Shown here: one piece after another, positions 1-64,000 of the stretch
How the letters are laid out: each line of letters starts with the position of its first letter
Position numbering within the stretch: the first letter of the stretch is position 1
Origin: Pseudofrankia sp. DC12
GTDB lineage: Bacteria > Actinomycetota > Actinomycetes > Frankiales > Frankiaceae
NCBI RefSeq assembly: GCF_000966285.1
Contig: NZ_KQ031391.1
Coordinates: 4,604,540-4,668,539, forward strand
Length of the DNA: 64,000 nt
Direction of reading: 5' to 3'
Notes under the pieces: model-generated
Database searches by the model: none
Told to the model about the DNA's origin: nothing
What the model saw: the letters and a program-made list of their open reading frames with translations, nothing else
Program-made: the position numbers and the translations under genes

Positions 1-284
1 ACTGGGACGCGCTGGCGGCGGGCCCGGGGACGGTCGTCGTCCTGATGGGAGTCGGCGCGCTGCCAGAGATCAGCCGCGAGCTGGTCAAGCGCGGCCGTCC
101 CGCGGCGACCCCGGTCGCGGTGATCCAGGACGGGGCCACCCCCCAACAGCGGGTCGTGACCGGCACCCTCGCGGACATCGCCGCGGCAGCGGACGCGGCC
201 GGCGTCGCGTCACCCGCCGTCATCGTGATCGGTGAGGTCGTCGCCCTGCGCGGCGAGCTGGGGAGCTACCGGATCCCTGACTGA
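1..284 (+). CDS. cobA: Uroporphyrinogen-III C-methyltransferase, C-terminal part
   Basis: The reading frame is open from the window edge (codons start at base 3), so the gene begins upstream. The visible 93 residues include GPGTVVVLMGVGALPEI, an AATPVAVIQDGATPQQR stretch and a VIVIGEVVALR end, which are the usual C-terminal blocks of SAM-dependent uroporphyrinogen-III methyltransferases. These enzymes make precorrin-2 for the cobalamin and siroheme branches. The N-terminal half is out of view, so a fusion with uroporphyrinogen synthase or CysG-like domains cannot be excluded. The family call is firm; the exact symbol is less so. Confidence 0.82.
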   Translation, partial: WDALAAGPGTVVVLMGVGALPEISRELVKRGRPAATPVAVIQDGATPQQRVVTGTLADIAAAADAAGVASPAVIVIGEVVALRGELGSYRIPD

Positions 285-323
285 GCCCGGTCGCCCCCGG
301 CCCGGCAGCGGTCAGACCCAGGC

Positions 324-500
324 TCAGCGCAGGGAGATGATCTGGTCGTCGTCCGGCTTCGGCTGGCCCCTGCTGTCGGTGTTGCTCGTGGTGACCCACA
401 GCGTGCCGTCGGGGGCGACGGCCAGGGTGCGCAGCCGGCCGTAGGTGCTGGCGCGCAGCGCTCGCGGGGTTCCAACGTCCAGGGTGGCGGTGGTAGGCAC
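324..500 (-). pseudogene. PQQ-dependent sugar dehydrogenase, C-terminal remnant
   Basis: The last roughly 58 codons of this minus-strand frame read like the end of the soluble glucose/sorbosone dehydrogenase family: [20 protein letters not shown] followed by [16 protein letters not shown]. The final beta-propeller blade is recognisable, but nothing upstream in the frame (about 500-750) resembles the rest of the 350-400 residue enzyme, and no start codon or ribosome site sits at the homology boundary. It is best read as a relic left by deletion between cobA and the ftsEX cluster. Confidence 0.6.
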
Positions 501-622
501 ACCCGCGGCCCGCAGTGGACCCGAGGTCGCTCGTCCAGGCTCGCAACTCGGCGTCACGAGCCCATGATTCGCCTGCGACCGCCAGGAGCGGGCCTGATGA
601 CGCGAAACCGTTGCGGGACCCT

Positions 623-814
623 TTACGGGACCTGGTGGGCGGCGAGGAGCGCGACGACCGTAAGCACCAGCAGGATCAGCGCGACCATCTGTGGGGTGAG
701 GCTGAAGCCGCTGGACTCGTGGTGGAGCTCGGCACGGGCGGCACGGCACGTCGAGCAGTGGCCTTCGGCCACCGGCCGGGCGCAGCGTGCGCAGACCAGG
801 TCCTCACAGCACAT
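623..814 (-). CDS. Small zinc-ribbon membrane protein
   Basis: This 63-residue protein starts at ATG 814 behind a good Shine-Dalgarno (GAGAGGGG, about 7 nt away). The N-terminus carries [10 protein letters not shown] and CSTC, two cysteine pairs as in a short zinc ribbon. The C-terminus is one hydrophobic helix, [18 protein letters not shown], followed by a short polar tail. It is probably a single-pass membrane protein with a cytoplasmic metal-binding head. It is divergent from ftsE. I recognise no named family, and the function is unknown. Confidence 0.6.
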
Positions 815-1050
815 GCTGTCGTCCCCTCTCCCACGCTCAGCGAGCCGCCTGGCGACCTGCTGATCATCTACTGGCCGGGTCTCGGGCGGGGCCACACCGT
901 TGGACGCCGTCCGTTTACCGTACGCCCGCTTACCGGCCACGACCATCCCGTCACCTACAGTTGTGGAAGTGGCTCGGACGGTGACGAACGGGGTGGCTGG
1001 GGCGGCGGCGCGGGCTGGCCTGCCGCCTGGCTGGGCGGAGGGAGCTCGGA

Positions 1051-1821
1051 ATGATCCGGCTCGACGCGGTGACGATGACGTACCCGGCCGGGACAAGGCC
1101 GGCGCTGAGCGACATCACCCTGCGCATCGACGACGGGGAGTTCGTCTTCCTCGTCGGACCATCCGGCTCGGGGAAGTCGACCCTGCTGCGCCTGCTGTTG
1201 CGGGAGGAACGCGCGACCAGCGGCCTGGTGGCCCTGGACGGGGCGGACCTCGCGGTGATCCCCGACCGGCGGGTACCGCTGCTGCGCCGGACCATCGGCT
1301 GCGTCTTCCAGGACTTCCGGCTGCTGCCGGACCGGACCGTCGCCGGGAACGTCGCCTTCGCGCTCGACGTCGTCGGCCGGCCGCGGCACGTGGTGCGCAC
1401 GGTCGTTCCCGAGGTGCTCGGGCTGGTGGGCCTCGCGGGCAAGGAGAACCGTTACCCCGACGAGCTTTCCGGGGGTGAGCAGCAGCGGGTCGCGGTCGCT
1501 CGCGCGATGGTCGGCCGGCCTCGGGTGCTGCTCGCCGACGAGCCGACCGGGAACCTCGACCCGGCGACCAGCGAGGGGATCATGCGGCTGCTCGACGCGG
1601 TCAACCGGACCGGGACGATCGTCGTGATGGCCACGCACAACGCCGCACTGGTCGACGCGCGCCGCCGCCGCGTCGTGGAGCTGGCCGACGGGGCCTGCGT
1701 CCGCGACGAGCAGCGCGGCGCCTACGACGGCGACGACACGGCCGGTTTGCCGGCGCGGGCGGACAAGAGTGACACGGCCGGTTTGCCGGCGCGGGCGAGC
1801 AGGACGGCTGGGGTGAGCTAG
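1051..1821 (+). CDS. ftsE: Cell-division ABC-type ATPase FtsE
   Basis: FtsE is the cytoplasmic ATPase of the FtsEX complex, which couples the divisome to peptidoglycan hydrolase activation. Walker [10 protein letters not shown] is at residues 36-44, the Q-loop is in [13 protein letters not shown], the signature LSGGEQQ starts at about 139, Walker [12 protein letters not shown] is at about 159 and the switch histidine is in MATHN. At 256 residues it is longer than usual (about 225-230). The extra tail holds two copies of a 12-residue unit beginning DTAGLPARA, encoded by a 27-bp direct repeat (1735-1761 and 1771-1797). Its stop codon overlaps the ftsX start by one base, so the two are translationally coupled. 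Confidence 0.95.
1735..1797 (+). repeat. 27-bp direct repeat in the ftsE tail
   Basis: Two identical 27-bp copies at 1735-1761 and 1771-1797, spaced 36 bp start to start, encode the duplicated DTAGLPARA units at the FtsE C-terminus. The period is a multiple of three, so the frame is kept. It looks like a replication-slippage expansion beyond the conserved ATPase fold. Confidence 0.85.
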
Positions 1822-2693
1822 TGCGGATCGGCCCCCTGCTCGCGATTCTCGGCGCCGGGCTGCGGCGCAACCTGGCGGTGACCTCGGCGGTGGTGATCAC
1901 GGCGTCGGTCTGTCTGGCGATGCTCGGCGCGGGCCTGCTACTGCGGGCCGAGGTCCACACCATCGACGGCTACCTGCTCGACCAGCTGGAGGTCGTCATC
2001 GACCTCTCCGACGGCATCACCCCTGCTCAGCGCGCTGACCTGATCTCTGGCCTGAAGGCCGATCCCACCGTGGTCGCCGTCCAGTACGAGAACAAGCAAC
2101 AGGTCTACGACCGGTTCGAGCGTGACTTCCGGGCGTCTCCGGACGTCGTCTCCGGCGTCACGGCGGCCGACCTGCCCGCCGCGCTGCGCCTGCGTCTGGT
2201 CGATCCCCGGGACGGCGACCAGATCGTGCTGCGGTACACGGGCCGCGACGGGGTCGAGGCGGTCCGCGACCAGCACGCGCTGCTCAGCCCGCTGTACCGG
2301 ATGCTGGACGGGTTCAGCGTCGCCGCGTTCGTGCTCGCCGCCGTGCAGGCCACCGCGTCCAGCCTGCTGATCTACACGATGATCCGGGTGTCCGCGCACT
2401 CCCGGCGCCGGGAGACGGCCATCATGCGCCTGGTCGGGGCGACCAACGCGACGATCCGGGCTCCGTTCGTGCTGGAGTGTGCGCTGTCGGGGCTGATCGG
2501 CGGGGCTGTGGCCGCTGGTGCGCTCGTCGCCGCGAAGGCTTTCCTCGTCGACGGTCGGTTCGCCCACCAGACGATGTTCCCGCTCTTCGGCTGGGACGCG
2601 GTCTGGCTCGCGGTGGCGGCGGTCATGGCCGTCGGTGCGCTCGCCGCGGCCGCGATGGGCAGCCTTGCTCTGCGCCGGCACCTGCACGCCTGA
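1821..2693 (+). CDS. ftsX: Cell-division membrane protein FtsX
   Basis: This 290-residue protein has the FtsX layout: a short cytoplasmic N-terminus, TM1 (LAVTSAVVITASVCLAMLGA), a roughly 120-residue extracellular domain from about residue 45 to 170, then three C-terminal TM segments with the conserved loop RETAIMRLVGATNATIRAPF. The extracellular domain is where FtsX contacts peptidoglycan hydrolases or their adaptors. The GTG start at 1821 uses the last base of the ftsE TAG stop, giving tight coupling. Length and topology are normal for actinobacteria. Confidence 0.94.
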   Translation: MRIGPLLAILGAGLRRNLAVTSAVVITASVCLAMLGAGLLLRAEVHTIDGYLLDQLEVVIDLSDGITPAQRADLISGLKADPTVVAVQYENKQQVYDRFERDFRASPDVVSGVTAADLPAALRLRLVDPRDGDQIVLRYTGRDGVEAVRDQHALLSPLYRMLDGFSVAAFVLAAVQATASSLLIYTMIRVSAHSRRRETAIMRLVGATNATIRAPFVLECALSGLIGGAVAAGALVAAKAFLVDGRFAHQTMFPLFGWDAVWLAVAAVMAVGALAAAAMGSLALRRHLHA

Positions 2694-2913
2694 CCTGGCC
2701 CGGCAGGGCGGCCAACCCACTGGCCGCACGCCTGGGTGCGACACCGAGATCCACGCGCGGGGTTGCTGATCGGGCCCCGCCGCCGGCGCCCGCGCTGGAG
2801 GTTCCCGGGGGCGTAATCTCGTGACCTTGAGGGTGCTGCCGGCGCGCGACCGGCGACGGGCCTGAGCAGCGGCCGGCGCGTGCGCGGGGCACTACGTGGG
2901 AGAGGGAAAGACG

Positions 2914-3393
2914 GTGGCGAAGGAGACCGGGCGTAAGACGATCGCGCAGAACCGGCGGGCGCGGCACGAGTACGACATCCTCGACACCTACGAGGCCGGG
3001 GTCGTGCTCACGGGCACCGAGGTGAAGTCACTGCGGATGGGGCGGGCGTCGCTGGTCGACGGGTTCGCACAGGTCGAGAACGGCGAGGTCTGGCTGCACG
3101 CCGTGCACATCCCGGAGTACACCGAGGGCACCTGGACGAACCACGCCCCGCGGCGCAAGCGCAAGCTGCTGCTGCATCGCGGCGAGATCGAGAAGCTGGT
3201 CGGCAAGACGAAGGAAGGCGGCCTGACGCTCATCCCGCTCGCGCTCTACTGGAAGGACGGCCGGGCCAAGATCGAGATCGCGTTGGCCCGCGGCCGCAAG
3301 TCCTACGACAAGCGGCACGCACTGGCCGAGAAGGACGCGAAACGCGAGATGTCCCGGATCATGGGCCGTCAGGCGAAGGGCCGTTTCAGCTGA
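2914..3393 (+). CDS. smpB: SsrA-binding protein SmpB
   Basis: SmpB binds tmRNA and carries it to stalled ribosomes. The 159-residue product contains [20 protein letters not shown], the GTEVKSLR block, the [10 protein letters not shown] loop and the basic tail [20 protein letters not shown], all standard SmpB elements. I place the start at GTG 2914 (MAKETGRK), 8 nt after GAGAGGG. An in-frame GTG at 2896 would put the Shine-Dalgarno inside the gene. The partner RNA ssrA lies 2.3 kb downstream on the same strand, with two genes between. Confidence 0.95.
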
Positions 3394-3581
3394 GCCAGCG
3401 CCCGCCCGCCCGCGCGGCCGGCGTCCGGCCGGCCAGTGGTGGGCGGGCACTCGGTGACCCGGGCTTCGGTGGCCTCGCGCCAGGAGGCCAGGACGGCCAG
3501 GACGGCCGTGACGCGCAGGCGGGTGGCAGCGGCCTGCCGGACCTGTCACGGCAGCTCGACGCCCTGGGCACCCCGGCGGGT

Positions 3582-4769
3582 GTGCGGCTTCTCGCCGACG
3601 CGGACGCGGCGCTCGAGACGGGCGACGAGCTCGGCGCCGGAAGCCGGCTGCGCGCGGCCGGGCACCCGGCCGACCTGGTCGCCGCCGCGTTCGGCCAGGC
3701 GGAGCTGCGCCGTCGTGCGGCCGGGGCCTTCACCCATGCGCCGCGGATGCTTTTCACCCGCGCGGGGCTGGAACAGTCGACGGCGGAGGCGCTCGCCCGC
3801 CACCGCGCCGCGCGGTACGCGGGTCTGGGCCGGGTCGCGGACCTCTGTGCCGGAATCGGCGGGGATCTGCTGGCGCTGGCCGCCGCCGGACACCCGCTCG
3901 TCGCCGTCGACCGTGACCCGGCCCATCTACGGATAGCTGTTCACAACGCCCGGGTCTACGCACCGGACGCGGAGATCGACGCGCGGTGCGCCGACGTCCG
4001 CGCGGTCGACCTGGCCGGAGTCGAGGCGGTGTTCGTCGACCCGGCCCGCCGGTCCGGCGCCCGCCGGTTCGCCACCGGTGCCAGCGAGCCGCCGCTGGAG
4101 TGGTGTTTCGCGCTCGCCGACCGGGTGCCGGCGGTGGGGGTGAAGGCCGCGCCCGGGCTGCCGGCCGAGCTGGTGGCCCCGGGGTGGGAGATCGAGTTCG
4201 TCGCCGACGGGCGCGACCTGAAGGAAGCCGCGCTCTACTCTCCGGCATTGGCCGCCGGTGCCTCCCGCCACGCCACCGTCCTGCTCCCCGGCGGGTCCGG
4301 TGCGGCACCGTCGTTGCCCTGGCACCTGGCGACGCTGGCCGGGGAGCCCGACGTGGACGAGGCGGCTGACCGCCCGCTCGGCGACCCCGGCGACTACCTC
4401 TACGACCCCAGCCCGGCGGTGACCCGGGCTGGGCTGGTGGGCACGCTGGGCCGGCGGCTCGGCGCCTGGCAGATCGACCCGATGATCGCCTTTTTGACCT
4501 CCGAGCAGCCGGTCGAGACGCCGTTCGCCCGGCTGTTGCGGATCGAGGCGAGCCTGCCGTTCGACGTCCGCAAGCTCGCGGCCCTGCTGCGCCCGATGGG
4601 GATCAGCGCACTGGACCTGCGTCGGCGCGGCCTGGCCGGGGACGTCGACTCGCTGCGCCGACGACTGCTCCCCAGTCGCCGCGACCTGGTGCCCGGCGGC
4701 CCCGCGGTGACCGTCATCATGACTCGTCGTCACGACCAGCCCTGGGCCTTCGTCTGCACCAGCCACTGA
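3582..4769 (+). CDS. THUMP-like domain class I SAM-dependent methyltransferase
   Basis: At about 395 residues, the central block VADLCAGIGGDLLALAAAG is the SAM-binding motif I, followed by the acidic VAVDRD turn and a VFVDPARRSGARR motif (a DPAR catalytic-type loop). The C-terminal third, ending PWAFVCTSH, matches the THUMP-like domain of an actinobacterial methyltransferase family whose substrate, probably RNA, is not established. The start is uncertain. GTG 3582 is the only standard start, but family-like sequence (LSRQLDALGTPAG) continues upstream in frame without ATG, GTG or TTG, so a CTG start near 3534-3543 is possible. Confidence 0.8.
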   Translation: MRLLADADAALETGDELGAGSRLRAAGHPADLVAAAFGQAELRRRAAGAFTHAPRMLFTRAGLEQSTAEALARHRAARYAGLGRVADLCAGIGGDLLALAAAGHPLVAVDRDPAHLRIAVHNARVYAPDAEIDARCADVRAVDLAGVEAVFVDPARRSGARRFATGASEPPLEWCFALADRVPAVGVKAAPGLPAELVAPGWEIEFVADGRDLKEAALYSPALAAGASRHATVLLPGGSGAAPSLPWHLATLAGEPDVDEAADRPLGDPGDYLYDPSPAVTRAGLVGTLGRRLGAWQIDPMIAFLTSEQPVETPFARLLRIEASLPFDVRKLAALLRPMGISALDLRRRGLAGDVDSLRRRLLPSRRDLVPGGPAVTVIMTRRHDQPWAFVCTSH

Positions 4770-4911
4770 CCTCATCGAGTCGTCGGGTCGGCCGAGACGA
4801 GAGTTACGAAACAGATCGGGCCTGGCTGTCGTTGCACAGGAAACAATGCTGGTGGGAAGTGGCCGGCGACGGTGACGACGCCAGCGCCGACGAGCGGGAA
4901 GGCCGCAGGAC

Positions 4912-5379
4912 ATGGAGATCAAGGAACTAGGGCACTTGGTGCTCTACGTGCGCAACGTCGAGCGGTCGGCGGCGTTCTACCGGGACGTCCTCGGGTTTCG
5001 GCAGATCATGCCGGACCCGAACGGTGGCAACTCGTTCCGGTTCCCGGCGGCGGCCTTCTCGTCGGGGCGCACCCATCACGAGCTGCTGCTCATCGAGGTC
5101 GGCGAGCGCGCGGCCAGCCTGCCGCCGGGCCGGCGGCTCGGTCTGTACCACTTCGGGCTGAAGGTCGGCGACACCGATGACGAGCTGCGCGCCGTGCTCG
5201 ACCAGATCACCGCGGCCGGCGTCCAGATCTCCGGTGCCTCCGACCACACGGTGACGCACAGCCTGTACATCCACGACCCCGACGGCAACGAGATCGAGCT
5301 GTACGTCGACGTCCCCGAGGCCGACTGGCGCAACGACCCGTCGCTGTTCGCCGCGCCCATCCGGCCGCTGCGCCTCTAG
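4912..5379 (+). CDS. VOC/glyoxalase-family dioxygenase-like protein
   Basis: This 155-residue protein has two beta-alpha-beta-beta-beta modules of the vicinal oxygen chelate fold. The first is LGHLVLYVRNVERSAAFYRD. The second begins at GLYHFGLKVGD and ends in IHDPDGNEIELYVD, the usual metal-ligand glutamate strand. Candidate metal ligands are His-8, His in YHFGLKV and Glu in EIELYVD. This arrangement resembles catechol-2,3-dioxygenase-like and lactoylglutathione-lyase-like proteins. The substrate cannot be told from sequence. It stands alone between the methyltransferase and tmRNA. Confidence 0.85.
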   Translation: MEIKELGHLVLYVRNVERSAAFYRDVLGFRQIMPDPNGGNSFRFPAAAFSSGRTHHELLLIEVGERAASLPPGRRLGLYHFGLKVGDTDDELRAVLDQITAAGVQISGASDHTVTHSLYIHDPDGNEIELYVDVPEADWRNDPSLFAAPIRPLRL

Positions 5380-5726
5380 GCCCGTTCTCCGCACGTGCAC
5401 CCTATGGTCAGGACGAGTGATCTCTTGTCGGCCCACCGTCCGACTGTTGGGCGTCCGGGGAGTGAAATCTGACGGGATTCAACTCGTCCGATCACAGCGG
5501 GTGCGGGTTGTCGATGCGAGCCCCACTTCATGATCGAAAATGGCATCGGTCGGGGCATCGAAACCCCATGTGCGGAAGACAGGTCTAGGTCGAACCCCCC
5601 GGGTCCGTCCCGGGCGACGGTGAACCAGCTTGCCGCCCGCGGGCCCGGGGAGTACCTTTGGAGACCGGCCCTCAGGGGTCGTCGCACCTCACCTAATTTC
5701 ATACTTTGCAAGAAAATGTTTCACCT
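5380..5726 (+). promoter_or_regulatory. Upstream region of tmRNA
   Basis: There is no convincing gene here. The last 60 bases before the mature tmRNA 5' end are AT-richer than their surroundings and contain CATACT at 5699-5704, a plausible -10 hexamer 22 nt before the mature end. That spacing would leave a short 5' leader for RNase P to remove. I see no clear -35 box. The promoter position is inferred. Confidence 0.35.
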
Positions 5727-6099
5727 GGGGGTGACCGGTTTCGACTTCGGACGCCACGCCAGGGGAAGCGGGCCGAGGATGAGCGGTTATCTCGTAAACG
5801 ATCCGCTCAAAAAAATAGCTGCCAACAACAAGCAGCCTGTTACCTCCGCTTACGCCCTCGCGGCCTGACGGATATAGGTAACTGCCAGCCTGGGAGAGCC
5901 TCCGGCCCAGGGTCTGGCATCGCTAGGAGGATCACCTCGCCACCCGGTCACGGGGTAGCGCGGAAAATCAAACAGTGACTGGGCCCACACCGGCCTGCCT
6001 GCGGGACCGGTGGGGCCGAGAAATCAGTAGCAGGCTGCGCCCGGAGAAGCCCTGACGCGCCGCCGGAGGACGCGGGTTCGATTCCCGCCACCTCCACCA
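5727..6099 (+). ncRNA. ssrA: Transfer-messenger RNA (tmRNA)
   Basis: The 5' end GGGGGTGACCGGTTTCGAC is the tmRNA signature. Its first seven bases pair with CACCTCC at 6089-6095, with one G-U pair, to form the acceptor stem. The T-arm is CGGGTTCGATTCCCG, and an encoded CCA ends at 6099. The tag reading frame starts at GCT 5818 (or GCC 5821), reads AANNKQPVTSAYALAA and stops at TGA 5868. The ALAA ending is the usual protease-targeting tail. At 373 nt the length is normal. It acts with SmpB in ribosome rescue. Confidence 0.96.
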
Positions 6100-6186
6100 C
6101 CTTGGCCGACCCGTGTTCGCGGAAAGCGCGAACCGGGTCCCCTCGTCATGTCTGCCCAGGGGCGACCCCCTGGAATCCCCGTATTC

Positions 6187-6217
6187 GGGGGCTTCGCCCC
6201 CGAAGCCCCCCTTTTCC
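6187..6217 (+). terminator. Rho-independent terminator after ssrA
   Basis: A perfect 10-bp stem (GGGGGCTTCG at 6187-6196 with CGAAGCCCCC at 6201-6210) and a CCCC loop are followed by CTTTTCCCTT. A smaller hairpin, GTTCGCG/CGCGAAC around GAAAG, lies just upstream near 6115-6133. Together they should end tmRNA transcription. Confidence 0.75.
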
Positions 6218-6218
6218 C

Positions 6219-6245
6219 TTCGGGTTCGATTCCCATCACATCCAC
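6219..6245 (+). repeat. Degenerate copy of the tmRNA 3' tail (possible att scar)
   Basis: TTCGGGTTCGATTCCC followed by a CAC-TCCAC tail repeats the T-arm and acceptor end of ssrA (6071-6099), about 148 bp downstream and in the same orientation. No matching tRNA body precedes it, so it is not a tRNA gene. A second copy of a tRNA or tmRNA 3' end is the usual mark of a site-specific integration event. No integrase gene is visible in the window. Confidence 0.5.
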
Positions 6246-6296
6246 GAGCTCGTTCGGTCTGCTCGGCGATCCAGAGGGCGACGTGTGCGGTGCGGG

Positions 6297-6495
6297 CCAG
6301 GGCTGCGGCGAGATCGCTCTCGGCAGCGCATGACTACTCAAGGTAGTCGGATTCGGCCGGCACGGATAGGCCGGCAGCGACGTGAACCGCCTGTGGTTGC
6401 TGGGTTTCCTGATCAACTCTCAGCACTTCTCCAGGCCCGACCAGACTAGAAGTGTAGTTTGATCAATCCGGACTGTTATCTTGCCGCGGCCCTGG
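6297..6495. mobile_element. MITE copy A
   Basis: A 199-bp element with terminal inverted repeats CCAGGGCTGCGGCGAGAT (6297-6314) and ATCTTGCCGCGGCCCTGG (6478-6495), which match at 16 of 18 positions. It is flanked by a perfect 7-bp target duplication GTGCGGG at 6290-6296 and 6496-6502. It encodes no transposase. A near-identical copy sits at 24109-24306. Copy A is inserted at the 3' side of the broken MFS gene on the minus strand. Confidence 0.85.
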
Positions 6496-6502
6496 GTGCG
6501 GG

Positions 6503-6830
6503 CGTACTCGCCGTGGGTGGGGTGTGGGCCCCGAGCGGCGAAGAAGACGGCTCCGATGGCCGCGAGGCCTGCTGATCCGGCGAGCTGCTGGATGGTGTTG
6601 AGGGTGCCGGACGCGGCTCCGGCCTGGTGAGGGCGTACGTCCGAGAGGGCGGCGCCGAGGTAGCTCGGCAGGATGAAGGTGTTGCCCAGTCCGACGAGGC
6701 CCAGGCCGGTGACCAGCCAGCCGACGCTGACTTGCCTGCCCTGGAGCGTGAGGAGGCCGGCGAGCACTGCGGTCGCGGCACCTGTGATCGCGAATCCGCA
6801 CACGATGGCCGTGGCCGGGCCGAAGGTCAT
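6503..6830 (-). pseudogene. MFS drug-transporter remnant (DHA2 type), cut by a MITE
   Basis: This minus-strand frame encodes about 110 residues resembling the last third of 14-TM DHA2 exporters: SVGWLVTGLGLVGLGNTFIL, then AGAASGTLNTIQQLAGSAGL, a standard late-TM motif. The front of the gene is missing, because sequence upstream of 6830 belongs to another decayed gene. The 3' end runs straight into the MITE at 6495, so the present stop at 6420 is supplied by the element. It cannot be a working transporter. Confidence 0.75.
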
Positions 6831-6832
6831 GA

Positions 6833-7423
6833 TCAGCCGCGTCCCGGCGTGGTCGACAACGGGCCGCCGGCGTGGTCTCGCGAGATTCCCGACCCATCAG
6901 GCCGCATGACGCCGTACGCGACCTCGTCGAGATAGGCGGTCACGTCGGCGGTCCGCGCGATGCCGATGAACACCGGCTTCGCCGGATCGTTCGACGCGGC
7001 CCGCACGCGGACGGTGCCGAGCACGTCGGGCAGTCCAGCCCCGACGTCCGCCGGGCCGAGATCGGCCTTCTCGCTGACCAGCGCGTAGCCCGAGGTCTGC
7101 AGAGTCCGGGTCGAGGTGGTCAGGTAGCCATCGTGGCGCGCGGTCTGGTCAAGGGCCAGTCCGACGCCGCCCACGGCGATCAGCCCGAGGGATGCCAGGC
7201 CGCGCCAGGTCCAGCGCAGTACTCCCACGTTGAAGGTGAAGATCGCTCGCGGATAGCGCCCGGTGAACAGGATCGCGACGAAGTCAACCACGGTGAGCGC
7301 CGCGAAGGCCACCCACAGGATGACGAGGACGATGTAGTGGGGGATGAGGAGAAGCCATTTGACGATCCAGAGCCAACGCGACAGCCGCGGGTCGGGCTGT
7401 CTGGCTGATCGAGGCCGCGAGGA
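6833..7423 (-). pseudogene. DUF4389-type membrane protein, fused and truncated
   Basis: The frame opens right after the TGA of the next gene (7424) with no start codon, and reads [20 protein letters not shown] and then [20 protein letters not shown], the conserved DUF4389 core. It then switches to a different actinobacterial family: a single [43 protein letters not shown] and [13 protein letters not shown], and stops soon afterward. Both parents lack an end. I read this as a deletion fusion of two neighbouring genes that has since lost its start. Confidence 0.65.
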
Positions 7424-7897
7424 TCAGCGGATGGCGTGATCTCGCTCGGTGATCGCGGGCGCGCCGGCCTGGCGCTGGGCGGCGCGGCCCTCGGGGGCGC
7501 TGGGCGCCGTCAGCGCTACGAGCGCCGTGAGGAAGAGCAGGCCTTCGACGATGAGACTGACCACGCCGAGTGGTTCGCTCCAGGCGCCCTTGTCATCGGT
7601 GTACCCGGGTAGCCCGGGCCCCCGTGACAGGACGTACCCGACGAAGGGAGCGAGGCCGACGCCGGCCGCTAGTAGCCAGGCTGTTCGGTCCGGCCGAGTG
7701 AGCAGGAGCCAGGCGGTGACGAGGCCGACGATTTCAAGAAGAACATATCCGACCTGCACATAGCCGGGCGTCTTCTCAAAGGAAAACCAATTCTGGTCCT
7801 CGAGATGGATGACGGCGATCACCACGCACAGTGCTGCGGCGAAGCCTGGGCTGGGCCGCCGTCCGCGCGCCCCGGGCGAATGGGTGAAAAGGGGCAT
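7424..7897 (-). CDS. Four-TM conserved membrane protein
   Basis: A 157-residue protein with four predicted membrane helices: AAALCVVIAVIHL, VGYVLLEIVGLVTAWLLL, WLLAAGVGLAPFVGYVLSRG and VVSLIVEGLLFLTALVALTA. A polar loop with an EDQNW motif follows the first helix. The ATG at 7897 is preceded by AGAGGAGACTCGAG-like sequence, a good ribosome site. It lies beside the histidine kinase and response regulator on the same strand and may be their target or sensor partner. No catalytic motif is visible, and the function is unknown. Confidence 0.65.
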   Translation of the reverse strand: MPLFTHSPGARGRRPSPGFAAALCVVIAVIHLEDQNWFSFEKTPGYVQVGYVLLEIVGLVTAWLLLTRPDRTAWLLAAGVGLAPFVGYVLSRGPGLPGYTDDKGAWSEPLGVVSLIVEGLLFLTALVALTAPSAPEGRAAQRQAGAPAITERDHAIR

Positions 7898-8112
7898 CTC
7901 GAGTCTCCTCTGGCCGTGCTACGCCCCTGGTGGCTGGCTGCCCAGGACGGCTGTGCGGCCACCTCCATCGTATTTCGTGGGCCGCAGCTGTCTCTCCGCC
8001 GAAGACCAGCGTGTCCTGCCGGGAGCCGGGAATACTGGATAGTCCTGGCGGTGCGTAGCGCTGCGTTTTCCGCTAGTATTCAAACGGAACCACCAAAGGC
8101 CACGGGAATGCG

Positions 8113-9117
8113 TTACTCTGTACGCTGTCGAGCAGTAGGTTCGTCGCCGTCCACGAAGGGCTCGGCACTCGGAGCTGGTTGAGCCGCGCAGGCCGCGTGA
8201 AGACTGCGCCCGACCCGCTCCGTTGCCGTCGGCGTCGTCGCTGGGCCGACAAGCTCCGCGGCGGTGAGCAGGTCGCCGACAAGATCAGCCATCCGGCGCG
8301 TGTCGTCTACGATGCGCGCGGCGTCGGCTGCCAGGTCCGGTTGGCCGGCCTGTTGCGCCGCGCGTTCGAGTACCTGTACACGGGTGTGCAGGACGGTGAG
8401 CGGCGTGCGCAGCTCATGCGCGGCGTCGGCGACGAACTGTCGCTGTGCCGTGAGGGCCGTCCGCAGTGGGCGCACTGCGCGGTGTGCGATACCGAGGCTG
8501 ACCGCGACCACCAGAAACAGGCCGAACGCTCCGGAGAGCAGGAGGCCGCTGAGCAGCCGGCCGGCCTCCTGCGCCCGCGGGCGCAGGTCGTAGGCGGCCT
8601 GCACGACGAAGGGCCCGGCGGCGTCGGCGCGTCGGACGGTGACGATTCGGTAGGAGCGGTCGTCGCCGAGGCTGCGGTGCTGGAAGCGAGTGACACCGTC
8701 CCTGCGCGTGGCTTCGATCTTGGCCGGGTCCATCAAACCGCCTGGCGCGCGGTCAGACGCCTCGACCGGCCGCCCCGCTCTGCTCAGAAAGATCACGATG
8801 TCTACTGGCGGGTCGTCGACATCGTCGGCTGTCCTGGCAGCGGAGATCAGCGCCCGGTCGACGTCGCCCGCCTGTTCGTGCTGGATGACCAGCCAGGCGG
8901 CGACGCCGATGAGGACCATCGCGGCCGTGACGGTGAGTCCCACGGCGGCGGCGAGCCGGCGGCGGCTCGCCGTCAAGATCCGGGCCTCGGCCCATGCCGG
9001 AGCGGTCGGCGATGACCTGCCCGGCCAGGGCAGGCGGGACTGAACAGGTGCCGGCGCCTGGGATGCGGGTGACCCGAGCGCGGACCCCGCCGTGGGGCGT
9101 GGCTCTGCGGCGCTCAC
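8113..9117 (-). CDS. Sensor histidine kinase lacking an ATPase domain
   Basis: A 334-residue protein with a proline-rich N-terminus, TM1 (AAAVGLTVTAAMVLIGVAAWLV), an extracytoplasmic sensor of about 100 residues, TM2 (LLLSGAFGLFLVVAVSLGIAH) and a dimerisation/phosphoacceptor helix with RQFVADAAHELRTPLTVLHT (His about 247). The N, G1, F and G2 boxes of the ATP-binding domain are absent: after DLLTAAELVG the protein ends in low-complexity sequence. Nothing resembling a HATPase domain follows in any frame down to 7900. It is probably truncated and dead, unless another kinase phosphorylates it in trans. Its start overlaps the upstream regulator by four bases. Confidence 0.75.
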   Translation of the reverse strand: MSAAEPRPTAGSALGSPASQAPAPVQSRLPWPGRSSPTAPAWAEARILTASRRRLAAAVGLTVTAAMVLIGVAAWLVIQHEQAGDVDRALISAARTADDVDDPPVDIVIFLSRAGRPVEASDRAPGGLMDPAKIEATRRDGVTRFQHRSLGDDRSYRIVTVRRADAAGPFVVQAAYDLRPRAQEAGRLLSGLLLSGAFGLFLVVAVSLGIAHRAVRPLRTALTAQRQFVADAAHELRTPLTVLHTRVQVLERAAQQAGQPDLAADAARIVDDTRRMADLVGDLLTAAELVGPATTPTATERVGRSLHAACAAQPAPSAEPFVDGDEPTARQRTE

Positions 9118-9869
9118 CGCTGGCCGCCCAGCTGGTAGCCGACCCCGCGTACCGTCCTGATGACTGATCGGCCCAGCTTGCGTCGCAGGTAATGGACGTA
9201 TACGGCCACGACCGCCGGCTCGGCGTACGGGAACAGCCGTTCGCGCAGCTCGTCACGCGTGAAGGCTCGCAGGGGCCGAGCCGCCAGCGCCGCCAACAGG
9301 GCGCTTTCCCGCTCGGACAGCCGTACGTAGCCCTTGACGTTGGCGGCTTCGTGACCGGGGGCGTTGGCCGGAAGGTCAGAGACGGTTCGGTTGGCCAGAT
9401 CGAGGCGCCGTCCATCGGGCAGGGGCAGATGGGCGGCTCTGTCCAGGTGCTGGCGGCGAACCGCGCGCAACCGGGCGAAAAGCTCATCGAGGCCGAACGG
9501 CTTGACCAGGAAGTCGTCGGCGCCACCATCGAGCCCCTCCACCCGGTCCGCGACAGCTCCCCGGGCGGTGAGGATGAGAACCGGCACGACGACGGATCGG
9601 GTCCGCCACGCGCGCAGGACGTCCATGCCGTCGACCACCGGCAGCCCGAGGTCGAGGACGACCACGTCGTAGGGGCGGGTCAGCCCGAGGTGCAGGGCAC
9701 GTTGCCCGTCGAAGGCGCACTCGACCTCGTAGCCCGCGTCTTTCAGAACACCGGTAAGCAGGTCCGCGAGTGAGGGCTCGTCCTCGACGAGCAACAGCCG
9801 GGGCCGTTCGGCCGCCGGCTCGGCGGCGGGTGCTGTGGCCAGGCGGCTGCCGGCGGTCTCCGTGCTCAC
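9114..9869 (-). CDS. OmpR-family response regulator
   Basis: This 251-residue protein has a receiver domain at about residues 23-135 (LLLVEDE, phosphoacceptor Asp in VVVLDLGLP, Thr in LILTARG, Lys in FLVKPFG). It is followed by a winged-helix DNA-binding domain ending VIRTVRGVGYQLGGQR. The first 22 residues are Ala/Glu-rich and disordered. It is cotranscribed with the ATPase-less kinase (4-bp overlap). Since that partner probably cannot autophosphorylate, this regulator may depend on another kinase or on small phosphodonors. Confidence 0.9.
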   Translation of the reverse strand: MSTETAGSRLATAPAAEPAAERPRLLLVEDEPSLADLLTGVLKDAGYEVECAFDGQRALHLGLTRPYDVVVLDLGLPVVDGMDVLRAWRTRSVVVPVLILTARGAVADRVEGLDGGADDFLVKPFGLDELFARLRAVRRQHLDRAAHLPLPDGRRLDLANRTVSDLPANAPGHEAANVKGYVRLSERESALLAALAARPLRAFTRDELRERLFPYAEPAVVAVYVHYLRRKLGRSVIRTVRGVGYQLGGQR

Positions 9870-9912
9870 GACTGCGCTCCCGGGTGGTCCAGACCGTGGA
9901 GGCGGTGCGGCG

Positions 9913-10440
9913 CTACCCGGCGGACGTCGTTCCGACCCCCGACCAGGCAGCCTGGGCGCCGCTGTGCCCGATCCGGACGACCTGCACGACGCTACCGACG
10001 GCGGTGGCCAGCACCAGCGCCAAGGCGAGAGCTGTGACCCATGTCGTGGTCCGCGCCGCCGAGTGCGCGGACCTGGCCCCGCCAGTCACCCGCCCGGGCG
10101 ACGCCCATGCCGTAGGCCGCCAGCCGTCGTTCCACAACAGCAGCAGCGCCGCGACGAACAGTCCCGCGACCCAGGGCAGCAGCCCGTCGCCGAGCTCGGC
10201 GTGCCGGGCGATCAGCGGGTTGTCTGGCAGCCGGGCCCGTAGCTGCTCGCCGCTGTGCGAGGTGATCGGCACGAGGATCAGCGCCCCGAGGGCGGCGAGC
10301 ACCGGCAGCGGGCCAAGCGCCCGACGCAGCCGGGGCCAGAAGGCCACCACGAGGAGCAGCAACGCCGCCAGCGGTACGAGCACCACCGTGGCATGAATGA
10401 TCAGTATGTGAACGGGCAGGCCGAAAATGGTCGAGGGCAC
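9913..10440 (-). CDS. DUF2231-like four-TM membrane protein
   Basis: I choose GTG 10440 (MPSTIFGLPVHILIIHAT) over an upstream in-frame start because GGAG lies 6 nt before it and the homologous N-terminus begins there. That gives 175 residues. Four hydrophobic segments are seen: HILIIHATVVLVPLAALLLL, PVLAALGALILVPIT, LLPWVAGLFVAALLLLW and VTALALALVLATAVGSVVQV. The GLPVHILIIHAT opening with its paired histidines is typical of DUF2231 proteins, sometimes linked to heme or redox, but the function is not established. It lies upstream of the response regulator on the same strand. Confidence 0.7.
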   Translation of the reverse strand: MPSTIFGLPVHILIIHATVVLVPLAALLLLVVAFWPRLRRALGPLPVLAALGALILVPITSHSGEQLRARLPDNPLIARHAELGDGLLPWVAGLFVAALLLLWNDGWRPTAWASPGRVTGGARSAHSAARTTTWVTALALALVLATAVGSVVQVVRIGHSGAQAAWSGVGTTSAG

Positions 10441-10992
10441 GCGGTCTCCAGGCTGTGGCCGCGGGCAGCGCGGCCAGCGTGCTGGCGCGCCGGGCACCGC
10501 GGCGGTCAGGGCAGGTCAGGACAGCGCACGAAGACCGAGGTCCGGCCCGGCGGGGCGACGGACGACCGACTTCGTGCTCAAGCCGCAGGCTCCGTCCGAT
10601 ACCTGAGGGTTTTCTTAGAGGACGACGTCAATGGCCGGGCGCCGGGCCGGTGAGCTCTCCAGATCGGCGGCGAGGCGCGAGACCAGGCGACGATGTGGTG
10701 TCGTCATCGGCCGTCACCGTCCGGAGATCCTCTGCAGGCGGAGGGCGGCTAGCCGCTCGACCCTGCTTCCGGCCCGGACACGCTGCTCGGCGAACCACCT
10801 GGCGGTTCGCACTGCGGGGAACCTCTCCACGACCAGGCCCTCCTCAGGAAGGCTTGCAGATCTTCAACTCTCCCGCCGGAATGGTGATCCGCGCCCACGC
10901 TCCCTGGGGGCTGCGGCTCGGGGGGAAGGCCCCGCACGCGCGCGGCTGTGCCCCGCAGGATTTCGGTCGCCCGAGACACGTCGAAGCTGTGG
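10441..10992. other. Gene-free stretch between divergent DUF2231-like and DUF2252 neighbours
   Basis: About 550 bp. Short frames exist on both strands, but none has recognisable domains, a good ribosome site or a length beyond chance for this GC content. The segment lies downstream of the DUF2252 gene and upstream of the DUF2231-like gene, so it should hold a minus-strand terminator and promoter. I could not identify either with confidence. Confidence 0.4.
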
Positions 10993-12510
10993 TCAGGGCG
11001 CGGCGGCGATGACACGGCCGGTTCGGACGGCTTCGACAAGCGCGGCGTGGTCGGCCTCGTTCTGGTCGGCGTACGCCTCCGCGAAGGCGGCGGTCGCCTG
11101 GGTGAACGCCGAGCCACCGCCCAGGTAGGCCGCGATCGCGAGGCTGTCGCCCGACCGCGCGTGCGCCCGCGCGAGGGTGGCGGCGCACAGCCGCCCGAAC
11201 AGCGCCAGGCCGTCGGGGTCCATGCGCTCCGGCTCCGCGATGCCCTTCCAGTCCTGCAACTGCCGGACATAGAAGTCGCGCTTGTGTCCATCAAGGCCGT
11301 CGACCCGCTGCCAGCCGAGGAAGATGTCGCTGGCGGCCTGCATGAGCCGTTGCCCGGCGACCACCCGTTCGCCCTGGTTGCCGTACGCGCTCCCGGGCAG
11401 GTGATCTGCCAGGACCGAGGTCTCGGCCTCCTTGATCTGCAGCAGCAGCGGGTCGGCGTCGTCGCGGCCGAGCAGCAGCGCGACCCAGCAGCGGGTGCCC
11501 ACGCTGCCGACGCCGACGACCTTGCGGGCGAAGTCGACGAGGCGGTACCGGGCGAGCAGCGAGCGCCGGTCGGTCGACAGTGTGGCGGAGTACTCCTCGA
11601 CGATGGAGCTGAGCCATCGCATCAGCAGATCCCGGTCCCGCCCGGTGTGAAGGTCGTTGATCGGGACGAGTAGCGGAGGATCGGCGGCGAAGCGCCGTTC
11701 GCCATTGACTACCTCGGTCAGCTTGGCGAACGCCCGCAGCCGGTCGCGCGACCGGGCCCGCGAAGTCGCCTGCGACACCCGTCTGGAAGCCCGCTTGCCC
11801 AGCACATCCGCGAGCCGCGGGGCCAGCTCCTCGACATCGACGTGGGCGTACCAGACGTCAAGGTTGGTCATCGCCGCGAACCGGTGCATCCAGTAGCGGT
11901 AGGCCCCGACCGCCACGGTGGCGATCTCCCGTCGTTCGGACGAGCCGAAGCCGTTGGCGCGCCCGGCGATGACCAGGCTGGTGGCGAACCGCTTCACGTC
12001 CCACTCCCACGGACCTGGAAGGGTCTCGTCGAAGTCGTTGATGTCGAACACCAGCCGCCGCTCCGGCGAGGCGAGCAGCCGGAAGTTCAGCAGGTGCGCG
12101 TCGCCGCAGAGCTGGACGGTGAGGCCCGAGTTCGGCGTCGTGGCGAGATCCGAGGCCATGATTGCCGCGGCGCCCCGGTAGAACCTGAACGGCGATTCCG
12201 TCATCCGCTGGTAGCGCAGGGGGACCAGCTCGGCTAGGCGGCACCGCGACTGACGGTCGATTACCTCGACCGGGTCGGCCCGGTCGGGGGCCGCTGCATA
12301 CTGCGCGTGGGCTCGGCGTGGGGCCGAGGCCCGGGCGGCTCGTCCCCGGGCGGCGCGTCGAGCCGCGTCCGGTCCAGCACCGTCCGGCCCTGCATCGTCC
12401 AGCCAGGCATGGTCCGGTCCAGTGCCGTGCGGTCCAGTGCGGTCCGAGCCGCCGGCGGTGGGGCGCCGCCGCGACCGACGCGCCGGGGGAGCTGTGACAG
12501 CGGTGGTCAT
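10993..12510 (-). CDS. DUF2252 family protein
   Basis: At 505 residues from ATG 12510, with GGGAGG 8 nt upstream, the protein is of usual family length. Recognised blocks are FRFYRGAAAIMASDLA, VQLCGDAHLLNFRLLASPER, LVFDINDFDETLPGPWEWDV, KVVGVGSVGTRCWVALLLGR and a C-terminal LARAHARSGD. The GDAHLLNF and DINDFDE motifs resemble the catalytic and metal-binding loops of aminoglycoside-phosphotransferase-like kinases, but the substrate is unknown. The first roughly 75 residues are a Gly/Pro/Asp/Ala-rich repeat tract encoded by near-repeats of GGTCCAGT-like units and are probably disordered. Confidence 0.88.
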   Translation of the reverse strand: MTTAVTAPPARRSRRRPTAGGSDRTGPHGTGPDHAWLDDAGPDGAGPDAARRAARGRAARASAPRRAHAQYAAAPDRADPVEVIDRQSRCRLAELVPLRYQRMTESPFRFYRGAAAIMASDLATTPNSGLTVQLCGDAHLLNFRLLASPERRLVFDINDFDETLPGPWEWDVKRFATSLVIAGRANGFGSSERREIATVAVGAYRYWMHRFAAMTNLDVWYAHVDVEELAPRLADVLGKRASRRVSQATSRARSRDRLRAFAKLTEVVNGERRFAADPPLLVPINDLHTGRDRDLLMRWLSSIVEEYSATLSTDRRSLLARYRLVDFARKVVGVGSVGTRCWVALLLGRDDADPLLLQIKEAETSVLADHLPGSAYGNQGERVVAGQRLMQAASDIFLGWQRVDGLDGHKRDFYVRQLQDWKGIAEPERMDPDGLALFGRLCAATLARAHARSGDSLAIAAYLGGGSAFTQATAAFAEAYADQNEADHAALVEAVRTGRVIAAAP

Positions 12511-12699
12511 TCTCGGCCTCCCTGGGGCCTCGCCGGGACTCGCGTGCAGGTCGCTGGTCAGCCGCTGCCGGGCCGGCACCGTCCGCCGCCGACGAGGCCG
12601 GCGGCGAACGGCGTGCCGGCAGCGACTGAGCCTTTTCCACCGATGCGTTCCAGGCCCAGGCCGGGCCTGTTCGTCAACGGCAGTGGAATGGGTTCACTG

Positions 12700-13110
12700 T
12701 CAGTGCAGGATCTTCTCCTTCGCGCGCTGGAACTCGGCGTCGGTGATGTCGCCACTTGACCTGAGCCGGGAAAGCCTGGTCAGGTCGTCGACGTCCTTGT
12801 TGCTCCCGCCGGCCACGTCGCGGATATAGGCGTTGAGCGTGCTGCGCTGGTCCTCGACCCGGCGCGAGTCCCGGTCGGCCATGGCCTGCCCCTTCACGAT
12901 GAGGTAGGCGAGGATTCCGAAGAACGGCAGGATGAGGACGAGTGCCAGCCACCCGGCCTTTACCCAGCCGCTCGACTCCCTGTCGCGGAAGATGTCGACA
13001 ACTACTCGAATGACGAGGACCAGCCAGACCGCCCACATAAAGATCCAGAGCATGGTCCAGAAGGCGCCTAGAACCGGATAGTCGTACGCAAGGTACTGGG
13101 TAGCCAGCAC
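12700..13110 (-). CDS. PLDc_N / SHOCT domain membrane protein
   Basis: I use GTG 13110 as the start because GGAGG lies 5 nt upstream. The 136-residue product has two TM helices (FWTMLWIFMWAVWLVLVIRV and AGWLALVLILPFFGILAYLI) separated by VDIFRDRESSGWVKAG, the phospholipase-D nuclease N-terminal type hairpin. A C-terminal SHOCT domain follows: LTRLSRLRSSGDITDAEFQRAKEKIL. SHOCT tails are common on small membrane proteins and are thought to mediate oligomerisation. The role is unknown. It is divergent from the GH15 gene. Confidence 0.85.
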   Translation of the reverse strand: MLATQYLAYDYPVLGAFWTMLWIFMWAVWLVLVIRVVVDIFRDRESSGWVKAGWLALVLILPFFGILAYLIVKGQAMADRDSRRVEDQRSTLNAYIRDVAGGSNKDVDDLTRLSRLRSSGDITDAEFQRAKEKILH

Positions 13111-13413
13111 TTCGTCCTCCGTCCCGTAGCCGGTAACATCTGCACAATCCCGCCGCGGCGCGAGACTGTCGACTCGATCAGTCACGGACGGTCACGCGCG
13201 AGCAATTCTCCGGCAGCGCGCGAACTGGACTTCTGGGACTTCTACCCGGCGGCTTTGCGGAATTCCGGGCGTATCCGCCGCAACGCACGCGTAGTGGTCG
13301 GCCGTCGGCGTGCGCCGAACCGGGATCGGGCGCACGCTCAGAACTCGGAGAGCACTGGCCGCCGAGGCTGGAAGCCGGCGCAGTCAGCGGGGCATGACCG
13401 AAGGAGCGCGACC
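13111..13413. promoter_or_regulatory. Divergent promoter region, SHOCT protein / GH15
   Basis: About 300 bp between two divergent starts. An open plus-strand frame from 13255 runs into the GH15 gene, but its N-terminal 53 codons have no family resemblance and no ribosome site, so I treat them as non-coding. No clear operator palindrome is seen. Confidence 0.35.
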
Positions 13414-15249
13414 GTGAGCAGCTACCCTCCGATCGCCGACCACGGAATGATCGGGGATCTTCAGACCGCGGCGCTGGTGTCCTCCGAGGGGTCCATCGAC
13501 TGGTGGTGCACGCCGCGGTTCGATTCGCCGAGCATTTTCGCTTCGCTGCTGGACAGCGAACGCGGTGGATACTGCCGGCTCGCCGCCGACCTTTTGCCCG
13601 GGAACGGGCTGACGATCCGCCAGCTGTACCTGTCGGACACCGCCGTGCTGATTACCCGCTTCATGGCGCCCAGCGGGGTCGGCGAGGTCGCCGACTTCAT
13701 GGAACCGCTGGACACCACGGTGCCGACCGGCCAGCACCGCCTGCTGAGAGTCGCCCGGGTGGTGAGAGGAACGCTTCCGTTCACCTTTACCTGCCGCCCG
13801 AGGTTTGACTACGGCCGTGCGCCGCACACCGTCACGCAACTCGACCGCCGGTCCGCGCTCTTCCACGGCCCCAACACCGATCTGCGGCTCCAGGCCACCG
13901 GGCCCATCGCTTTCGAGGCCGACTCCACCGATGTCTCGGCGAGTTTCACCCTCTCGGCCGGCGAGGTCGCCGCCGTCGTTCTGACCAGCGACGCTCCGGG
14001 TAGCGTCGAGCCAGAACCGCTGTCGCTGAAGGCCATCCGGGACGATCTGGAGTCCTGCCGCCGCTTCTGGCTCACCTGGCTACGTTCCTGCACATACCGC
14101 GGCCGGTGGAAGAACGAGGTCTACCGCTCCGCGATCACCCTCAAGCTGCTGACCTACGCGCCCTCGGGTGCGCCGATCGCCGCGGCCACGGCCGGGCTGC
14201 CGGAGCAGGTCGGCGGAGAGCGCAACTGGGACTACCGGTACACCTGGATCCGGGACGCGTCCCTCTCGGTCCGGTCACTGATCGACCTTGGGTTCACCGC
14301 GGAGGCTCAGGCCTTCCGGCGGTGGCTGCGCAACCGGCTCACCGACGGTGGCACCGCCTCCGGCGAGCCGCTGCAGATCATGTACCGGATCGACGGCGAC
14401 CCGCAGCTGACCGAGGAGACGCTCGACCATTTCGAGGGCTACCGCGGATCGGCGCCGGTCCGGGTCGGAAACGCCGCCGCCGACCAGATCCAGCTCGACA
14501 TCTACGGAGAGGCCGCCGACGCGCTCGGTCTTGCCGGCGACATCGGCGGCGTCCGCGGCTGGCAGGCCTTCGCCGCCATGCTCGACTGGCTGACCGAACA
14601 CTGGGACCGGCCCGACGAGGGGATCTGGGAGACCCGCGGCGGTCAGCGCGACTTCACCTACAGCCGCCTCATGACCTGGGTCGCCTTCGACCGCGGCATT
14701 CGCCTGGCGACCCAGGCCTCGCGCCCCGCGGACATTCCCCGCTGGACGCGGGCCCGCGACGCGGTCTTCAACCAGATCATCGAACGCGGCTGGAGCCAGA
14801 AGCGTCAGGCGTTCGTCCAGCACTACGACACCGACGTTCTGGACGCCTCGCTGCTGCTCATGCCACGAGTCGGGTTCCTGTCTCCCCATGACCCCGCCTG
14901 GCTGAGCACCCTCGACGCCATGGGCCATGAGCTGGTCAGCGACAGCCTCGTCTACCGGTACGACCCCGAGGCGTCCCCGGACGGGCTGCGCGGTTCCGAG
15001 GGCACCTTCAACCTCTGCAGCTTCCTGTACGTCGAGGCGCTGGCCCGGTCCGGCCGGCTGGTCCAGGCCCGGTACGCCTTCGACAAGATGCTGACCTACG
15101 CCAACCATGTCGGCCTTTTCGCCGAGGAGATCGGCCCCTCCGGGGAGCAGCTCGGCAACTTCCCGCAGGCCTTCACGCACCTCGCGCTCGTCGCCGCGGC
15201 CATGGCGCTGGACGACGAGCTCGACGCGGCGGAGAACACGCCGAGGTAA
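13414..15249 (+). CDS. Glycoside hydrolase family 15 (glucoamylase/trehalase-like)
   Basis: GTG 13414 is chosen because AAGGAG sits 7 nt before it; the 611-residue product matches family length. The N-terminal beta-sandwich starts YPPIADHGMIGDLQTAALVS with the typical GSIDWWCTPRFDSPS block. The C-terminal (alpha/alpha)6 barrel contains GERNWDYRYTWIRDASLSVR, IWETRGGQRDFTYSRLMTWV (candidate general acid Glu) and EEIGPSGEQLGNFPQAFTHL (candidate base Glu). Actinobacterial members of this architecture include trehalases and glucoamylases, and sequence alone does not separate them. There is no signal peptide, so it is cytoplasmic and likely acts on storage or stress sugars. Confidence 0.9.
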   Translation: MSSYPPIADHGMIGDLQTAALVSSEGSIDWWCTPRFDSPSIFASLLDSERGGYCRLAADLLPGNGLTIRQLYLSDTAVLITRFMAPSGVGEVADFMEPLDTTVPTGQHRLLRVARVVRGTLPFTFTCRPRFDYGRAPHTVTQLDRRSALFHGPNTDLRLQATGPIAFEADSTDVSASFTLSAGEVAAVVLTSDAPGSVEPEPLSLKAIRDDLESCRRFWLTWLRSCTYRGRWKNEVYRSAITLKLLTYAPSGAPIAAATAGLPEQVGGERNWDYRYTWIRDASLSVRSLIDLGFTAEAQAFRRWLRNRLTDGGTASGEPLQIMYRIDGDPQLTEETLDHFEGYRGSAPVRVGNAAADQIQLDIYGEAADALGLAGDIGGVRGWQAFAAMLDWLTEHWDRPDEGIWETRGGQRDFTYSRLMTWVAFDRGIRLATQASRPADIPRWTRARDAVFNQIIERGWSQKRQAFVQHYDTDVLDASLLLMPRVGFLSPHDPAWLSTLDAMGHELVSDSLVYRYDPEASPDGLRGSEGTFNLCSFLYVEALARSGRLVQARYAFDKMLTYANHVGLFAEEIGPSGEQLGNFPQAFTHLALVAAAMALDDELDAAENTPR

Positions 15250-15318
15250 CGGCCCGCGCGGCCGGCGGCCAACCAACCGTTCACCAGCCGACTGGACGCA
15301 GGCTCGAGGAGGAGCACG

Positions 15319-16767
15319 CTGAAACCGTCGCCCGGCGGCCCGGCGGAGATCACCGCGCGCGCGGTCGTCCTCCCGCTCGCGCTCGCGCAGCTCATCTGCA
15401 GCTTCGCGGCGTCCAGCCTGAACGTGGCCATCTCCGCGATCGCGAAGGACCTGCACACCACCGTCATCGGCGTACAGACGACGATCACGCTGTTCACGCT
15501 CACCATGGCCGCGCTGATGGTCCCCGGCAGCAAGCTCTCGGACCTCTGGGGCCGGCGGACGTGTTTCATCGCCGGCCTGGCCGTCTATGGCATCGGCGCA
15601 CTCCTGGCGGGGCTCGCGCCCGGCCTGGGAGTGATGATCGTCGGTAACTCGATTCTCGAGGGCGTGGGCTCCGCGCTGATGATTCCGCCGGTGTACATCC
15701 TGGTCACCGTGACCTTCACCGAGGTCAGGGACCGGGCGAAGTACTTCGGCGTGGTCAGCGGCGCCGGTGCCCTGGGGTCCGCGGCGGGGCCGCTGATCGG
15801 TGGACTGATCACGGGCCTGATCGGCTGGCGGGCACTGTTCCTGACCCAGGTCGTGGTGGTGGTGCTGATCATCTATCTGGCCCGCGATCTCGCCGACCAG
15901 CCGCGCCCGGAGCCTCGGCCGCCCTTCGACCTGGGTGGCGCCGTGCTGTCCGCGGCCGGTCTGTTCTTCCTGGTGCTCGGAATCCTGCAGACCAACACCT
16001 ACGGCTGGCTCGTCTCCCGCAAGGACTTCTCGGTCGGGGGCACGGTCCTGATCTCCAAGGGTGGGATGTCGCCGGTCTGGCTGTCCATCGGCATCGGCGT
16101 GGCCATCCTCGGCTGGTTCTTCTGGTACCTGCACGCGCGCGAGCTAAAAGGCAAGGAGCCGCTGCTTCGCGGCAGTCTGCTGCGCAACCGCACGGCCAAC
16201 CTGGGCCTTGGCGTCCAGCTCGTCCAGTGGCTCGCGATGCAGGGCACCTTCTTCGTCATCAGCGTGTTCCTCCAGCAGGTCTGGAAGTACGACGCGATCG
16301 AGACGGGCCTGATGCTCACTCCCGCCAGCGCCGGGATCCTGATCGCCTCGGCGGCCGCGGAAAGGCTCGCCAGCCGCCATTCACAACGGGCGCTCATTCA
16401 GGCGGGCTTTGTCGTGACCGCGGCGGGCATGGCCGTGTCGCTCGCGCTGGTCCGCGCGACGTCGGGGAACCTGAGCCTCGTTCCCGGGCTCCTGCTGACC
16501 GGGCTGGGCGTCGGCGTCATGCTCACCGCCGCGGTCAACCTCGTCCAGTCGAGCTTCCCGGACAGCGACCAGAGCGACATCTCCGGCCTGTCCCGCAGCA
16601 TCTCCAATCTGGGGTCGTCACTCGGAACGGCACTGGCCGGTTCGATCCTCGTCGCGGCCACGCACCCGGGCGGCCGGCCCTTCGCCCTCTCGCTCACGAC
16701 GCTGCTGGTCATCACCCTGATCGGCCTCGTGATCGCGCTGTTCATCCCGAGCCGGACCGACCGCTAG
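15319..16767 (+). CDS. MFS exporter, DHA2 (14-TM) type, probable CTG start
   Basis: The protein has the DHA2 motif set: LYDLWGRR-like KLSDLWGRRTCFIAG after TM2, IPPVYILVTVTF, GAGALGSAAGPLIGGLITG (motif C) and 14 hydrophobic segments over about 482 residues. The first ATG (15424 region) falls after TM1. TM1 (VVLPLALAQLICSFAASSLN) is encoded in frame upstream, and GGAGGAG at 15307-15313 points to CTG 15319; no ATG, GTG or TTG lies in frame there. The adjacent downstream TetR gene suggests substrate-induced control. The substrate is unknown, probably a drug or small metabolite. Confidence 0.85.
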   Translation: MKPSPGGPAEITARAVVLPLALAQLICSFAASSLNVAISAIAKDLHTTVIGVQTTITLFTLTMAALMVPGSKLSDLWGRRTCFIAGLAVYGIGALLAGLAPGLGVMIVGNSILEGVGSALMIPPVYILVTVTFTEVRDRAKYFGVVSGAGALGSAAGPLIGGLITGLIGWRALFLTQVVVVVLIIYLARDLADQPRPEPRPPFDLGGAVLSAAGLFFLVLGILQTNTYGWLVSRKDFSVGGTVLISKGGMSPVWLSIGIGVAILGWFFWYLHARELKGKEPLLRGSLLRNRTANLGLGVQLVQWLAMQGTFFVISVFLQQVWKYDAIETGLMLTPASAGILIASAAAERLASRHSQRALIQAGFVVTAAGMAVSLALVRATSGNLSLVPGLLLTGLGVGVMLTAAVNLVQSSFPDSDQSDISGLSRSISNLGSSLGTALAGSILVAATHPGGRPFALSLTTLLVITLIGLVIALFIPSRTDR

Positions 16768-16814
16768 CCCCGCCGCGTCGCCTACGACGCGGACGGGGCC
16801 CACCTCGTCGAGCG

Positions 16815-17453
16815 GTGTCCGTGGCCTCGGCGACGCGTTCTCGCTCGGGTACGCGGCTGGCCGACGTCCGGCACACCCCGGCCCAGGTATGGGTGATCAC
16901 CGCCGCGTACGGGCTGTTCGCGGAGTACGGGGTGGCCGGAACCTCGCTGCAGATGATCGCCGACACGATGGGGGTCACCAAGGCGGCGGTGTACCACCAG
17001 TTCAAGACCAAGGGCGAGATCGTCGTCGCGACGGCGGACCACGCGCTTGTCGCGCTTGAAGCGGCCGCCGAGGACGCCGAGGCGGCGCCCGGCCGGGTGG
17101 AGGCGCGCCGGGCCCTGCTGCGTCAGCTGGTCGACTTCTCGGTCCGCAGCCGCGCCCAGGTCCGCGCCAGGCAGGGTGACCCGGCCATGATGCGGGTCCT
17201 CGCGCGGCACGAGCCGTTCAGTGGCCTGACCAGGCGGATGTTCGCCCTGTTGGTGGACGACGACAGCGAGACCGAGTGGAGCATTCCCGCCGCGATGCTC
17301 GCCGCCGCCATCACCGCCGTCGGCCAGCCCGCCCTCGCGGCACTCGACCCGAGCATCCTGCGCGAGCGGGTCTTCCACTACGCGTGCCGCCTGCTCGACC
17401 TGCCTGCGCCGAACGCTGGGCCTTCTCGACGACCGCCGCGATGCCGCCCATGA
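16815..17453 (+). CDS. TetR-family regulator downstream of the MFS gene
   Basis: About 212 residues from GTG 16815 (GTG 16821 also possible; neither has a strong ribosome site). The N-terminal helix-turn-helix is AYGLFAEYGVAGTSLQMIAD followed by TMGVTKAAVYHQFKTKGEIV, typical of TetR. The ligand domain is divergent. The gene lies 47 bp after the exporter in the same direction, as in locally regulated efflux operons. The last roughly 18 codons overlap a decayed sulfatase gene on the other strand, so the original C-terminus may have been altered by that junction. Confidence 0.88.
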   Translation: MSVASATRSRSGTRLADVRHTPAQVWVITAAYGLFAEYGVAGTSLQMIADTMGVTKAAVYHQFKTKGEIVVATADHALVALEAAAEDAEAAPGRVEARRALLRQLVDFSVRSRAQVRARQGDPAMMRVLARHEPFSGLTRRMFALLVDDDSETEWSIPAAMLAAAITAVGQPALAALDPSILRERVFHYACRLLDLPAPNAGPSRRPPRCRP

Positions 17454-17810
17454 AATCGACGTCGCGGCGGGCGGCCTCTTCTGGCGGATACTGCCACAGC
17501 CGGGACGGGTTTTCCGTCATACCAGCCCCATGTAGCGCTGATAGATCGCCTTGACGTTGTGGCTGATCGAGCCGTAGTAGCCGTCGGTGTGCCAGGCGTG
17601 TTGCAGCGCGGGGGCAGCTCGAACATCTCGGCGATCTCGATGCCGGTGTAGCCCTTGTTGAGAAGCCGCGTGGTCTGGTCAGGTTGGTACGCGTACAGGT
17701 CACGCTGGAGCCGAACGAAATCGAGCACGTTCTCGGTGCCCCAGGCCGGCCAGTGGTGGGAGGCGAAGACGACGTCTGCCTGGTCGGCGAAAGCTCGAGC
17801 GTTCTTCGTA
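17400..17810 (-). pseudogene. Alkylsulfatase-like gene, truncated and frameshifted
   Basis: Minus-strand pieces in different frames read like the intact enzyme at 21.1-23.0 kb: ADVVFASHHWPAWGTENVLD, FVRLQRDLYAYQPDQTTRLL, GYTGIEIAEMFELPP, then after a frameshift HAWHTDGYYGSISHNVKA, then after another YPPEEAARRDVDFMGGIAAV. The order follows the family exactly, but the metallo-beta-lactamase core and the C-terminal lipid-carrier domain are missing. This is a broken paralogue, probably from a different source, because it matches LNKGYTGIEIAEM-type sulfatases better than the intact gene does. Confidence 0.8.
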
Positions 17811-17989
17811 TTCTGGCCTTCGGCGGGCCGGCGGCGGCGGACTGGGGCCGGCGCCCGCTCCGACGCGGCGATTCGGGCGCCCGACGCCGGTAGAGTCGGG
17901 ACCGGTGTGCCGGGAAGTCTGGTCGACGCGGGAGACGACCGTAACGAGCTGGCGGCGGTGACCCCGCTCGTCGTGATGGGGCTTTTGCG

Positions 17990-19537
17990 GTGCGCGCTGT
18001 AGGGATCGTTCTCTTCCTGGTCGTTCTCGCCACCGTCGTGGCGACCTTCGCCCGGCGCTGGCGAGTGCCGGCTCCGTCACTGCTCGTGCTGGCGGGGCTC
18101 GGGGTGGCGTCGGTCCCCGGCGTGCCGGCGCTGCGCATCCCGCCGCAGACGATCGCGCTGGTCGTGCTGCCGCCGCTGTTGTACGCCGCCGCCGAGGAGC
18201 TGTCGCTGCGCGACCTGCGGGCGGTGTGGCGGCCGGTCACGATCCTCGCCTTCGGCCTGGTCTTCACCTCGGCCGCCGCGGTCGGTTTCACCGCCGTCGC
18301 GGTGACCGGCCTCCCCGCCGGGATGGCGTTCGTGCTCGGCGCGGTGCTGGCGAGCACGGACCCAGTGGCCGTGACCGCGCTCGGCCGGCGGCTGGCCCTG
18401 CCCGGCCGGGTCCAGGTGCTGGTGCAGGCGGAGAGCCTGTTCAACGACGCCACCTCGCTGGTGCTGTTCAAGGTCGCGGTCGGTGTCGCCGTGGCGGCCG
18501 GCGGGTCGGTCGAGCTGGTGCCGGCGGCCGGGGAGTTCCTGCTCCTCGGCGGGGGCGGGAGCCTGATCGGGGTGGCGGTCGCGGGCCTGGTGGGGCTGAT
18601 CCGGCGCCGCACCACCGATCCGGTGCTGGAGACCGTGATCGCGCTGGTAACGCCGTATGCGGCCTATGTGGTGGCGGAGACCGCGCACACTTCAGGAGTC
18701 ACCGCGGTCGTCGTCGCCGGCGTCGTGCTCGGCGGCTATGGCCACCGGCTCAGCGACGCGCGGATCCGGCTGCAGGTGCAGGCCGTGTACGCGGTTGTGG
18801 TGTTCCTGCTGGAGAGCGTGGTCTTCAGCATCGTCGGCCTGGAGCTGCCGGCCCTCGTGCGCGACCTGCCCGGCGGCAGCGGCTGGTGGCCGCTGCAGGC
18901 GCTGGGCCTCGCGGTGGTGCTGATCGCGGTCCGGCTGGTCTGGACACTGCCGCTCACCCGGGCGGTTCGGCCCAGCCAGGGCGCGCTGCCGTGGCGGGTC
19001 GCCGGGGTGGTTACCTGGGCTGGCACCCGTGGCGTGATGCCCCTGGCGGCCGCGCTGTCCATCCCCCTCACCGCGAGGGGTGGCTCCGCGCTGGCCGGGC
19101 GTCCGCTCGTGCTGGTGCTGACCACCGCAGTCGTGGCGATCACCCTGGTCGGGCAGGGGCTGACCCTGCCGGGCGTGGTCAACCGCTCGGGCCTGGCCCT
19201 GGAGCCCGAGCACACCGCGCGCGAGGAGGCCGAGGCCCGCGACGCGCTCAACCTGGCGGCGCTCAACCACGTCGAGCAGCTGGCCGACCTGGAGGCGCTC
19301 CCTGAGGTGGTCATCGACCGCACCCGTCGCGCCCTGGCCGCCCGCCTCGACCACGCCACCGACGGCCCGGACGGCAGCACCGTCGACGCGGCCTACCGGG
19401 CCCTTCGCCACGAGGTGCTCGCCGTCCAGAACACGGAGCTGCTCCGCCTTTACGACGAACACCGCGTCAGCGACACGACGCGCCGCCGCCTCCAGCACGA
19501 CCTCGACCGCGAGGAGATCGCGCTAGGCGACGATTGA
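17990..19537 (+). CDS. Na+/H+ antiporter (CPA1/NhaP-type)
   Basis: 515 residues from GTG 17990. About twelve TM segments are seen, with IALVVLPPLLYAAAEELSLR (TM3 PPLL motif), ASTDPVAVTALGRR, and the ion-binding ESLFNDATSLVLF with the family Asn-Asp pair. TWAGTRGVMPLAAALSIPLT is the conserved TM with the essential arginine. A soluble C-terminal tail of about 115 residues is helical and charged (HVEQLADLEALPEVVIDR and onward), as in many CPA1 proteins. It exchanges sodium or other monovalent cations for protons at the plasma membrane, for pH and salt homeostasis. It is monocistronic and convergent with the EAL gene. Confidence 0.93.
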   Translation: MRAVGIVLFLVVLATVVATFARRWRVPAPSLLVLAGLGVASVPGVPALRIPPQTIALVVLPPLLYAAAEELSLRDLRAVWRPVTILAFGLVFTSAAAVGFTAVAVTGLPAGMAFVLGAVLASTDPVAVTALGRRLALPGRVQVLVQAESLFNDATSLVLFKVAVGVAVAAGGSVELVPAAGEFLLLGGGGSLIGVAVAGLVGLIRRRTTDPVLETVIALVTPYAAYVVAETAHTSGVTAVVVAGVVLGGYGHRLSDARIRLQVQAVYAVVVFLLESVVFSIVGLELPALVRDLPGGSGWWPLQALGLAVVLIAVRLVWTLPLTRAVRPSQGALPWRVAGVVTWAGTRGVMPLAAALSIPLTARGGSALAGRPLVLVLTTAVVAITLVGQGLTLPGVVNRSGLALEPEHTAREEAEARDALNLAALNHVEQLADLEALPEVVIDRTRRALAARLDHATDGPDGSTVDAAYRALRHEVLAVQNTELLRLYDEHRVSDTTRRRLQHDLDREEIALGDD

Positions 19538-19570
19538 CCGGCTGCCGCCCCACGCGGGGTGGCCCCGCGT

Positions 19571-20839
19571 TCAGGCGACCCACCCGGTGCGGGCCGCGCC
19601 GACGGGGTGGGGGAGGCGGTTGCCGCGGCAGGCCGCCGCGGTACTGGGGGTGGGGGGACCGAGCAGGAAGCCCTGGCCGCACTCGATGCCCGTGGCGACG
19701 ACGGCCTCCAGCTCCGCGACGGTCTCGATGCCCTCTGCGACGACCCGCCCGCCGATCTCCTGGGCGATCCTGGTCAGCCCGGCCGCGACCGCCTGGCGCG
19801 CCGGGTCGAGGTCGATGCCGTGGGTGATGAAGTAGTCCATCTTGATGACCTCGGGCCGCAGGTGGAGGAGCTGTTCGAGCCCCGAGTAGCAGCTTCCGAC
19901 GTCATCGACCGCGATGTGGGTCCCGTGGCCGCGCAGGATGTCGGCGACCAACAGCAGGCCGCGGTCGTCGCCGATGTAGTCATGCTCGGTGATCTCGACG
20001 GCCACCCGTTCGGGCGTACCCGTGCTGAGCACCAGGTCGACCAGACCGCCCGTCGCCGTGGCCGGCGAGGCGTTGACGGTCAGGGTCACCTCGGCGGGAA
20101 TGTCCGGCAGCGCCCGCAGGGCGTTGCGGATCGCGGCCATCTCCAGCTCGGGCCCGAGGCCCACCGTGGCCGCCGCGGCGAACAGGTCCTTCGGTCCCTG
20201 CAGGGCGGTCGGGAACCGGGAGAGCCCCTCGAGGCCGATCACCCGGCCGGTCGAAAGCTCGACGACCGGCTGGAAGTGGACCTGCGGGCCGCCCTCGTCC
20301 AGCAGGGTCCGGATCTGCCGCCAGACTCCGCTGCGCACGTCCCACTGCTGGCGGAGATCGATCACGAACTGGGACAGGAATCCCGCGAGCAACCGCAGGA
20401 AGCTGGCGTCGCTCTCGTCGAGGCCGGGGCTCGGCTCGCGGCTGAGGCAACCGAGCATGCCGTAGGTCTCGCCCTCGGCGTCGAAGACCGGTGTAGCGGC
20501 GTACGAGCCGATGTCGAACTCCGTCGCCGACGTCACCCGCGCGGCGCGCGGATCCGCTCGGACGTCCGGGAGCACTGCCGGAATCTCGCCAGAGAGGGAC
20601 TTCTCCCACAGCGAACTGCCCTGGCGGATACTCATGCCGGGACGCACCCCGAAACAGTCCCCGTCGCCGCTCATCACCTGCAGGACGAGCAGGTCGCCCT
20701 TCAGCTGGCCGAGCCAGGCCAGCTCCATGTGCAGCCTGCGCCGCAGCACGTCGAGCAGTTCGACCAGGACGGTCCACGGCTCCGCCACCTCGGACTCGGG
20801 CCCGAGGCAGGACGCGCAGCGCCGCATTAACCGCTCCAC
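19571..20839 (-). CDS. GAF-EAL cyclic-di-GMP phosphodiesterase-like protein
   Basis: A 422-residue protein. Residues about 20-165 form a GAF-like sensor (VLLDVLRRRLHMELAWLG, GSYAATPVFDAEGETYGMLG). Residues about 175-405 form an EAL domain. Metal and substrate residues look retained: Glu in GLEGLSRFP (EGL instead of EAL), Asn in TVNASP, Glu in VEITEHD, Asp-Asp in AVDDVG, Lys in VIKMDYF, Glu in VAEGIET and Gln in GQGFLLG. The DDFGTGYS loop is changed to DDVGSCYS. It probably hydrolyses c-di-GMP or binds it as an effector, under GAF control. The N-terminus has CASC, which could be redox-active. Confidence 0.88.
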   Translation of the reverse strand: MERLMRRCASCLGPESEVAEPWTVLVELLDVLRRRLHMELAWLGQLKGDLLVLQVMSGDGDCFGVRPGMSIRQGSSLWEKSLSGEIPAVLPDVRADPRAARVTSATEFDIGSYAATPVFDAEGETYGMLGCLSREPSPGLDESDASFLRLLAGFLSQFVIDLRQQWDVRSGVWRQIRTLLDEGGPQVHFQPVVELSTGRVIGLEGLSRFPTALQGPKDLFAAAATVGLGPELEMAAIRNALRALPDIPAEVTLTVNASPATATGGLVDLVLSTGTPERVAVEITEHDYIGDDRGLLLVADILRGHGTHIAVDDVGSCYSGLEQLLHLRPEVIKMDYFITHGIDLDPARQAVAAGLTRIAQEIGGRVVAEGIETVAELEAVVATGIECGQGFLLGPPTPSTAAACRGNRLPHPVGAARTGWVA

Positions 20840-21114
20840 AAGTCCGAGCTACCCCGGCAGTTCCACCGCACACCAGACCGGTCGCGGACAGCAGCGGCCT
20901 GAGCAGCGAAAAGCCGGCCGTCACGCCCCTCGCCGGCACGAGCCTCGGTGCCCGGAGGGAGGCGTGGCCGGGGTTTTGATGGCAGGCGGTCGGGAACCCA
21001 CCGGCAACGGCGCTTCCTGCGGCCCGAGACATTTCTCCCGATTTGTCGCCGCCCTTTCAGTGGGTTCTGGGCATCACGGTCGAGATTCTTGGGATCGCGG
21101 TTGAGGGGAGAGGC

Positions 21115-23022
21115 ATGACATCCGTGCGGGAGGTCGCGCCGGCGACGGCCGCGATGCACGACGAGACGCTTCGCTACCTGGACTTCGACGACGACCGGGA
21201 CTTCGCCGACGTGCATCGCGGCCTCATCGCCGAGCTGCCGGACGGCGGCGTGGTCCGCGGCGCGGACGGACGGGTGGTCTGGGACCTCGCGGCGCTCGCC
21301 CACCCGGAGGACGCGGGCTCTCCGGCGACGGTGAACCCAAGCCTGTGGCGGCAGTCAAAGCTGATGGGAATCGGCGGCCTCTATGAGGTCGTGCCGGCCA
21401 TCTACCAGGTCCGCAACCACGACCTGGCCAACCTCACGGTCGTGGAGACGGCGGACTCCGTCGTCGTCATCGACACCGGCTGCGGGACGGAGACCGCGCG
21501 CTATGCGATGAGCCTCTACCGGACGCACCGGCCGGAAGCGGGCCCGGTGGCGGCGGTGATCTACACGCATACCCACGTCGATCATTTCGGCGGGGTGCTC
21601 GGCGTCACCTCCCACGAGGAGGTCGCGGCCGGCCGAGTCGCGATCATCGCGCCCGGCCATGACTTCGAGCGCCTGGCGCTGGGGGAGAACATCACCGCCG
21701 GCAACGTGATGGCCCGGCGGGCCGCCTATGCGTTCGGTGAGCTGCTGCCGGCGAACGAACGAGGGCTGGTCGGCTGTGGCATCGGCACCGCGGCCCTCGC
21801 CGGCGGGACGAACGGCTATCTCTCCCCGACGGACATCATCGACGAGACCGGACAGACCCGGGTGTTCGGCGGAATCACCTTCGAGTTCCAGTACACGCCT
21901 GACACCGAGGCGCCCGAGGAGATGCACGTCTGGATTCCGGAATACAGCGCGCTGAGCTGTGCCGAGAATGCCAACCACTCCCTGCACAACATCCAGACCC
22001 TGCGCGGCGCGCGAACCCGTGACGCCGCCCGTTTCGCGCATTGTCTGGACGAGGCCCTGGAACGCTACGGCGACTTGGTGGAGGTGCACTGGGGCCCGCA
22101 CACCTGGCCGGTGTGGGGGAACGCGAAGGTCCGGGCGTTCCTGGAGTCCCAGCGCGACGCGTACAAGTTCATCCACGACCAGGCCATGCGGCTGGCGAAC
22201 CACGGGTACCGCCCGGCCGAGATCGCCGAACGGCTGCGCTTCCCCGACACGCTGGCCCGGGCCTGGTGGAACCGCGGCTACCACGGGACGCTGAACCACG
22301 ACCTGAAGGCGGTGTTCCACAAGGAGCTCGGCTGGTTCGACGGCAACCCGGCAGCCCTGCACCCGCACCCGGCCAGCGTGACGGCGCCGCGCTACGTCGA
22401 GGCGATGGGAGGACCGGCCGCCCTGCTCGAACGGGCCCGCGCCGCGGTCGACGACGGGGACTACCGCTGGGCGGCGGAGCTGCTCGATCATCTGGTCACG
22501 GCGCGGCCGGACGACGCCGACGCGCGCGGCCTGCTGGCCGACGCCTACGAGCAACTCGGTTTTCAAGCCGAAGGACCGCAGTGGCGCAACATCTACCTGA
22601 CCGCCGCCCTGGAGCTGCGGAACGGGATACAGCGTGGCCTGACGTCGCCCGTGCAGCCCGCGGTCCTGATCGAGATGCCGCTGGACCTGCTGTTCGACTT
22701 CGTCGCGGTCCGGTTGGACGGCCCACGTGCGGCGCACCACCCGCTGAGCCTCAACCTGGAGGTTGGCGGGGAGCAGGGCTCGCTGCGGATCCGTAACGGC
22801 GTCCTGCACTTCCGGCGTCGCTGGCTGCCCGCGGCCGACGCCACGGTCAGGCTGTCCCGGGCCGACCTGCTGGAGATCCTCGGCCAGCCGGACCGCCTCG
22901 ACTCGCTGATCCACACCGGCGACGTCACCGTCGACGGGGATCCCGGCGCGCTGCGCGTGCTGATCGGACTGCTCGACTCCTTCGACCCATCCTTCCCCAT
23001 CGTGACGCCCGTCGCCGGCTGA
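21115..23022 (+). CDS. Alkyl sulfatase, metallo-beta-lactamase fold with SCP2 tail
   Basis: ATG 21115 follows GAGGGGAGAGG and gives 635 residues, normal for linear alkylsulfatases. The zinc-binding motif is IYTHTHVDHFGGVLG. Other family blocks are CAENANHSLHNIQTLRGA, VHWGPHTWPVWGNAKVRAFL, FLESQRDAYKFIHDQAMRLA and ELGWFDGNPAALHPH. The dimerisation helices include AELLDHLVTARPDDADARGL, and the C-terminus (from about 510) is the SCP2-like lipid-binding domain. It cleaves sulfate from alkyl sulfates such as dodecyl sulfate. No signal peptide is seen, so it is likely cytoplasmic. A dead relative lies 3.5 kb upstream. Confidence 0.9.
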   Translation: MTSVREVAPATAAMHDETLRYLDFDDDRDFADVHRGLIAELPDGGVVRGADGRVVWDLAALAHPEDAGSPATVNPSLWRQSKLMGIGGLYEVVPAIYQVRNHDLANLTVVETADSVVVIDTGCGTETARYAMSLYRTHRPEAGPVAAVIYTHTHVDHFGGVLGVTSHEEVAAGRVAIIAPGHDFERLALGENITAGNVMARRAAYAFGELLPANERGLVGCGIGTAALAGGTNGYLSPTDIIDETGQTRVFGGITFEFQYTPDTEAPEEMHVWIPEYSALSCAENANHSLHNIQTLRGARTRDAARFAHCLDEALERYGDLVEVHWGPHTWPVWGNAKVRAFLESQRDAYKFIHDQAMRLANHGYRPAEIAERLRFPDTLARAWWNRGYHGTLNHDLKAVFHKELGWFDGNPAALHPHPASVTAPRYVEAMGGPAALLERARAAVDDGDYRWAAELLDHLVTARPDDADARGLLADAYEQLGFQAEGPQWRNIYLTAALELRNGIQRGLTSPVQPAVLIEMPLDLLFDFVAVRLDGPRAAHHPLSLNLEVGGEQGSLRIRNGVLHFRRRWLPAADATVRLSRADLLEILGQPDRLDSLIHTGDVTVDGDPGALRVLIGLLDSFDPSFPIVTPVAG

Positions 23023-23084
23023 CGGCAGTCCTGAGCTGATCAGCAGGTGGATCGCCCGAGACGTTCCGCGGGCCGTGGATCTTC

Positions 23085-23100
23085 ACGTTCCGCGGAACGT
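23085..23100. promoter_or_regulatory. 16-bp perfect palindrome upstream of the mobA-like gene
   Basis: ACGTTCCGCGGAACGT reads the same on both strands and lies 34 bp before the chosen start of the next gene. A partial direct copy (ACGTTCCGCG) is at 23061-23070. The arrangement suggests an operator for a dimeric regulator. Confidence 0.5.
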
Positions 23101-23134
23101 TGTGGCCGGGCTCCTGGCGTACGAATATGAGCCG

Positions 23135-24001
23135 ATGACTGGATCACCGGCCGCGCGCCGCGGTGGCGTCGTGCTGGCCGGCGGGCGGTCCGTCCGGATG
23201 GGGACGGCGAAGGCGGCGCTGGAGTGGCACGGGTCGACGTTCCTGCGTCGGACGGTGGGCATCGTCGGGCGGGCGGTCGACGGGCCGGTGGTCGTCGTGC
23301 GGGCCAGCGGGCAGCGGCTCCCGGATCTGCCCCTCGGCACGCTGGTGGTTGACGACCCGCGCGAGGACAAGGGCCCGGTCCAGGGGATGGCGGCCGGGCT
23401 GACCGTGTTGCTCGGCCGGGCCGAGAGCGCGTTCGTCGCGTCGACCGACCTGCCGTTCCTGCATCCAGCCTTCGTCACGACGGTGCTCCGGGCGCTTGAC
23501 GGCCCGGCCGGTCCGGACGTCGTTCTGCCGGTCGCGCGTGGTTACCAGCAGCCGTTGGCCGCCGGCTACCGGACGGGGCTCGGCGAGCTCGCCGCCCGGC
23601 TGGTCGAGCAGGACCGGTTGCGTCCGGCCTTCCTCTTCGAGGCCTGCGCCGTGCTCCGGCTGGACGAAGCCGCGCTCAGGGCCGATCCGGTGCTCGCGGC
23701 CCTGGACCCGGACCTGGACTCCCTGCTGAACGTCAACACTCCCGCCGACTACGCGGCCGCCCGCGCTCGTCCGGCACCCGCCGTCGCCGTGCGGCTGGTC
23801 GGCGCGGGCGGCCCGCCGGACCCGCCCGGCGGGCCGCGGCTGGTGCCCGCGGCGACGATCCAGGAAGCCGCCGACGCCGTCCGCCTGCCGGTGGGCCGGG
23901 CGGTGACGGCGGCGCTGAACGGCGCCATGGTCACCGACGCCGCGACACCTCTCGTGCCGGGCGACGCGGTCTCCTTCCTGGTCGCCGGCCCGCGTGGCTG
24001 A
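23135..24001 (+). CDS. MobA-like NTP transferase fused to a MoaD/ThiS-like domain
   Basis: ATG 23135 gives 288 residues; a GTG at 23075 is in frame but lies before the palindrome. Residues about 9-200 are a MobA/MocA-type nucleotidyltransferase: GGVVLAGGRSVRMGTAKAAL (the LAGG-RMG-K nucleotide loop), DDPREDKGPVQGMAAGL, and STDLPFLHP (the metal Asp). Residues about 215-288 form a small beta-grasp-like tail: AATIQEAADAV, ALNGAMVTDAATPLVPGDAV, ending SFLVAGPRG. MobA adds GMP to molybdopterin, and MoaD is the sulfur carrier of the same pathway. The tail ends in RG, not GG, so thiocarboxylate chemistry is doubtful. Confidence 0.82.
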   Translation: MTGSPAARRGGVVLAGGRSVRMGTAKAALEWHGSTFLRRTVGIVGRAVDGPVVVVRASGQRLPDLPLGTLVVDDPREDKGPVQGMAAGLTVLLGRAESAFVASTDLPFLHPAFVTTVLRALDGPAGPDVVLPVARGYQQPLAAGYRTGLGELAARLVEQDRLRPAFLFEACAVLRLDEAALRADPVLAALDPDLDSLLNVNTPADYAAARARPAPAVAVRLVGAGGPPDPPGGPRLVPAATIQEAADAVRLPVGRAVTAALNGAMVTDAATPLVPGDAVSFLVAGPRG

Positions 24002-24108
24002 ACGCGAGACCGCGCACCGCACCCTCGCAGGCCGAGATCAGATCGGCGCGCGACTGCCCAGAGCCGTTCACCTTCGGGGTTGACCCCGGTACAAGGCCAG
24101 CCCGGACC

Positions 24109-24306
24109 CAGGGCTGCGGCGAGATCGCTCTCGGTAGCGTGTGGCAACTCAAGGTAGTCGGATTCGGTCGGCACGGATAGGCCGGCAGCGATGTGAACCG
24201 CCTGTGGTTACTGGGTTTCCGGATCAACTCAAAGTACTTCTCCAGGCCCGACCAGACTGGAAGCGTAGTTTGATCAATGCGGACTGTTATCTTGCCGCAG
24301 CCCTGG
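24109..24306. mobile_element. MITE copy B
   Basis: A 198-bp element in the same orientation as the 6297-6495 copy and near-identical along its length. The inverted ends CCAGGGCTGCGGCGAGAT (24109-24126) and ATCTTGCCGCAGCCCTGG (24289-24306) match at 17 of 18 positions. Flanks are CCCGGAC (24102-24108) and TCCGGAC (24307-24313), a 7-bp target duplication with one change. It has no transposase and lies between the mobA-like gene and a decayed SDR gene. Confidence 0.85.
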
Positions 24307-24584
24307 TCCGGACCCGGCATCGAGCGCAACAACCGGTCCGCCCGACGCTCTGGCCGTCTCGCGCCGTCCCGCCTGGTTCCGAGGCGCCGACTCGCCTGCG
24401 CAGACGCCGATCATCCCGGCTAGCTGGCCAAGCTGCCGCGCCTTGATCGAGAACTGCGCTGGAATAAAGAGGACAAACTGGGGCACCGAACGCCGCTTTG
24501 CCTGCGCAACGAGTGATCAACGCTTCCCGGCGGGGTGCGAGACCTCCTTGATCCCCAGATGCGCAGGGGAAACTGGTGGGCCGG

Positions 24585-24850
24585 TCACCAGGTGGTGATC
24601 ATGCCTCCGTCGATCCGGATGTCCGCGCCGGTCATGTTGGCGCGGACGTCGCTGGCCAGCGGCAGGACGGCTGCGGCCTCCTCCGGCCGGGTGAACCGAG
24701 CGGGTGAGCATCCCCGCGGCGGCGGCGGCGGCGGCGTCGTCGATGTCCGACGCGGTCGTGCCCTGGGCCGCGGACAGGTGCGCGGCGATGCCGTCCGCCC
24801 CGAGCCACAGGTCGGTCGCGGCCGGTCCCGGGGCGGCCCGCCGCGCCGGA
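24585..24850 (-). pseudogene. SDR oxidoreductase, C-terminal remnant
   Basis: Two frames joined by a frameshift read like the end of a short-chain dehydrogenase: PGPAATDLWLGADGIAAHLS, then a poly-alanine stretch, then RPEEAAAVLPLASDVRANMT and GADIRIDGGMITTW, the typical SDR C-terminus. The Rossmann glycine motif and the YxxxK active site are absent. The fragment abuts the broken ABC ATPase at about 24.9 kb. An unrelated-looking SDR N-terminus is joined to a TetR gene 5 kb away (29.7 kb), so the two could be parts of one disrupted gene, though this is unproven. Confidence 0.7.
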
Positions 24851-24900
24851 CGACACTGGCCGCCGGCGCGACGGGGCCAAGGCACGCCGTCGATGGACCG

Positions 24901-25528
24901 TCAGGCGTCGCGCAACCGCAGCACCAACCCGCCGGCCAACAGCGTCCTGCAGCTCGCTCATCAGGTGGCTGGAGACCAGCACCGTCCGGTCGCCGTCGGC
25001 GAGCGCCCGCAGGAAGCCGCGCATCCACACGATGCCCTGCGGGTCCATGCCGTTGAACGGCTCGTCGAACATCAGCACCGGTGGGTCGCCGAGCAGCGCG
25101 GCGGCGATCCCGAGCCGCTGGCGCATCCCGAGCGAGTAGCCGCCGGCCTTGCGCCGGGCTGCGCCCGCGAGGCCGACGATGTCGAGCACCTCGTCGACGC
25201 GGCGGCGGCCGAGCCCCTGCGAGTGCGCCAGCCACAGCAGGTGGTCGCGGGCGGAGCGGCCCGGCTGCTGCGCCGTCGCGTCGAGAAGCGCGCCGACCCA
25301 GCCGAGCGGGCGCGGCAGCGTCGCGTACCGCCGGCCGCCGACCAGCGCCGTGCCTGCGTCGGGCGCGTCCAGGCCGAGGACGACCCGCATCGTCGTGGAC
25401 TTGCCGGCCCCGTTCGGCCCGACAAACCCCGTCACCCGGCCCGGTGACACCGTGAAGGTCATCCCGTCCAGGGCCTTGGTCCCACCGAACCGTTTGTGCA
25501 GACCGTCAACCTCAATGCTCGTTCCCAT
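24901..25528 (-). pseudogene. ABC-2 transporter ATPase, truncated and joined to a permease tail
   Basis: From ATG 25528 (AGGAGGGG 5 nt upstream) the frame is a normal ABC ATPase: Walker A GPNGAGKSTTMR, signature YSLGMRQRLG, Walker B VLMFDEPFNGMDP and switch VLVSSHLMSEL. Homology then stops abruptly. In another frame the next bases read TLLAGGLVLRLRDA and a stop, which is how many ABC-2 permeases end. A deletion from mid-ATPase to the end of the permease explains this. The ATPase lacks its last third, so export function is lost. The intact equivalent pair is at 31.0-32.8 kb. It is divergent from the histidine kinase at 25.7 kb. Confidence 0.75.
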
Positions 25529-25677
25529 CGGTCCCCTCCTGTGGCGTGCCATTGGTGGCAGCACCGGTTTCTAGGGACCGGGCGCTGACAGGGGCCGAAC
25601 GGCGGCCGTTATCTCGTTGTTAGGCCCGGCCGGGCACCCTGGAAGGTCAGGGCCCGCGATGGCTGAAGGAGGGGACT

Positions 25678-26835
25678 GTGATCAAGGTGCGTCGGACCGT
25701 CCGGATGCGGCTGACGGTGCTGTACAGCGTGCTGTTCGTGGTCTCCTCCGTGGTGCTGCTGGGGATCACCAACGGGGTGGGGTCGACGTCGGTCTCCTCC
25801 ACCGCGGTGGCCACCCGCCCGGACCCGGTCAGCCCGCCCGCCGGGTCAGGCGCCGTCCGCATGTCGGTGTCCCACGGCTACCTGCTCGGGTCGCTGATCG
25901 CGCTCGGGGTGATGGCGGTCGTGTCAGTCGTGGTCGGCTGGCTCGCCGCCGGCCGCGCGCTGCGGCCACTGCGGGCGATGATCGCGGCCACCCGCCGGAT
26001 CTCCGCGGACAGCCTGCACGAGCGGCTCGCGATGCAGGGCCCGAAGGACGAGCTCAAGGACCTTTCGGACACCATTGACGCCCTGCTGGGACGCCTGGAC
26101 GGGGCGTTCGGGGCGCAGCGCCGCTTCGTCGCGAACGCGTCGCACGAGCTGCGCACCCCGCTGGCCACCGTCCGGGCGCTCGTCGACGTCGCCGCGGCCA
26201 AGCCGGGCCCGGTGCCGGTCGAGACGATCACCCTGGCCGGCCGGGTGCGCGTCGAGCTGGACCGGGTGGACGAGCTGCTCGACGGCCTGCTCGCCCTCGC
26301 CCGCGGCCAGCACGGCGCCCTGCCCGACCGGGCGGTCATCGCCCTGGACCAGGCCGTCTCGTCCCGGCTCGCCCCCCGCGCGGACCAGCTCGCCGGCCGG
26401 GGCCTCCAGTTGCACCGGGTGTACAGCCTGGAGGAGACCTGGATCGTGGCCAGTCAGCCGCTGCTGAGCCGGATGATCGACAACCTGCTCGACAACGCGA
26501 TCCTGCACAACCACGACGGCGGCTGGATCCGGGTCGCCACGGCCGTGTCCGGCCCGGCGGCCCGGGTGATCGTCGAGAACGGCGGGGACGTGCTGGCACA
26601 GGAGGAGGTCGCCGAGCTGGGCCGGCCCTTCCGCCGGCTCGGGGTGGAGCGCACCGGGTCGGACGCGGCCGGCGCCGGGCTGGGCCTCTCGATCGTGGCC
26701 GCCATCGCCGAGGCCGACGGCGGCACACTCGACCTGCGTGCCCGCGCCGACGGCGGCCTCCGGGTCACCGTCGGCCTGCCGCGGGCCGCGGCCTCGGGCG
26801 CGGCGGGCGCCGCACTGCCGGGGGTTGTGGCGTGA
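25678..26835 (+). CDS. Sensor histidine kinase (HAMP, HisKA, HATPase)
   Basis: A complete 385-residue kinase. TM1 (LTVLYSVLFVVSSVVLLGIT) is followed by a roughly 45-residue external loop, TM2 (LLGSLIALGVMAVVSVVVGW) and HAMP (RALRPLRAMIAATRRISADS). The HisKA block has FVANASHELRTPLATVRALV, and the ATPase domain has the N-box DNLLDNAILHNHD, an altered G1 region VIVENGGDV and the G2 box GAGLGLSIVAAIA. The gene lies 149 bp from the broken ABC transporter, transcribed divergently, and overlaps its response regulator by four bases. The lost transporter was plausibly its former target. Confidence 0.92.
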   Translation: MIKVRRTVRMRLTVLYSVLFVVSSVVLLGITNGVGSTSVSSTAVATRPDPVSPPAGSGAVRMSVSHGYLLGSLIALGVMAVVSVVVGWLAAGRALRPLRAMIAATRRISADSLHERLAMQGPKDELKDLSDTIDALLGRLDGAFGAQRRFVANASHELRTPLATVRALVDVAAAKPGPVPVETITLAGRVRVELDRVDELLDGLLALARGQHGALPDRAVIALDQAVSSRLAPRADQLAGRGLQLHRVYSLEETWIVASQPLLSRMIDNLLDNAILHNHDGGWIRVATAVSGPAARVIVENGGDVLAQEEVAELGRPFRRLGVERTGSDAAGAGLGLSIVAAIAEADGGTLDLRARADGGLRVTVGLPRAAASGAAGAALPGVVA

Positions 26836-27494
26836 GGGTGCTGGTGGTCGAGGACGCGCGCCGGCTCGCCGCCGTCCTGGTCGAGGGGCTGCGGGACCAG
26901 GCGATTGCGGCCGACGTCGCGCACGACGGCCTGGAGGCCGCGGCCAAGCTGGCCACCAACAGCTACGACGTCGTCGTCCTCGATCGCGACCTGCCCGGCA
27001 TCCATGGCGACACGCTCTGCCAGATGATCGCCGGGCGGGACGACCGGGTCATGGTGCTCATGCTCACCGCCGCGGACTCCCCGGTCGACCGGGTCAGCGG
27101 GCTCTCGCTCGGCGCCGACGACTACCTGACCAAGCCGTTCCACTTCCCCGAGCTGGTACTGCGGATTCGCGCGCTCGCCCGCCGGAGCCCCGCCGCCCGG
27201 CCGGCGACGCTGCGGGCCGTGGGCGTCGAGCTCGACACGATCCGCCGGACCGTCACCCGGGACGGCCGGCCGCTCGACCTGTCCGCCAAGGAGTTCTCGG
27301 TGCTGGAGGCGCTGCTGCGGGCGAGCCCGGCGTATCTGAGCGCCGAGGACCTGCTGGAGCAGGTGTGGGACGAGCACGCCGACCCGTTCACCAACACCGT
27401 TCTGGTCACCATCGGCCGGCTTCGCCGCAAGCTCGGCGACCCGCCGGTCATCGCCACGACTCCCCGGGTCGGCTACCGGATCGCCGCCGTCTGA
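26832..27494 (+). CDS. OmpR-family response regulator
   Basis: A 220-residue regulator starting inside the stop region of the kinase gene. The receiver has VLVVEDARR, the phospho-Asp in DVVVLDRDLPG, the switch Thr in MLTAAD and Lys in YLTKPFHFPE. The winged-helix domain ends GDPPVIATTPRVGYRIAAV. It is the cognate partner of the upstream kinase. Targets cannot be told; the divergent (now broken) ABC gene is the obvious candidate by position. Confidence 0.93.
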   Translation: MRVLVVEDARRLAAVLVEGLRDQAIAADVAHDGLEAAAKLATNSYDVVVLDRDLPGIHGDTLCQMIAGRDDRVMVLMLTAADSPVDRVSGLSLGADDYLTKPFHFPELVLRIRALARRSPAARPATLRAVGVELDTIRRTVTRDGRPLDLSAKEFSVLEALLRASPAYLSAEDLLEQVWDEHADPFTNTVLVTIGRLRRKLGDPPVIATTPRVGYRIAAV

Positions 27495-27547
27495 CGCCCC
27501 TCGACGCCGAGCCGGGCCCAGCGACGCCGGTCCCGCCTTCGTGCCAG

Positions 27548-27621
27548 TGATCGCCGTTTCCGCCTTCGGGTGGTTGCCGGAAGCTTCGATCACGACCACG
27601 CGAGGTCCGAAGCAGCGATCA
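27548..27621. repeat. Dispersed hairpin repeat, copy 1 (between convergent genes)
   Basis: Two 29-nt arms (27548-27576 and 27593-27621) pair with about seven mismatches around a 16-nt loop. The outer arm begins TGATCGCCGT and the closing arm ends GCGATCA. Related copies are at 47528-47600 and 63745-63815. This copy lies between a plus-strand response regulator and a minus-strand oxidase, so it probably ends transcription in both directions. Confidence 0.7.
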
Positions 27622-27657
27622 ACGTTCGGCGGCCGATGCCGTGGACGGCGCCGGCCG

Positions 27658-28929
27658 TCAGCCCATTGGCAGGTAGGTGTCGAGGTACTGGTTGCGGAAG
27701 ACCGCTCCCGGGTCCCGTCGGGCGGCGAGAGCAAGAAACTGTGCCGCACAGGGATAGCCGGCCCGGACGGCATCGGGGGGTAGCGAGAAGACCTTTCCCC
27801 AATGGGGGGCCGGGGCGAACGGGGCGAGCTGGCGTTCGACGGCGGCGACGGCCGGCAGCACCGTGGCCTCGTCCGGCAGCCAGGTGAAGTGCAGGGCCAT
27901 GACGTCACGCTGGTAGGCCGGGCTCAGCCAGAGGCTGTCGGCGGCGACGGTGCGGATCTCGCTGATCTGCAGGGCCGGCCGGACGGTCGCGCCGATCGCG
28001 AAGATGGCCTCGATCGCGGCGGCGGCGTGCTTCCGGGCCACGAAGTACTCGGTCTGCAGCTCGTCCCCGGCGCTCGGCGTGAAGTCCAGCCGGAAATGCG
28101 GCAGCCGCTCGTGCCACGGCCCGGGGACGCCGAGCTGCCGCGTCGTGTGCGCCGGGTCGATGCCCGGCACCGGATGCAGCGGCCGGGTGGCGAGCCGGGC
28201 GCCGAACCGCTCGGCCGGCGGTTCACCGTCGCCGTCGGGCTCATCGACCCGTTGCTTGAGCCAGACCTGGGACGACGCCGGGTCCCAGCCGGTGAAGACA
28301 CCTACGCTGTAGGCGGCGGCGAAGATGTCGTCGACGGAGGCCAGCAGGCGGGCCTGGGTCAGGCCCTCGTAGACGAGCTGACGGACCTGGAACGTGGGCA
28401 CAAGGTCGAGCGTCACCGCGACGGTCACGCCGAGGGCGCCGAGCGCGATGACGTGGCCCTCGAAGTCCGGGTCGACGCCACGGCGGACGGAGGCCAGTTC
28501 GCCCGACGCGGTGACCAGCTCCAACCCGGCCACCGACGTCGCCAGGTTGCCGTTGCCGTTCCCGGAGCCGTGCGTTCCGGTCGCGCACGCGCCGGCGATC
28601 GAGATGTGTGGCAGTGAGCCGAGATTGCGCAGCGCCCAGCCGGCCGTCTCCAGCTCACGGGCGAGGTCGCCATATCGGGCGCCACCGCTCACTGTCACGG
28701 TGCCACCGGCGTCGATCCGGATTCGGCGTGGCAGCCGCGCGGTCGAGATCAGCGTTCCGTCGGTGTCGGCGATCCGGCTGAACGAATGCCCGGTGCCCAG
28801 AGCCCGTGCCTTCCGAGTACCGGCGACGACCTCCTGGAGTTCTTCAACCGATTCCGGCGCGACGACCCGCTCCGCCCCGAACCGCACGTTCCCGGCCCAG
28901 TTCGCCGCCATCGCCGCATCGCTCGCCAT
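27658..28929 (-). CDS. Alditol oxidase / D-arabinono-1,4-lactone oxidase-like flavoprotein
   Basis: A 423-residue VAO-family flavoenzyme. The FAD domain shows APESVEELQEVVAG, ALGTGHSFSRIADTDGT (its His is the likely covalent flavin attachment residue, as in AldO), LGSLPHISIAGACATGTHGS and VAGLELVTASGEL. The C-terminal ALO-type substrate domain includes PHFRLDFTPSAGDELQTEYF, LQISEIRTVAADSLWLSP, PHWGKVFSLPPD, and ends FRNQYLDTYL. Length and motifs match Streptomyces-type alditol oxidase, which oxidises xylitol or sorbitol at C1 with release of hydrogen peroxide. There is no signal peptide and no operon partner. Confidence 0.88.
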   Translation of the reverse strand: MASDAAMAANWAGNVRFGAERVVAPESVEELQEVVAGTRKARALGTGHSFSRIADTDGTLISTARLPRRIRIDAGGTVTVSGGARYGDLARELETAGWALRNLGSLPHISIAGACATGTHGSGNGNGNLATSVAGLELVTASGELASVRRGVDPDFEGHVIALGALGVTVAVTLDLVPTFQVRQLVYEGLTQARLLASVDDIFAAAYSVGVFTGWDPASSQVWLKQRVDEPDGDGEPPAERFGARLATRPLHPVPGIDPAHTTRQLGVPGPWHERLPHFRLDFTPSAGDELQTEYFVARKHAAAAIEAIFAIGATVRPALQISEIRTVAADSLWLSPAYQRDVMALHFTWLPDEATVLPAVAAVERQLAPFAPAPHWGKVFSLPPDAVRAGYPCAAQFLALAARRDPGAVFRNQYLDTYLPMG

Positions 28930-29055
28930 CGTCGTCCCTCCCGCCGCACCCCGCCGCCGAGTCTGTCACCGGGCATCCGGCGGTGAGCCTGTGCTGCGGT
29001 CGCGAGGTGGCCGCGACGGGCGCGAACCGGGTCCACATGGCGAGCCGTCGGCGCG

Positions 29056-29790
29056 TCAACGCCGCCGCGGGGGCGCGGCCGAATCGTACAGCACGGCCCG
29101 CAGCCCGGGAATGAGATGGCGGACCAATTCATCAGCCGGCAGGCTGGCGATCGGTTCCAGCGCGAGGACGTAGCGGGCGAAGATGACGCCCCCCAGCTGG
29201 GTGGTGAAGACGGCCGCGCGGGCCGGGGCGTCGGCGCCGCCGACGTACTCGGCCATCTGCTCGGTCATCTCGCGCTGGACGAGCTCGCGGAACATCCGCG
29301 TGAACTCGGGCTCCTGCGTGACCGGGGTCGCGAGGACCCGGAGCCGGGGGCCGTGCTCCGGGTCGTCCCAGGTGGTCAGCAGCGTGCGCAGCACCCGTTC
29401 CGGCATGGTCGCCCGGTCTCCCGGCAGCGCCGCGCGCAGCAGCTCGGCCGGGTTCGCGGGCAGTCCTAGCGCCGCGCCGAACAGGCCCCGCTTGGAGCCG
29501 AAGAAGTAGCTGATCAGGGCGACGTCAACGCCCGCCTCGGCGGCTACCGACCGCAGCGTCACCGCCCGGTAGCCGTCGGCCAGGAACCGGCGCCGCGCGA
29601 TCTCGAGCACGCGTCCGCGGGTGTCCGGGCTGCCCGCCCGCCGTCCCCGGGTGCTGCCCCTGCCGCCGGTCACCAGGACGACGTCGCTGCCGAGCTCGGC
29701 GAGCCGCCGGCAGGCCTCGGCGCCGCTCCCGCCGCTCCCACCGGCGACGACCGCCACCCCGGGCACGTTCGCGAAGTCCAGGTCAGCCAC
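29056..29790 (-). CDS. TetR-family regulator fused to an SDR N-terminal fragment
   Basis: From ATG 29790 the first 40 residues read FANVPGVAVVAGGSGGSGAE and ACRRLAELGSDVVLV, the opening Rossmann strand and glycine motif of a short-chain dehydrogenase. It then turns directly into a TetR protein: TRGRVLEIARRRFLADGYRA, VTLRSVAAEAGVDVALISYF and a full ligand domain. GTG 29673, at the join, may be the original TetR start, although it has no good ribosome site. I infer an SDR gene inserted into or deleted against the regulator. The HTH looks intact, so the regulator could work. Confidence 0.78.
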   Translation of the reverse strand: MADLDFANVPGVAVVAGGSGGSGAEACRRLAELGSDVVLVTGGRGSTRGRRAGSPDTRGRVLEIARRRFLADGYRAVTLRSVAAEAGVDVALISYFFGSKRGLFGAALGLPANPAELLRAALPGDRATMPERVLRTLLTTWDDPEHGPRLRVLATPVTQEPEFTRMFRELVQREMTEQMAEYVGGADAPARAAVFTTQLGGVIFARYVLALEPIASLPADELVRHLIPGLRAVLYDSAAPPRRR

Positions 29791-29869
29791 GGTGGCGTCA
29801 ACGCACGCCGACGAGAACAGGTTCCAGAAATTCCCCGCGAGCCGGGCGGCGTCAGGACAGCGGGCGGCC

Positions 29870-30580
29870 TCAGGACAGATAGAGGGTCAGTGCCTCGACG
29901 AGGCCGGCACGGGCCGCGGACACGTCGGTGTAGCTGCTCAGGCCGCCGATGTCGTGCAGGCCGAGGATCGCGCCCGGCATGAGGAACCGGACCTTGGCCA
30001 GGCGCTCCCTGGAGACGGTCAGGCCGTCGAACGCGTGGTCCCACACCTCGGCCCACCGGTTGTCCCAGGCGGCCAGCGCGGCGGCGGTGCGCGGGTGGTC
30101 CCGTTCGACCACGGCCGCGTCACGCGGCAGGAACAACCGCAGCGTGTTGACCGCGCGGGCGCTGGGCGAGTCCAGCGAGTTCCAGACCAGATCGACGATC
30201 GCCTCCAGGCGCGCCGCCAGCGGCAGGCCGGCCAGCCGGTCCATGGTCGGATGGAAGCTCGGCCGGAAGGACGCGTGTTCGATGACGGCCGCCCAGACGC
30301 CGTCGGCCTCGCCGAACTGGTGCTGGATCGTCCCCCAGGTGACGCCGGCCTCCCGGGCGATCAGATTCGCGCTGACGACGTCCGGCCCGCCGGCGGCGAG
30401 CAGGTCCACGGCGACCTTCAGGATGCGCCCGCGGGTGGCGAGCCCGCGTCGGTTCAACCGGGTTCCCTTGGCGTTCAGGCCCGCCGCCCCCATGAAGCTC
30501 GCAGGCGGCGCCTTGGAGGTCGTTGTCGTAGCTGGCGCCGAGACGGCGGCGATCGTGGTGGAGGTGGTCACCTGGCCCAT
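29870..30580 (-). CDS. TetR-family regulator next to the ABC-2 transporter
   Basis: 236 residues from ATG 30580, with AGGGGG 7 nt upstream. About 45 Thr/Ala-rich residues precede the helix-turn-helix block GRILKVAVDLLAAGGPDVVS, ANLIAREAGVTWGTIQHQFG. The ligand domain is 150 residues with no recognised motif. It is divergent from the ABC ATPase at 31009, with a 430-bp region between them that holds a strong inverted repeat, so it probably controls that transporter and perhaps itself. Confidence 0.85.
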   Translation of the reverse strand: MGQVTTSTTIAAVSAPATTTTSKAPPASFMGAAGLNAKGTRLNRRGLATRGRILKVAVDLLAAGGPDVVSANLIAREAGVTWGTIQHQFGEADGVWAAVIEHASFRPSFHPTMDRLAGLPLAARLEAIVDLVWNSLDSPSARAVNTLRLFLPRDAAVVERDHPRTAAALAAWDNRWAEVWDHAFDGLTVSRERLAKVRFLMPGAILGLHDIGGLSSYTDVSAARAGLVEALTLYLS

Positions 30581-31008
30581 TGAGCGCCCCCTACAGCCGA
30601 GCGGACGGTGCCGCCGGTGGAGCCCGCGGACCCGCCGCGCGACCGAGTCGGAACTCCAGCGTCAGCACGCACTGTCGACGCTGTGTCGGCGCACAGGTGG
30701 GAACCGGCGGAGTGTTATTGGCTATACGTTACCCGTATGCCACCCTCGGTCGGCATACGGCCGGAAATGTCTGCCTTCTCGGAATCATTCGCGGGCGTAC
30801 CCGTCGGCGGGAGCGAACGCCCCGGTCCAGCCGCAAGGGGGGCGCTCGCTGCGTCGCGGTGGCGGCCGACATACGACCTGCGACGTACGAGGCGGGCCCG
30901 AACTCTCGTCTTGCGGCTGATGCGCGGCCTACGGCCGAATCCCTAGCGTGGCAGCGTGGCCAGCCTGAACCGTCCCGCTGGCCGACGCGGCGTGGCGGGA
31001 GAGCACAG
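30581..31008. promoter_or_regulatory. Divergent control region with an inverted repeat
   Basis: CCGTATGCC (30733-30741) and GGCATACGG (30752-30760) form a perfect 9-bp inverted repeat with a 10-bp spacer. An overlapping ATACG-N5-CGTAT pair (30724-30738) lies to its left, the whole in an AT-richer patch. This is a good operator candidate for the TetR protein encoded just to the left. An open frame runs through the region into the ATPase gene but has no family resemblance before 31009. Confidence 0.55.
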
Positions 31009-31971
31009 ATGATCGAAGTTCATGGGCTGACAAAACGCTACGGCGAGCGCACCGCCGTCGCGGACCTCACCTTCACGGTGCGGCCCGGAAGCGTGACCGG
31101 GTTCCTCGGGCCGAACGGCGCCGGTAAGTCCACCACCATGCGCATGATCGCCGGGCTGGACGAGCCGACCGCCGGCACCGTCCGGGTGAACGGCAGGGAC
31201 TACCGGTCCGCCAGCGCCCCGATGGCCGAGCTCGGCATCCTGCTGGAGGCCCGCGCGGTGCACACCAGCCGCTCGGCCTACAGCCACCTGCTCGCCCTCG
31301 CACAGACGAACGGCATACCCCGCCGCCGCGTCGACGAGGTGATCGACCTGGTCGGCCTGCGCGAGGTCGCCAGGAAGCGGGTCGGTGGGTTCTCCCTCGG
31401 CATGGGCCAGCGGCTCGGGGTAGCCTCCGCGCTGCTCGGTGACCCCCGCACGGTCGTGCTGGACGAGCCGGTCAACGGCCTCGACCCCGAGGGCATCCGC
31501 TGGGTCCGCACGCTGCTGAAGTCGCTCGCCGCCGAGGGACGGACCATCTTCGTCTCCTCCCACCTGATGAGCGAGATGGCGCTGACCGCGGAGCGGCTGA
31601 TCGTCATCGGCCGCGGCCGGCTGCTCGCCGACACGACCGTGGCCGAACTCGTCGCGCAGGCGTCGGGCTCCGTCGTTCTGGTGCGCTCGCCGCGGGCCGG
31701 CGAGCTGCGCGACCTGCTGGTCGGGCCGGATGTCACGATCTCCAGCGCCGCCGCCGGTGAGCTGGAGGTCCGGGGCCTGTCCGCCGCGCAGATCGGCGAC
31801 ATCGCCTGCGCGCACAGCGTGGCGCTGCACGAGCTGGCCACCCAGCGGGCGTCGCTGGAGCAGGCGTTCATGGAGATGACGGAGGACTCCGTCGAGTACC
31901 ACGCGCACACGGACGCGGCCCGGTCCATCCCGGCCCGGCGTGAGCCCGTCGCGTCTGGAGAGGCCCGATGA
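31009..31971 (+). CDS. ABC-2 type exporter ATPase
   Basis: ATG 31009 follows GGGAGAG and begins MIEVHGLTKRYGERTAVADL, the usual ATPase opening, giving 320 residues. Walker A is GPNGAGKSTTMR, signature FSLGMGQRLG, Walker B TVVLDEPVNGLDP and switch FVSSHLMSEM. A C-terminal regulatory domain follows (ELVAQASGSVVLVRSPRAGE). It pairs with the permease that starts in its last four bases. Such pairs export antibiotics, peptides or lipids, and the HK/RR genes just downstream suggest stress sensing. The substrate is unknown. Confidence 0.93.
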   Translation: MIEVHGLTKRYGERTAVADLTFTVRPGSVTGFLGPNGAGKSTTMRMIAGLDEPTAGTVRVNGRDYRSASAPMAELGILLEARAVHTSRSAYSHLLALAQTNGIPRRRVDEVIDLVGLREVARKRVGGFSLGMGQRLGVASALLGDPRTVVLDEPVNGLDPEGIRWVRTLLKSLAAEGRTIFVSSHLMSEMALTAERLIVIGRGRLLADTTVAELVAQASGSVVLVRSPRAGELRDLLVGPDVTISSAAAGELEVRGLSAAQIGDIACAHSVALHELATQRASLEQAFMEMTEDSVEYHAHTDAARSIPARREPVASGEAR

Positions 31972-32798
31972 CCACCACCCTCGCCGAGCCGCCGACCGCG
32001 ACGGCCCCGCCGTTCCCCGGCATGCGTGTCAGCCAGCCCCGGGTGATCAAGTCCGAGTGGACGAAGTTCCGCTCGCTGCGCTCGACGCTCATCACGCTGG
32101 CCGCCGCAGTGGCGCTGACCATCGGCCTCGCGGCGCTGTTCTGCGCCGTGATCGCCAATCACTGGGACCACCTCGAACCGGCCCGCAAGCTCACCTTCGA
32201 CGCCACCGAGGCGAGCCTGCGCGGTGTGACGCTGGCGCAGCTCGCCGTCGGGGTGCTCGGCGTGCTGCTGGTCTCCGGCGAGTACGCGACCGGCATGATC
32301 CGTGCCTCGCTCACGGTCGTGCCCAGGCGGCTGCCGGTCCTCTGGGCCAAGATGGCTGTCTTCACGGCCGTCGTCGGCGTCACCTCCGTCATCTCGACGC
32401 TCGTCGCGTTCTTCCTCGGCCAGTCGCTGCTGGCCAGCAAGCACCTCAACGTGGCGTTCTCGCACCCGCACACGGCCCGGATGGTGTTTGGCGCGGCGGT
32501 CTACCTGCTGCTGGTGGGCCTCACCGGGATGGCGCTCGGCGGTCTGTTCCGCAACACCGCCGCCGGCATCTCCAGCCTCGTCGCGCTCTACTTCGTCATC
32601 CCGCCGCTGTTCGAACTGCTCCCGTCCTCCTGGGCGACGAACATCAGCCCGTACCTGCCGTCCAACGCCGGCTCGGCGTTCTGGCAGCGCGCGGACCCGA
32701 GCCTTCTCTCGCCGGGCCAGGGTTTCCTGGTGATCCTGGCCTGGACGGCCGTCTTCGTGGTCCTCGCGGCGGTCCGGCTCAAGCGAGCCGACGCCTAG
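31968..32798 (+). CDS. ABC-2 type exporter permease
   Basis: A 276-residue membrane protein overlapping the ATPase gene by four bases. Six TM segments are seen: LITLAAAVALTIGLAALFCA, LAQLAVGVLGVLLVSGEYA with the GEYATGMIRASL motif, AVFTAVVGVTSVISTLVAFF, ARMVFGAAVYLLLVGLTGMA, ISSLVALYFVIPPLFELL and GFLVILAWTAVFVVLAAVRL. The SGEYATGMIR loop is typical of ABC-2 permeases of this actinobacterial group. It works with the upstream ATPase. Confidence 0.92.
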   Translation: MTTTLAEPPTATAPPFPGMRVSQPRVIKSEWTKFRSLRSTLITLAAAVALTIGLAALFCAVIANHWDHLEPARKLTFDATEASLRGVTLAQLAVGVLGVLLVSGEYATGMIRASLTVVPRRLPVLWAKMAVFTAVVGVTSVISTLVAFFLGQSLLASKHLNVAFSHPHTARMVFGAAVYLLLVGLTGMALGGLFRNTAAGISSLVALYFVIPPLFELLPSSWATNISPYLPSNAGSAFWQRADPSLLSPGQGFLVILAWTAVFVVLAAVRLKRADA

Positions 32799-32844
32799 TC
32801 TCGAGAGGTCCGGCCGGCCGCGGCCGGGGAGGGAGGTGAGACGA

Positions 32845-34305
32845 GTGAGCGTGATCTCGCCGGCGCGGTGGCAGGCGGTCCAGGCCAGGGCCAGGCGAGC
32901 CGTCCCCCGGCCCGCCTGGCGGCCTCGGCAGTGGGCAGCCGTGCGCGGTCTGGCCGAGGCGTTCGACGGCGACCCGTCGCGGAACTACGCTCGCGCCCTC
33001 GCGTTGCTCGCGCCGGTGGCCGTGCTGGCGCTCGGTATGCCGAGCGCGGTGCGTGACTCCTTGCGGGCGGGCCACCCGCTCGCCCTGACCGTCTCACTCA
33101 CGGTCGCGCTCGCGGCGACGCTGCTGTTCCGCCGTCGCCACCCGTTCACGACGTTCGCCGTCGTCTCGGCGATCGCCTTCAGCCAGTGGCTGTTCGACGT
33201 CCGGCTGATGGCGGACATCGCGTTGCTCGTCGCGTTCTACACCGTCGCGGCCTGCGGGTCGGTCTGGGCGATCATCGCCGCCGGCGCGGTGATGGAGATC
33301 GGGATCGGGCTCGCGGTCGACCGGTGGGCGGAGGTAGGCGTCTGGATCACCGTTTTCGTCCTGCTGTCCGGGATGGCGGTGGCTGCCGGGGTGCTCGGGA
33401 TCTTCGCGCGGACCCGCACCGCCTACCTCTCGCAGCTGCGGCAGCGGGCCGAGCGGCTCGAACGGGAGCGCGACCAGCAGGCCGAGCTCGCCACGGCCCG
33501 CGAGCGCGGCCGGATCGCCCGCGAGATGCACGACATCGTCGCCCACCACCTGACCGTCATCATCGCGCTGTCCGAGGGCGCGGCGGCGACGGTCGGCGGC
33601 TCGCCGGACGCCGCCCGCGACGCGATGAGCACGGTCTCCGCCACCGGCCGCGAGGCGCTGGCCGACACGCGCCGCCTGCTCGGCGTGCTGCGCGGCTACA
33701 CCCCGGACCCGGCCCTGCCAGCCGTGGCACCCGGCGCGCCGGCTGAGGAGGACCGCGCGCCCCAGCCCGGGCTCGCGAGCCTCGAAACGTTGCTCGACCA
33801 GGTCAGAGCGGCGGGGCTGGCCGTGACGCTGACGGTCCGCGGCGACGGCCGTGCGCTGCCCGGTGGGCTCCAGCTGGCCGTCTACCGGCTGATCCAGGAG
33901 TCGCTGACGAACGCCCTCAAGCACGCCGGCCCGGGCTGCGCCGCCCGGGTGACCGTCGACTACCGGCCGGACCGGGTGCTGCTCGACGTCGTCGACGACG
34001 GCGCCGCGGGCTGGCAGCCTGACGACCCGGGGTTGCCCGGGTTGGCCTTCGTGGGCCAGCCCGTCCCCCCAGGCCGCGACGCTGCGTCCGCTGTCTCCCA
34101 GAATCTGGTCCCTCCCAGCCCTGGCTCGGATGGCCCCGTCTCCGCGGGCCATGGCGTCACGGGGATGCGGGAACGAGTCGCCGCCTGGGGCGGCGAGCTG
34201 ACCTGTGGCCCGCTGCGGTCCGGCGGCTGGCGCGTCACCGCCTGCCTGCCTCGCTCGGCCGCCACCGACCGGCCGGCCGAGACCGTTCTGCCGGGTGCGG
34301 CGTGA
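32845..34305 (+). CDS. NarL-type sensor histidine kinase (HisKA_3)
   Basis: GTG 32845 is preferred because GGGAGG lies 8 nt before it; GTG 32836 sits on top of the ribosome site. The 486-residue protein has four or five TM helices in the first 190 residues, a coiled coil (LRQRAERLERERDQQAELAT) and the HisKA_3 block GRIAREMHDIVAHHLTVII (phospho-His). The ATPase domain includes QESLTNALKHAGP and VVDDGAAGW, ending with GVTGMRERVAAWGGEL. A low-complexity insert of about 45 residues splits the ATPase domain. It is cotranscribed after the ABC-2 genes and overlaps its response regulator by four bases. Confidence 0.9.
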   Translation: MSVISPARWQAVQARARRAVPRPAWRPRQWAAVRGLAEAFDGDPSRNYARALALLAPVAVLALGMPSAVRDSLRAGHPLALTVSLTVALAATLLFRRRHPFTTFAVVSAIAFSQWLFDVRLMADIALLVAFYTVAACGSVWAIIAAGAVMEIGIGLAVDRWAEVGVWITVFVLLSGMAVAAGVLGIFARTRTAYLSQLRQRAERLERERDQQAELATARERGRIAREMHDIVAHHLTVIIALSEGAAATVGGSPDAARDAMSTVSATGREALADTRRLLGVLRGYTPDPALPAVAPGAPAEEDRAPQPGLASLETLLDQVRAAGLAVTLTVRGDGRALPGGLQLAVYRLIQESLTNALKHAGPGCAARVTVDYRPDRVLLDVVDDGAAGWQPDDPGLPGLAFVGQPVPPGRDAASAVSQNLVPPSPGSDGPVSAGHGVTGMRERVAAWGGELTCGPLRSGGWRVTACLPRSAATDRPAETVLPGAA

Positions 34306-35081
34306 TGACGGGTCCGGCCGGCCAGGCACGGGCCGGGGCCGGCGGTTCCGTGTCCGCGCCGGCCGGGTCCTTGTCCGCCGACTCCGGGGGCGCGGCGTCG
34401 ATCCGGGTGCTGCTCGCCGACGACCAGCCGCTGATCAGGCTGGGTTTCCGCATGTTCCTGCGGGCCGAGCCGGGCATCGAGGTCGTCGGCGAGGCCGACG
34501 ACGGGGCGAGCGCCGTCAGACTGGCCCGTCAGCTGCGCCCGGACGTGGTCTTCATGGACGTCCGGATGCCCGGCATGGACGGCATCGAGGCGACCGCCGC
34601 GATCGTCGCGGCCCGGCTGCCGACCAGGGTGCTGATCCTGACCACGTTCGACCTCGACCAGTACGTCTACGCGGGCCTGCGGGCCGGGGCGAGTGGCTTC
34701 CTGCTCAAGGACGCGCGCCCGGCCGAGCTCGCCGCGGCCGCCCACGCGGTGGCCGCGGGCGACGCCGTCATCGCGCCGAGCGCCACGCGCCGGCTGCTGG
34801 AGACGTTCACGCCGCTGCTGCCCACCCCCGAGCAGGCCGACGCCCGATCGTCCGCGCTGGCCGCCCTCACCGACCGTGAGCATGACGTCCTGCTCCTGGT
34901 GGCCCAGGCCCGCACCAACCGCGAGATTGCCGACGGGCTGCACGTCTCCGAGGCCACTGTGAAGGTCCACGTCGGCCGGATCCTGGCCAAGCTGGGCCTG
35001 CGGGACCGGGTCCAGACCGTCGCCTTCGCTTACGAGACCGGTCTGATCACCCCAAGCGCCGGCTACCGGGCGAACGGCTGA
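34302..35081 (+). CDS. NarL/LuxR-family response regulator
   Basis: 259 residues. A Gly/Ala/Ser-rich lead of about 30 residues is followed by a receiver domain (VLLADDQPLIRLGFRMFL, phospho-Asp in VVFMDVRMPG, Thr in LILTTFDLD, Lys in GFLLKDARP). The C-terminal LuxR-type HTH reads LTDREHDVLLLVAQARTNRE, IADGLHVSEATVKVHVGRIL. It is the cognate regulator of the upstream kinase; the five-gene layout (TetR, ABC pair, HK, RR) suggests control of the adjacent exporter. Confidence 0.92.
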   Translation: MMTGPAGQARAGAGGSVSAPAGSLSADSGGAASIRVLLADDQPLIRLGFRMFLRAEPGIEVVGEADDGASAVRLARQLRPDVVFMDVRMPGMDGIEATAAIVAARLPTRVLILTTFDLDQYVYAGLRAGASGFLLKDARPAELAAAAHAVAAGDAVIAPSATRRLLETFTPLLPTPEQADARSSALAALTDREHDVLLLVAQARTNREIADGLHVSEATVKVHVGRILAKLGLRDRVQTVAFAYETGLITPSAGYRANG

Positions 35082-35394
35082 CGGCGTGACCGGCTGACGG
35101 CGGCAGCCTGGGCCGTCCCAAGCCGGCTGGTAGGTCGTGGGTGGGGGTGAAGTGCCAGCCGGTGAGTTCCTCGGCTTGGATCGCGATCTGTTGGCGCCAG
35201 TGATCTCGATCCGTTCCACCACGTCGGTGAGGATCTTGCGGAGGGCCGTCAGACCGTCCTCGGTCGTCGTCTGGCGGTCTCTCCTCTGGCGACATTCCAA
35301 CGGGCGCTGACAACGATGACGGCACCGAGGGCAGCGAAAGCAGAACCGATCGCGGCTTTCAGGGTAACCGCTCGGTTCATGAGCTATCAACAGC
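35082..35394. other. Non-coding stretch with a decayed minus-strand fragment
   Basis: About 310 bp. On the minus strand, two frames joined by a shift read ALRKILTDVVERIEIT and then IAIQAEELTGWHFTPTHDLP. The composition looks protein-like, but I cannot assign a family. No complete gene is present. It marks the left edge of a debris-rich segment. Confidence 0.35.
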
Positions 35395-36514
35395 GTGGTC
35401 GCCCCTGTGGGCCAGCTTCCGTCGGTCATCCGCGGCCGGGACGAGCTGCTCACCGAGCTCACGGCCGCCATGGAGCGCAACGACGGTTCGGTGTTCGTCC
35501 TGCACGGACTGGGGGGATCGGGCAAGACGACGGTCGCGCTCGAGGTGGCCCGGCGCGCCCAGGTCCGGGCCCGCTCGGCCGACGACCCTGCGGACCCGGC
35601 CGGCGCGCCGACTGGGGGCCGTGCCGCCTGGTGGGTGTCCGCGGCGAGCGCGGCGGCGTCGAGCGCCGGAATGCGACAGCTGGCCGTCGAGCTGGGCGCG
35701 GACACCGAGCAGCTGCGCCTGGCCTGGTCGGGCCAGGCGAGCGCGTCCGACCTGGTATGGCGGCTGCTGAATGAACGTAGCGACGCCTGGGTGCTGGTCG
35801 TCGACAACGCGGACGACCTGGACCTGCTGACCTCCACGCGGACGCGGGTCGCGAGCCTGGCCGACCTTGCCCTCGTCGACCTGGCCGCCCGGCCCGGCCC
35901 AGACCCCGACGACCCGCTGGCCTACACGCTCAGCCTGCACCCGCTGGTCCGGGCGACCAGCCCACCGCGAGCAGGGCCGGTATGACGAGGCACGGGAGGA
36001 GTTCCTGGCGGTGCTTGCCGCCCAGCGCGCGCAGCTCGGCGAGGATCACCCCCACACGCTGGTGACCCGCAGCAACGTCGCCTCCATGTACTTCGTTGCC
36101 GGGCTGCTCGAACAGGCCGAGGAGGAGTACCGCGCCGTGCTCGACGCGGAGCGGCGGCTGCTCGGCGACGCCGACATCGAAATCCTGGTCACGAACGGCA
36201 ACCTAGCCTGCGTGCTCGCCGAACGGGGCCGCTACCAGCAGGCCGAGGCCGAGTACCGGACGGTGCTCGCGGCGGAGACCAGGGTGCTGGGTGCCGAGCA
36301 TCCCGACACCCTGACCACCAGGCACAACCTGGGTGAGACGCTCGCCGCTCAGGGCCGGCGTGACGACGCGCTCGCCGAGCTGCGCACGGTCCTCGACGCA
36401 CGTCGTCGCGTTCTCGGCCCGCAACACCCCAACACCCGACAGACCGAGAGTGAGCTGTCCAAACTCGCCCCCGGGCTGCCTTCCGAGCCCGATGACCGCG
36501 GCCGCCAGCCGTAG
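35395..36514 (+). pseudogene. NB-ARC/TPR ATPase gene with deletions and a frameshift
   Basis: The first frame (35395-35985) has the P-loop VLHGLGGSGKTTVALEVARR and Walker B WVLVVDNADDLDLL of an NB-ARC (STAND) ATPase. It then jumps to YTLSLHPLVRATS, omitting the ARC and winged-helix region, and stops. A second frame from about 35960 continues with four tetratricopeptide repeats (GRYDEAREEFLAVLAAQRAQ and similar, each ending LGxxHPxTL). The parts are in the right order for a STAND-TPR protein of 700 or more residues, but an internal deletion and a frameshift separate them. STAND proteins often act as signalling switches or in antiphage defence; this one is inactive. Confidence 0.72.
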
Positions 36515-36985
36515 GTGGGGAGCGCCCACCGTCGTTGGCGCCGGCTGCCGCGTCCGGTCGGCTGCGCGAGGATGACCCGGGCGCCGCGCCGTCCGCGAGC
36601 AGCGCGGCGCCGGCCACCAGGGCGGTGACGAACCCGCCGTGGGCCGACTGGCGCTGCTCGGCCCGCCCGCGCAGCAGGCCCTGCCGGATGATCGTGTAGG
36701 GCGAAGGTGTCCTCGAACCTGCCCGGATAGCGCCGACGACGGGCCCGTCGAGCGGGACGGTGTGCGCGTCCTCGTTGTGGGAGAACTCTTCGGCCGCGTG
36801 GCGCACCGCGGCGACGAACGTGCTGGTGGCGTCGGTGTCGGTGGCAGGTTCGGCTGCCAGTCATCCCTTCGCCACGAGGGCAGGGAGCGTTGCGGCCGCG
36901 GTCGGTGGGGGTCAGAGGGTCGGCCACGCCACTGGGTGGGGGTCATGACCTGCACGGCCACGCCACCGACCGGGGCCGGACCCGG
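36515..36985. other. Unassigned debris between TPR and IS110 remnants
   Basis: About 470 bp. Minus-strand frames include VRHAAEEFSHNEDAHTVPLD and, after a shift, IIRQGLLRGRAEQRQSAHGG, which look like broken coding sequence. I recognise no family and find no complete start-to-stop gene with a ribosome site. Confidence 0.35.
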
Positions 36986-37474
36986 TCACGCCGCCTGGCG
37001 TAGCGCGCGGGCCTCACCGTCGGGCAACGCGTGGTAGACGAGCGTGAGCAGTTCGCGGGCCGCGGCGACTTTCCCGATGTTGGTGCCACGCCGCTGTCCG
37101 ATCCTGGTTTTGGTGGTGCCGAGGATCGGGGTGGACGCGGGCAGGACCTGCACGGCCTCGATCGCGGTCCAGCGGACCAGGGTGGAGCCCTGCTTGGTGA
37201 TGTGCCAGCGGTGCACGGTCGTGTCGGACTCGTGGTGGCGCGGGGTCAGACCGGCCCAGCTGGTCAGGTGGCCCGCGGTGGGGAACCGGTGCACGTCCCC
37301 GATCTCGGCGACGAACACCGCGCCCAGCGTCGGCCCGACTCCAGGGATCTGTTGGACCGCCCGGTAGCCCGGATCGCCGGCGAGCCGGGTACTGATCTGG
37401 CGGCGGACGGTGTCGATCTCCTCGTCGAGCAGGTCGATGACCAGCGCACCCCTCTCGTCGACCTGGCGATCCAA
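36986..37474 (-). mobile_element. IS110-family transposase, 5'-truncated remnant
   Basis: About 160 residues match the C-terminal half of IS110/IS116/IS902 transposases: AVQQIPGVGPTLGAVFVAEI, RFPTAGHLTSWAGLTPRHHE, and HWRITKQGS-like RWHITKQGSTLVRWTAIEAV. The N-terminal RuvC-like DEDD catalytic domain is missing, and sequence upstream of 37474 is unrelated, so it is inactive. IS110 elements lack terminal inverted repeats, so its exact ends cannot be fixed by eye. It may have brought about some of the surrounding rearrangement. Confidence 0.82.
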
Positions 37475-37665
37475 ACACGGGCGTCACTCTTCCCTACCGG
37501 GCAGCCCCGTACCGCGCTCAGGCTGGCTCGACACCTGGACCGACCAGGACTCCGACAACGTCGCCGTCGACAGCGCTGACGCGTTCGCCTTCCAGCGACA
37601 CGAGAGCCGCGCCCGGCTAGCAGGCGGTCGGGGCTGCCCGGCGCGGGCGCCGAAGCCGCGCCTGA

Positions 37666-38361
37666 TCAGGACGTGGTGTCGAACGCGGCCAGCAGCTCGG
37701 TGCCGGCGGCCGAGAGGACCTTGTCGGTGCGGACCAGCTCGACCCGGTGCAGCGGGAAGGAGCCGAAACACGCGTTCCGGCATGCGTGGACCGCCGGCGG
37801 GACGGCCGTGAGGTCGGCGCAGCGGAACCGCACCACGTTGCTGACCGCGATCCGCAGCGGCTCCTGCCGTGGCGGCCCGGTCTCCAGGTCGCGCAGGATC
37901 GAGGCGCGCAACGCGAGCGGGGCCGACGCCGGCCGCGCATAGGCCCGGACGTAGACGGTATGGCGCGCGACCGCCAGGCCCCGCAGGGTGAAGGTGATCG
38001 GTGGTGCGGCCCCGACGCGGTGTGCGAGTACCGCCGCCACCCGCTCCAGCGGAAGATCGGCGTACCGGTCGAGATTCGCCAGCGTGATGTGGATGGCACC
38101 AGCGGGATACAGGTAGTGCTGGTCGGCGCCGGCTGGTGCGGCCGGCTGCGCGGCGGCCCGGACCCGCGCCGCCAGCTCCGTCGGCACCCGCACGACCGTG
38201 GTCAGAAACGCCCGCGGCCCTTCCTCGCCCCGCCAGACACCTACCCCGTCGCGCCGCAGCGCCAAGGCCTCCCGGCCGCGCAGGAGACCGAACCGGCCGT
38301 GCTGCGCCAGTTCGCCGCCGAGCAGCCCGCACAGGCGCTCCGCCGTCGACCACCGGTCCAC
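37666..38361 (-). CDS. 2H phosphoesterase (LigT)-like protein
   Basis: A 231-residue protein. GAIHITLANLDRYADLPLER contains an HxT motif as in 2H phosphoesterases (2'-5' RNA ligase/cyclic phosphodiesterase fold). The expected second motif is only partly kept: PLHRVELVRTDKVLS has His but HRV in place of HxT. An N-terminal extension (STAERLCGLLGGELAQHGRF) is family-specific. RNA or cyclic-nucleotide 2',3'-phosphodiesterase activity is possible; the second active-site change makes it uncertain. Its start is 26 bp from the SDR stop. Confidence 0.68.
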   Translation of the reverse strand: MDRWSTAERLCGLLGGELAQHGRFGLLRGREALALRRDGVGVWRGEEGPRAFLTTVVRVPTELAARVRAAAQPAAPAGADQHYLYPAGAIHITLANLDRYADLPLERVAAVLAHRVGAAPPITFTLRGLAVARHTVYVRAYARPASAPLALRASILRDLETGPPRQEPLRIAVSNVVRFRCADLTAVPPAVHACRNACFGSFPLHRVELVRTDKVLSAAGTELLAAFDTTS

Positions 38362-38386
38362 GGCGGGATCGTATGCGGGGGTTCTC

Positions 38387-39301
38387 CTACTGGTTTCCGA
38401 TGGCGAAGCCGGAGGGGGCAGGGGCGCCGTGGAGGGTCCAGCCGGAGCCGGCGCGCAGCCAGCCGGCGGAGGCGGCGGTGCCGCCGTCCACGCTCAGCGT
38501 GCTGCCGTTGATGTAGGCGGCCCGGTCCGAGCACAGGAACACGGCGGCGTCGGCGATCTCGGCGGCGACGCCCTCGCGCCCGAGCGGGATGTAGCGCTCG
38601 ATGCCGTCGAGGCGCTCGGCCGGGGGAGCGGGCAGTGCGTCGGGGTCGACGGGGCCGCGCATGATGCCCCGGATGCCGGCGGTCGCGGTGAGGTCGGGGG
38701 CGATCGCGTTGATCCGGATGCCGGATTCGGCGAGCTCCAGTGCCATCGTCCGGGTGAAGTTGATCATTCCGGCCTTGCAGGCGGCGTAGACGGCGTACAT
38801 CGGGGCGGCGCGCAGGCCCTCAATGCTGGTGATGTTGACGACGGAGCCGCCGCTGCGCCGTGGGCCGTTGATCTCGCCCTCGGCGGCGACGGTCTGGGCG
38901 ATCAGGGGAGCCGCGGTCGAGGTGGCGGCGAGCATGCTGACGAGGTTGATGTCGATGTGGCGGCGCCAGCTACGTTCGCTCTGGTCGAGGAACCGGCTCG
39001 CCTTCACCCCACCTGCGTTGTTGACGAGGATGTCCAGGCGGCCGAACTCGGCGTGGGCGGCGGTGATGGCCGCGGTGAGGGCGGCGGTGTCCATCACATC
39101 CGCGTGGAGCGCGAGGGCCTGGCCGCCTTCTTTCTCGATCAGTTCGACGGTGGCGGCCGCCCGGGCCCGGTCGATCTCGACCAGGCCGACCCGGACTCCC
39201 GCGGCGGCCAGCCCACGCGCAATCGCCTGACCGATGCCGGCGCCGGCGCCGGTCACCACTGCGGCCCTGCCCGCCAGCCCGAGATCGAACGTCGCCGTCA
39301 C
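38387..39301 (-). CDS. Short-chain dehydrogenase/reductase
   Basis: GTG 39301 is favoured, 8 nt after GAGGAG; GTG 39310 is also in frame. About 304 residues. The cofactor motif is VVTGAGAGIGQAIARGLAAA, with a downstream Glu/Asp (LVEIDRARA) favouring NAD(H). NNAG is present, and the active site has Ser in NITSIEGL, Tyr in MYAVYAACKAGM and the matching Lys. The C-terminus FLCSDRAAYINGSTLSVDGG is standard. A 40-residue insert between strands (AAEGEINGPRRSGG) is unusual. It is likely a soluble oxidoreductase on an alcohol or keto group; the substrate is unknown. Confidence 0.88.
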   Translation of the reverse strand: MTATFDLGLAGRAAVVTGAGAGIGQAIARGLAAAGVRVGLVEIDRARAAATVELIEKEGGQALALHADVMDTAALTAAITAAHAEFGRLDILVNNAGGVKASRFLDQSERSWRRHIDINLVSMLAATSTAAPLIAQTVAAEGEINGPRRSGGSVVNITSIEGLRAAPMYAVYAACKAGMINFTRTMALELAESGIRINAIAPDLTATAGIRGIMRGPVDPDALPAPPAERLDGIERYIPLGREGVAAEIADAAVFLCSDRAAYINGSTLSVDGGTAASAGWLRAGSGWTLHGAPAPSGFAIGNQ

Positions 39302-39459
39302 CGTACCCACTCCTCATGCTCCGGTCGCCTCGCGGCCCGCTTCGAGGTCCCGCGGCCGTGGTCACCGGTCCGGGGCCAAGCGGCCCGCGACCTGGGCAGG
39401 ATCGGAGCCCGCCGGCGCACAGGGGCTGCTGTGGAAGCTGGTTCCCGCTGCCTGGAAGC

Positions 39460-40168
39460 CTAGCTCTCGGCGACGTCAGCCGCCCGGAACAGCTCGTTCG
39501 CCCCGGCCAGGAACCGCTCGTTGCCGGTCTCGGTGGCGTACGTCGAGATGACGCCACGGCCGCGGATCTGGACCTGCCCGGTCTCGCCGGCTCGACAGAG
39601 CCGCCCGGCCGGGTCGACGACCCTGACCTCGGCGCCGACCGGCCGTCCCACCGAGCCGGGCCGGCGCCCGCCGCCCAGCGGGTTCGCGGTGATCTGGCTC
39701 GCGGCCTCCGTCATCCCGTAGGTCTCGACGACGGGCAGGCCGGTGGCGGCCTCGAACACGGTAGGACGGCGCCCGGCAGCGGCGCCGAGGCCGACCGCAC
39801 GAAGCGCACCGTGGATGTCTGGGCCGGCGACGGCGCCGGCTCGCGGGCGAGGATCGCCAGGACCGCGGGAACGGCATTGATCCAGGTGACGCCCCGAGAC
39901 TGGGTCAGGTCCCAGAAGCCCCGGCGGTGGAAGCGCTCGTCGAGCACGAGCTCGCCGCCGCCGACCAGCGTCGCCAGCAGGCCGACGACCTCGGCGTTCA
40001 CGTGGACCAGCGGAAGCGGGTTGTAGCCGACGTCGGCGGCGGTCATCCGGTGGTGGCGGGCGACGGCGGCCGCGACGTGCAACAGCCGGCGGGCATCCAG
40101 AAACACCTGCTTGGGCGTCCCGGTCGTGCCGGAGCTGGCAAGCAGCACCCCGCCGAGCTGGTCGCTCC
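39460..40168 (-). pseudogene. AMP-forming acyl-CoA ligase, both ends lost and frameshifted
   Basis: The upstream part reads GGVLLASSGTTGTPKQVFLD (the P-loop-like A3 motif), NPLPLVHVNAEVVGLLATLV and GVTWINAVPAVLAILAR. After a frameshift near 39765 it resumes with AATGLPVVETYGMTEAASQI (A5 motif) and GAEVRVVDPAGRLC, then stops at 39460 before the C-terminal lysine domain. The N-terminal third is missing and is replaced at about 40170 by a transporter fragment. It is clearly non-functional. Confidence 0.82.
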
Positions 40169-40174
40169 CGCACC

Positions 40175-40490
40175 GGCGTACAGCAGTCCCAGCCCGGCCC
40201 CCATGATCACAAGCGGGGTGAGCAGGTTGCCGAGATAGGTGCCGTCCACCGGGATGCGGGACAGCCAGAAGATGCCACCGGCGGCGAGCAGCGCGCCGGT
40301 GACGATGATCGGACGGGTACCGGTCCGGATGAACATGTTCGTCGCCATGGTGGAGCCGAACCCGATGCCGACGCTCACCGGCACGTACGAGAGCCCGCAC
40401 TGCAGCTGGGAGTAGCCCAGGACGTTCTGCATGTACAGGGTGACGAAGAAGAACATCGAGTAGAACCCGGCCCAGGCGAGGGCCTCGCCG
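40175..40490 (-). pseudogene. MFS (DHA2) transporter internal fragment
   Basis: About 105 residues from the middle of a 14-TM exporter: WAGFYSMFFFVTLYMQNVLG, YSQLQCGLSYVPVSVGIGFG, TRPIIVTGALLAAGGIFWLS and LGNLLTPLVIMGAGLGLLYA. No start, no other TM segments and no end are present, and the frame runs into the acyl-ligase remnant. It comes from a different part of the protein than the MFS fragment at 6.5 kb. Confidence 0.78.
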
Positions 40491-40510
40491 AGGAGCACCG
40501 GACGCTGGTC

Positions 40511-40567
40511 CTGCGCGACCCGACCGACAACCTGATCGAGGTCAGTTCTACGCCGACCCGCGGATGA
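40511..40567 (+). pseudogene. VOC/glyoxalase C-terminal tail fragment
   Basis: Nineteen plus-strand codons ending in TGA read LRDPTDNLIEVSSTPTRG, close to the final metal-ligand strand of VOC proteins (usual form LRDPDGNLIEV). There is no upstream continuation. It is a small scar beside the MFS fragment. Confidence 0.5.
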
Positions 40568-40590
40568 TGTACTGACGCCGCGAGGCCGGT

Positions 40591-41376
40591 TCAGCCCGTC
40601 GGGCCTGTGACCAGGGCCGGGATGTCGGCGACGCTGGCGAGCAGGTGGGTGTGCGGAACGGCGCCCAGGGCCGTCGCGGCGACCTGCCCGGAGAGCACCC
40701 CGACGACGGCCCCGGCGCCCGCGTTCGTGCCCGCCCGCAGGTCGCGCACCGTGTCGCCCGCGACGAGCACCCGGCGCACCGCGGTGACCCCGGTCAGCTC
40801 CATCGCGCGGAAGATCAGGTACGGGGCCGGGCGGCCGCTCGGGACGTCGTCGGCGCAGACGACCGCGTCGAGCAGGCCGCCGTCCCAGCCGAGCGACGCC
40901 AGGAGCGGGCCGACGACCGACCGGTCGAACCCGGTGGTCAGCGCGATCTTGATGCCGTGCGCCCGCAGCGTGCCGAACGCCTCGACGACACCGGGCATCG
41001 GCGCCGGCGGCCGGGTCCGGTAGGCGGTGTCGAGCCGGTCGCGGAAGTCGGTGAACACCCGTTCCACCACATCGGCGACCAGCTCGGCCGGGTCGGTGCC
41101 CGCGAAGGCCGGCGCGAGCAGCGCCCGGATCGCGGCCCGCTTGTCCGCGCCCATCCACCGCTGGACGTCCGCGTCGGACAGGACCAGGCCGGTGGACGCG
41201 CCGGCTGCCTCGACGGCACCGCGCAGCGCGTCGTAGACCGCGCCGTGCTCCTCGACGGTCGTGCCGGCGATGTCGAAGGCCACCAGGTCGACGCGGATCC
41301 GTTCGGGATCCTCGGGCGAGCCGTGGCCGGGCGTCAGGGCGTCCGCGACGAGCGAGCTGACGGAGTCGGTGGCCAC
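40591..41376 (-). CDS. HAD hydrolase, phosphonatase-like (TIGR03351 type)
   Basis: 261 residues from GTG 41376, with GGAAAGG about 7 nt upstream. Motif I is VAFDIAGTTVEEHG, typical of the phosphonoacetaldehyde-hydrolase-like branch (IAGTT in place of the usual D-x-D-GTL). Other motifs are KIALTTGFDRS (motif II), SGRPAPYLIFRAME (motif III/Lys region replaced by Arg) and VLVAGDTVRDLRAGTNAG (motif IV). Phosphonatases cleave the C-P bond of phosphonoacetaldehyde through an active-site lysine. Here the neighbours (TIGR03364 oxidase and ABC importer, divergent) point to breakdown of an aminophosphonate or a hydroxylated relative. Confidence 0.85.
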   Translation of the reverse strand: MATDSVSSLVADALTPGHGSPEDPERIRVDLVAFDIAGTTVEEHGAVYDALRGAVEAAGASTGLVLSDADVQRWMGADKRAAIRALLAPAFAGTDPAELVADVVERVFTDFRDRLDTAYRTRPPAPMPGVVEAFGTLRAHGIKIALTTGFDRSVVGPLLASLGWDGGLLDAVVCADDVPSGRPAPYLIFRAMELTGVTAVRRVLVAGDTVRDLRAGTNAGAGAVVGVLSGQVAATALGAVPHTHLLASVADIPALVTGPTG

Positions 41377-41543
41377 GTGTTCACCTTTCCTGGAACGGCT
41401 GGCTGCTTGGTGGGCACGATGTGAACAGCCACCGAACACCTTCCCACGACGGTGACCAGCATTTTCTCGGCCCCGAGTGTCAGGCGAGTCTCGCCCGGCC
41501 GAGGACGCGCGTTTCGGCCGGTCCGTCGGCCATGCTCGGCCGT

Positions 41544-42683
41544 ATGCGGCTGGGTGAGTTCGATCTGGTGGTGGCCGGTGCGGGAATCATCGGCCTGGCG
41601 CACGCGGTGGAGGGGCTGCGCCGCGGGCTGCGGGTCGCGGTCGTCGAGCGCGACGAGTTCGCCCGCGGCGCCTCGGTCCGCAATTTCGGCCACGGCTGCG
41701 TGAGCGGCCAGGCGGGCCAGGCGCTCGACTACGCGAAGGCCGCCCGGGAACGCTGGCTGGAGCTGGGCCGGCTGGCCGGCTTCTACGCGGAGCCGACCGG
41801 CACCGTGGTCGCCGCCCGGTCGGCCGAGGAACTGGCCGTGCTCGGCGACTTCGCCGCGGCCGGCGTGGCCCCGGTCGAGATGCTGGACGCCGATGGCGTG
41901 CGGGCGCGGGTGCCGGTGCGGGCGAAGACGCTGGTCGGCGGCGCGTTCCTGCCGTGGGACGTCAGGGTGGACCCGCGCGAGGCCGTCGGCGCGATCGCCC
42001 GCTGGCTCGCCGCCGAGGGCGTCACCTTCTTCTGGCGCACGGCTGCCCTGGAGGCCGCGGCTGGCGTCCTGCGCACCGGCCGCGGCGAGCTCGTGGCCCC
42101 CGCGATCGTGCAGGCGACCGGTCACGACCTCGACCGGCTCCACCCGGAGATCGCCGAGCGGGCCGGGGTACGGCGGTGCGTGCTGCAGATGCTCCGGGTC
42201 GCGGCGCCGGCCACCGCTGACGGGGCTGCCGTCGAGCGGTTCGGGCCGGGGGTGCTGACGGGCCTGTCGCTGCTGCGATACGCAGGCTTCGCGGACTGCC
42301 CGTCGCTGCCGGCGCTGCGGGCGCGGTTCGAGGCCGAGCGGCCCGACCTGCTCGCCGTCGACATGAACCTCATGTTCACGCAGCTTCCCGACGGGGACCT
42401 GCTCATCGGGGACACCCACGAGCGGGCCGTCACCCATCACCCGTTCCAGGACGAGCGGGTCGATGACCTGTTGCTGGCCGAGACGGCGGACCTGCTCGGT
42501 GTGCCGGCCGCCGAGCTCGCGGTGCGAGAGCGTTGGCGCGGCTGCTACGCGACGGCCCCGGACCGGGAGTTCCTGGTCGAGAGCCCGACGCCTGGCGTGC
42601 GGGTCGTCGCGGTGACCACCGGCATCGGCATGACGACCTGCCACGGCCTGGCGGCCCAGGTCGTCGCTGATCTGTTCGCATGA
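41544..42683 (+). CDS. TIGR03364-type FAD-dependent amine/aminophosphonate oxidase
   Basis: I start at ATG 41544 (MRLGEFDLVVAGAGIIGLAH); ATG 41532 is also possible. The 379-residue DAO-family flavoprotein has the GAGIIG dinucleotide fold, ERDEFARGASVRNFGHGCVS (the SVRNFG signature of this subgroup) and the C-terminal VRVVAVTTGIGMTTCHGLAA. Members are known to cluster with phosphonatase-like HAD proteins and phosphonate transporters and are proposed to deaminate an aminophosphonate. It is divergent from the HAD gene and upstream of the importer, in agreement with a pathway of uptake, oxidation and C-P cleavage. Confidence 0.88.
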   Translation: MRLGEFDLVVAGAGIIGLAHAVEGLRRGLRVAVVERDEFARGASVRNFGHGCVSGQAGQALDYAKAARERWLELGRLAGFYAEPTGTVVAARSAEELAVLGDFAAAGVAPVEMLDADGVRARVPVRAKTLVGGAFLPWDVRVDPREAVGAIARWLAAEGVTFFWRTAALEAAAGVLRTGRGELVAPAIVQATGHDLDRLHPEIAERAGVRRCVLQMLRVAAPATADGAAVERFGPGVLTGLSLLRYAGFADCPSLPALRARFEAERPDLLAVDMNLMFTQLPDGDLLIGDTHERAVTHHPFQDERVDDLLLAETADLLGVPAAELAVRERWRGCYATAPDREFLVESPTPGVRVVAVTTGIGMTTCHGLAAQVVADLFA

Positions 42684-43078
42684 CCGTTAGCTGAACACAT
42701 CCGGCACCCGGTCCGCGCCCGGGCCGGCGTCAGACCACTTGGCCACCTGATGTGCCGCAAATCGGTGTCGAGCGTTCGTCGCGTCATCATCCGTTCTGTG
42801 TCAATTCTGTGTCCTTTCATTTTTCGGCATGCGGTGGGCGTCAATGACCAGGATGTTCGCCCATCCACAGGATGGCGCTCAACTTCCGTATACCGAATGG
42901 TCATGCATGCACGTCAACGTTGCGCGGACAGTCCGGAGCGAACTCACGGTGCCCGCTCGGACGCCCGCCCGGCCGGCCGGCGCCGTCGTTGACAGCACGC
43001 GGTTGGCCGATGTGGCGCGCCCGCATCGAGAACGCCGTGGCTCCGCGCCGGAGGGAACGATCTGGCCCTGGGGGGCTC
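42684..43078 (+). promoter_or_regulatory. Upstream region of the phosphonate importer operon
   Basis: About 395 bp without a gene; the open plus-strand frame entering the binding-protein gene has no family resemblance before 43079. The middle is unusually AT-rich for this genome (TCAATTCTGTGTCC, TTCATTTTTCGGCATG). It contains CGTATACCGAATGGTCATGC with GTATAC and ATGCAT palindromes near 42890-42910. These are candidate promoter and operator sites; no regulator gene is adjacent. Confidence 0.4.
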
Positions 43079-44260
43079 GTGAAGTTTGTAGGGAGTCGAC
43101 CGGTCGGCCGGCAGCTGCAGCTGGTTGCCGCCGGAACGGTCGTCGTGGGCCTGCTCGCCGCGGCCTGCGGCGGGAGCAGTGGCTCGTCGAACGGCGGAGG
43201 TGCCACGGCTGGCGCCAAGGTGGACGCTTCCAAGGCAACGTCGGCGGCCGACTTCGGTGGCATGGACGCGCTGGTCGCGGCGGCCAAGAAGGAGGGCCAG
43301 CTCAACGTCATCACCCTCCCGCCGGACTGGGCGAACTACGGAGAGATCATCTCCAGCTTCACCAAGAAGTACGGCATCAAGATCAACAGTGCCAACCCGG
43401 ACGGCTCCAGCGCCGACGAGATCACCGCGGTCAAGCAGCTGAAGGGGCAGAGCCGGGCGCCGGACGTGCTCGACGTGGGCAACTCCTTCGCGCTGCAGGC
43501 CACCTCCGAGAACCTGCTCGCTCCGTACCAGGTCGCCACCTGGAAGGACATCGACAGCTCGCTGAAGGACCCGGACGGGAAGTGGTTCGCCGACTACGGC
43601 GGCTACGTCTCGATCGGCTACGACTCGAAGGTCATCACCGACCCGCCGACGAGCTTCGCTGACCTGAAGAAGCCCGAGTACAAGGGGAAGGTCGCCATCA
43701 ACGGTGACCCGACCCAGGCCGGCGCGGCGTTCGCCGCCGTCATGGCCGCCTCGCTGGCCAACGGCGGGTCATTCGACGACATCATGCCGGGCATCCAGTA
43801 CTTCGCCGACCTGCGCAAGAGCGGCAACTTCGTCCCGACCAAGGGCACGCCGGCCACCGTGCAGAGCGGTGAGACCCCGATCCTGCTCTGGTGGGACTAC
43901 CTGAACGCGGGCTCGGTCGCCGACAAGATGTCCGGTGGCCAGTACAAGATCAACATCCCGACCGACTCCTCCTATGCCTCGTACTACGACCAGGCGATCA
44001 ACGCGACCGCGCCGCACCCGGCCGCCGCGCGCCTCTGGGAGGAGTACCTCTACTCGGACGAGGGCCAGAACCTCTGGCTGAAGGGCCGGGCCCGCCCGAT
44101 CCGGCTCGGCCCGATGACCACGGCCGGCACGGTCGACAAGGCCCTGCTCGCCGCGCTTCCGACGGCTCCGTCCGACACGAAGTACCCGACCAACGACCAG
44201 CTGACCAAGGCTCAGCAGGTGCTGGCCGACAACTGGGCGAAGATGGTCGGGGGCGCGTGA
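43079..44260 (+). CDS. ABC importer substrate-binding lipoprotein (aminophosphonate type)
   Basis: GTG 43079 gives 393 residues. The N-terminus is a lipoprotein signal: basic residues, a hydrophobic stretch LVAAGTVVVGLLAA and lipobox LAAAC, then a Gly/Ser linker. The mature part is an iron/2-aminoethylphosphonate-type binding protein: MDALVAAAKKEGQLNVITLP, WANYGEIISSFTKKYGIKIN, DVLDVGNSFALQA, KGKVAINGDPTQAGAAFAAV and LYSDEGQNLWLKGRARPIRL. It is anchored outside the membrane and delivers ligand to the two permeases that follow. The link to the adjacent oxidase supports an aminophosphonate ligand; iron or spermidine remain alternatives by fold alone. Confidence 0.88.
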   Translation: MKFVGSRPVGRQLQLVAAGTVVVGLLAAACGGSSGSSNGGGATAGAKVDASKATSAADFGGMDALVAAAKKEGQLNVITLPPDWANYGEIISSFTKKYGIKINSANPDGSSADEITAVKQLKGQSRAPDVLDVGNSFALQATSENLLAPYQVATWKDIDSSLKDPDGKWFADYGGYVSIGYDSKVITDPPTSFADLKKPEYKGKVAINGDPTQAGAAFAAVMAASLANGGSFDDIMPGIQYFADLRKSGNFVPTKGTPATVQSGETPILLWWDYLNAGSVADKMSGGQYKINIPTDSSYASYYDQAINATAPHPAAARLWEEYLYSDEGQNLWLKGRARPIRLGPMTTAGTVDKALLAALPTAPSDTKYPTNDQLTKAQQVLADNWAKMVGGA

Positions 44261-44261
44261 C

Positions 44262-45326
44262 GTGAGCTCGTCGGACGCCCAGGCCCGCTCCGGGCCTGAA
44301 TCCACCAAGGCGTCCACCGGTGCCGGGGCGGGCGACCGCCCCGGCACTGCCGCGTCGGCATCCGACACCGGCACCGCGCCGGCCGGCTCGCTCGAGCCGC
44401 CCGCCGGCGTGGGCGGGGGCGGGCCGCGGCCGCTGGGCCGACTGGGTCAGCGGGTGGGCCAGGCTCTGCCTGGGGCAGTGCGGCGGGACGGGATCGCGCT
44501 GCTCGGCACGCTGCCGTTCTTCGCCTATACAGTGATCTTCCTCGGGTTTCCCGTCCTGGCGGTCATCCTCGACTCGTTCAAGACCGACAACGGCACGTGG
44601 ACGCTGGGCAACATCCGGACGACCTCCGAGGGCCTCTACCGGTCGGCGTTCCTGACCAGCATCGAGGTCTCACTGCTCACCGCAGCCATCGGCGTCGTCT
44701 TCGGCGGCCTGCTCGCGCAGGCGGTGCTGACGACCCGGCGCAACACCTGGCTGCGCCGGATCGTCACCACCGCGTCCGGCGTGTTCGCGAACTTCGGCGG
44801 TGTGCCGCTCGCCTTCGCCTTCATCGCCACCCTCGGCACGACGGGCCTCGCCACCCGGTGGCTCAAGGACGTCGGTATCAGCCTCTCGGCGACCGGGTTC
44901 TCGCTCTACACGTTCAGCGGGGTCTGCGTCGTCTACAGCTACTTCCAGGTCCCGCTCATGGTTCTCGCGATCACACCGGCCCTTGAGGGGCTGCGCCCGC
45001 AGTGGCGAGAGGCCGCGCAGGGCCTCGGCGCCTCGACCTGGGCGTTCTGGCGGCACGTGGGCCTGCCGGTCCTGTTCCCGTCGCTCGCCGGTGCGTTCCT
45101 GCTGCTGTTCGGCAGCTCGTTCGCGGCCTACGCCACCGCCCAGGCCCTGACAGCCGGCACGGTGAACCTGGTCCCGATCAAGATCGGCAACCTGGTCTCC
45201 GGGAACGTCATCGCCGGCAGCGAGAACGTCGGCAAGGCCCTCGGTCTCGAGATGATCCTGGTGATCGCGATCGTGATGATCGGCTACACCCTGCTGACGC
45301 GGAGGGCCTCCCGATGGCTGCGGTGA
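44262..45326 (+). CDS. ABC importer permease 1
   Basis: 354 residues from GTG 44262, one base after the binding-protein stop. An unusually long Pro/Gly/Ala-rich cytoplasmic lead (about 80 residues) precedes six TM segments: LLGTLPFFAYTVIFLGFPVL, VSLLTAAIGVVFGGLLAQAV, GVPLAFAFIATLG, VCVVYSYFQVPLMVLAITPA and others. The EAA loop is WREAAQGLGASTWAFWRHVG. It is a binding-protein-dependent permease of the PotB/ThiP-like class and works with the next gene as a heterodimer. Confidence 0.9.
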   Translation: MSSSDAQARSGPESTKASTGAGAGDRPGTAASASDTGTAPAGSLEPPAGVGGGGPRPLGRLGQRVGQALPGAVRRDGIALLGTLPFFAYTVIFLGFPVLAVILDSFKTDNGTWTLGNIRTTSEGLYRSAFLTSIEVSLLTAAIGVVFGGLLAQAVLTTRRNTWLRRIVTTASGVFANFGGVPLAFAFIATLGTTGLATRWLKDVGISLSATGFSLYTFSGVCVVYSYFQVPLMVLAITPALEGLRPQWREAAQGLGASTWAFWRHVGLPVLFPSLAGAFLLLFGSSFAAYATAQALTAGTVNLVPIKIGNLVSGNVIAGSENVGKALGLEMILVIAIVMIGYTLLTRRASRWLR

Positions 45327-46189
45327 CCGACACCGCCCCCCTGGGCGCGGGCGCCGCGTCGCCGCCGGCCCCGAGCCGGCCCCACTCGCGCGGGGCGTGG
45401 GCCGTGGTGCGCTCCGGCGCCTGGAGGTGGGCGATCTTCCTGCTCGCGGGGCTGTTCTTCCTGCTGCCGCTCATCGCGTCGCTGGAGTTCAGCTTCCGTG
45501 ACCCGCATGGCGGCTACGGCCTCGCCTCGTACCGCCAGTTCACCAGGATGGCCGACTTCGGTTCGTCGCTGTGGCTGTCGGTCAAGCTGGCGCTCATGGC
45601 CGTGGGGATCACCATCGGCCTGCTGGTGCCGACGATGACGCTGGTACACCTGCGGTTCCCGTGGCTGCGCCGGGTCATCGAGACGATCACCGTCCTGCCG
45701 CTGGTCATCCCGCCGATCGTGCTCGTCGTCGGCGTGCTCGGCGCGTTCAGCTCGAACGGGCCCGCGTGGATGGTGTCGACGCCGTACGGCCTGGGCTTCG
45801 AGTACGTCATCCTCGCACTGCCGTTCGCCTACCGGTCGCTGGACGCCGGTATCGGCGCGGTCGATCTGCGGACGCTCGTCGAAGCCTCCCGAAGCCTCGG
45901 CGGCGGCTGGGCCACCGAGCTGTTCCGTGTGGTGCTGCCCAACCTGCGCACCGCTGTGCTCGGTGCCTGCGTGATGACGGTCGCGCTGGTACTCGGCGAG
46001 TTCGCGATGGCGCATGTGCTGCTGTGGTTGACGTTCCCCACCTGGATCGTCTCAGTCGCTCAGACCCAGGCTGGCGTCTCGGTCGCCGTGTCGATGATCT
46101 CGCTGCTGCTGACCTGGGTACTGCTGATGCTGCTCATCACGCTTGGCAGCCGGCGTGGCCGCCACGCGAACATCCTTGGGGGGTTCTAG
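45314..46189 (+). CDS. ABC importer permease 2
   Basis: ATG 45314 has GGAGGG 7 nt upstream and overlaps the end of permease 1 by 13 bases. 291 residues with six TM segments (AIFLLAGLFFLLPLIASLEF, VKLALMAVGITIGLLVPTMT, ITVLPLVIPPIVLVVGVLGA, VMTVALVLGEFAMAHVLLWL and ISLLLTWVLLMLLITLGSR among them). The EAA loop is LVEASRSLGGGWATELFRVV. It pairs with permease 1 and the ATPase that follows two bases downstream. Confidence 0.9.
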   Translation: MAAVTDTAPLGAGAASPPAPSRPHSRGAWAVVRSGAWRWAIFLLAGLFFLLPLIASLEFSFRDPHGGYGLASYRQFTRMADFGSSLWLSVKLALMAVGITIGLLVPTMTLVHLRFPWLRRVIETITVLPLVIPPIVLVVGVLGAFSSNGPAWMVSTPYGLGFEYVILALPFAYRSLDAGIGAVDLRTLVEASRSLGGGWATELFRVVLPNLRTAVLGACVMTVALVLGEFAMAHVLLWLTFPTWIVSVAQTQAGVSVAVSMISLLLTWVLLMLLITLGSRRGRHANILGGF

Positions 46190-46191
46190 CC

Positions 46192-47475
46192 GTGGGCGAG
46201 ACCGCGATGGCGGACGACACCGCCGGCGAGGCCGGCAGGGCGGACGCGGTGGGCGAGGCCGGCGAGGCGGTGGAGGCGGCCCTGTCCGATCCGGGCGGGC
46301 CTGTCACCTCCGGCGACGCCGGACCGGCGGCGGACGCGGTCGGTATCGAGATGCGCGACCTGCGCCGTAGCTACGGCGCCGTGCGGGCGCTCGACGGCCT
46401 GTCGCTGACGATCGCACCCGGTGAGCTGGTCGCGCTGCTCGGTCCCAGCGGCTGCGGCAAGACGACGGCGCTGCGGGCGGTCGCCGGCTTCGAACGGCCC
46501 GACTCCGGCGAGATCCTCGTCGGCGGCACCGACGTCACCGGCATCTCGGCGAACAAGCGCGGCATGGGCATGGTGTTCCAGGCCTACAGCCTCTTCCCGA
46601 ACCTGACCGCGCTGGACAACGTCGCCTTCGGCCTGCGGCTGCGCCGGGCGCCGGCCCGCAGGCGAAGGGCGCGGGCTGGCGAGCTGCTGGAGCTGGTCGG
46701 GCTGGCCGCGCAGGCCGGCCAGTACCCGCACCAGCTGTCCGGGGGGCAGCAGCAGCGGGTCGCGCTCGCCCGGGCGCTCGCGATCGAGCCGCGAGTGCTG
46801 CTGCTCGACGAGCCGCTCTCGGCGCTGGACGCCCAGGTGCGGGCCCAGCTGCGGGACGAGATCCGGTCGCTCCAGACGCGGCTGGGGATCACGACCCTGT
46901 TCGTGACGCACGACCAGGAAGAGGCGCTGTCGATGGCCGACAGGGTCGGCGTCATGCGCTCCGGGCAGCTCGAGCAGCTCGCCGCTCCCGAGATCGTCTA
47001 CGCCTGGCCCGCGACGCCGTTCGTCGCCGGGTTCGTCGGCACCGTCAACCGCCTTCCAGGCACGCTCGCCGATGGGGACACGGTCGAGGTGACCGGTCAG
47101 CGGCTTCCGGTGCTGGAGGTGGGTGCCCGGGGCCTCGCGGGCGACGTCGACGTTCTTGTTCGCCCGGAGGCCGTCATCGTCACCTCGGTGCGCGACGGCG
47201 AGCCGGCCGCGGGGGCCGGCGTGCTGGGCACGGTGGTGCAGCGCTCCTTCCGGGGCGCGATCACCCGCGTGCAGGTCGAGCTGCCCGGCGTCGCGCGCGC
47301 CGCTGTCGGTGGCAAGGGCGCCGCCGAGCTCGCTGACGCCGCCTCGGACGCGGCCGGTCTCGTCGTCGCGGACGTGGCCACCATCCAGGTCGGCGAGCTC
47401 GGCCCCGGTGCCGTGGTCTGGGTGGCCCTCGCCGAGCGGCCGGTCCTGGTGACCGCGCCGGCGACGCGCGGCTGA
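46192..47475 (+). CDS. ABC importer ATPase
   Basis: 427 residues from GTG 46192 (ATG 46207 also possible). An acidic Gly/Ala-rich N-terminal extension of about 45 residues precedes the ATPase: Walker A LLGPSGCGKTTALRAVAGFE, Q-loop MVFQAYSLFPNLTA, signature QLSGGQQQRVALARAL, Walker B VLLLDEPLSALDA and switch FVTHDQEEALSMAD. A C-terminal TOBE-type domain (DVDVLVRPEAVIV) follows, as in PotA and phosphonate ATPases. It is the last gene of the importer operon and ends 50 bp before the dispersed hairpin repeat. Confidence 0.93.
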   Translation: MGETAMADDTAGEAGRADAVGEAGEAVEAALSDPGGPVTSGDAGPAADAVGIEMRDLRRSYGAVRALDGLSLTIAPGELVALLGPSGCGKTTALRAVAGFERPDSGEILVGGTDVTGISANKRGMGMVFQAYSLFPNLTALDNVAFGLRLRRAPARRRRARAGELLELVGLAAQAGQYPHQLSGGQQQRVALARALAIEPRVLLLDEPLSALDAQVRAQLRDEIRSLQTRLGITTLFVTHDQEEALSMADRVGVMRSGQLEQLAAPEIVYAWPATPFVAGFVGTVNRLPGTLADGDTVEVTGQRLPVLEVGARGLAGDVDVLVRPEAVIVTSVRDGEPAAGAGVLGTVVQRSFRGAITRVQVELPGVARAAVGGKGAAELADAASDAAGLVVADVATIQVGELGPGAVVWVALAERPVLVTAPATRG

Positions 47476-47527
47476 CCGGCCCGCGTTCGCCGGACCCGAC
47501 CCCGGGCCCGCCCGGACTTGTGTTCCA

Positions 47528-47600
47528 GATCGCCGTCTTGGCCCTCTGGCGGTTGTGGACTAGCTCTGACCACGACCATCCGAGGGCCGATACGGCGATC
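47528..47600. repeat. Dispersed hairpin repeat, copy 2 (between convergent genes)
   Basis: Two 31-nt arms (47528-47558 and 47570-47600) pair with only a few mismatches around an 11-nt loop. The left arm starts GATCGCCGTCTTGGCCCTC and the right arm is its near-complement ending GGCGATC. It is the best-kept of three copies and lies between the importer ATPase gene and the recQ stop. Its position suits a bidirectional terminator. Confidence 0.75.
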
Positions 47601-47667
47601 AACCTACCTCGGGCGGCAGGGACTGCCCTGGCTGGTCAGGGGCGGGAAGCGGCTCCAGGCGCCGGGC

Positions 47668-49695
47668 CTAACCGGCGAGGGCGTCGAGGACCTGTTGGCC
47701 GTACTTGGCGAGCTTGTTCTCGCCGACGCCGCTGATGGTGGCGAGCTCGGACAAGGTCGACGGCGCCCGGCTGGCGATCTCGCGCAGGGCTGCGTCGTGG
47801 AAGATCACGTAGGCCGGCACGCCCTGCTCCCTGGCGGTGGCGCCACGCCACGCGCGCAGGCGCTCGAAGACCTCCATCTCCGCGGCCGACAGGTCGACCA
47901 CGGCGCGCTTGGCCTTGCCGTCCGCGGACCCGCTGGCCGACCTCGCCCCGGACCCGGCCCTGGCGACCCGCTCGGGGTCGCGCCGCATGGGCACCTGACG
48001 CTGGCCACGCAGCACCTCGGTGCTGGCGTCGGTGAGTACGAGCGTGCCGTGCTCGCCTTCGACAGTGAGGAGTCCCTGGGCGAGCAGCTGCCGGACGACC
48101 CCGCGCCACTGCGACTCGTTCAGCTCGGTCCCGACGCCGAAGACGGACAGCGTCTGGTGCTCGTGCTGCGTCACCTTCGGGGTGGCCCGGCCCAGCAGGA
48201 TGTCGATGTGGTGCCCGGCGCCGAACTTCTGCCGCCGCTCCCGGGCCATCCGCAGCACGGCGGAGAGCAGCTTCTGCGCCGGGACCGTGCCGTCCCACGT
48301 CTCGGGCGGGTGCTGGCAGGTGTCGCAGTTGCCGCAGGCCGCGTGGCCCTCCTGGCCGAAGTAGGCCAGCAGCCCGGCCCGCCGGCACTCGACCGTCTCG
48401 CACAGCGCGAGCATCGCGTCGAGGTGGACGCCCTGGCGGCGGCGGTGCTGGGCGTCACCCTCGCCGGAGTCGATCATCTTGCGGAGCTGGACCACATCCT
48501 GCAGCCCGTAGGCGAGCCAGGCGGTCGACGGCAGCCCGTCGCGGCCGGCCCGGCCGGTCTCCTGGTAGTAGCCCTCGACCGACTTCGGCAGGTCGAGGTG
48601 GGCGACGAAGCGCACGTCAGGCTTGTCGATGCCCATGCCGAACGCGATCGTCGCGACCATCACCAGCCCGTCCTCGCGCAGGAACCGGGACTGGTTGCCC
48701 GCGCGGAGCCGGGCGTCGAGGCCCGCGTGGTAGGGCAGCGCCCGGATCCCGTTGGCGACCAGGAAGTCGGCCGTCTGCTCGACCGACGAGCGTGACAGGC
48801 AGTAGACGATGCCCGCGTCGCCGGCGTGCTCGGTGCGCAGCAGGTCGAGCAGCTGCTTCTTCGGTTCCTTCTTCGGGACGATGTGGTAGGAGATGTTCGG
48901 CCGGTCGAAGTCGGCGACGAAGTGGCGGGCGTCCGTCAGGCCGAGGCGCTGGGTGATCTCCTTGTGGGTGGCCGGGGTCGCGGTCGCCGTCAGCGCGACG
49001 CGGGGCACGTCCGGCCAGCGCTCGTGCAGCGTGGACAGCTCCAGGTAGTCCGGCCGGAAGTCGTGGCCCCACTGGGCGACACAGTGCGCCTCGTCGATCG
49101 CGAACAGCGAGATCCTGGCCCGGTCGAACAGGTCACCGGTGGACGGCAGCCGCAGCCGCTCCGGCGCGAGGTACAGCAGGTCCAGTTCGCCGGCGACGAA
49201 CAGCGCCTCCACAGTCCGGCGCTCGCCCGGGTCCTGCGTGGAGTTCAGGAAGTCGGCTCGGACGCCGAGCGCCCGCAGCGCGTCCACCTGGTCCTGCATG
49301 AGCGCGATGAGCGGCGAGATGACGACCCCGGTGCCCGGCCGGACCAGGGCCGGGATCTGGTAGCACAGCGACTTCCCGCCTCCGGTGGGCATGAGCACGA
49401 GCGCGTCCCCGCCGGCGACGACGTGCTCGATGATGTCGCCCTGGCCCGGCCGGAACGTCTCGTACCCGAACACCCGCCGCAGCACCTGAGCGACCGCGCT
49501 CGGCGTGGCAGTGCCGGCTGGCGTCGCGGCACCGGCCGCGGGCTCGGCGCCACCCGGGGCCACAGCGCTTACTGGTACTGCGGCGCTCACTGGCGCTGTG
49601 GCTTCGGCGGGCGCTGTGGCTTCGGCGGGCGCTGTGGCTTCGGCGGGTGCTGTGGCTTCGGCGGGTGCGGTGGTCTCTGCCAGCGGCAAGGTCAC
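47668..49695 (-). CDS. recQ: ATP-dependent DNA helicase RecQ
   Basis: 675 residues from GTG 49695. Helicase motifs are [12 protein letters not shown] (motif 0), [16 protein letters not shown] (I), [20 protein letters not shown] (Ia), [20 protein letters not shown] (II), VALTATATP (III), [20 protein letters not shown] (V) and [15 protein letters not shown] (VI). The RQC zinc site is [17 protein letters not shown] with CGNCDTC, and a C-terminal HRDC domain is present ([20 protein letters not shown]). The first roughly 50 residues are an Ala/Pro-rich repeat (TAPAEA units) encoded by an 18-bp tandem repeat. It unwinds DNA in repair and recombination. Confidence 0.95.
49593..49664 (-). repeat. 18-bp tandem repeat in the recQ N-terminal coding region
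   Basis: Four head-to-tail 18-bp units (GCGCTGTGGCTTCGGCGG on the plus strand, first base of the second codon varying in the fourth) encode TAPAEA repeats. The unit length is a multiple of three, so copy-number change keeps the recQ frame. Confidence 0.85.
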
Positions 49696-49843
49696 TCCGC
49701 CACTGTAGGAGCCAGGTCCGACACCGGTGCCACCCGCCGCCAGCCTGTGGACAACGCCGGCGGCGAGCCGGCCGGGTGGCCGGCCGGCGACCGGCCCGCG
49801 CCTCGCCGGGACGAGCACGGCCGCGGCAGGCAGGGCGGGCCCG

Positions 49844-50608
49844 TCACGCCAGCCAGGGGAGCTGGATGCGGTGGTCGGTGCCGTGCGGCGGGGTGACGAA
49901 GCCGTTCTCGACCAGCCAGTAGAGGTACTGGGGATCGGTCAGGCCCACCCGGTCGGCGAGCCCCAGCCGCAGCGCGCGGTCGCGGACGGGCCGCAGCCGT
50001 TCGCGGATGGCCTCCTCGGTGACGCCGCCGAGGTGACGGCCGGTGGCCTCGAGGGTCCGCGGCTTCGCCGGCAGCCGCGGCGGCCAGGCCAGCAGCTCGG
50101 CGAACACGTGCCGCAGCGCCGCGTCCTGCTTCTCGGTCAGCGGGGTCGGCGGTGGGGGCGTGAAGGTGATGGTCGTCGTGTTCCGCGCCGGGCTCGGGCC
50201 GGCCTTCGTGATCGGCAGCCGGTCGGCTTCGAGCAGCACCCAGTGGTGCGTGCCGTCAGGCTTGTCGACCGGCTCGGCGTTGAGCACCCGGATCGCGGCC
50301 CGCGGCCAGGAGATGTGCTCCGTCGGCGCCATCTTCCTGGGTGCCTGACCCCACGGGTGCAGGACGGCGCCGTGCCGGTTGGGTACCGAGACCTCCCAGC
50401 CGGACTCGGTCGCCGTCACCATGACCGCCTTGCGGGAGATGCCCTCGCTCCACACCTCCACCCCGAGGGCGAGCATCCCCTCGCGGCCGATGTCCAGGGT
50501 CCCGCCGGTGTCGATCCTCGTGCCGGCCGGCTTCTGCGCCCGCTGCGGCGTGTACTCGTAGACCAGGACCCACCGCTCCTGGCTGATCGCCGGCTCTGCG
50601 CCCCTCAT
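49844..50608 (-). CDS. FHA-like / winged-helix protein, paralogue 1
   Basis: 254 residues from ATG 50608. The N-terminal half resembles a forkhead-associated fold: [52 protein letters not shown] and HGAVLHPWG. The GR, SR and N/HG positions are where FHA domains contact phosphothreonine. After a Pro-rich linker, the C-terminal half looks like a winged-helix module ([50 protein letters not shown]). It is a clear paralogue of the protein at 56768-57541; the two bracket the kinase locus and point inward from recQ and the phosphatase. I infer phosphopeptide recognition linked to DNA or protein binding. Confidence 0.72.
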
Positions 50609-51056
50609 CGCGCTGTCCCGTCGGTCTCGTCGTACGTCTCGTGGTTTCGTGGGTTGCGCGTCACGCGGCCAGGCGAGGAGGGTGACGCGAGGAACGCACT
50701 GTTCAGGCGGGGTGGGAGGGTGATGCGGGCCCCGGTGCCCCGGCCGGCAGCCGCCGCGGCGCCGGTGGGCGGACCGCCCGGCGCTTCCTCCGGTATGAAG
50801 CGGCGACGGACGTGCCGGGCCTGGCGGGGGCGGAGCGCACGGGAGAGCGCGGCTCCGCCCCCGCGGCGGGCCCCGGGACCCGTCGCCGAGCCCCCGCAAC
50901 GGCGGTGCTGGTACCGGGGCATACTCGCATTGTATGGTCAAATTGCAATTTGCATCCTGGATCTGCAGGAAAAAATTTCCGCCCGGCCTACGGTGTCGTT
51001 GGCTGGATTGGTCAACCGGGTATGGGCGGCTGTGGTGGGGGATGGAGGATCTCGGC
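50609..51056. promoter_or_regulatory. Divergent control region with an AT-rich palindrome
   Basis: About 450 bp between FHA-like paralogue 1 and the XRE regulator. CAAATTGCAATTTG (50939-50952) is a perfect 14-bp palindrome in a conspicuously AT-rich patch of an otherwise very GC-rich region, about 105 bp before the XRE start. It is a strong candidate operator, perhaps for the XRE protein itself. Confidence 0.6.
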
Positions 51057-51941
51057 ATGGTTCCCGCGAGGTCGGATGCAGATCGGGCGACGAACGCGGT
51101 CCTGGCGCGTCGGCGGCTCGCGCAGGGCCTGCGGCGCTACCGGCAGCGGGCCGGGCTGACCATCGAGGACCTGGCCCGGGGGCTGGAGTGCTCCGCGGCG
51201 AAGGTCAGCCGGATGGAGACCGGGATCTCGGGAATCCGCATCCAGGACCTCACCGCGATCACCCACCTCATCGACTTCGACGAGTCGGAACGCCGTGACC
51301 TGGAGGAACTGGTCCGACGGGCGCGCGGTCGGGAGTGGTGGCAGGAGTTCACCGACGTCGTCCCGCCCGGGTCGGGGACCTTCTTCGGCCTGGAGGATGG
51401 CGCCGTCACCATCGAGATCCACGCCACCTCGCTCATTCCGGGGCTGCTGCAGACCGCCGGCTACGCGCGGGCGCTGGTGGGCTCCGTGAGCGGCGTCGCC
51501 CCCGAGCTGCTGGCCCGGCGGGTCGCGCTGCGCCAGCGCCGGCAGCGGCTGCTCGACCGGCCCGACCCGCCGAGGCTCAGCGTCCTGATGGACGAGGCCG
51601 TGCTGCGCCGGACGATCGGCGATGGCCCGCTGATGGCGGACCAGTGGGAGCACGTGCTGCGGTGCGCCGAGAGTGCCGGCGTCGTGGTGCAGATCATCCG
51701 GTCCGACGCGCCCGTCCACCCGGCCGAGGGGGTCGGCTTCACCCTGTTCAGCTTCGAGGACCAGGACCTCAGCCCGGTCGTTTTCGCGGAGGCTCTCGGC
51801 CAGCAGACATTCGTGGACGAGCCTGAGCCGGTCCGGGTCTACCTCGACGCGCTCGTCAGTGCGCGGCGTGTTGCCCAGGCCCCGGACATATCGCTGGAGA
51901 TGATGAGTAAACGTGTGACGGAGCTGCGAACAGGGGGCTGA
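51057..51941 (+). CDS. XRE-family regulator with DUF5753 (WhiJ-like)
   Basis: ATG 51057 follows GGAGG by 8 nt; ATG 51042 is an alternative. 294 residues. The N-terminal helix-turn-helix is LRRYRQRAGLTIEDLARGLE, CSAAKVSRMETGISGIRIQD. The DUF5753 domain starts at about residue 95 (FFGLEDGAVTIEIHATSLIP, GLLQTAGYARALVG) and contains RLSVLMDEAVLRRTIGDGPL and HPAEGVGFTLFSFED. In actinomycetes such regulators pair with small DUF397 proteins, as seen here on the opposite strand 32 bp downstream. It probably sits at the head of the kinase locus as its transcriptional switch. Confidence 0.92.
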   Translation: MVPARSDADRATNAVLARRRLAQGLRRYRQRAGLTIEDLARGLECSAAKVSRMETGISGIRIQDLTAITHLIDFDESERRDLEELVRRARGREWWQEFTDVVPPGSGTFFGLEDGAVTIEIHATSLIPGLLQTAGYARALVGSVSGVAPELLARRVALRQRRQRLLDRPDPPRLSVLMDEAVLRRTIGDGPLMADQWEHVLRCAESAGVVVQIIRSDAPVHPAEGVGFTLFSFEDQDLSPVVFAEALGQQTFVDEPEPVRVYLDALVSARRVAQAPDISLEMMSKRVTELRTGG

Positions 51942-51942
51942 C

Positions 51943-51962
51943 CGCCCCGTTTCCGGGGCGGC
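51943..51962. terminator. Bidirectional hairpin between the XRE gene and DUF397 copy 1
   Basis: CCGCCCCG (51943-51950) and CGGGGCGG (51955-51962) with loop TTTC. The same stem recurs at 53870-53889 with a different loop. Confidence 0.65.
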
Positions 51963-51973
51963 CGACCGAACGG

Positions 51974-52261
51974 CTAGCACTCCGGAACTTCGAGCTCCCC
52001 CCGAGGGAGCTCGAACTCGCCGTTGTGTACGCCACGGAGAAAAGCCGCCCACTCGGTGGTGGTGAACAGCAGCACCGGCCCGGCTGGATCCTTCGAGTCC
52101 CGCATCGCGACACCGGTGGGCTCGAAAGCGAGGTCGACGCACGAGTTCTCGATTCCGCAGAAACTGGTGCGCCGCCAGTTCAGGGCCGGCGACGTCTTGC
52201 TGTCACCTCCGGCCTCGGCCTCCAGGCGCGGTCCGCGACTGGGCGTCTGGTTGGTCAACAT
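51974..52261 (-). CDS. DUF397 protein, copy 1
   Basis: 95 residues. The DUF397 core is LNWRRTSFCGIENSCVDLAF, VAMRDSKDPAGPVLLF and TTTEWAAFLRGVHNGEFELP. DUF397 proteins are small acidic partners of XRE/DUF5753 regulators (BldB and AbaA-orfD type), proposed to modulate them. Two cysteines (FCGIENSC) are extra features. The start has TTCCTC on the plus strand, i.e. GAGGAAGG on the sense strand. It is convergent with the XRE gene and divergent from kinase 1, and closely matches copy 2 at 53.9 kb. Confidence 0.9.
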   Translation of the reverse strand: MLTNQTPSRGPRLEAEAGGDSKTSPALNWRRTSFCGIENSCVDLAFEPTGVAMRDSKDPAGPVLLFTTTEWAAFLRGVHNGEFELPRGELEVPEC

Positions 52262-52305
52262 GCCCCTTCCTCCTCTGCGAACGGGGTGCTTCGCGTGAGC
52301 CAGCC

Positions 52306-52350
52306 GGACGGCAGCCGTCTCTCTCCCCCCGAGCGAGACGGCTGCCGTCC
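52306..52350. repeat. Perfect 16-bp hairpin upstream of DUF397 copy 1
   Basis: Arms 52306-52321 and 52335-52350 are perfectly complementary (core ACGGCAGCCGTCTC) around a 13-nt loop rich in C. It sits 45 bp upstream of the DUF397 start in the divergent region. The second locus has related but not self-complementary sequence here (54220-54270). Confidence 0.6.
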
Positions 52351-52370
52351 CGGGTGTCCACGGCCCCCAT

Positions 52371-52440
52371 GGCTGTGTACATCTCGATCAAACGGGAGCC
52401 GGGTCAAGATCACTAGCCTGCGCTGGAGCAGGGTGACCTT
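52371..52440. promoter_or_regulatory. 70-bp conserved intergenic block, copy 1
   Basis: The block runs from GGCTGTG through CTCGATCAAACG and AAGATCACTAGCCTGCGCTG to GCAGGGTGACC. It matches 54289-54358 over 70 bp without gaps, although flanking non-coding sequence has diverged. It includes the imperfect palindrome CCTGCGCTGGAGCAGG. Its conservation between DUF397 and kinase starts suggests a shared operator or divergent promoter. Confidence 0.6.
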
Positions 52441-52678
52441 CCTCAGTAATGGCGGCGTGGGCAATACCGGCCCGGCGCGGTTCCAGGCGACACACAATGC
52501 GGACGCGCACATCCCGCACGGCGGCCGCCGCACGGGTGTCGCTATCGTCACCTCCCGCAGGCCGGCGAAGAGCACCGCGTCTTGCGCCACTGGCGCCGTC
52601 GCCCTGACGTTCCGAGTAACATCTCGGCCCGGCTGCCCCCGGACCGAGCAGCACAACGGCATTTCCACGGGGGATCTG

Positions 52679-53869
52679 ATGTCTGACGCCGGTTTCTGGG
52701 TCGGGCCGTTCACGGCGCCCGACAAATATCGCCTGGTCGAGAACGTGGGCGGCGGCGGCGAGGGTGAGGTGTGGCGCGCGCATCTTCAGCTGTCGATGGC
52801 GGGCCGCGGCACCGTCGCTGTGAAGATCATGCCCGCGAGGCCGGGTGACGAGGCGGACTGGGAAAAGACGGACCGGCTGCTCAGCACGTTGCGTCACCCT
52901 GGCCTCGTCCGCGTCACGGCCGTGTTCACCGGGCCGAAGATGCACCCGGCCGAAGGCGCCGACCCGAGCACTCGGTTCGGCTACGTGGTCATGGACTTCG
53001 TCGAGGGCATGACGCTGCGGGAATGGTACGACGAGAACCCGGAGGCGCTGGTCTCCGAGCGGATCCGGAAGCTGCGCAACGTCGCCGGGGCGCTGGACGA
53101 GATGCATTCGGGGCGGCTGACGGCCGTGCCGGTCGCGCACGGCGACGTGAAGCCCGCGAACATCGTGGTCGACCGGGACGGCAGCACCATGCTGGTCGAC
53201 CTGGGGCTCGCCCGGCTGACCGACGCGACCGGGGTGTCCGGGCGCAGCGCGCCCTATGCGGCGCCCGAGCTGCGCCTCCACGGCGCGATGGCGACGACGT
53301 CGGCCGACTGGTACGCTTTCGCGGCCACGACCGCCCAGGTCCTGCTCGGCGAGAAGCTGCCGACCACCCAGGAGGGCTGGCTGGACGAGGCCGCGCTCGC
53401 CGAGCTGCTGCACCGCGACGAGCTGACCGGCCGGCGACCGGCCCTGATCCACCACGTGCTGCGGACGCTCGCCGCCCGGCCGGAGGAACGGCCGGGCCAG
53501 CCGGGCTGGGCCGCTGCCCAGCACGCTGACCCACTGGCTCGACGCCGCGGCCGACGCACCCTCGCCAGCGGCGGGATGGACGCCACGATGCGGACGTGGA
53601 GCGTCTCCAGCCAGAGCCTGCTGAGCAGCCAGAGCTTCAACAACGAGGTCTGGGAGGTGGTGTTCGCGCCCGGTGGGGGCACCGTGGCCGTCGCCTGCCG
53701 GGACAAGACGGTGCAGGTCTGGAACCTCTCCAACCCACGGTCGCCGAGCTCGGTGGCCACCCTCGACGGTCACAGCGACCTGGTGTCCTCGGTGGCCTGG
53801 GTGCCGGGCGGGCGCACCATCGTCAGCGGCAGCTGGGACACGACGGTCCGGCTCTGGACGTCGGGCTGA
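52679..53869 (+). CDS. Ser/Thr kinase with shortened WD40 part, paralogue 1
   Basis: ATG 52679 follows CGGGGGA and gives 396 residues. The kinase domain (about 15-270) has VGGGGEGEVWRA, VAVKIMPARPG, VVMDFVEGMTLREW, VAHGDVKPANIVV (HGD in place of HRD) and LVDLGLARL (DLG in place of DFG). About 2.5 WD40 repeats remain (GRRTLASGGMDATMRTWSVS, VWNLSNPRSPSSVATL, GRTIVSGSWDTTVRLW). Compared with paralogue 2 it lacks the Pro-rich linker, the TM helix and four or more propeller blades. At the joint, another frame still encodes THWLDAAADA, matching paralogue 2, so a deletion with frame change made this shorter protein. It may be active as a soluble kinase but cannot form a full propeller. Confidence 0.8.
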   Translation: MSDAGFWVGPFTAPDKYRLVENVGGGGEGEVWRAHLQLSMAGRGTVAVKIMPARPGDEADWEKTDRLLSTLRHPGLVRVTAVFTGPKMHPAEGADPSTRFGYVVMDFVEGMTLREWYDENPEALVSERIRKLRNVAGALDEMHSGRLTAVPVAHGDVKPANIVVDRDGSTMLVDLGLARLTDATGVSGRSAPYAAPELRLHGAMATTSADWYAFAATTAQVLLGEKLPTTQEGWLDEAALAELLHRDELTGRRPALIHHVLRTLAARPEERPGQPGWAAAQHADPLARRRGRRTLASGGMDATMRTWSVSSQSLLSSQSFNNEVWEVVFAPGGGTVAVACRDKTVQVWNLSNPRSPSSVATLDGHSDLVSSVAWVPGGRTIVSGSWDTTVRLWTSG

Positions 53870-53889
53870 CCGCCCCGTCGCCGGGGCGG
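53870..53889. terminator. Bidirectional hairpin between kinase 1 and DUF397 copy 2
   Basis: CCGCCCCG (53870-53877) pairs with CGGGGCGG (53882-53889), loop TCGC. The stem is identical to that at 51943-51962. Confidence 0.65.
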
Positions 53890-53901
53890 CCAGCCCGCCG
53901 G

Positions 53902-54183
53902 CTAACAGACAGGTAGTGCGAGCTCCCCCCGAGGGAGCTCGAACTCACCGTTGTGTACGCCCCTCAGGAAGCCGGCCCACTCGGCCGTGGTGAACAGCAG
54001 CACCGGCCCGGACGGGTCCTTCGAGTCCCGGACGGCTACGCCGGTGGGCCTGAACGCGACGTCCACGCAGGCGTTGGTCTCCCCGCAGAAGCTGGTGCGC
54101 CGCCACACCCAGGGCGCCGCGGCCGTGGGGCCGCCCTCGTCCTCCCGGCGCCGACCAGAGCTGATCGACAGGTCGGTCAACAT
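53902..54183 (-). CDS. DUF397 protein, copy 2
   Basis: ATG 54183 has AAGGAGGAAGGGGA directly upstream and gives 93 residues; longer in-frame starts lack ribosome sites. The sequence tracks copy 1 nearly position by position: VWRRTSFCGETNACVDVAFR, VAVRDSKDPSGPVLLF, TTAEWAGFLRGVHNGEFELP. It is convergent with kinase 1 and divergent from kinase 2. There is no second XRE gene beside it, so both DUF397 copies presumably answer to the regulator at 51.1 kb or to one elsewhere. Confidence 0.9.
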   Translation of the reverse strand: MLTDLSISSGRRREDEGGPTAAAPWVWRRTSFCGETNACVDVAFRPTGVAVRDSKDPSGPVLLFTTAEWAGFLRGVHNGEFELPRGELALPVC

Positions 54184-54288
54184 TCCCCTTCCTCCTTCAC
54201 GGGGGTGTTGTTCGTGAACCAGTGACGGACGGTGGTCGCCCGGCCCCCCGACCAGACGGTGGCCGCCCTGGATGCCCACTGCCGCCGT

Positions 54289-54358
54289 GGCTGTGGACGA
54301 CTCGATCAAACGAGATGCGCTCGAAGATCACTAGCCTGCGCTGGCGCAGGGTGACCTG
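54289..54358. promoter_or_regulatory. 70-bp conserved intergenic block, copy 2
   Basis: The match to 52371-52440 includes CTCGATCAAACG and AAGATCACTAGCCTGCGCTG. Here the palindrome is perfect: CCTGCGCTGGCGCAGG (7-bp arms around TG). It lies between DUF397 copy 2 and kinase 2. Confidence 0.6.
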
Positions 54359-54535
54359 GCCCGCTGCGGCTGGCGGCAGCCGGTGGGCAGGCGTTATCGT
54401 CGCTTTCCGCACCTTTGAGGCCGAGGTCGTCTTCTTGCGTGACCTGGGGCGTCTTGGCGCGGTGGGCCTGCGCCTTCTCGGTGGCGCCCCGCCTCGGCCG
54501 AGACGTGACACGACGGCATGCATCCGGGGGACCCC

Positions 54536-56728
54536 TTGTCTGACGCCGACTTCTGGGTTGGTCCTGCCGCGGATCCCGACAAGTACCGCCTGGTCGAGCA
54601 GGTGGGCAGGGGTGGCGAGGGCGAGGTATGGCGGGCGGTGCTCCCGCTGTCGGCCGCCGGCCGTACCACGGTCGCCATCAAGATCATGCCGGCCCGGCCA
54701 GGTGACGAGGCCGAGTGGGAGCAGACCGACCGGCTGCTGAGCACGCTGCACCACCCTGGGCTGGTCCGGGTCACCGACGTGTTCACCGGTCCGCACCAGC
54801 ACCGGGCTGGTCTCGCGGATACCGCCACCCGGTCCGGCTACGTCGTCATGGACTTCGTCGAGGGCCTGACGCTGCGGGAGTGGTACAACGAGCACCCGGA
54901 CGCCCGGATCTCCGACCGGATCCGCAAGCTGCGCAACGTCGCGGGCGCGCTCGACGAGATGCACTCCGGCCGGGCGACCAACGTGCCGGTCGCCCATGGT
55001 GACGTGAAGCCGGCCAACATCGTGGTGCGCGAGGACGGCGGCACCGTGCTGGTCGATCTCGGGCTGGCCCGGCTCACCGACGCGGCCGGGGCGTCCGGGC
55101 GCAGCGCGCCCTATGCCGCGCCGGAGATGCGCGTCCCCGGCGCGATGTCGACCCCGTCGGCCGACTGGTACGCCTTCGCGGCGACGACCGCACAGGTCCT
55201 GCTGGGCGCCCGGCTGCCGATGACGCCGGAGGGCTGGCTCGACGAGCGGGCGCTCGCCGAACGGCTGCACCGTAACCCGCTGACCGCGCGCCGCCCGGCC
55301 CTGATCCAGCACATCCAGGACACGCTCGCGGCTCCACCGCAGGTCAGGACGGGCTCGCTCGCGCTCTGGCTTGACGCGGCGCTTGACACGCTGTCGCAGA
55401 AGACCATCACCTCGGGCGGCACCCCGACGCCCGTGTACGTCGTGCCGCCGCCCCCGACAGGCACCGCGCCGTCTGACGGCCGGGACCCGTGGACAGCCCG
55501 ACCGGCCGCGGTGACGTCCGAGCCGGTGCCGGGCGTGCGCCAGACGGACGAGGCGGCCACCCGGGTCTGGCGGGACCACGACGCCGGGCTCTCCGGCGCC
55601 GCGCCGGCCGCCTCTCCCATACGCCCGCGTCGTGGCCGCCGGGCCTGGGTGATACCCGCGGTGATCGGCGCTGCGGTCCTGCTGCTGCTCGGCACCGTCG
55701 TGGGGATCGTCGAGTTCGGCGGCCGGTCCGGCTCCAGGGCCAACGCGGCCGGCGGCCCGCAGCCCTCCATCGCCGTGCCCGTCCCCTTCCACGCGCTGGG
55801 CACGCCGCTGGTCGGCCACACCGACCGGGTCCAGACGGTGGCGTTCTCGCCGGACGGGCGCACCCTGGCCAGCGGCAGCGACGACGGCACGGTGCACCTG
55901 TGGGACGTCTCGAGGCTGTCGGCGCCGCGCGACCTGGGACGCCTGACCGGCCATACCGACAAGGTCGACGCGGTGGCGTTCTCGCCGGACGGGCGCACCC
56001 TCGCCAGCAGCGGCGAGGACCACACGGTGCGCCTCTGGGACGTGTCCCATCCGTCGCAGGCACACTTCCTGACGGCCCTGACCGGTGACACCGGCCCGGT
56101 CTGGGCGCTCGCGTTCTCGCCGGACCGGCGGACCCTGGCGACCGGCAGCGGCGACCACACGGTGCGGCTGTGGGACGTCTCGAACCCGGCGGCCCCGACC
56201 TTGCTGGGCGGGCCGATGACGGAGCCCAACCAGGTCTGGTCGGTGGCGTTCTCCCGCGACGGCCGGATCCTGGCCACCGGCAACCACGACGGCATCATGC
56301 GGTTCTACGACCTGTCCAACCCGCGGAACCCTGTCGTCGTCTCCAGCACGGTGGCCCATACGAAGCCGGTCCTGTGCGTGGTGTTCGCGCCCAACGGCCA
56401 CATCCTCGCCAGCGCCAGCCCCGACCATCTCGTCCGGCTGTGGGACGTGTCCAACCCGACAGCACCGATCCCGCTGGGCAGCCCGCTGATCCTGCCCAAC
56501 GAGGCGTGGACGGTGGCGTTCACGCGCGACGGGCGCACCCTGGCCGCCGGCGGCGCCGACGACACGGTCCGGCTGTGGGACGTCCAGGACCCGACGCAGC
56601 CGACCCCGATCGGCTCCCCGCTGCTCGGTCACACCAACACGGTCACCGGGGTGGCCTTCTCGCCCGACGGGCGGACGCTCGCCAGCAGCAGCTGGGACTA
56701 CTCGGTGCGGCTGTGGCAGGCACGCTGA
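54536..56728 (+). CDS. Transmembrane Ser/Thr kinase with WD40 propeller, paralogue 2
   Basis: TTG 54536 is chosen: it aligns with the ATG of paralogue 1 and follows GGGGGA; ATG 54518 upstream has no ribosome site. 730 residues. Kinase domain: VGRGGEGEVWRAVLPLS, VAIKIMPARPG, VVMDFVEGLTLREW, VAHGDVKPANIVV, VLVDLGLARL and a YAAPE activation-loop end. A Pro/Thr linker leads to one TM helix (AWVIPAVIGAAVLLLLGTVV), then seven WD40 repeats of the form VAFSPDGRTLASGSDDGTVH with LWDVS ends, forming one complete external propeller. I infer that the propeller senses a ligand outside the cell and the kinase signals inside, to FHA-like partners nearby. Confidence 0.92.
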   Translation: MSDADFWVGPAADPDKYRLVEQVGRGGEGEVWRAVLPLSAAGRTTVAIKIMPARPGDEAEWEQTDRLLSTLHHPGLVRVTDVFTGPHQHRAGLADTATRSGYVVMDFVEGLTLREWYNEHPDARISDRIRKLRNVAGALDEMHSGRATNVPVAHGDVKPANIVVREDGGTVLVDLGLARLTDAAGASGRSAPYAAPEMRVPGAMSTPSADWYAFAATTAQVLLGARLPMTPEGWLDERALAERLHRNPLTARRPALIQHIQDTLAAPPQVRTGSLALWLDAALDTLSQKTITSGGTPTPVYVVPPPPTGTAPSDGRDPWTARPAAVTSEPVPGVRQTDEAATRVWRDHDAGLSGAAPAASPIRPRRGRRAWVIPAVIGAAVLLLLGTVVGIVEFGGRSGSRANAAGGPQPSIAVPVPFHALGTPLVGHTDRVQTVAFSPDGRTLASGSDDGTVHLWDVSRLSAPRDLGRLTGHTDKVDAVAFSPDGRTLASSGEDHTVRLWDVSHPSQAHFLTALTGDTGPVWALAFSPDRRTLATGSGDHTVRLWDVSNPAAPTLLGGPMTEPNQVWSVAFSRDGRILATGNHDGIMRFYDLSNPRNPVVVSSTVAHTKPVLCVVFAPNGHILASASPDHLVRLWDVSNPTAPIPLGSPLILPNEAWTVAFTRDGRTLAAGGADDTVRLWDVQDPTQPTPIGSPLLGHTNTVTGVAFSPDGRTLASSSWDYSVRLWQAR

Positions 56729-56752
56729 CCGGCCAGGCCCGGCCCGGCCGGT
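56728..56752. terminator. Hairpin between kinase 2 and FHA-like paralogue 2
   Basis: ACCGGCC (56728-56734) pairs with GGCCGGT (56746-56752) across an 11-nt GC-rich loop, between convergent genes. Confidence 0.5.
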
Positions 56753-56767
56753 GAGCCACCCGTCGGG

Positions 56768-57541
56768 TCATTCGAGCCAGGGGAGTGCCACCCGGTGGTT
56801 CCCGCCGGTGGGCGCCGCGAGATAGCCGTTGCTCACCAGCACATAGAGGTACTCGGGATTGTTGAGGCCGACGTTGTGGTGCAGGCCGAGCCGCAACGCG
56901 CGGTCGTGGGCGTGGGCGAGCCGGTCCCGCACGCCCGCCTCGCTGATCCCCAGCCGGCTGGCTACCTGCTTGAGCTGCAGCGGCTCGGCCGGCACCCGCG
57001 GCGGCCACACCAGCAGCGGCTCGAACACCGTCCGGACGGCGTCCTCCTGCGGCCCGGACAGCGGGCCCGGCGGCGCGGGGGTGACGGTCGCGCTGGTCGT
57101 CCGGCTGCTCGGGCGCGGGCCGGCGGGAGTGATGACGAGCAGGTCGGCCTCCAACAGCACCCAGTGGTAGCTCGTGTGCGGCTGGTCGAACCGCTGCCCG
57201 TTGTGGAACCGGATCGCCACCCGGGGCCAGGCGATGCTCTGGTGGCCGGAGATCTGCTGCGGCGGCTGGCCCCAGGCGTGCAGCGTCGCGCCGTTGGCGT
57301 TGCGCAGGTCGAGGTCCCAGCCCGCCTCGGTCGCGGTCACGACGACGGCGACCCGGGAGATGCCCTCACTCGTCACCTCGACGCCGAGCGAGAGCTCCCG
57401 CTCGCGCCCGATCTCCAGCGAGCGGCCGACGGCCAGGCGGGTGCCCACCGGCGGCCGGCGCCGTGCCGGCCCGTGCTCGTAGGCCAGGACCCAGCGTTCG
57501 TGGGCCGCCGCCGGCTGGGCCCCGGTCCCCTGGGTCGCCAT
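56768..57541 (-). CDS. FHA-like / winged-helix protein, paralogue 2
   Basis: 257 residues from ATG 57541 with GGGAG about 9 nt upstream. It aligns end to end with the protein at 49844-50608: ERWVLAYEHGPA, LEIGRERELSLGVEVTSEGI, SRVAVVVTATEAGWDLDLRN, NGATLHAWGQPPQ and [17 protein letters not shown], then the winged-helix-like LKQVASRLGISEAGVRDRLA and a common ending VALPWLE. The NG pair and SR motif are the positions expected for a phosphothreonine-binding FHA fold, but overall FHA similarity is modest. It is convergent with kinase 2, which makes it a natural candidate reader of that kinase. Confidence 0.74.
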   Translation of the reverse strand: MATQGTGAQPAAAHERWVLAYEHGPARRRPPVGTRLAVGRSLEIGRERELSLGVEVTSEGISRVAVVVTATEAGWDLDLRNANGATLHAWGQPPQQISGHQSIAWPRVAIRFHNGQRFDQPHTSYHWVLLEADLLVITPAGPRPSSRTTSATVTPAPPGPLSGPQEDAVRTVFEPLLVWPPRVPAEPLQLKQVASRLGISEAGVRDRLAHAHDRALRLGLHHNVGLNNPEYLYVLVSNGYLAAPTGGNHRVALPWLE

Positions 57542-57691
57542 CCCGTCGAACTCCCGCCCTGACCCGCGTGGAACGCATGCGCTTTTCGCCTATCCTGCAC
57601 GGCGCATGACCGGGATCGAAGAAGACGCAGCCAGAAGTGGCGGGTACCCCAGCCTGTTCCCGGGGTCGCCCTGGCCCGGGAAGGCCGCCCG

Positions 57692-58594
57692 ATGCCCGCC
57701 CGGGAAGCCGCAGGCACGACCGGGAAGAATGACGGCGTGTCCGAACCGCGTACCGGGGCCGGGGCCGCCGGGGCCAACGACCGCGTCAGGCCCGCGCCGG
57801 TCGACAGGCGTGCCGAACACGGCCCGTTCGACGTGATCGGTGACGTGCACGGCTGCTCGGACGAGCTGGAGGAGCTGCTCGGCCTGCTCGGCTACCAGCT
57901 GGGACGCGACCCGGCGGGCCGGGCGGTCGGCGCCCGGCATCCGGCCGGCCGGCGGGTGATCTTCGTCGGTGACCTCATCGACCGCGGCCCCCACCCGGCG
58001 GCGGTGCTGCGGCTCGCGATGGGCATGGTCGCCGCGGGTGACGCACTGGCCGTCGCCGGAAACCACGAGCACAAGCTGGTCCGAGCGCTCGGCGGCGGGG
58101 GTGCCGGCGCCGGCGGGCCAGCCAAGGTCGGCCAGAACCTGGCGCGGACCCTCGAACAGCTGGCCGCGGAGCCGGCGGCGTTCCAGGAGGCCGCGTTCGC
58201 CTTCTGCGCGGGGCTCGGGTCGCACCTCGTGCTCGACGACGGGCGGCTGGTCGTGGCGCACGCCGGCCTGAAGGAGAGCTACCACGGCCACGACTCGGCC
58301 CAGGTCCGCGCCTTCGCGCTGTTCGGCGACACCACCGGCGAGCGCGACGAGTACGGCTTCCCGGTCCGGCGGCCGTGGGCGAACGAGTACCGGGGCCGGG
58401 CGATGGTGCTCTACGGCCATACCCCGGGCACCGGGCATCGGTGGGTGAACAACACCCTTTGCCTCGACACCGGCTGTTGCTTCGGCGGCGCGCTGACCGC
58501 CGTCCGCTACCCGGAGCGCGAGCAGCTGCGGGTTCCCGCGCGGCGCGTCTACCACCAGCCGACGCGCCCGCTGCACGACATGCCCGCCGCCTAG
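57692..58594 (+). CDS. PPP-family metallophosphoesterase (PrpA/ApaH-like)
   Basis: 300 residues from ATG 57692; GTG 57737 is an alternative with GGGAAGAA upstream. The metal-site motifs are FDVIGDVHGCSDEL, VIFVGDLIDRGPHP, VAGNHEHKLVR, VVAHAGLKE and VLYGHTPG. These define the PPP superfamily (protein phosphatases, bacterial PrpA, diadenosine tetraphosphatase). The substrate may be phosphoprotein or Ap4A. Its place next to a Ser/Thr kinase locus makes a counteracting phosphatase role attractive, though this is inference: it starts 150 bp from FHA-like paralogue 2, divergently. Confidence 0.88.
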   Translation: MPAREAAGTTGKNDGVSEPRTGAGAAGANDRVRPAPVDRRAEHGPFDVIGDVHGCSDELEELLGLLGYQLGRDPAGRAVGARHPAGRRVIFVGDLIDRGPHPAAVLRLAMGMVAAGDALAVAGNHEHKLVRALGGGGAGAGGPAKVGQNLARTLEQLAAEPAAFQEAAFAFCAGLGSHLVLDDGRLVVAHAGLKESYHGHDSAQVRAFALFGDTTGERDEYGFPVRRPWANEYRGRAMVLYGHTPGTGHRWVNNTLCLDTGCCFGGALTAVRYPEREQLRVPARRVYHQPTRPLHDMPAA

Positions 58595-58636
58595 GCCGCT
58601 CCGGGGCCCCGCCGCCGTGACGACGTGGAACGGGGT

Positions 58637-58691
58637 CCCGTCGGCCGGGACCCGGGTCGTGGCCGACGAGACCCGGGTCCCGGCCGATGGG
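58637..58691. terminator. Long bidirectional hairpin terminator
   Basis: A 22-bp stem with one G-U pair (58637-58658 with 58670-58691; core CGGCCGGGACCCGGGTC) and an 11-nt loop sit between the convergent phosphatase and aquaporin genes. The stem ends 2 bp before the aquaporin stop, so it serves both genes. It has no T tract. Confidence 0.75.
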
Positions 58692-58692
58692 A

Positions 58693-59712
58693 TCAGCTCC
58701 CGTCGGCGTCGCCGCCGGGCCAGTCCCGGTCCCGGTTCCATTTGCGGTCGCGGAACCGGTCACGGTCGCGACCCGAGCCGGCCGGCGGCCGGTCGGCGCC
58801 GGCCTGGGCGTGGTCGTCCGCCTCGGCGGTTGCCTGGCGGCCGTCGGCCAGGTGCCGCGGGGCACCTACCGGCATCCTCATCAGCCGGGCGGTCTCCTGC
58901 GCGATCCGCGCCTCCGACTCGCTCGGCAGCGCGCGGGCCGCCGTCGACAGCCGGCCGCCCGGCTCGGGCCGCAGCACCCGGTGCACGGCCGCGGCCAGCA
59001 ACGCGCCGACGATGGGCGCGACGATGAACAGCCAGAGCTGGCTCAGCGCCCAGCCGCCGGCGAACACCGCCGGCCCCAGGCTGCGGGCCGGGTTCACCGA
59101 CGTGTTGTCGACCGGAATCGAGACCAGGTTGCACACCGCCAGCACGAAGCCGATCGCGATGCCGGCGAAGCCGACGGGCGACTGGATGTGCGTCGCGCCG
59201 AGGCAGGTGAAGACCAGCAGCCCGGTGAGCAGCACCTCGGCGAGGAACGCCCCGCCCATGCCGAAACCGGCCGGCGAGTGCAGACCGTACCCGTTCGCCC
59301 CGAGCCCCTGCGTCTTCGCGGAGTAGCCGAACGGCCCCGCGTCGGCGATGAGGTAGATCGCCCCGGCCGCCACGATCGCACCGACGCACTGCGCGACGAT
59401 GTAGGCGGCGGCGTCCTTGGGCGCGATCTTCTTGGCGGCGCAGAGGCCTGTCGTCACCGCCGGGTTGACGTGGCAGCCCGACACCGGGCCGATCACGTAC
59501 ATCAGGACGACCAGCGTCAGGCCGAAGGCCAGGGCGACGCCGAGCGTCCCCATGAAGTCCCCGGCGAGCACGGCGGTGCCGACACCGCCGAGGACCAGGA
59601 CGAAGGTTCCGATCGCCTCGGCCACCAGCTTTCTGACCCGTAGCCGGGTCTCCTCGGTGCTGCTCGCGGCGTCCGCTCTCGCTTCCGCGGCCGTCCCCGC
59701 TTTCACGGCCAT
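58693..59712 (-). CDS. Aquaporin Z-type MIP channel
   Basis: ATG 59712 lies 6 nt after AGAGGGGG; ATG 59718 is too close to it. 339 residues. Six TM helices and both pore loops are present: VIGPVSGCHVNPAVTTGLCA (first NPA) and SIPVDNTSVNPARSLGPAVF (second NPA with the selectivity-filter Arg). The first loop has Cys-His (SGCHVNPA) where AqpZ usually has GGHFNPA. There is no glycerol-channel signature Asp after the second NPA, so it is probably a water channel. A C-terminal hydrophilic tail of about 95 residues ends in an Arg/Asp-rich stretch (DRFRDRKWNRDRDW), unusual for the family. Confidence 0.92.
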   Translation of the reverse strand: MAVKAGTAAEARADAASSTEETRLRVRKLVAEAIGTFVLVLGGVGTAVLAGDFMGTLGVALAFGLTLVVLMYVIGPVSGCHVNPAVTTGLCAAKKIAPKDAAAYIVAQCVGAIVAAGAIYLIADAGPFGYSAKTQGLGANGYGLHSPAGFGMGGAFLAEVLLTGLLVFTCLGATHIQSPVGFAGIAIGFVLAVCNLVSIPVDNTSVNPARSLGPAVFAGGWALSQLWLFIVAPIVGALLAAAVHRVLRPEPGGRLSTAARALPSESEARIAQETARLMRMPVGAPRHLADGRQATAEADDHAQAGADRPPAGSGRDRDRFRDRKWNRDRDWPGGDADGS

Positions 59713-60175
59713 ACCCATCCCCCTCTTCGCGTCGCACGGCCGCCGGCGGTGACGGCTCTCGACCGCTGGCCGCCGGCCCGGTGGCGCGACGCCGCGGTGC
59801 GCCGTCGCTCGCCGTCTCGCGCCGGGATACCCGGCCCGGCCCGGACAATCGCCCGCGGTCGCGATGCGCGGCGACGTATGCGGAGCGCTGACGGTCCGTC
59901 GGTCTGCGCGGCCGTCCGGCGAACAGTGAGGTTGCCGTCGACGGCCGGACCGGCGGAGCGGGGAAACGTATCCTGAGAGCACGCGTGTTCGAGGAACATC
60001 GTTTTGAGGAACATCGTTTTCGGGGAACATCGCCGTTCAGGAACATCGCCGTTCGAACAAGACCGGTGCTGCGGTTGAGCGGCACCGCGGTCGTTTCGCC
60101 GTCTGGTCGTGGGGTGGGCCGCCAGTCTGGTCAGACGGCAGACGGGTTGGGGACAGCTCTGACAGGGGCACTGAC
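59713..60175. promoter_or_regulatory. Divergent region with four tandem GGAACATCG boxes
   Basis: Four head-to-tail units sit at 59991-60005, 60006-60020, 60021-60037 and 60038-60053. The first two are identical 15-mers (GAGGAACATCGTTTT), and the last two share GGAACATCGCCGTT. They lie between the aquaporin and the receiver-flavoprotein gene, about 125 bp before the latter. Tandem short direct repeats in a divergent promoter suggest cooperative binding of a regulator. No other feature is seen in the region. Confidence 0.6.
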
Positions 60176-62125
60176 GTGACCGAGACCGATCCCGTGGCCG
60201 GAACCGATCTGGTCACAGGTACAGCCACGCAACCGGCACAGTCGGGTGCCGTGCGGCCCGCGATCCTCACCGTCGACGACGACCCGAGCGTCTCCCGGGC
60301 GGTGGCGCGTGACCTGCGCCGGCGGTTCGGCGAGCGTTACCGCATCCTGCGGGCCGAGTCGGGCCAGCAGGCACTGGACACACTGCGCGAGCTGAAGCTG
60401 CGCGGCGGCCAGGTCTCCGTGATGATCGCGGACTACCGGATGCCGGGTCTCACCGGCATCGAGTTCCTCGAACAGGCGATGGATCTGTATCCCGACGCCA
60501 AGCGGGTGCTGCTCACGGCCTACGCCGACACCAGCGCGGCGATCGACGCGATCAACCTCGTCGACCTCGACCACTACCTGCTCAAGCCGTGGAACCCGCC
60601 GGAGGAGAAGCTCTACCCGGTCCTCGACGGGCTGCTCGACGCCTGGTGCCGCTCGGAGCGCCGGGCGGTGGTCGAGACCAAGGTCGTAGGTGACCGCTGG
60701 TCGGCCCGGTCGTACGAGGTCCGCGAGTTCCTGGCCCGCAACCAGGTGCCCTACCGCTGGTACCTCGCCGACGAGCCGGAGGGCCACCGGCTGCTCGCCG
60801 CGGCCGCCCCTGCCGCCGTGTCCGCGCCATCGAACGGGTCCGCACCATCGAACGGGTCCGTGTCGACGAACGGGTCCGTGTCGACGAACGGGTCCGTGTC
60901 GACGAACGGGTCCGTGTCGACGAACGGGTCCGTGCCGACGAACGGGCCCAGGCTGTCGGATGCGTCCGGACTGTTGGACGGGTCCGAGCCGTTGGACGGG
61001 CCTGCGCCGAACGGGCCGCCGTGGCCGTCGAGCCTCGCCGCGGCGGCGCTGCCGGTGGTCATCACGCCGGCCGGTGCCGCCCTCATCGATCCGACGGACG
61101 CCCAGATCGCCGCCGAGGTGGGCCTGCGCACCATCCCGGACGAGAACTTCTACGACGTCATCATCATCGGCGGTGGCCCGGCCGGGCTCGGCTCGGCGGT
61201 GTACGCGGCCTCGGAAGGCCTGCGGACCGTGCTGATCGAGCGCACCGCGACCGGCGGCCAGGCCGGGCAGAGCTCCAGGATCGAGAACTACCTCGGCTTC
61301 CCCGACGGGGTGTCCGGCGCCCAGCTCACCGACCGGGCCCGCCGCCAGGCCGTGAGGTTCTCGGCCGAGGTGATCACCGCCCGTGAGATCGTCGAGCTGC
61401 GGGCCGACGGGCCGGCACGCACGGTCCGGTTCGCCGACGGCGGCGAACTGCGCGCGCACACCGTCGTGCTGGCGACCGGTGTGGCCTACCGCCAGCTGCC
61501 GGCGCCTGGGCTCGCCGAGCTGACCGGCCGTGGCGTGTACTACGGCGCGGCGCTCACCGAGGCCGCCGGCTGCGTCGGTGAGGACATCTACGTCGTCGGC
61601 GGCGCCAACTCGGCCGGGCAGGCGGCGGTCTACCTGTCGCGGCACGCCAGGACGGTCACGATGCTCGTCCGCGGGCGGTCGCTGACGGCGTCGATGTCGC
61701 ACTACCTGATCGAGCAGATCGCCGCGGTCCCGAACATCGTCGTGCGGACCTGTACCGAGGTGGTCGCGGGCGAGGGCGACGAGCACCTGAGCGCGCTCAC
61801 CTTGCGTGACAGCGGGACGGGCGTCACCGAGTCCGTGCCGGCCAGCCGGCTGTTCGTGTTCATCGGCGCGGCGCCGCGGACCGACTGGCTCGACGGCGTC
61901 GTCGAGCGGGACGGCCACGGCTTCGTCGTCGCCGGCCCCGACCTCGTCGCCGACGGGCGCCGCCCGTCCGGCTGGACCCTGGAACGGGATCCCTTTCACC
62001 TCGAGACCAGCCTGCCGGGAGTGTTCGTGGCCGGAGACGCGCGGTCGGAGTCCGTGAAACGAGTCGCCTCAGCGGTCGGCGAGGGTGCGATGGCCATCGC
62101 GCTCGTGCACCGCTACCTCTCGTGA
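60176..62125 (+). CDS. Response-regulator receiver fused to a thioredoxin-reductase-like flavoprotein
   Basis: 649 residues from GTG 60176. Receiver domain about 28-160: AILTVDDDPSVSRAVARDLR, phospho-Asp in VMIADYRMPGLTG, Thr in VLLTAYADTS, Lys in YLLKPWNPP. A short thioredoxin-like piece follows (RSYEVREFLARNQVPYRWYL), then a low-complexity linker of NGS repeats (about 215-260). The flavoprotein (about 320-649) has DVIIIGGGPAGLGSAVYAAS, GGQAGQSSRIENYLGFPDGV, YVVGGANSAGQAAVYLSRHA and GVFVAGDARSESVKRVASAV. The redox CxxC of true thioredoxin reductase is missing: YYGAALTEAAGC stands where YCATCD is expected. It is translationally coupled to the next gene, a sensor kinase. Similar fusions are known in actinobacteria; the reaction is unknown. 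Confidence 0.92.
   Translation: MTETDPVAGTDLVTGTATQPAQSGAVRPAILTVDDDPSVSRAVARDLRRRFGERYRILRAESGQQALDTLRELKLRGGQVSVMIADYRMPGLTGIEFLEQAMDLYPDAKRVLLTAYADTSAAIDAINLVDLDHYLLKPWNPPEEKLYPVLDGLLDAWCRSERRAVVETKVVGDRWSARSYEVREFLARNQVPYRWYLADEPEGHRLLAAAAPAAVSAPSNGSAPSNGSVSTNGSVSTNGSVSTNGSVSTNGSVPTNGPRLSDASGLLDGSEPLDGPAPNGPPWPSSLAAAALPVVITPAGAALIDPTDAQIAAEVGLRTIPDENFYDVIIIGGGPAGLGSAVYAASEGLRTVLIERTATGGQAGQSSRIENYLGFPDGVSGAQLTDRARRQAVRFSAEVITAREIVELRADGPARTVRFADGGELRAHTVVLATGVAYRQLPAPGLAELTGRGVYYGAALTEAAGCVGEDIYVVGGANSAGQAAVYLSRHARTVTMLVRGRSLTASMSHYLIEQIAAVPNIVVRTCTEVVAGEGDEHLSALTLRDSGTGVTESVPASRLFVFIGAAPRTDWLDGVVERDGHGFVVAGPDLVADGRRPSGWTLERDPFHLETSLPGVFVAGDARSESVKRVASAVGEGAMAIALVHRYLS
60821..60946 (+). 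repeat. Seven 18-bp tandem units in the receiver-flavoprotein linker
   Basis: Units of 18 bp (consensus TCCGTGTCGACGAACGGG; the first two have GCGCCATCG or GCACCATCG in the middle) encode repeated S-V-S-T-N-G hexapeptides. Four central units are identical. The repeat is in frame, so linker length can vary without breaking the protein. Confidence 0.9.
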
Positions 62126-63672
62126 GCGCAGGAGCGAGCGAGCCGAGTGGTCGTCCGAGGGGCGAGGACGGCCGCGGAGCGAGCGCGGCGACGGAGCGAC
62201 CTCGGGACGCTGTGAGCGCGGCCGCCAGCTCGCCGGAGCCGACGCTCGTGTCCGAGGGGCTGCCCTGCGACATCGAGGAGCTGCGGACCCTCTTCCTGTT
62301 CGAGAAGCTCGACGAGGACAAGCTGCGCTGGCTGTGCGAGCGCGGCCGGGTCGTCGAGGTCGAGCCGGGGGACCTGACCGTCGAGGGCGAGCCGTCGCGG
62401 TACCTCTACGTGCTGCTCGACGGCGAGGTCGCCATCGTCAAGCGGGTCAGTGGCGTGGATGTCGAGGTCAATCGCACCGGCCACCGCGGTGTCTACGGCG
62501 GTGCCTGGAACGCCTACCTGGGTGACCGGGTGCCCCAGACGTATCCGCAGTCGATGCGGGCTACCCGACGCTCCCGGCTCTTCGTGCTGGACGCGGAGCA
62601 GTTCTCGTTCCTCATGCGGGACTGGTTCCCGATGCCCGTCCACCTGCTGGAGGGCCTGTTCTTCGGGATGCGCAACGTCCAGGAGGCGGTCAGCCAGCGG
62701 GAGCGGCTGCTCGCGCTCGGCGCGCTGTCGGCTGGCCTCACGCACGAGCTCAACAACCCGGCGGCCGCCGCCGTGCGGGCGACGGCCGGGCTGCGCGAGC
62801 GGGTCGCCGGCATGCGGCACAAGCTGGGGCTCATCGCCGGCGGGCCCTACGACAAGGCCGTGCTGCAGACGCTGATCCGGCTGCAGGAGGAGGCGGCCGA
62901 ACGGGTCGCCAAGAAGGCGACGGCGCTCAGCCCGCTGGAGGCGAGCGACCGCGAGGACGAGCTCGGCGACTGGTTCGACGACCACGGCATCGGCTTCGGC
63001 TGGGACGTCGCGCCGGTCTTCGTCCAGGCCGGCCTGGACGTCCCGTGGCTGGACCAGGTCGCGGAGCTGGTCGGCGGCGAGCACCTGGGCAGCGCGGTGC
63101 GCTGGCTCGGCTACACCGTCGAGACCGAGCTGCTGATGAACGAGATCGAGGACTCGACGACCCGGGTCTCCACACTGGTCGGCGCCGCCCGGCAGTACTC
63201 GCAGCTCGACCGCGGCCCGTTCCAGACCGTCGACCTGCACGAGCTGCTCGACAGCACGCTGGTGATGCTCGCCCGCAAGATCGACAGCATCCGGGTCGTC
63301 AAGGACTACGACCGGTCGATCGCGCCGATCGGCGTCTACGCCGCCGAGCTGAACCAGGTCTGGACGAACCTCGTCGACAACGCGCTCGGCGCGATGGCCG
63401 GTACTGGGACCCTGACGCTGCGGACCTGGGAGAACGACGGTTCGGTGTTCGTCGAGATCGGCGACACCGGTCCCGGGATTCCCGCCGACATCCTGGGCCG
63501 CATCTTCGAGCCTTTCTTCACCACGAAGCCGGTGGGCGAGGGCACCGGCCTCGGCCTGGACATCTCCTGGCGGATCGTCGTCAACAAGCATCACGGTGAT
63601 TTGCGGGTAAGCAACTCCGGGCCGGGCGACACCCGTTTCGAGGTCCGGCTGCCGCGCACGCCACCCGACTAA
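62122..63672 (+). CDS. Cyclic-nucleotide-binding-domain histidine kinase
   Basis: GTG 62122 overlaps the stop of the fused flavoprotein gene; a later GTG (62212) is possible because the first 40 residues are low complexity. About 516 residues. A cNMP-binding-like domain (about 50-170) reads LFLFEKLDEDKLRWLCERGR, GDLTVEGEPSRYLYVLLDGE and MRATRRSRLFVLDAEQFSFL. The kinase core has ALGALSAGLTHELNNPAAAA (phospho-His), N-box QVWTNLVDNALGAMAG, G1 IGDTGPGIPADI, F-box FEPFFTTKP and G2 GEGTGLGLDISWRI. No TM segments, so it is cytoplasmic. It is the obvious partner for the receiver domain of the preceding gene. Confidence 0.92.
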   Translation: MSAGASEPSGRPRGEDGRGASAATERPRDAVSAAASSPEPTLVSEGLPCDIEELRTLFLFEKLDEDKLRWLCERGRVVEVEPGDLTVEGEPSRYLYVLLDGEVAIVKRVSGVDVEVNRTGHRGVYGGAWNAYLGDRVPQTYPQSMRATRRSRLFVLDAEQFSFLMRDWFPMPVHLLEGLFFGMRNVQEAVSQRERLLALGALSAGLTHELNNPAAAAVRATAGLRERVAGMRHKLGLIAGGPYDKAVLQTLIRLQEEAAERVAKKATALSPLEASDREDELGDWFDDHGIGFGWDVAPVFVQAGLDVPWLDQVAELVGGEHLGSAVRWLGYTVETELLMNEIEDSTTRVSTLVGAARQYSQLDRGPFQTVDLHELLDSTLVMLARKIDSIRVVKDYDRSIAPIGVYAAELNQVWTNLVDNALGAMAGTGTLTLRTWENDGSVFVEIGDTGPGIPADILGRIFEPFFTTKPVGEGTGLGLDISWRIVVNKHHGDLRVSNSGPGDTRFEVRLPRTPPD

Positions 63673-63744
63673 CCGGCACTTCTCGGCGCCGGCGGCGAAT
63701 CGCCAGCCGTTCGTGGGCGTGACCGACGACGACCCGGTGTGGGC

Positions 63745-63815
63745 AGTGGGATTCACCCCCACGTTGGTCGTGAACCATCAGGTGCCGCGACCACCGAGGG
63801 CTAAACGGCAATCAA
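63745..63815. repeat. Dispersed hairpin repeat, copy 3 (decayed left arm)
   Basis: The right arm (63784-63815) clearly matches copies 1 and 2: read on the minus strand it begins GTTGATTGCCGTTTAGCCCT and continues CGGTGGTCGCGG. The left arm is only partly complementary (TTGGTCGTG region). As with the other copies, it lies between convergent genes. Confidence 0.55.
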
Positions 63816-63854
63816 CCGGCGACTACCGGTTTCGCGCCGTCGGCCTTCCGCGGG

Positions 63855-64000
63855 TCAGCTCTTGCGGGTGAGGATGACGACGGGGATCTCGCGGTCGGTC
63901 TTCTTCTGGTAGTCGTCGTATGGTGGCCACACCTTGGCCATCACCGGCCACAGCCGGGCCTTCTCCTCGGGCGTCGCGGTGTGGGCCGTGGCGTCGAAGC
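63855..64000 (-). CDS. Nitroreductase-family deazaflavin-dependent oxidoreductase, C-terminal part
   Basis: The minus-strand frame is open to the window edge and ends at TGA 63855. The visible 47 residues read FDATAHTATPEEKARLWPVM, AKVWPPYDDYQKKTDREIPV and VILTRKS, typical of the C-terminus of Ddn-like F420-dependent reductases. These use reduced F420 in actinobacteria to reduce quinones or nitro compounds. The N-terminus lies outside the window. Confidence 0.85.
   Translation of the reverse strand, partial: FDATAHTATPEEKARLWPVMAKVWPPYDDYQKKTDREIPVVILTRKS

Follow-up and report, generated by a model that had tools for sequence, protein, structure and literature searches.

In the window, the whole stretch of 64,000 nucleotides analysed here from Pseudofrankia sp. 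DC12 (source genome, a single contig of 6.88 Mb), the genes of interest are arranged in the order FHA-like 1 (-), XRE/DUF5753 (+), DUF397-a (-), kinase A (+), DUF397-b (-), kinase B (+) and FHA-like 2 (-). Within this array, a unit consisting of a terminator hairpin, a DUF397 gene, a 70-bp block and a Ser/Thr kinase gene occurs tandemly twice in identical order. By BLASTN self-comparison, the DUF397-plus-block stretches 51935-52439 and 53863-54357 were matched with 75% identity, and the kinase-domain stretches 52652-53497 and 54509-55354 with 80% identity. Pfam search detected both DUF397 and the protein kinase domain twice. A preliminary description had read this region as a tandem duplication of a DUF397-kinase unit including its control DNA, and this was confirmed for both the positions and the order of the two units.

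The FHA-HTH-like gene 1 (49844..50608, minus strand), an extra copy with its start codon inferred from alignment, is followed by the gene for a WhiJ-like XRE/DUF5753 regulator (51057..51941, plus strand; start codon inferred; HTH_31, 53.4 bits; DUF5753, 167.7 bits). Between the convergent XRE and DUF397-a genes lies a hairpin (51940..51963; z -2.88, -24.5 kcal/mol when folded with flanks), which is a probable two-way terminator, and a second hairpin separates kinase A from DUF397-b, also convergent (53868..53891; z -3.04, -29.6 kcal/mol, likewise with flanks). Since the stops of both the XRE gene and kinase A lead into one and the same GGCTGACCGCCCC hairpin, the repeated unit begins at the terminator. 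DUF397-a, coding for a BldB-like small protein (51974..52261, minus strand; PF04149, 70.0 bits), and DUF397-b (53902..54183, minus strand; PF04149, 71.6 bits) are each preceded by a conserved block recognized by sequence comparison, at 52371..52440 (copy A) and 54289..54358 (copy B). Each block includes a CGATCAAAC box, at 52385..52393 and 54303..54311, and a 20-bp dyad, at 52415..52434 (14-bp core 52418-52431) and 54333..54352 (14-bp core 54336-54349). Kinase A (52679..53869, plus strand) consists of a kinase domain and the final WD40 repeats, and kinase B (54518..56728, plus strand) of a kinase domain, an apparent membrane span as read from the sequence and seven WD40 stretches; a TTG at 54536 in kinase B aligns with the kinase A start. 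The FHA-HTH-like gene 2 (56768..57541, minus strand) is the usual FHA gene of the module.

The XRE protein scored 202.8 on the Sco1979-family model, below the cut-off of 350; HTH_31 and DUF5753 were found above cut-off and so were the two adjoining DUF397 domains, which places the locus among the XRE-DUF397 modules. The two kinase copies are unequal. Kinase A is internally deleted, with 396 residues against 925 in the orthologue of the congeneric genome G002. In alignment with the G002 protein, its residues 1-297 match 1-308 and its residues 294-396 match 823-925; some 1.6 kb has been lost, and with it the membrane span and most of the WD40 repeats, the earlier ones. The frame is open, and the residues immediately before the junction look frame-shifted relative to G002; in the congeneric genome G006 the kinase A frame has 1035 residues and reads through a run of N past the point where it normally ends. 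The deletion could be an assembly error; if real, kinase A may have lost sensing of what kinase B senses. A defence system was considered and rejected: the PADLOC matches of kinase B to mad6 (5e-29) and PD-T4-6 (2e-26) came via the kinase domain, its repeats matched one HEAT-ARM model, and among the other five proteins the XRE protein gave the only match, a weak one.

The product of FHA-HTH-like gene 1 is 54% identical to that of gene 2. At E 0.01, protein 1 matched nothing in Pfam, NCBIfam or PADLOC, and no model of these three collections matched protein 2. The AlphaFold2 model of protein 2 (pLDDT 81.4) consists of a beta sandwich and a helical C-terminal part, and its best PDB matches were two FHA domains (E 5e-4 and 7e-4), followed by IRF and Smad MH2. 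The FHA fold is marked by conserved G-R, S and N residues and usually by the histidine of an SRxH motif. In the alignment, G45, R46, S62 and N81 were invariant in 17 of 17 proteins, and the position of the SRxH histidine was occupied by alanine. Protein 2 is accordingly modelled as an FHA fold with the conserved G-R, S and N residues.

Conservation of the intergenic block

Between copies A and B in the window, identity was 75% for the DUF397 coding sequence, 67% for the DUF397-side spacer, 83% for the block, 97% for its 32-bp core (52406-52437) and 39% for the kinase-side spacer. The identity across the duplication is thus non-uniform, with its peak over the block, as anticipated from the earlier observation that the block is better conserved than the DNA beside it. 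The tandem was also found in the congeneric genomes G002 and G006. Among the six copies from three genomes, the core, representing the best 32-column window of the intergenic region, was invariant at 30 of 32 columns, and the longest invariant run in this region was 21 columns; in a column-permutation test, neither the 21-column run nor the 30/32 window was reached in any of 20,000 permutations.

The letters of the block differ by copy, being GGAGCAGG in the A copies and GGCGCAGG in the B copies of all three genomes. As these copy-specific letters are common to the genomes, the duplication predates the divergence of these species, and purifying selection fits better than recent gene conversion. 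It is scarcely credible that the similarity is a functionless leftover of recent duplication or gene conversion: tandem copies are able to convert each other, but the kinase-side spacers are just 37-39% alike between copies, the copy-specific letters persist in three genomes, and the dyad recurs in four other lineages (see below). Judged from these alignments, the block is maintained by selection.

The kinase domains of A and B are 77-78% identical, whereas single-unit relatives show 62% (locus L054) and 65% (L100). Since the two kinases are closer to each other than to the single-unit relatives, the duplication looks specific to this group. In five other congeners searched, neither a block match within 2 mismatches nor a kinase of more than 47% identity was found. 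Within 3 mismatches, AAGATCACTAGCCTGCGCTG matched only the two units in the 6.88-Mb genome. Four looser block matches were detected in the genus, one of which (L056) lies within a 556-codon open frame.

The dyad and its gene neighbourhood

The block was resolved into a 20-bp dyad, A-NN-CTGYGC-NN-GNRCAG-N-GT. Related module loci were identified as L054 (in G006), L100 (G015), L101 (G026), L102 (G028) and L103 (G013), all of which hold XRE, DUF397 and FHA-like genes; a related kinase is present in L054, L100 and L103, and the XRE gene of L103 is about 1.6 kb from DUF397. The intergenic DNA, judged by eye, is otherwise dissimilar across the lineages, and CTGYGC-NN-GNRCAG is located upstream of DUF397 in each. 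A 19-bp consensus, its letters drawn solely from the six window-type copies and its extent set after the relatives were seen, gave shuffle p values upstream of DUF397 of 0.013 (L054), 0.0145 (L100), 0.001 (L103) and 0.0005 (L101 and L102; the minimum possible with 2,000 shuffles), and of 0.76 at the control locus L140. The dyad pattern was first written by eye from the window, L054, L100 and L101, leaving L102 and L103 outside that choice. As L101 and L102 are near-identical at the site, they were counted as one lineage. Altogether the dyad was found upstream of DUF397 in 11 of 11 DUF397 genes, at eight loci of five sequence lineages.

With respect to symmetry, seven position pairs were symmetric in at least five of the seven sites listed, and five pairs in all seven, namely the outer A/T, CTG/CAG and one inner C/G pair; the inner symmetry is partly inherent in the search pattern, but the outer A/T symmetry is not. 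This symmetry was also considered for RNA, as a hairpin in the DUF397 or kinase leader. Pairing is kept despite two-sided changes between CTGTGC/GCACAG in L100 and CTGCGC/GCGCAG in window copy B, but such change would be no less expected in a DNA dyad. The RNA stem, as read from the sequence, has only about five pairs with no T run following, and no Rfam family was detected at gathering level within 49500-58000, so that an RNA hairpin is very improbable.

A CGATCAMAC-type box precedes the dyad by exactly 33 bp in nine of 11 sites, including both copies in the window, with CGATCCAAC as its version in G002 copy B; the box is missing at L054 and L100. When CGATCAMAC followed by CTGYGC was searched in 35 family genomes with a gap of 22-26 bp, 24 matches were obtained against none for the reversed control. 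The eight matches with the 24-bp gap were all inside the module, while the 16 with other gaps were located elsewhere. The distance from the dyad to the DUF397 gene downstream of it is 115-157 bp at ten sites and 231 bp at L100, as measured to start codons inferred from RBS-like context. On the far side of the dyad, L101-L103 have the FHA gene instead of the kinase, and DUF397 is therefore the constant neighbour of the dyad. In the window, exact dyads were found at the two blocks only, and none at the XRE gene's own promoter.

Core promoter DNA or a global-regulator site, kept because both units are transcribed from it, might give similar conservation. The block does lie in divergent intergenic DNA, and TAGCCT (52414-52419), overlapping the dyad, can be read as a loose -10 element under the TANNNT rule. 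TATCGT, common to both copies and nearer the kinase (52543 and 54395), is however a better -10 candidate, and no sigma-70-like promoter was detected at 51900-54700. A local operator is favoured by the symmetry of the dyad, by the gap of 24 bp that separates the two boxes and by the absence of exact-gap two-box sites outside the module, and we regard the promoter explanation as unlikely. The comparison by BLASTN, copy-specific letters and identity profile supports what had been suggested at the outset, a conserved site of protein-binding type common to both units.

At each of the eight dyad loci, genes for a WhiJ-like XRE/DUF5753 regulator, for DUF397 and for an FHA-HTH protein occur together. 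By search for the XRE protein, 85 matches at E 1e-45 or better were obtained in 35 genomes. Close matches of more than 300 bits numbered 11, the next one having 182 bits; eight of these were the dyad loci and the other three were L139, L140 and L141. In the DNA examined, no exact dyad was found in L139, where DUF397 was not found, or in L140, where DUF397 is present and no kinase or FHA gene adjoins; L141 is also without an exact dyad, but its contig is only 3.8 kb long. Among the 74 more distant XRE matches, 20 control XRE-DUF397 loci (211 kb), all with a DUF397 match nearby, gave no exact dyad. Exact dyads were also absent from eight FHA-like loci lacking XRE and DUF397 by tblastn (L104-L108, L094, L081 and L082); the sequences of L094 and L081 are short, and a kinase is present in L081 and L082.

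None of the other six DUF397 loci in this genome, each taken as about 3.2 kb, contained an exact dyad. The 19-bp core stood at shuffle level in five of them; in the sixth, L002, it matched at 16 of 19 positions, the best of 100 shuffles reaching 15, and the matching site is different from the dyad. The expected matches at other DUF397 promoters of this genome thus failed to appear, and the site recurs upstream of DUF397 in diverged versions of the module in other genomes but not at the other loci of this one. A general DUF397 operator was rejected on the basis of these six loci and the 20 controls, and the site is, by these searches, module-specific. The dyad goes with the combination of XRE, DUF397 and FHA genes, which fits an operator of the module without singling out its binder.

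Other candidates were also rejected. A wider regulon was not borne out: when up to 3 mismatches were allowed, AGATCACTAGCCTGCGCTGG matched 15 times outside the locus in the 35 family genomes, and the reversed control also 15 times. The dyad count alone was discarded as evidence, since CTGYGCNNGNRCAG matched the genome 24 times forward and 20 times in reverse, and the reversed control 31 and 36 times; as the pattern is not enriched genome-wide, only its position and association carry weight. A further exact dyad in L100, located at 10625 and some 7 kb away from the DUF397 gene of that locus, was taken as chance. A strong inverted repeat in the DUF397-a leader (52306..52350, minus strand), detected as a BLASTN self match, is badly preserved in copy B. 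Among the DUF397 leader hairpins, those of window copy A and L054 were strong (z -3.57 and -2.65) and those of L102 and L103 weak (z -1.34 and -1.51); since copy B, L100 and L101 showed no signal (z +1.08, +0.47 and -0.45), the hairpin was dismissed as a conserved RNA element.

A candidate operator of the WhiJ/BldB type

With moderate confidence, we propose that the block is the operator of a WhiJ/BldB-like module, to which the neighbouring XRE/DUF5753 protein most likely binds. From a dyad that is duplicated, conserved and symmetric, lies upstream of DUF397 and is associated with the module, we infer protein binding at this site, most likely by a dimer of the adjoining XRE protein. Binding of the dimer would determine how DUF397 is transcribed, and likewise the kinase gene wherever this is divergent, and DUF397 would antagonise the XRE protein on the model of WhiJ and its DUF397 partner. 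The module would represent a WhiJ/BldB-like type that gained a Ser/Thr kinase and an FHA-HTH partner, and the duplication would have copied the operator along with the genes, leaving one regulator for both DUF397-kinase pairs.

The XRE protein is favoured as the binder because of the WhiJ9 and SCO4542 precedents. WhiJ9 is reported to bind repeats located between iosA and whiJ9, and a bldB mutant needs it to activate iosA; BldB belongs to the DUF397 proteins and apparently does not bind DNA (PMC10294661). SCO4542 is said to prevent WhiJ from occupying its target DNA (PMC6262351). Against the XRE protein, the HTHs of L139 and L140 are near-identical to that of the module and yet the dyad is absent, indicating that the XRE gene alone does not maintain the dyad. 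The XRE recognition helix is little different from those of the controls, and covariation with the dyad gave no signal either way. Further points against the proposal are that the XRE gene has no exact dyad at its own promoter, that the repeats of WhiJ9 are of another kind and that L054 and L100 are without the CGATCAMAC box.

Binding of the dyad by the FHA-HTH protein is possible, if somewhat doubtful. The kinase would then phosphorylate a partner or the FHA protein, whose LuxR-like HTH would act at the DUF397/kinase promoter, so that a loop from kinase through FHA protein to DNA would be closed within a single locus. The FHA-HTH gene is present at all eight dyad loci, XRE loci without it (L139 and L140) are dyad-free, and the predicted fold joins an FHA-like sandwich to a C-terminal helical domain; LuxR/NarL-type proteins are among the weaker PDB matches of this fold. 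With E values of 0.06 or worse, however, these HTH-protein matches are weak. The eight FHA loci in which neither XRE nor DUF397 was detected have no exact dyad, and one of them, L104, resembles window FHA-2 as much as the module copies do. It is also conceivable, though rather improbable, that the kinase and FHA-HTH protein converge with the WhiJ-like regulator on one operator, a phospho-switched FHA-HTH protein competing or cooperating with the XRE protein.

PknB-type Ser/Thr kinases carry PASTA repeats and have an FHA partner. The present locus resembles them in that the kinase gene adjoins the gene of an FHA-fold protein, but WD40 replaces PASTA, and the FHA protein has an HTH-like part and lacks the SRxH histidine.

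The XRE-DUF397 pair itself resembles Streptomyces WhiJ-BldB-AbaA/IosA systems such as WhiJ9-BldB9-IosA, with adjoining XRE, DUF397 and third target genes and an intergenic regulatory site (PMC10294661). The third gene, in Streptomyces commonly but not with every pair an AbaA-type HATPase or IosA, is neither of these here; a WD40 Ser/Thr kinase and an FHA-HTH protein take its place, and DUF397 is convergent with the XRE gene. The WhiJ9 repeats are direct, with the consensus CGXXCTCAAC (PMC10294661), whereas the block consists of the dyad and the CGATCAMAC box and, by eye, has no such direct repeats. Both protein families are also those of the Scr1/Scr2 pairs, once proposed as type II toxin-antitoxin, for which DUF397 is said to be non-toxic to the host (PMC8269248). 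Previous reports describe tandem DUF397 genes accompanied by a single XRE gene, as well as two-way terminators located at the 3' ends of XRE and DUF397 genes (PMC8269248, PMC7159879), but here every DUF397 copy has its own kinase gene and its own copy of the candidate operator.

Among WhiJ-type sites, that of WhiJ9 has been mapped in detail (PMC10294661), and Cpb1, another WhiJ-type protein, is said to bind a target promoter, chiA (PMC6262351). The underlying kind of system is thus known, and what appears new is the candidate operator and the kinase/FHA-HTH version of the XRE-DUF397 module; no description of a WD40 Ser/Thr kinase and FHA-HTH protein with XRE-DUF397 was found in the open-licence literature searched. 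These two proteins are now linked to the XRE-DUF397 family. The candidate operator, being short, defined and duplicated, with natural variants in five lineages, is directly assayable and bears on how BldB-type DUF397 proteins work. If the FHA-HTH protein and the WhiJ-like regulator do converge on it, the phospho-circuit would couple Ser/Thr kinase signalling to BldB-type regulation.

Kinase copies and the candidate promoter

Comparison with the congeners indicated an internal loss of about 1.6 kb in kinase A (52679-53869), by which the membrane span and most of the WD40 repeats are gone. An open frame is retained; kinase B is, unlike kinase A, of full length. The sequence TATCGT (52543-52548 and 54395-54400), which in the window copies precedes the start of the kinase gene by about 130 bp, is conserved in all six unit copies of the three congeneric genomes and in the single-unit relative L054, and is a possible -10 element of the kinase promoter.

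Leader hairpins and the second dyad

The DUF397-a leader contains a very stable inverted repeat (52306-52350; z -3.57), for which no fold signal was detected in copy B or in the single-unit relative L100. The DUF397 leader of L054 also contains a strong hairpin, unrelated to this repeat. L054 lacks the CGATCAMAC box and carries a second dyad with one mismatch (L054:6967-6980), 32 bp before its main dyad.

FHA-fold proteins and the module position

Genes 49844-50608 and 56768-57541 encode predicted FHA-fold proteins with an HTH-like C-terminal part, matching no Pfam or NCBIfam entry; such proteins were found in 12 of 393 genomes sampled from the class. In two congeners (loci L139 and L140), the position equivalent to that of the module, in each case adjoining recQ-like and metallophosphoesterase-like genes (named from translations and the DNA as read), holds XRE or XRE-DUF397 only, so that the kinase/FHA part was gained or lost there.
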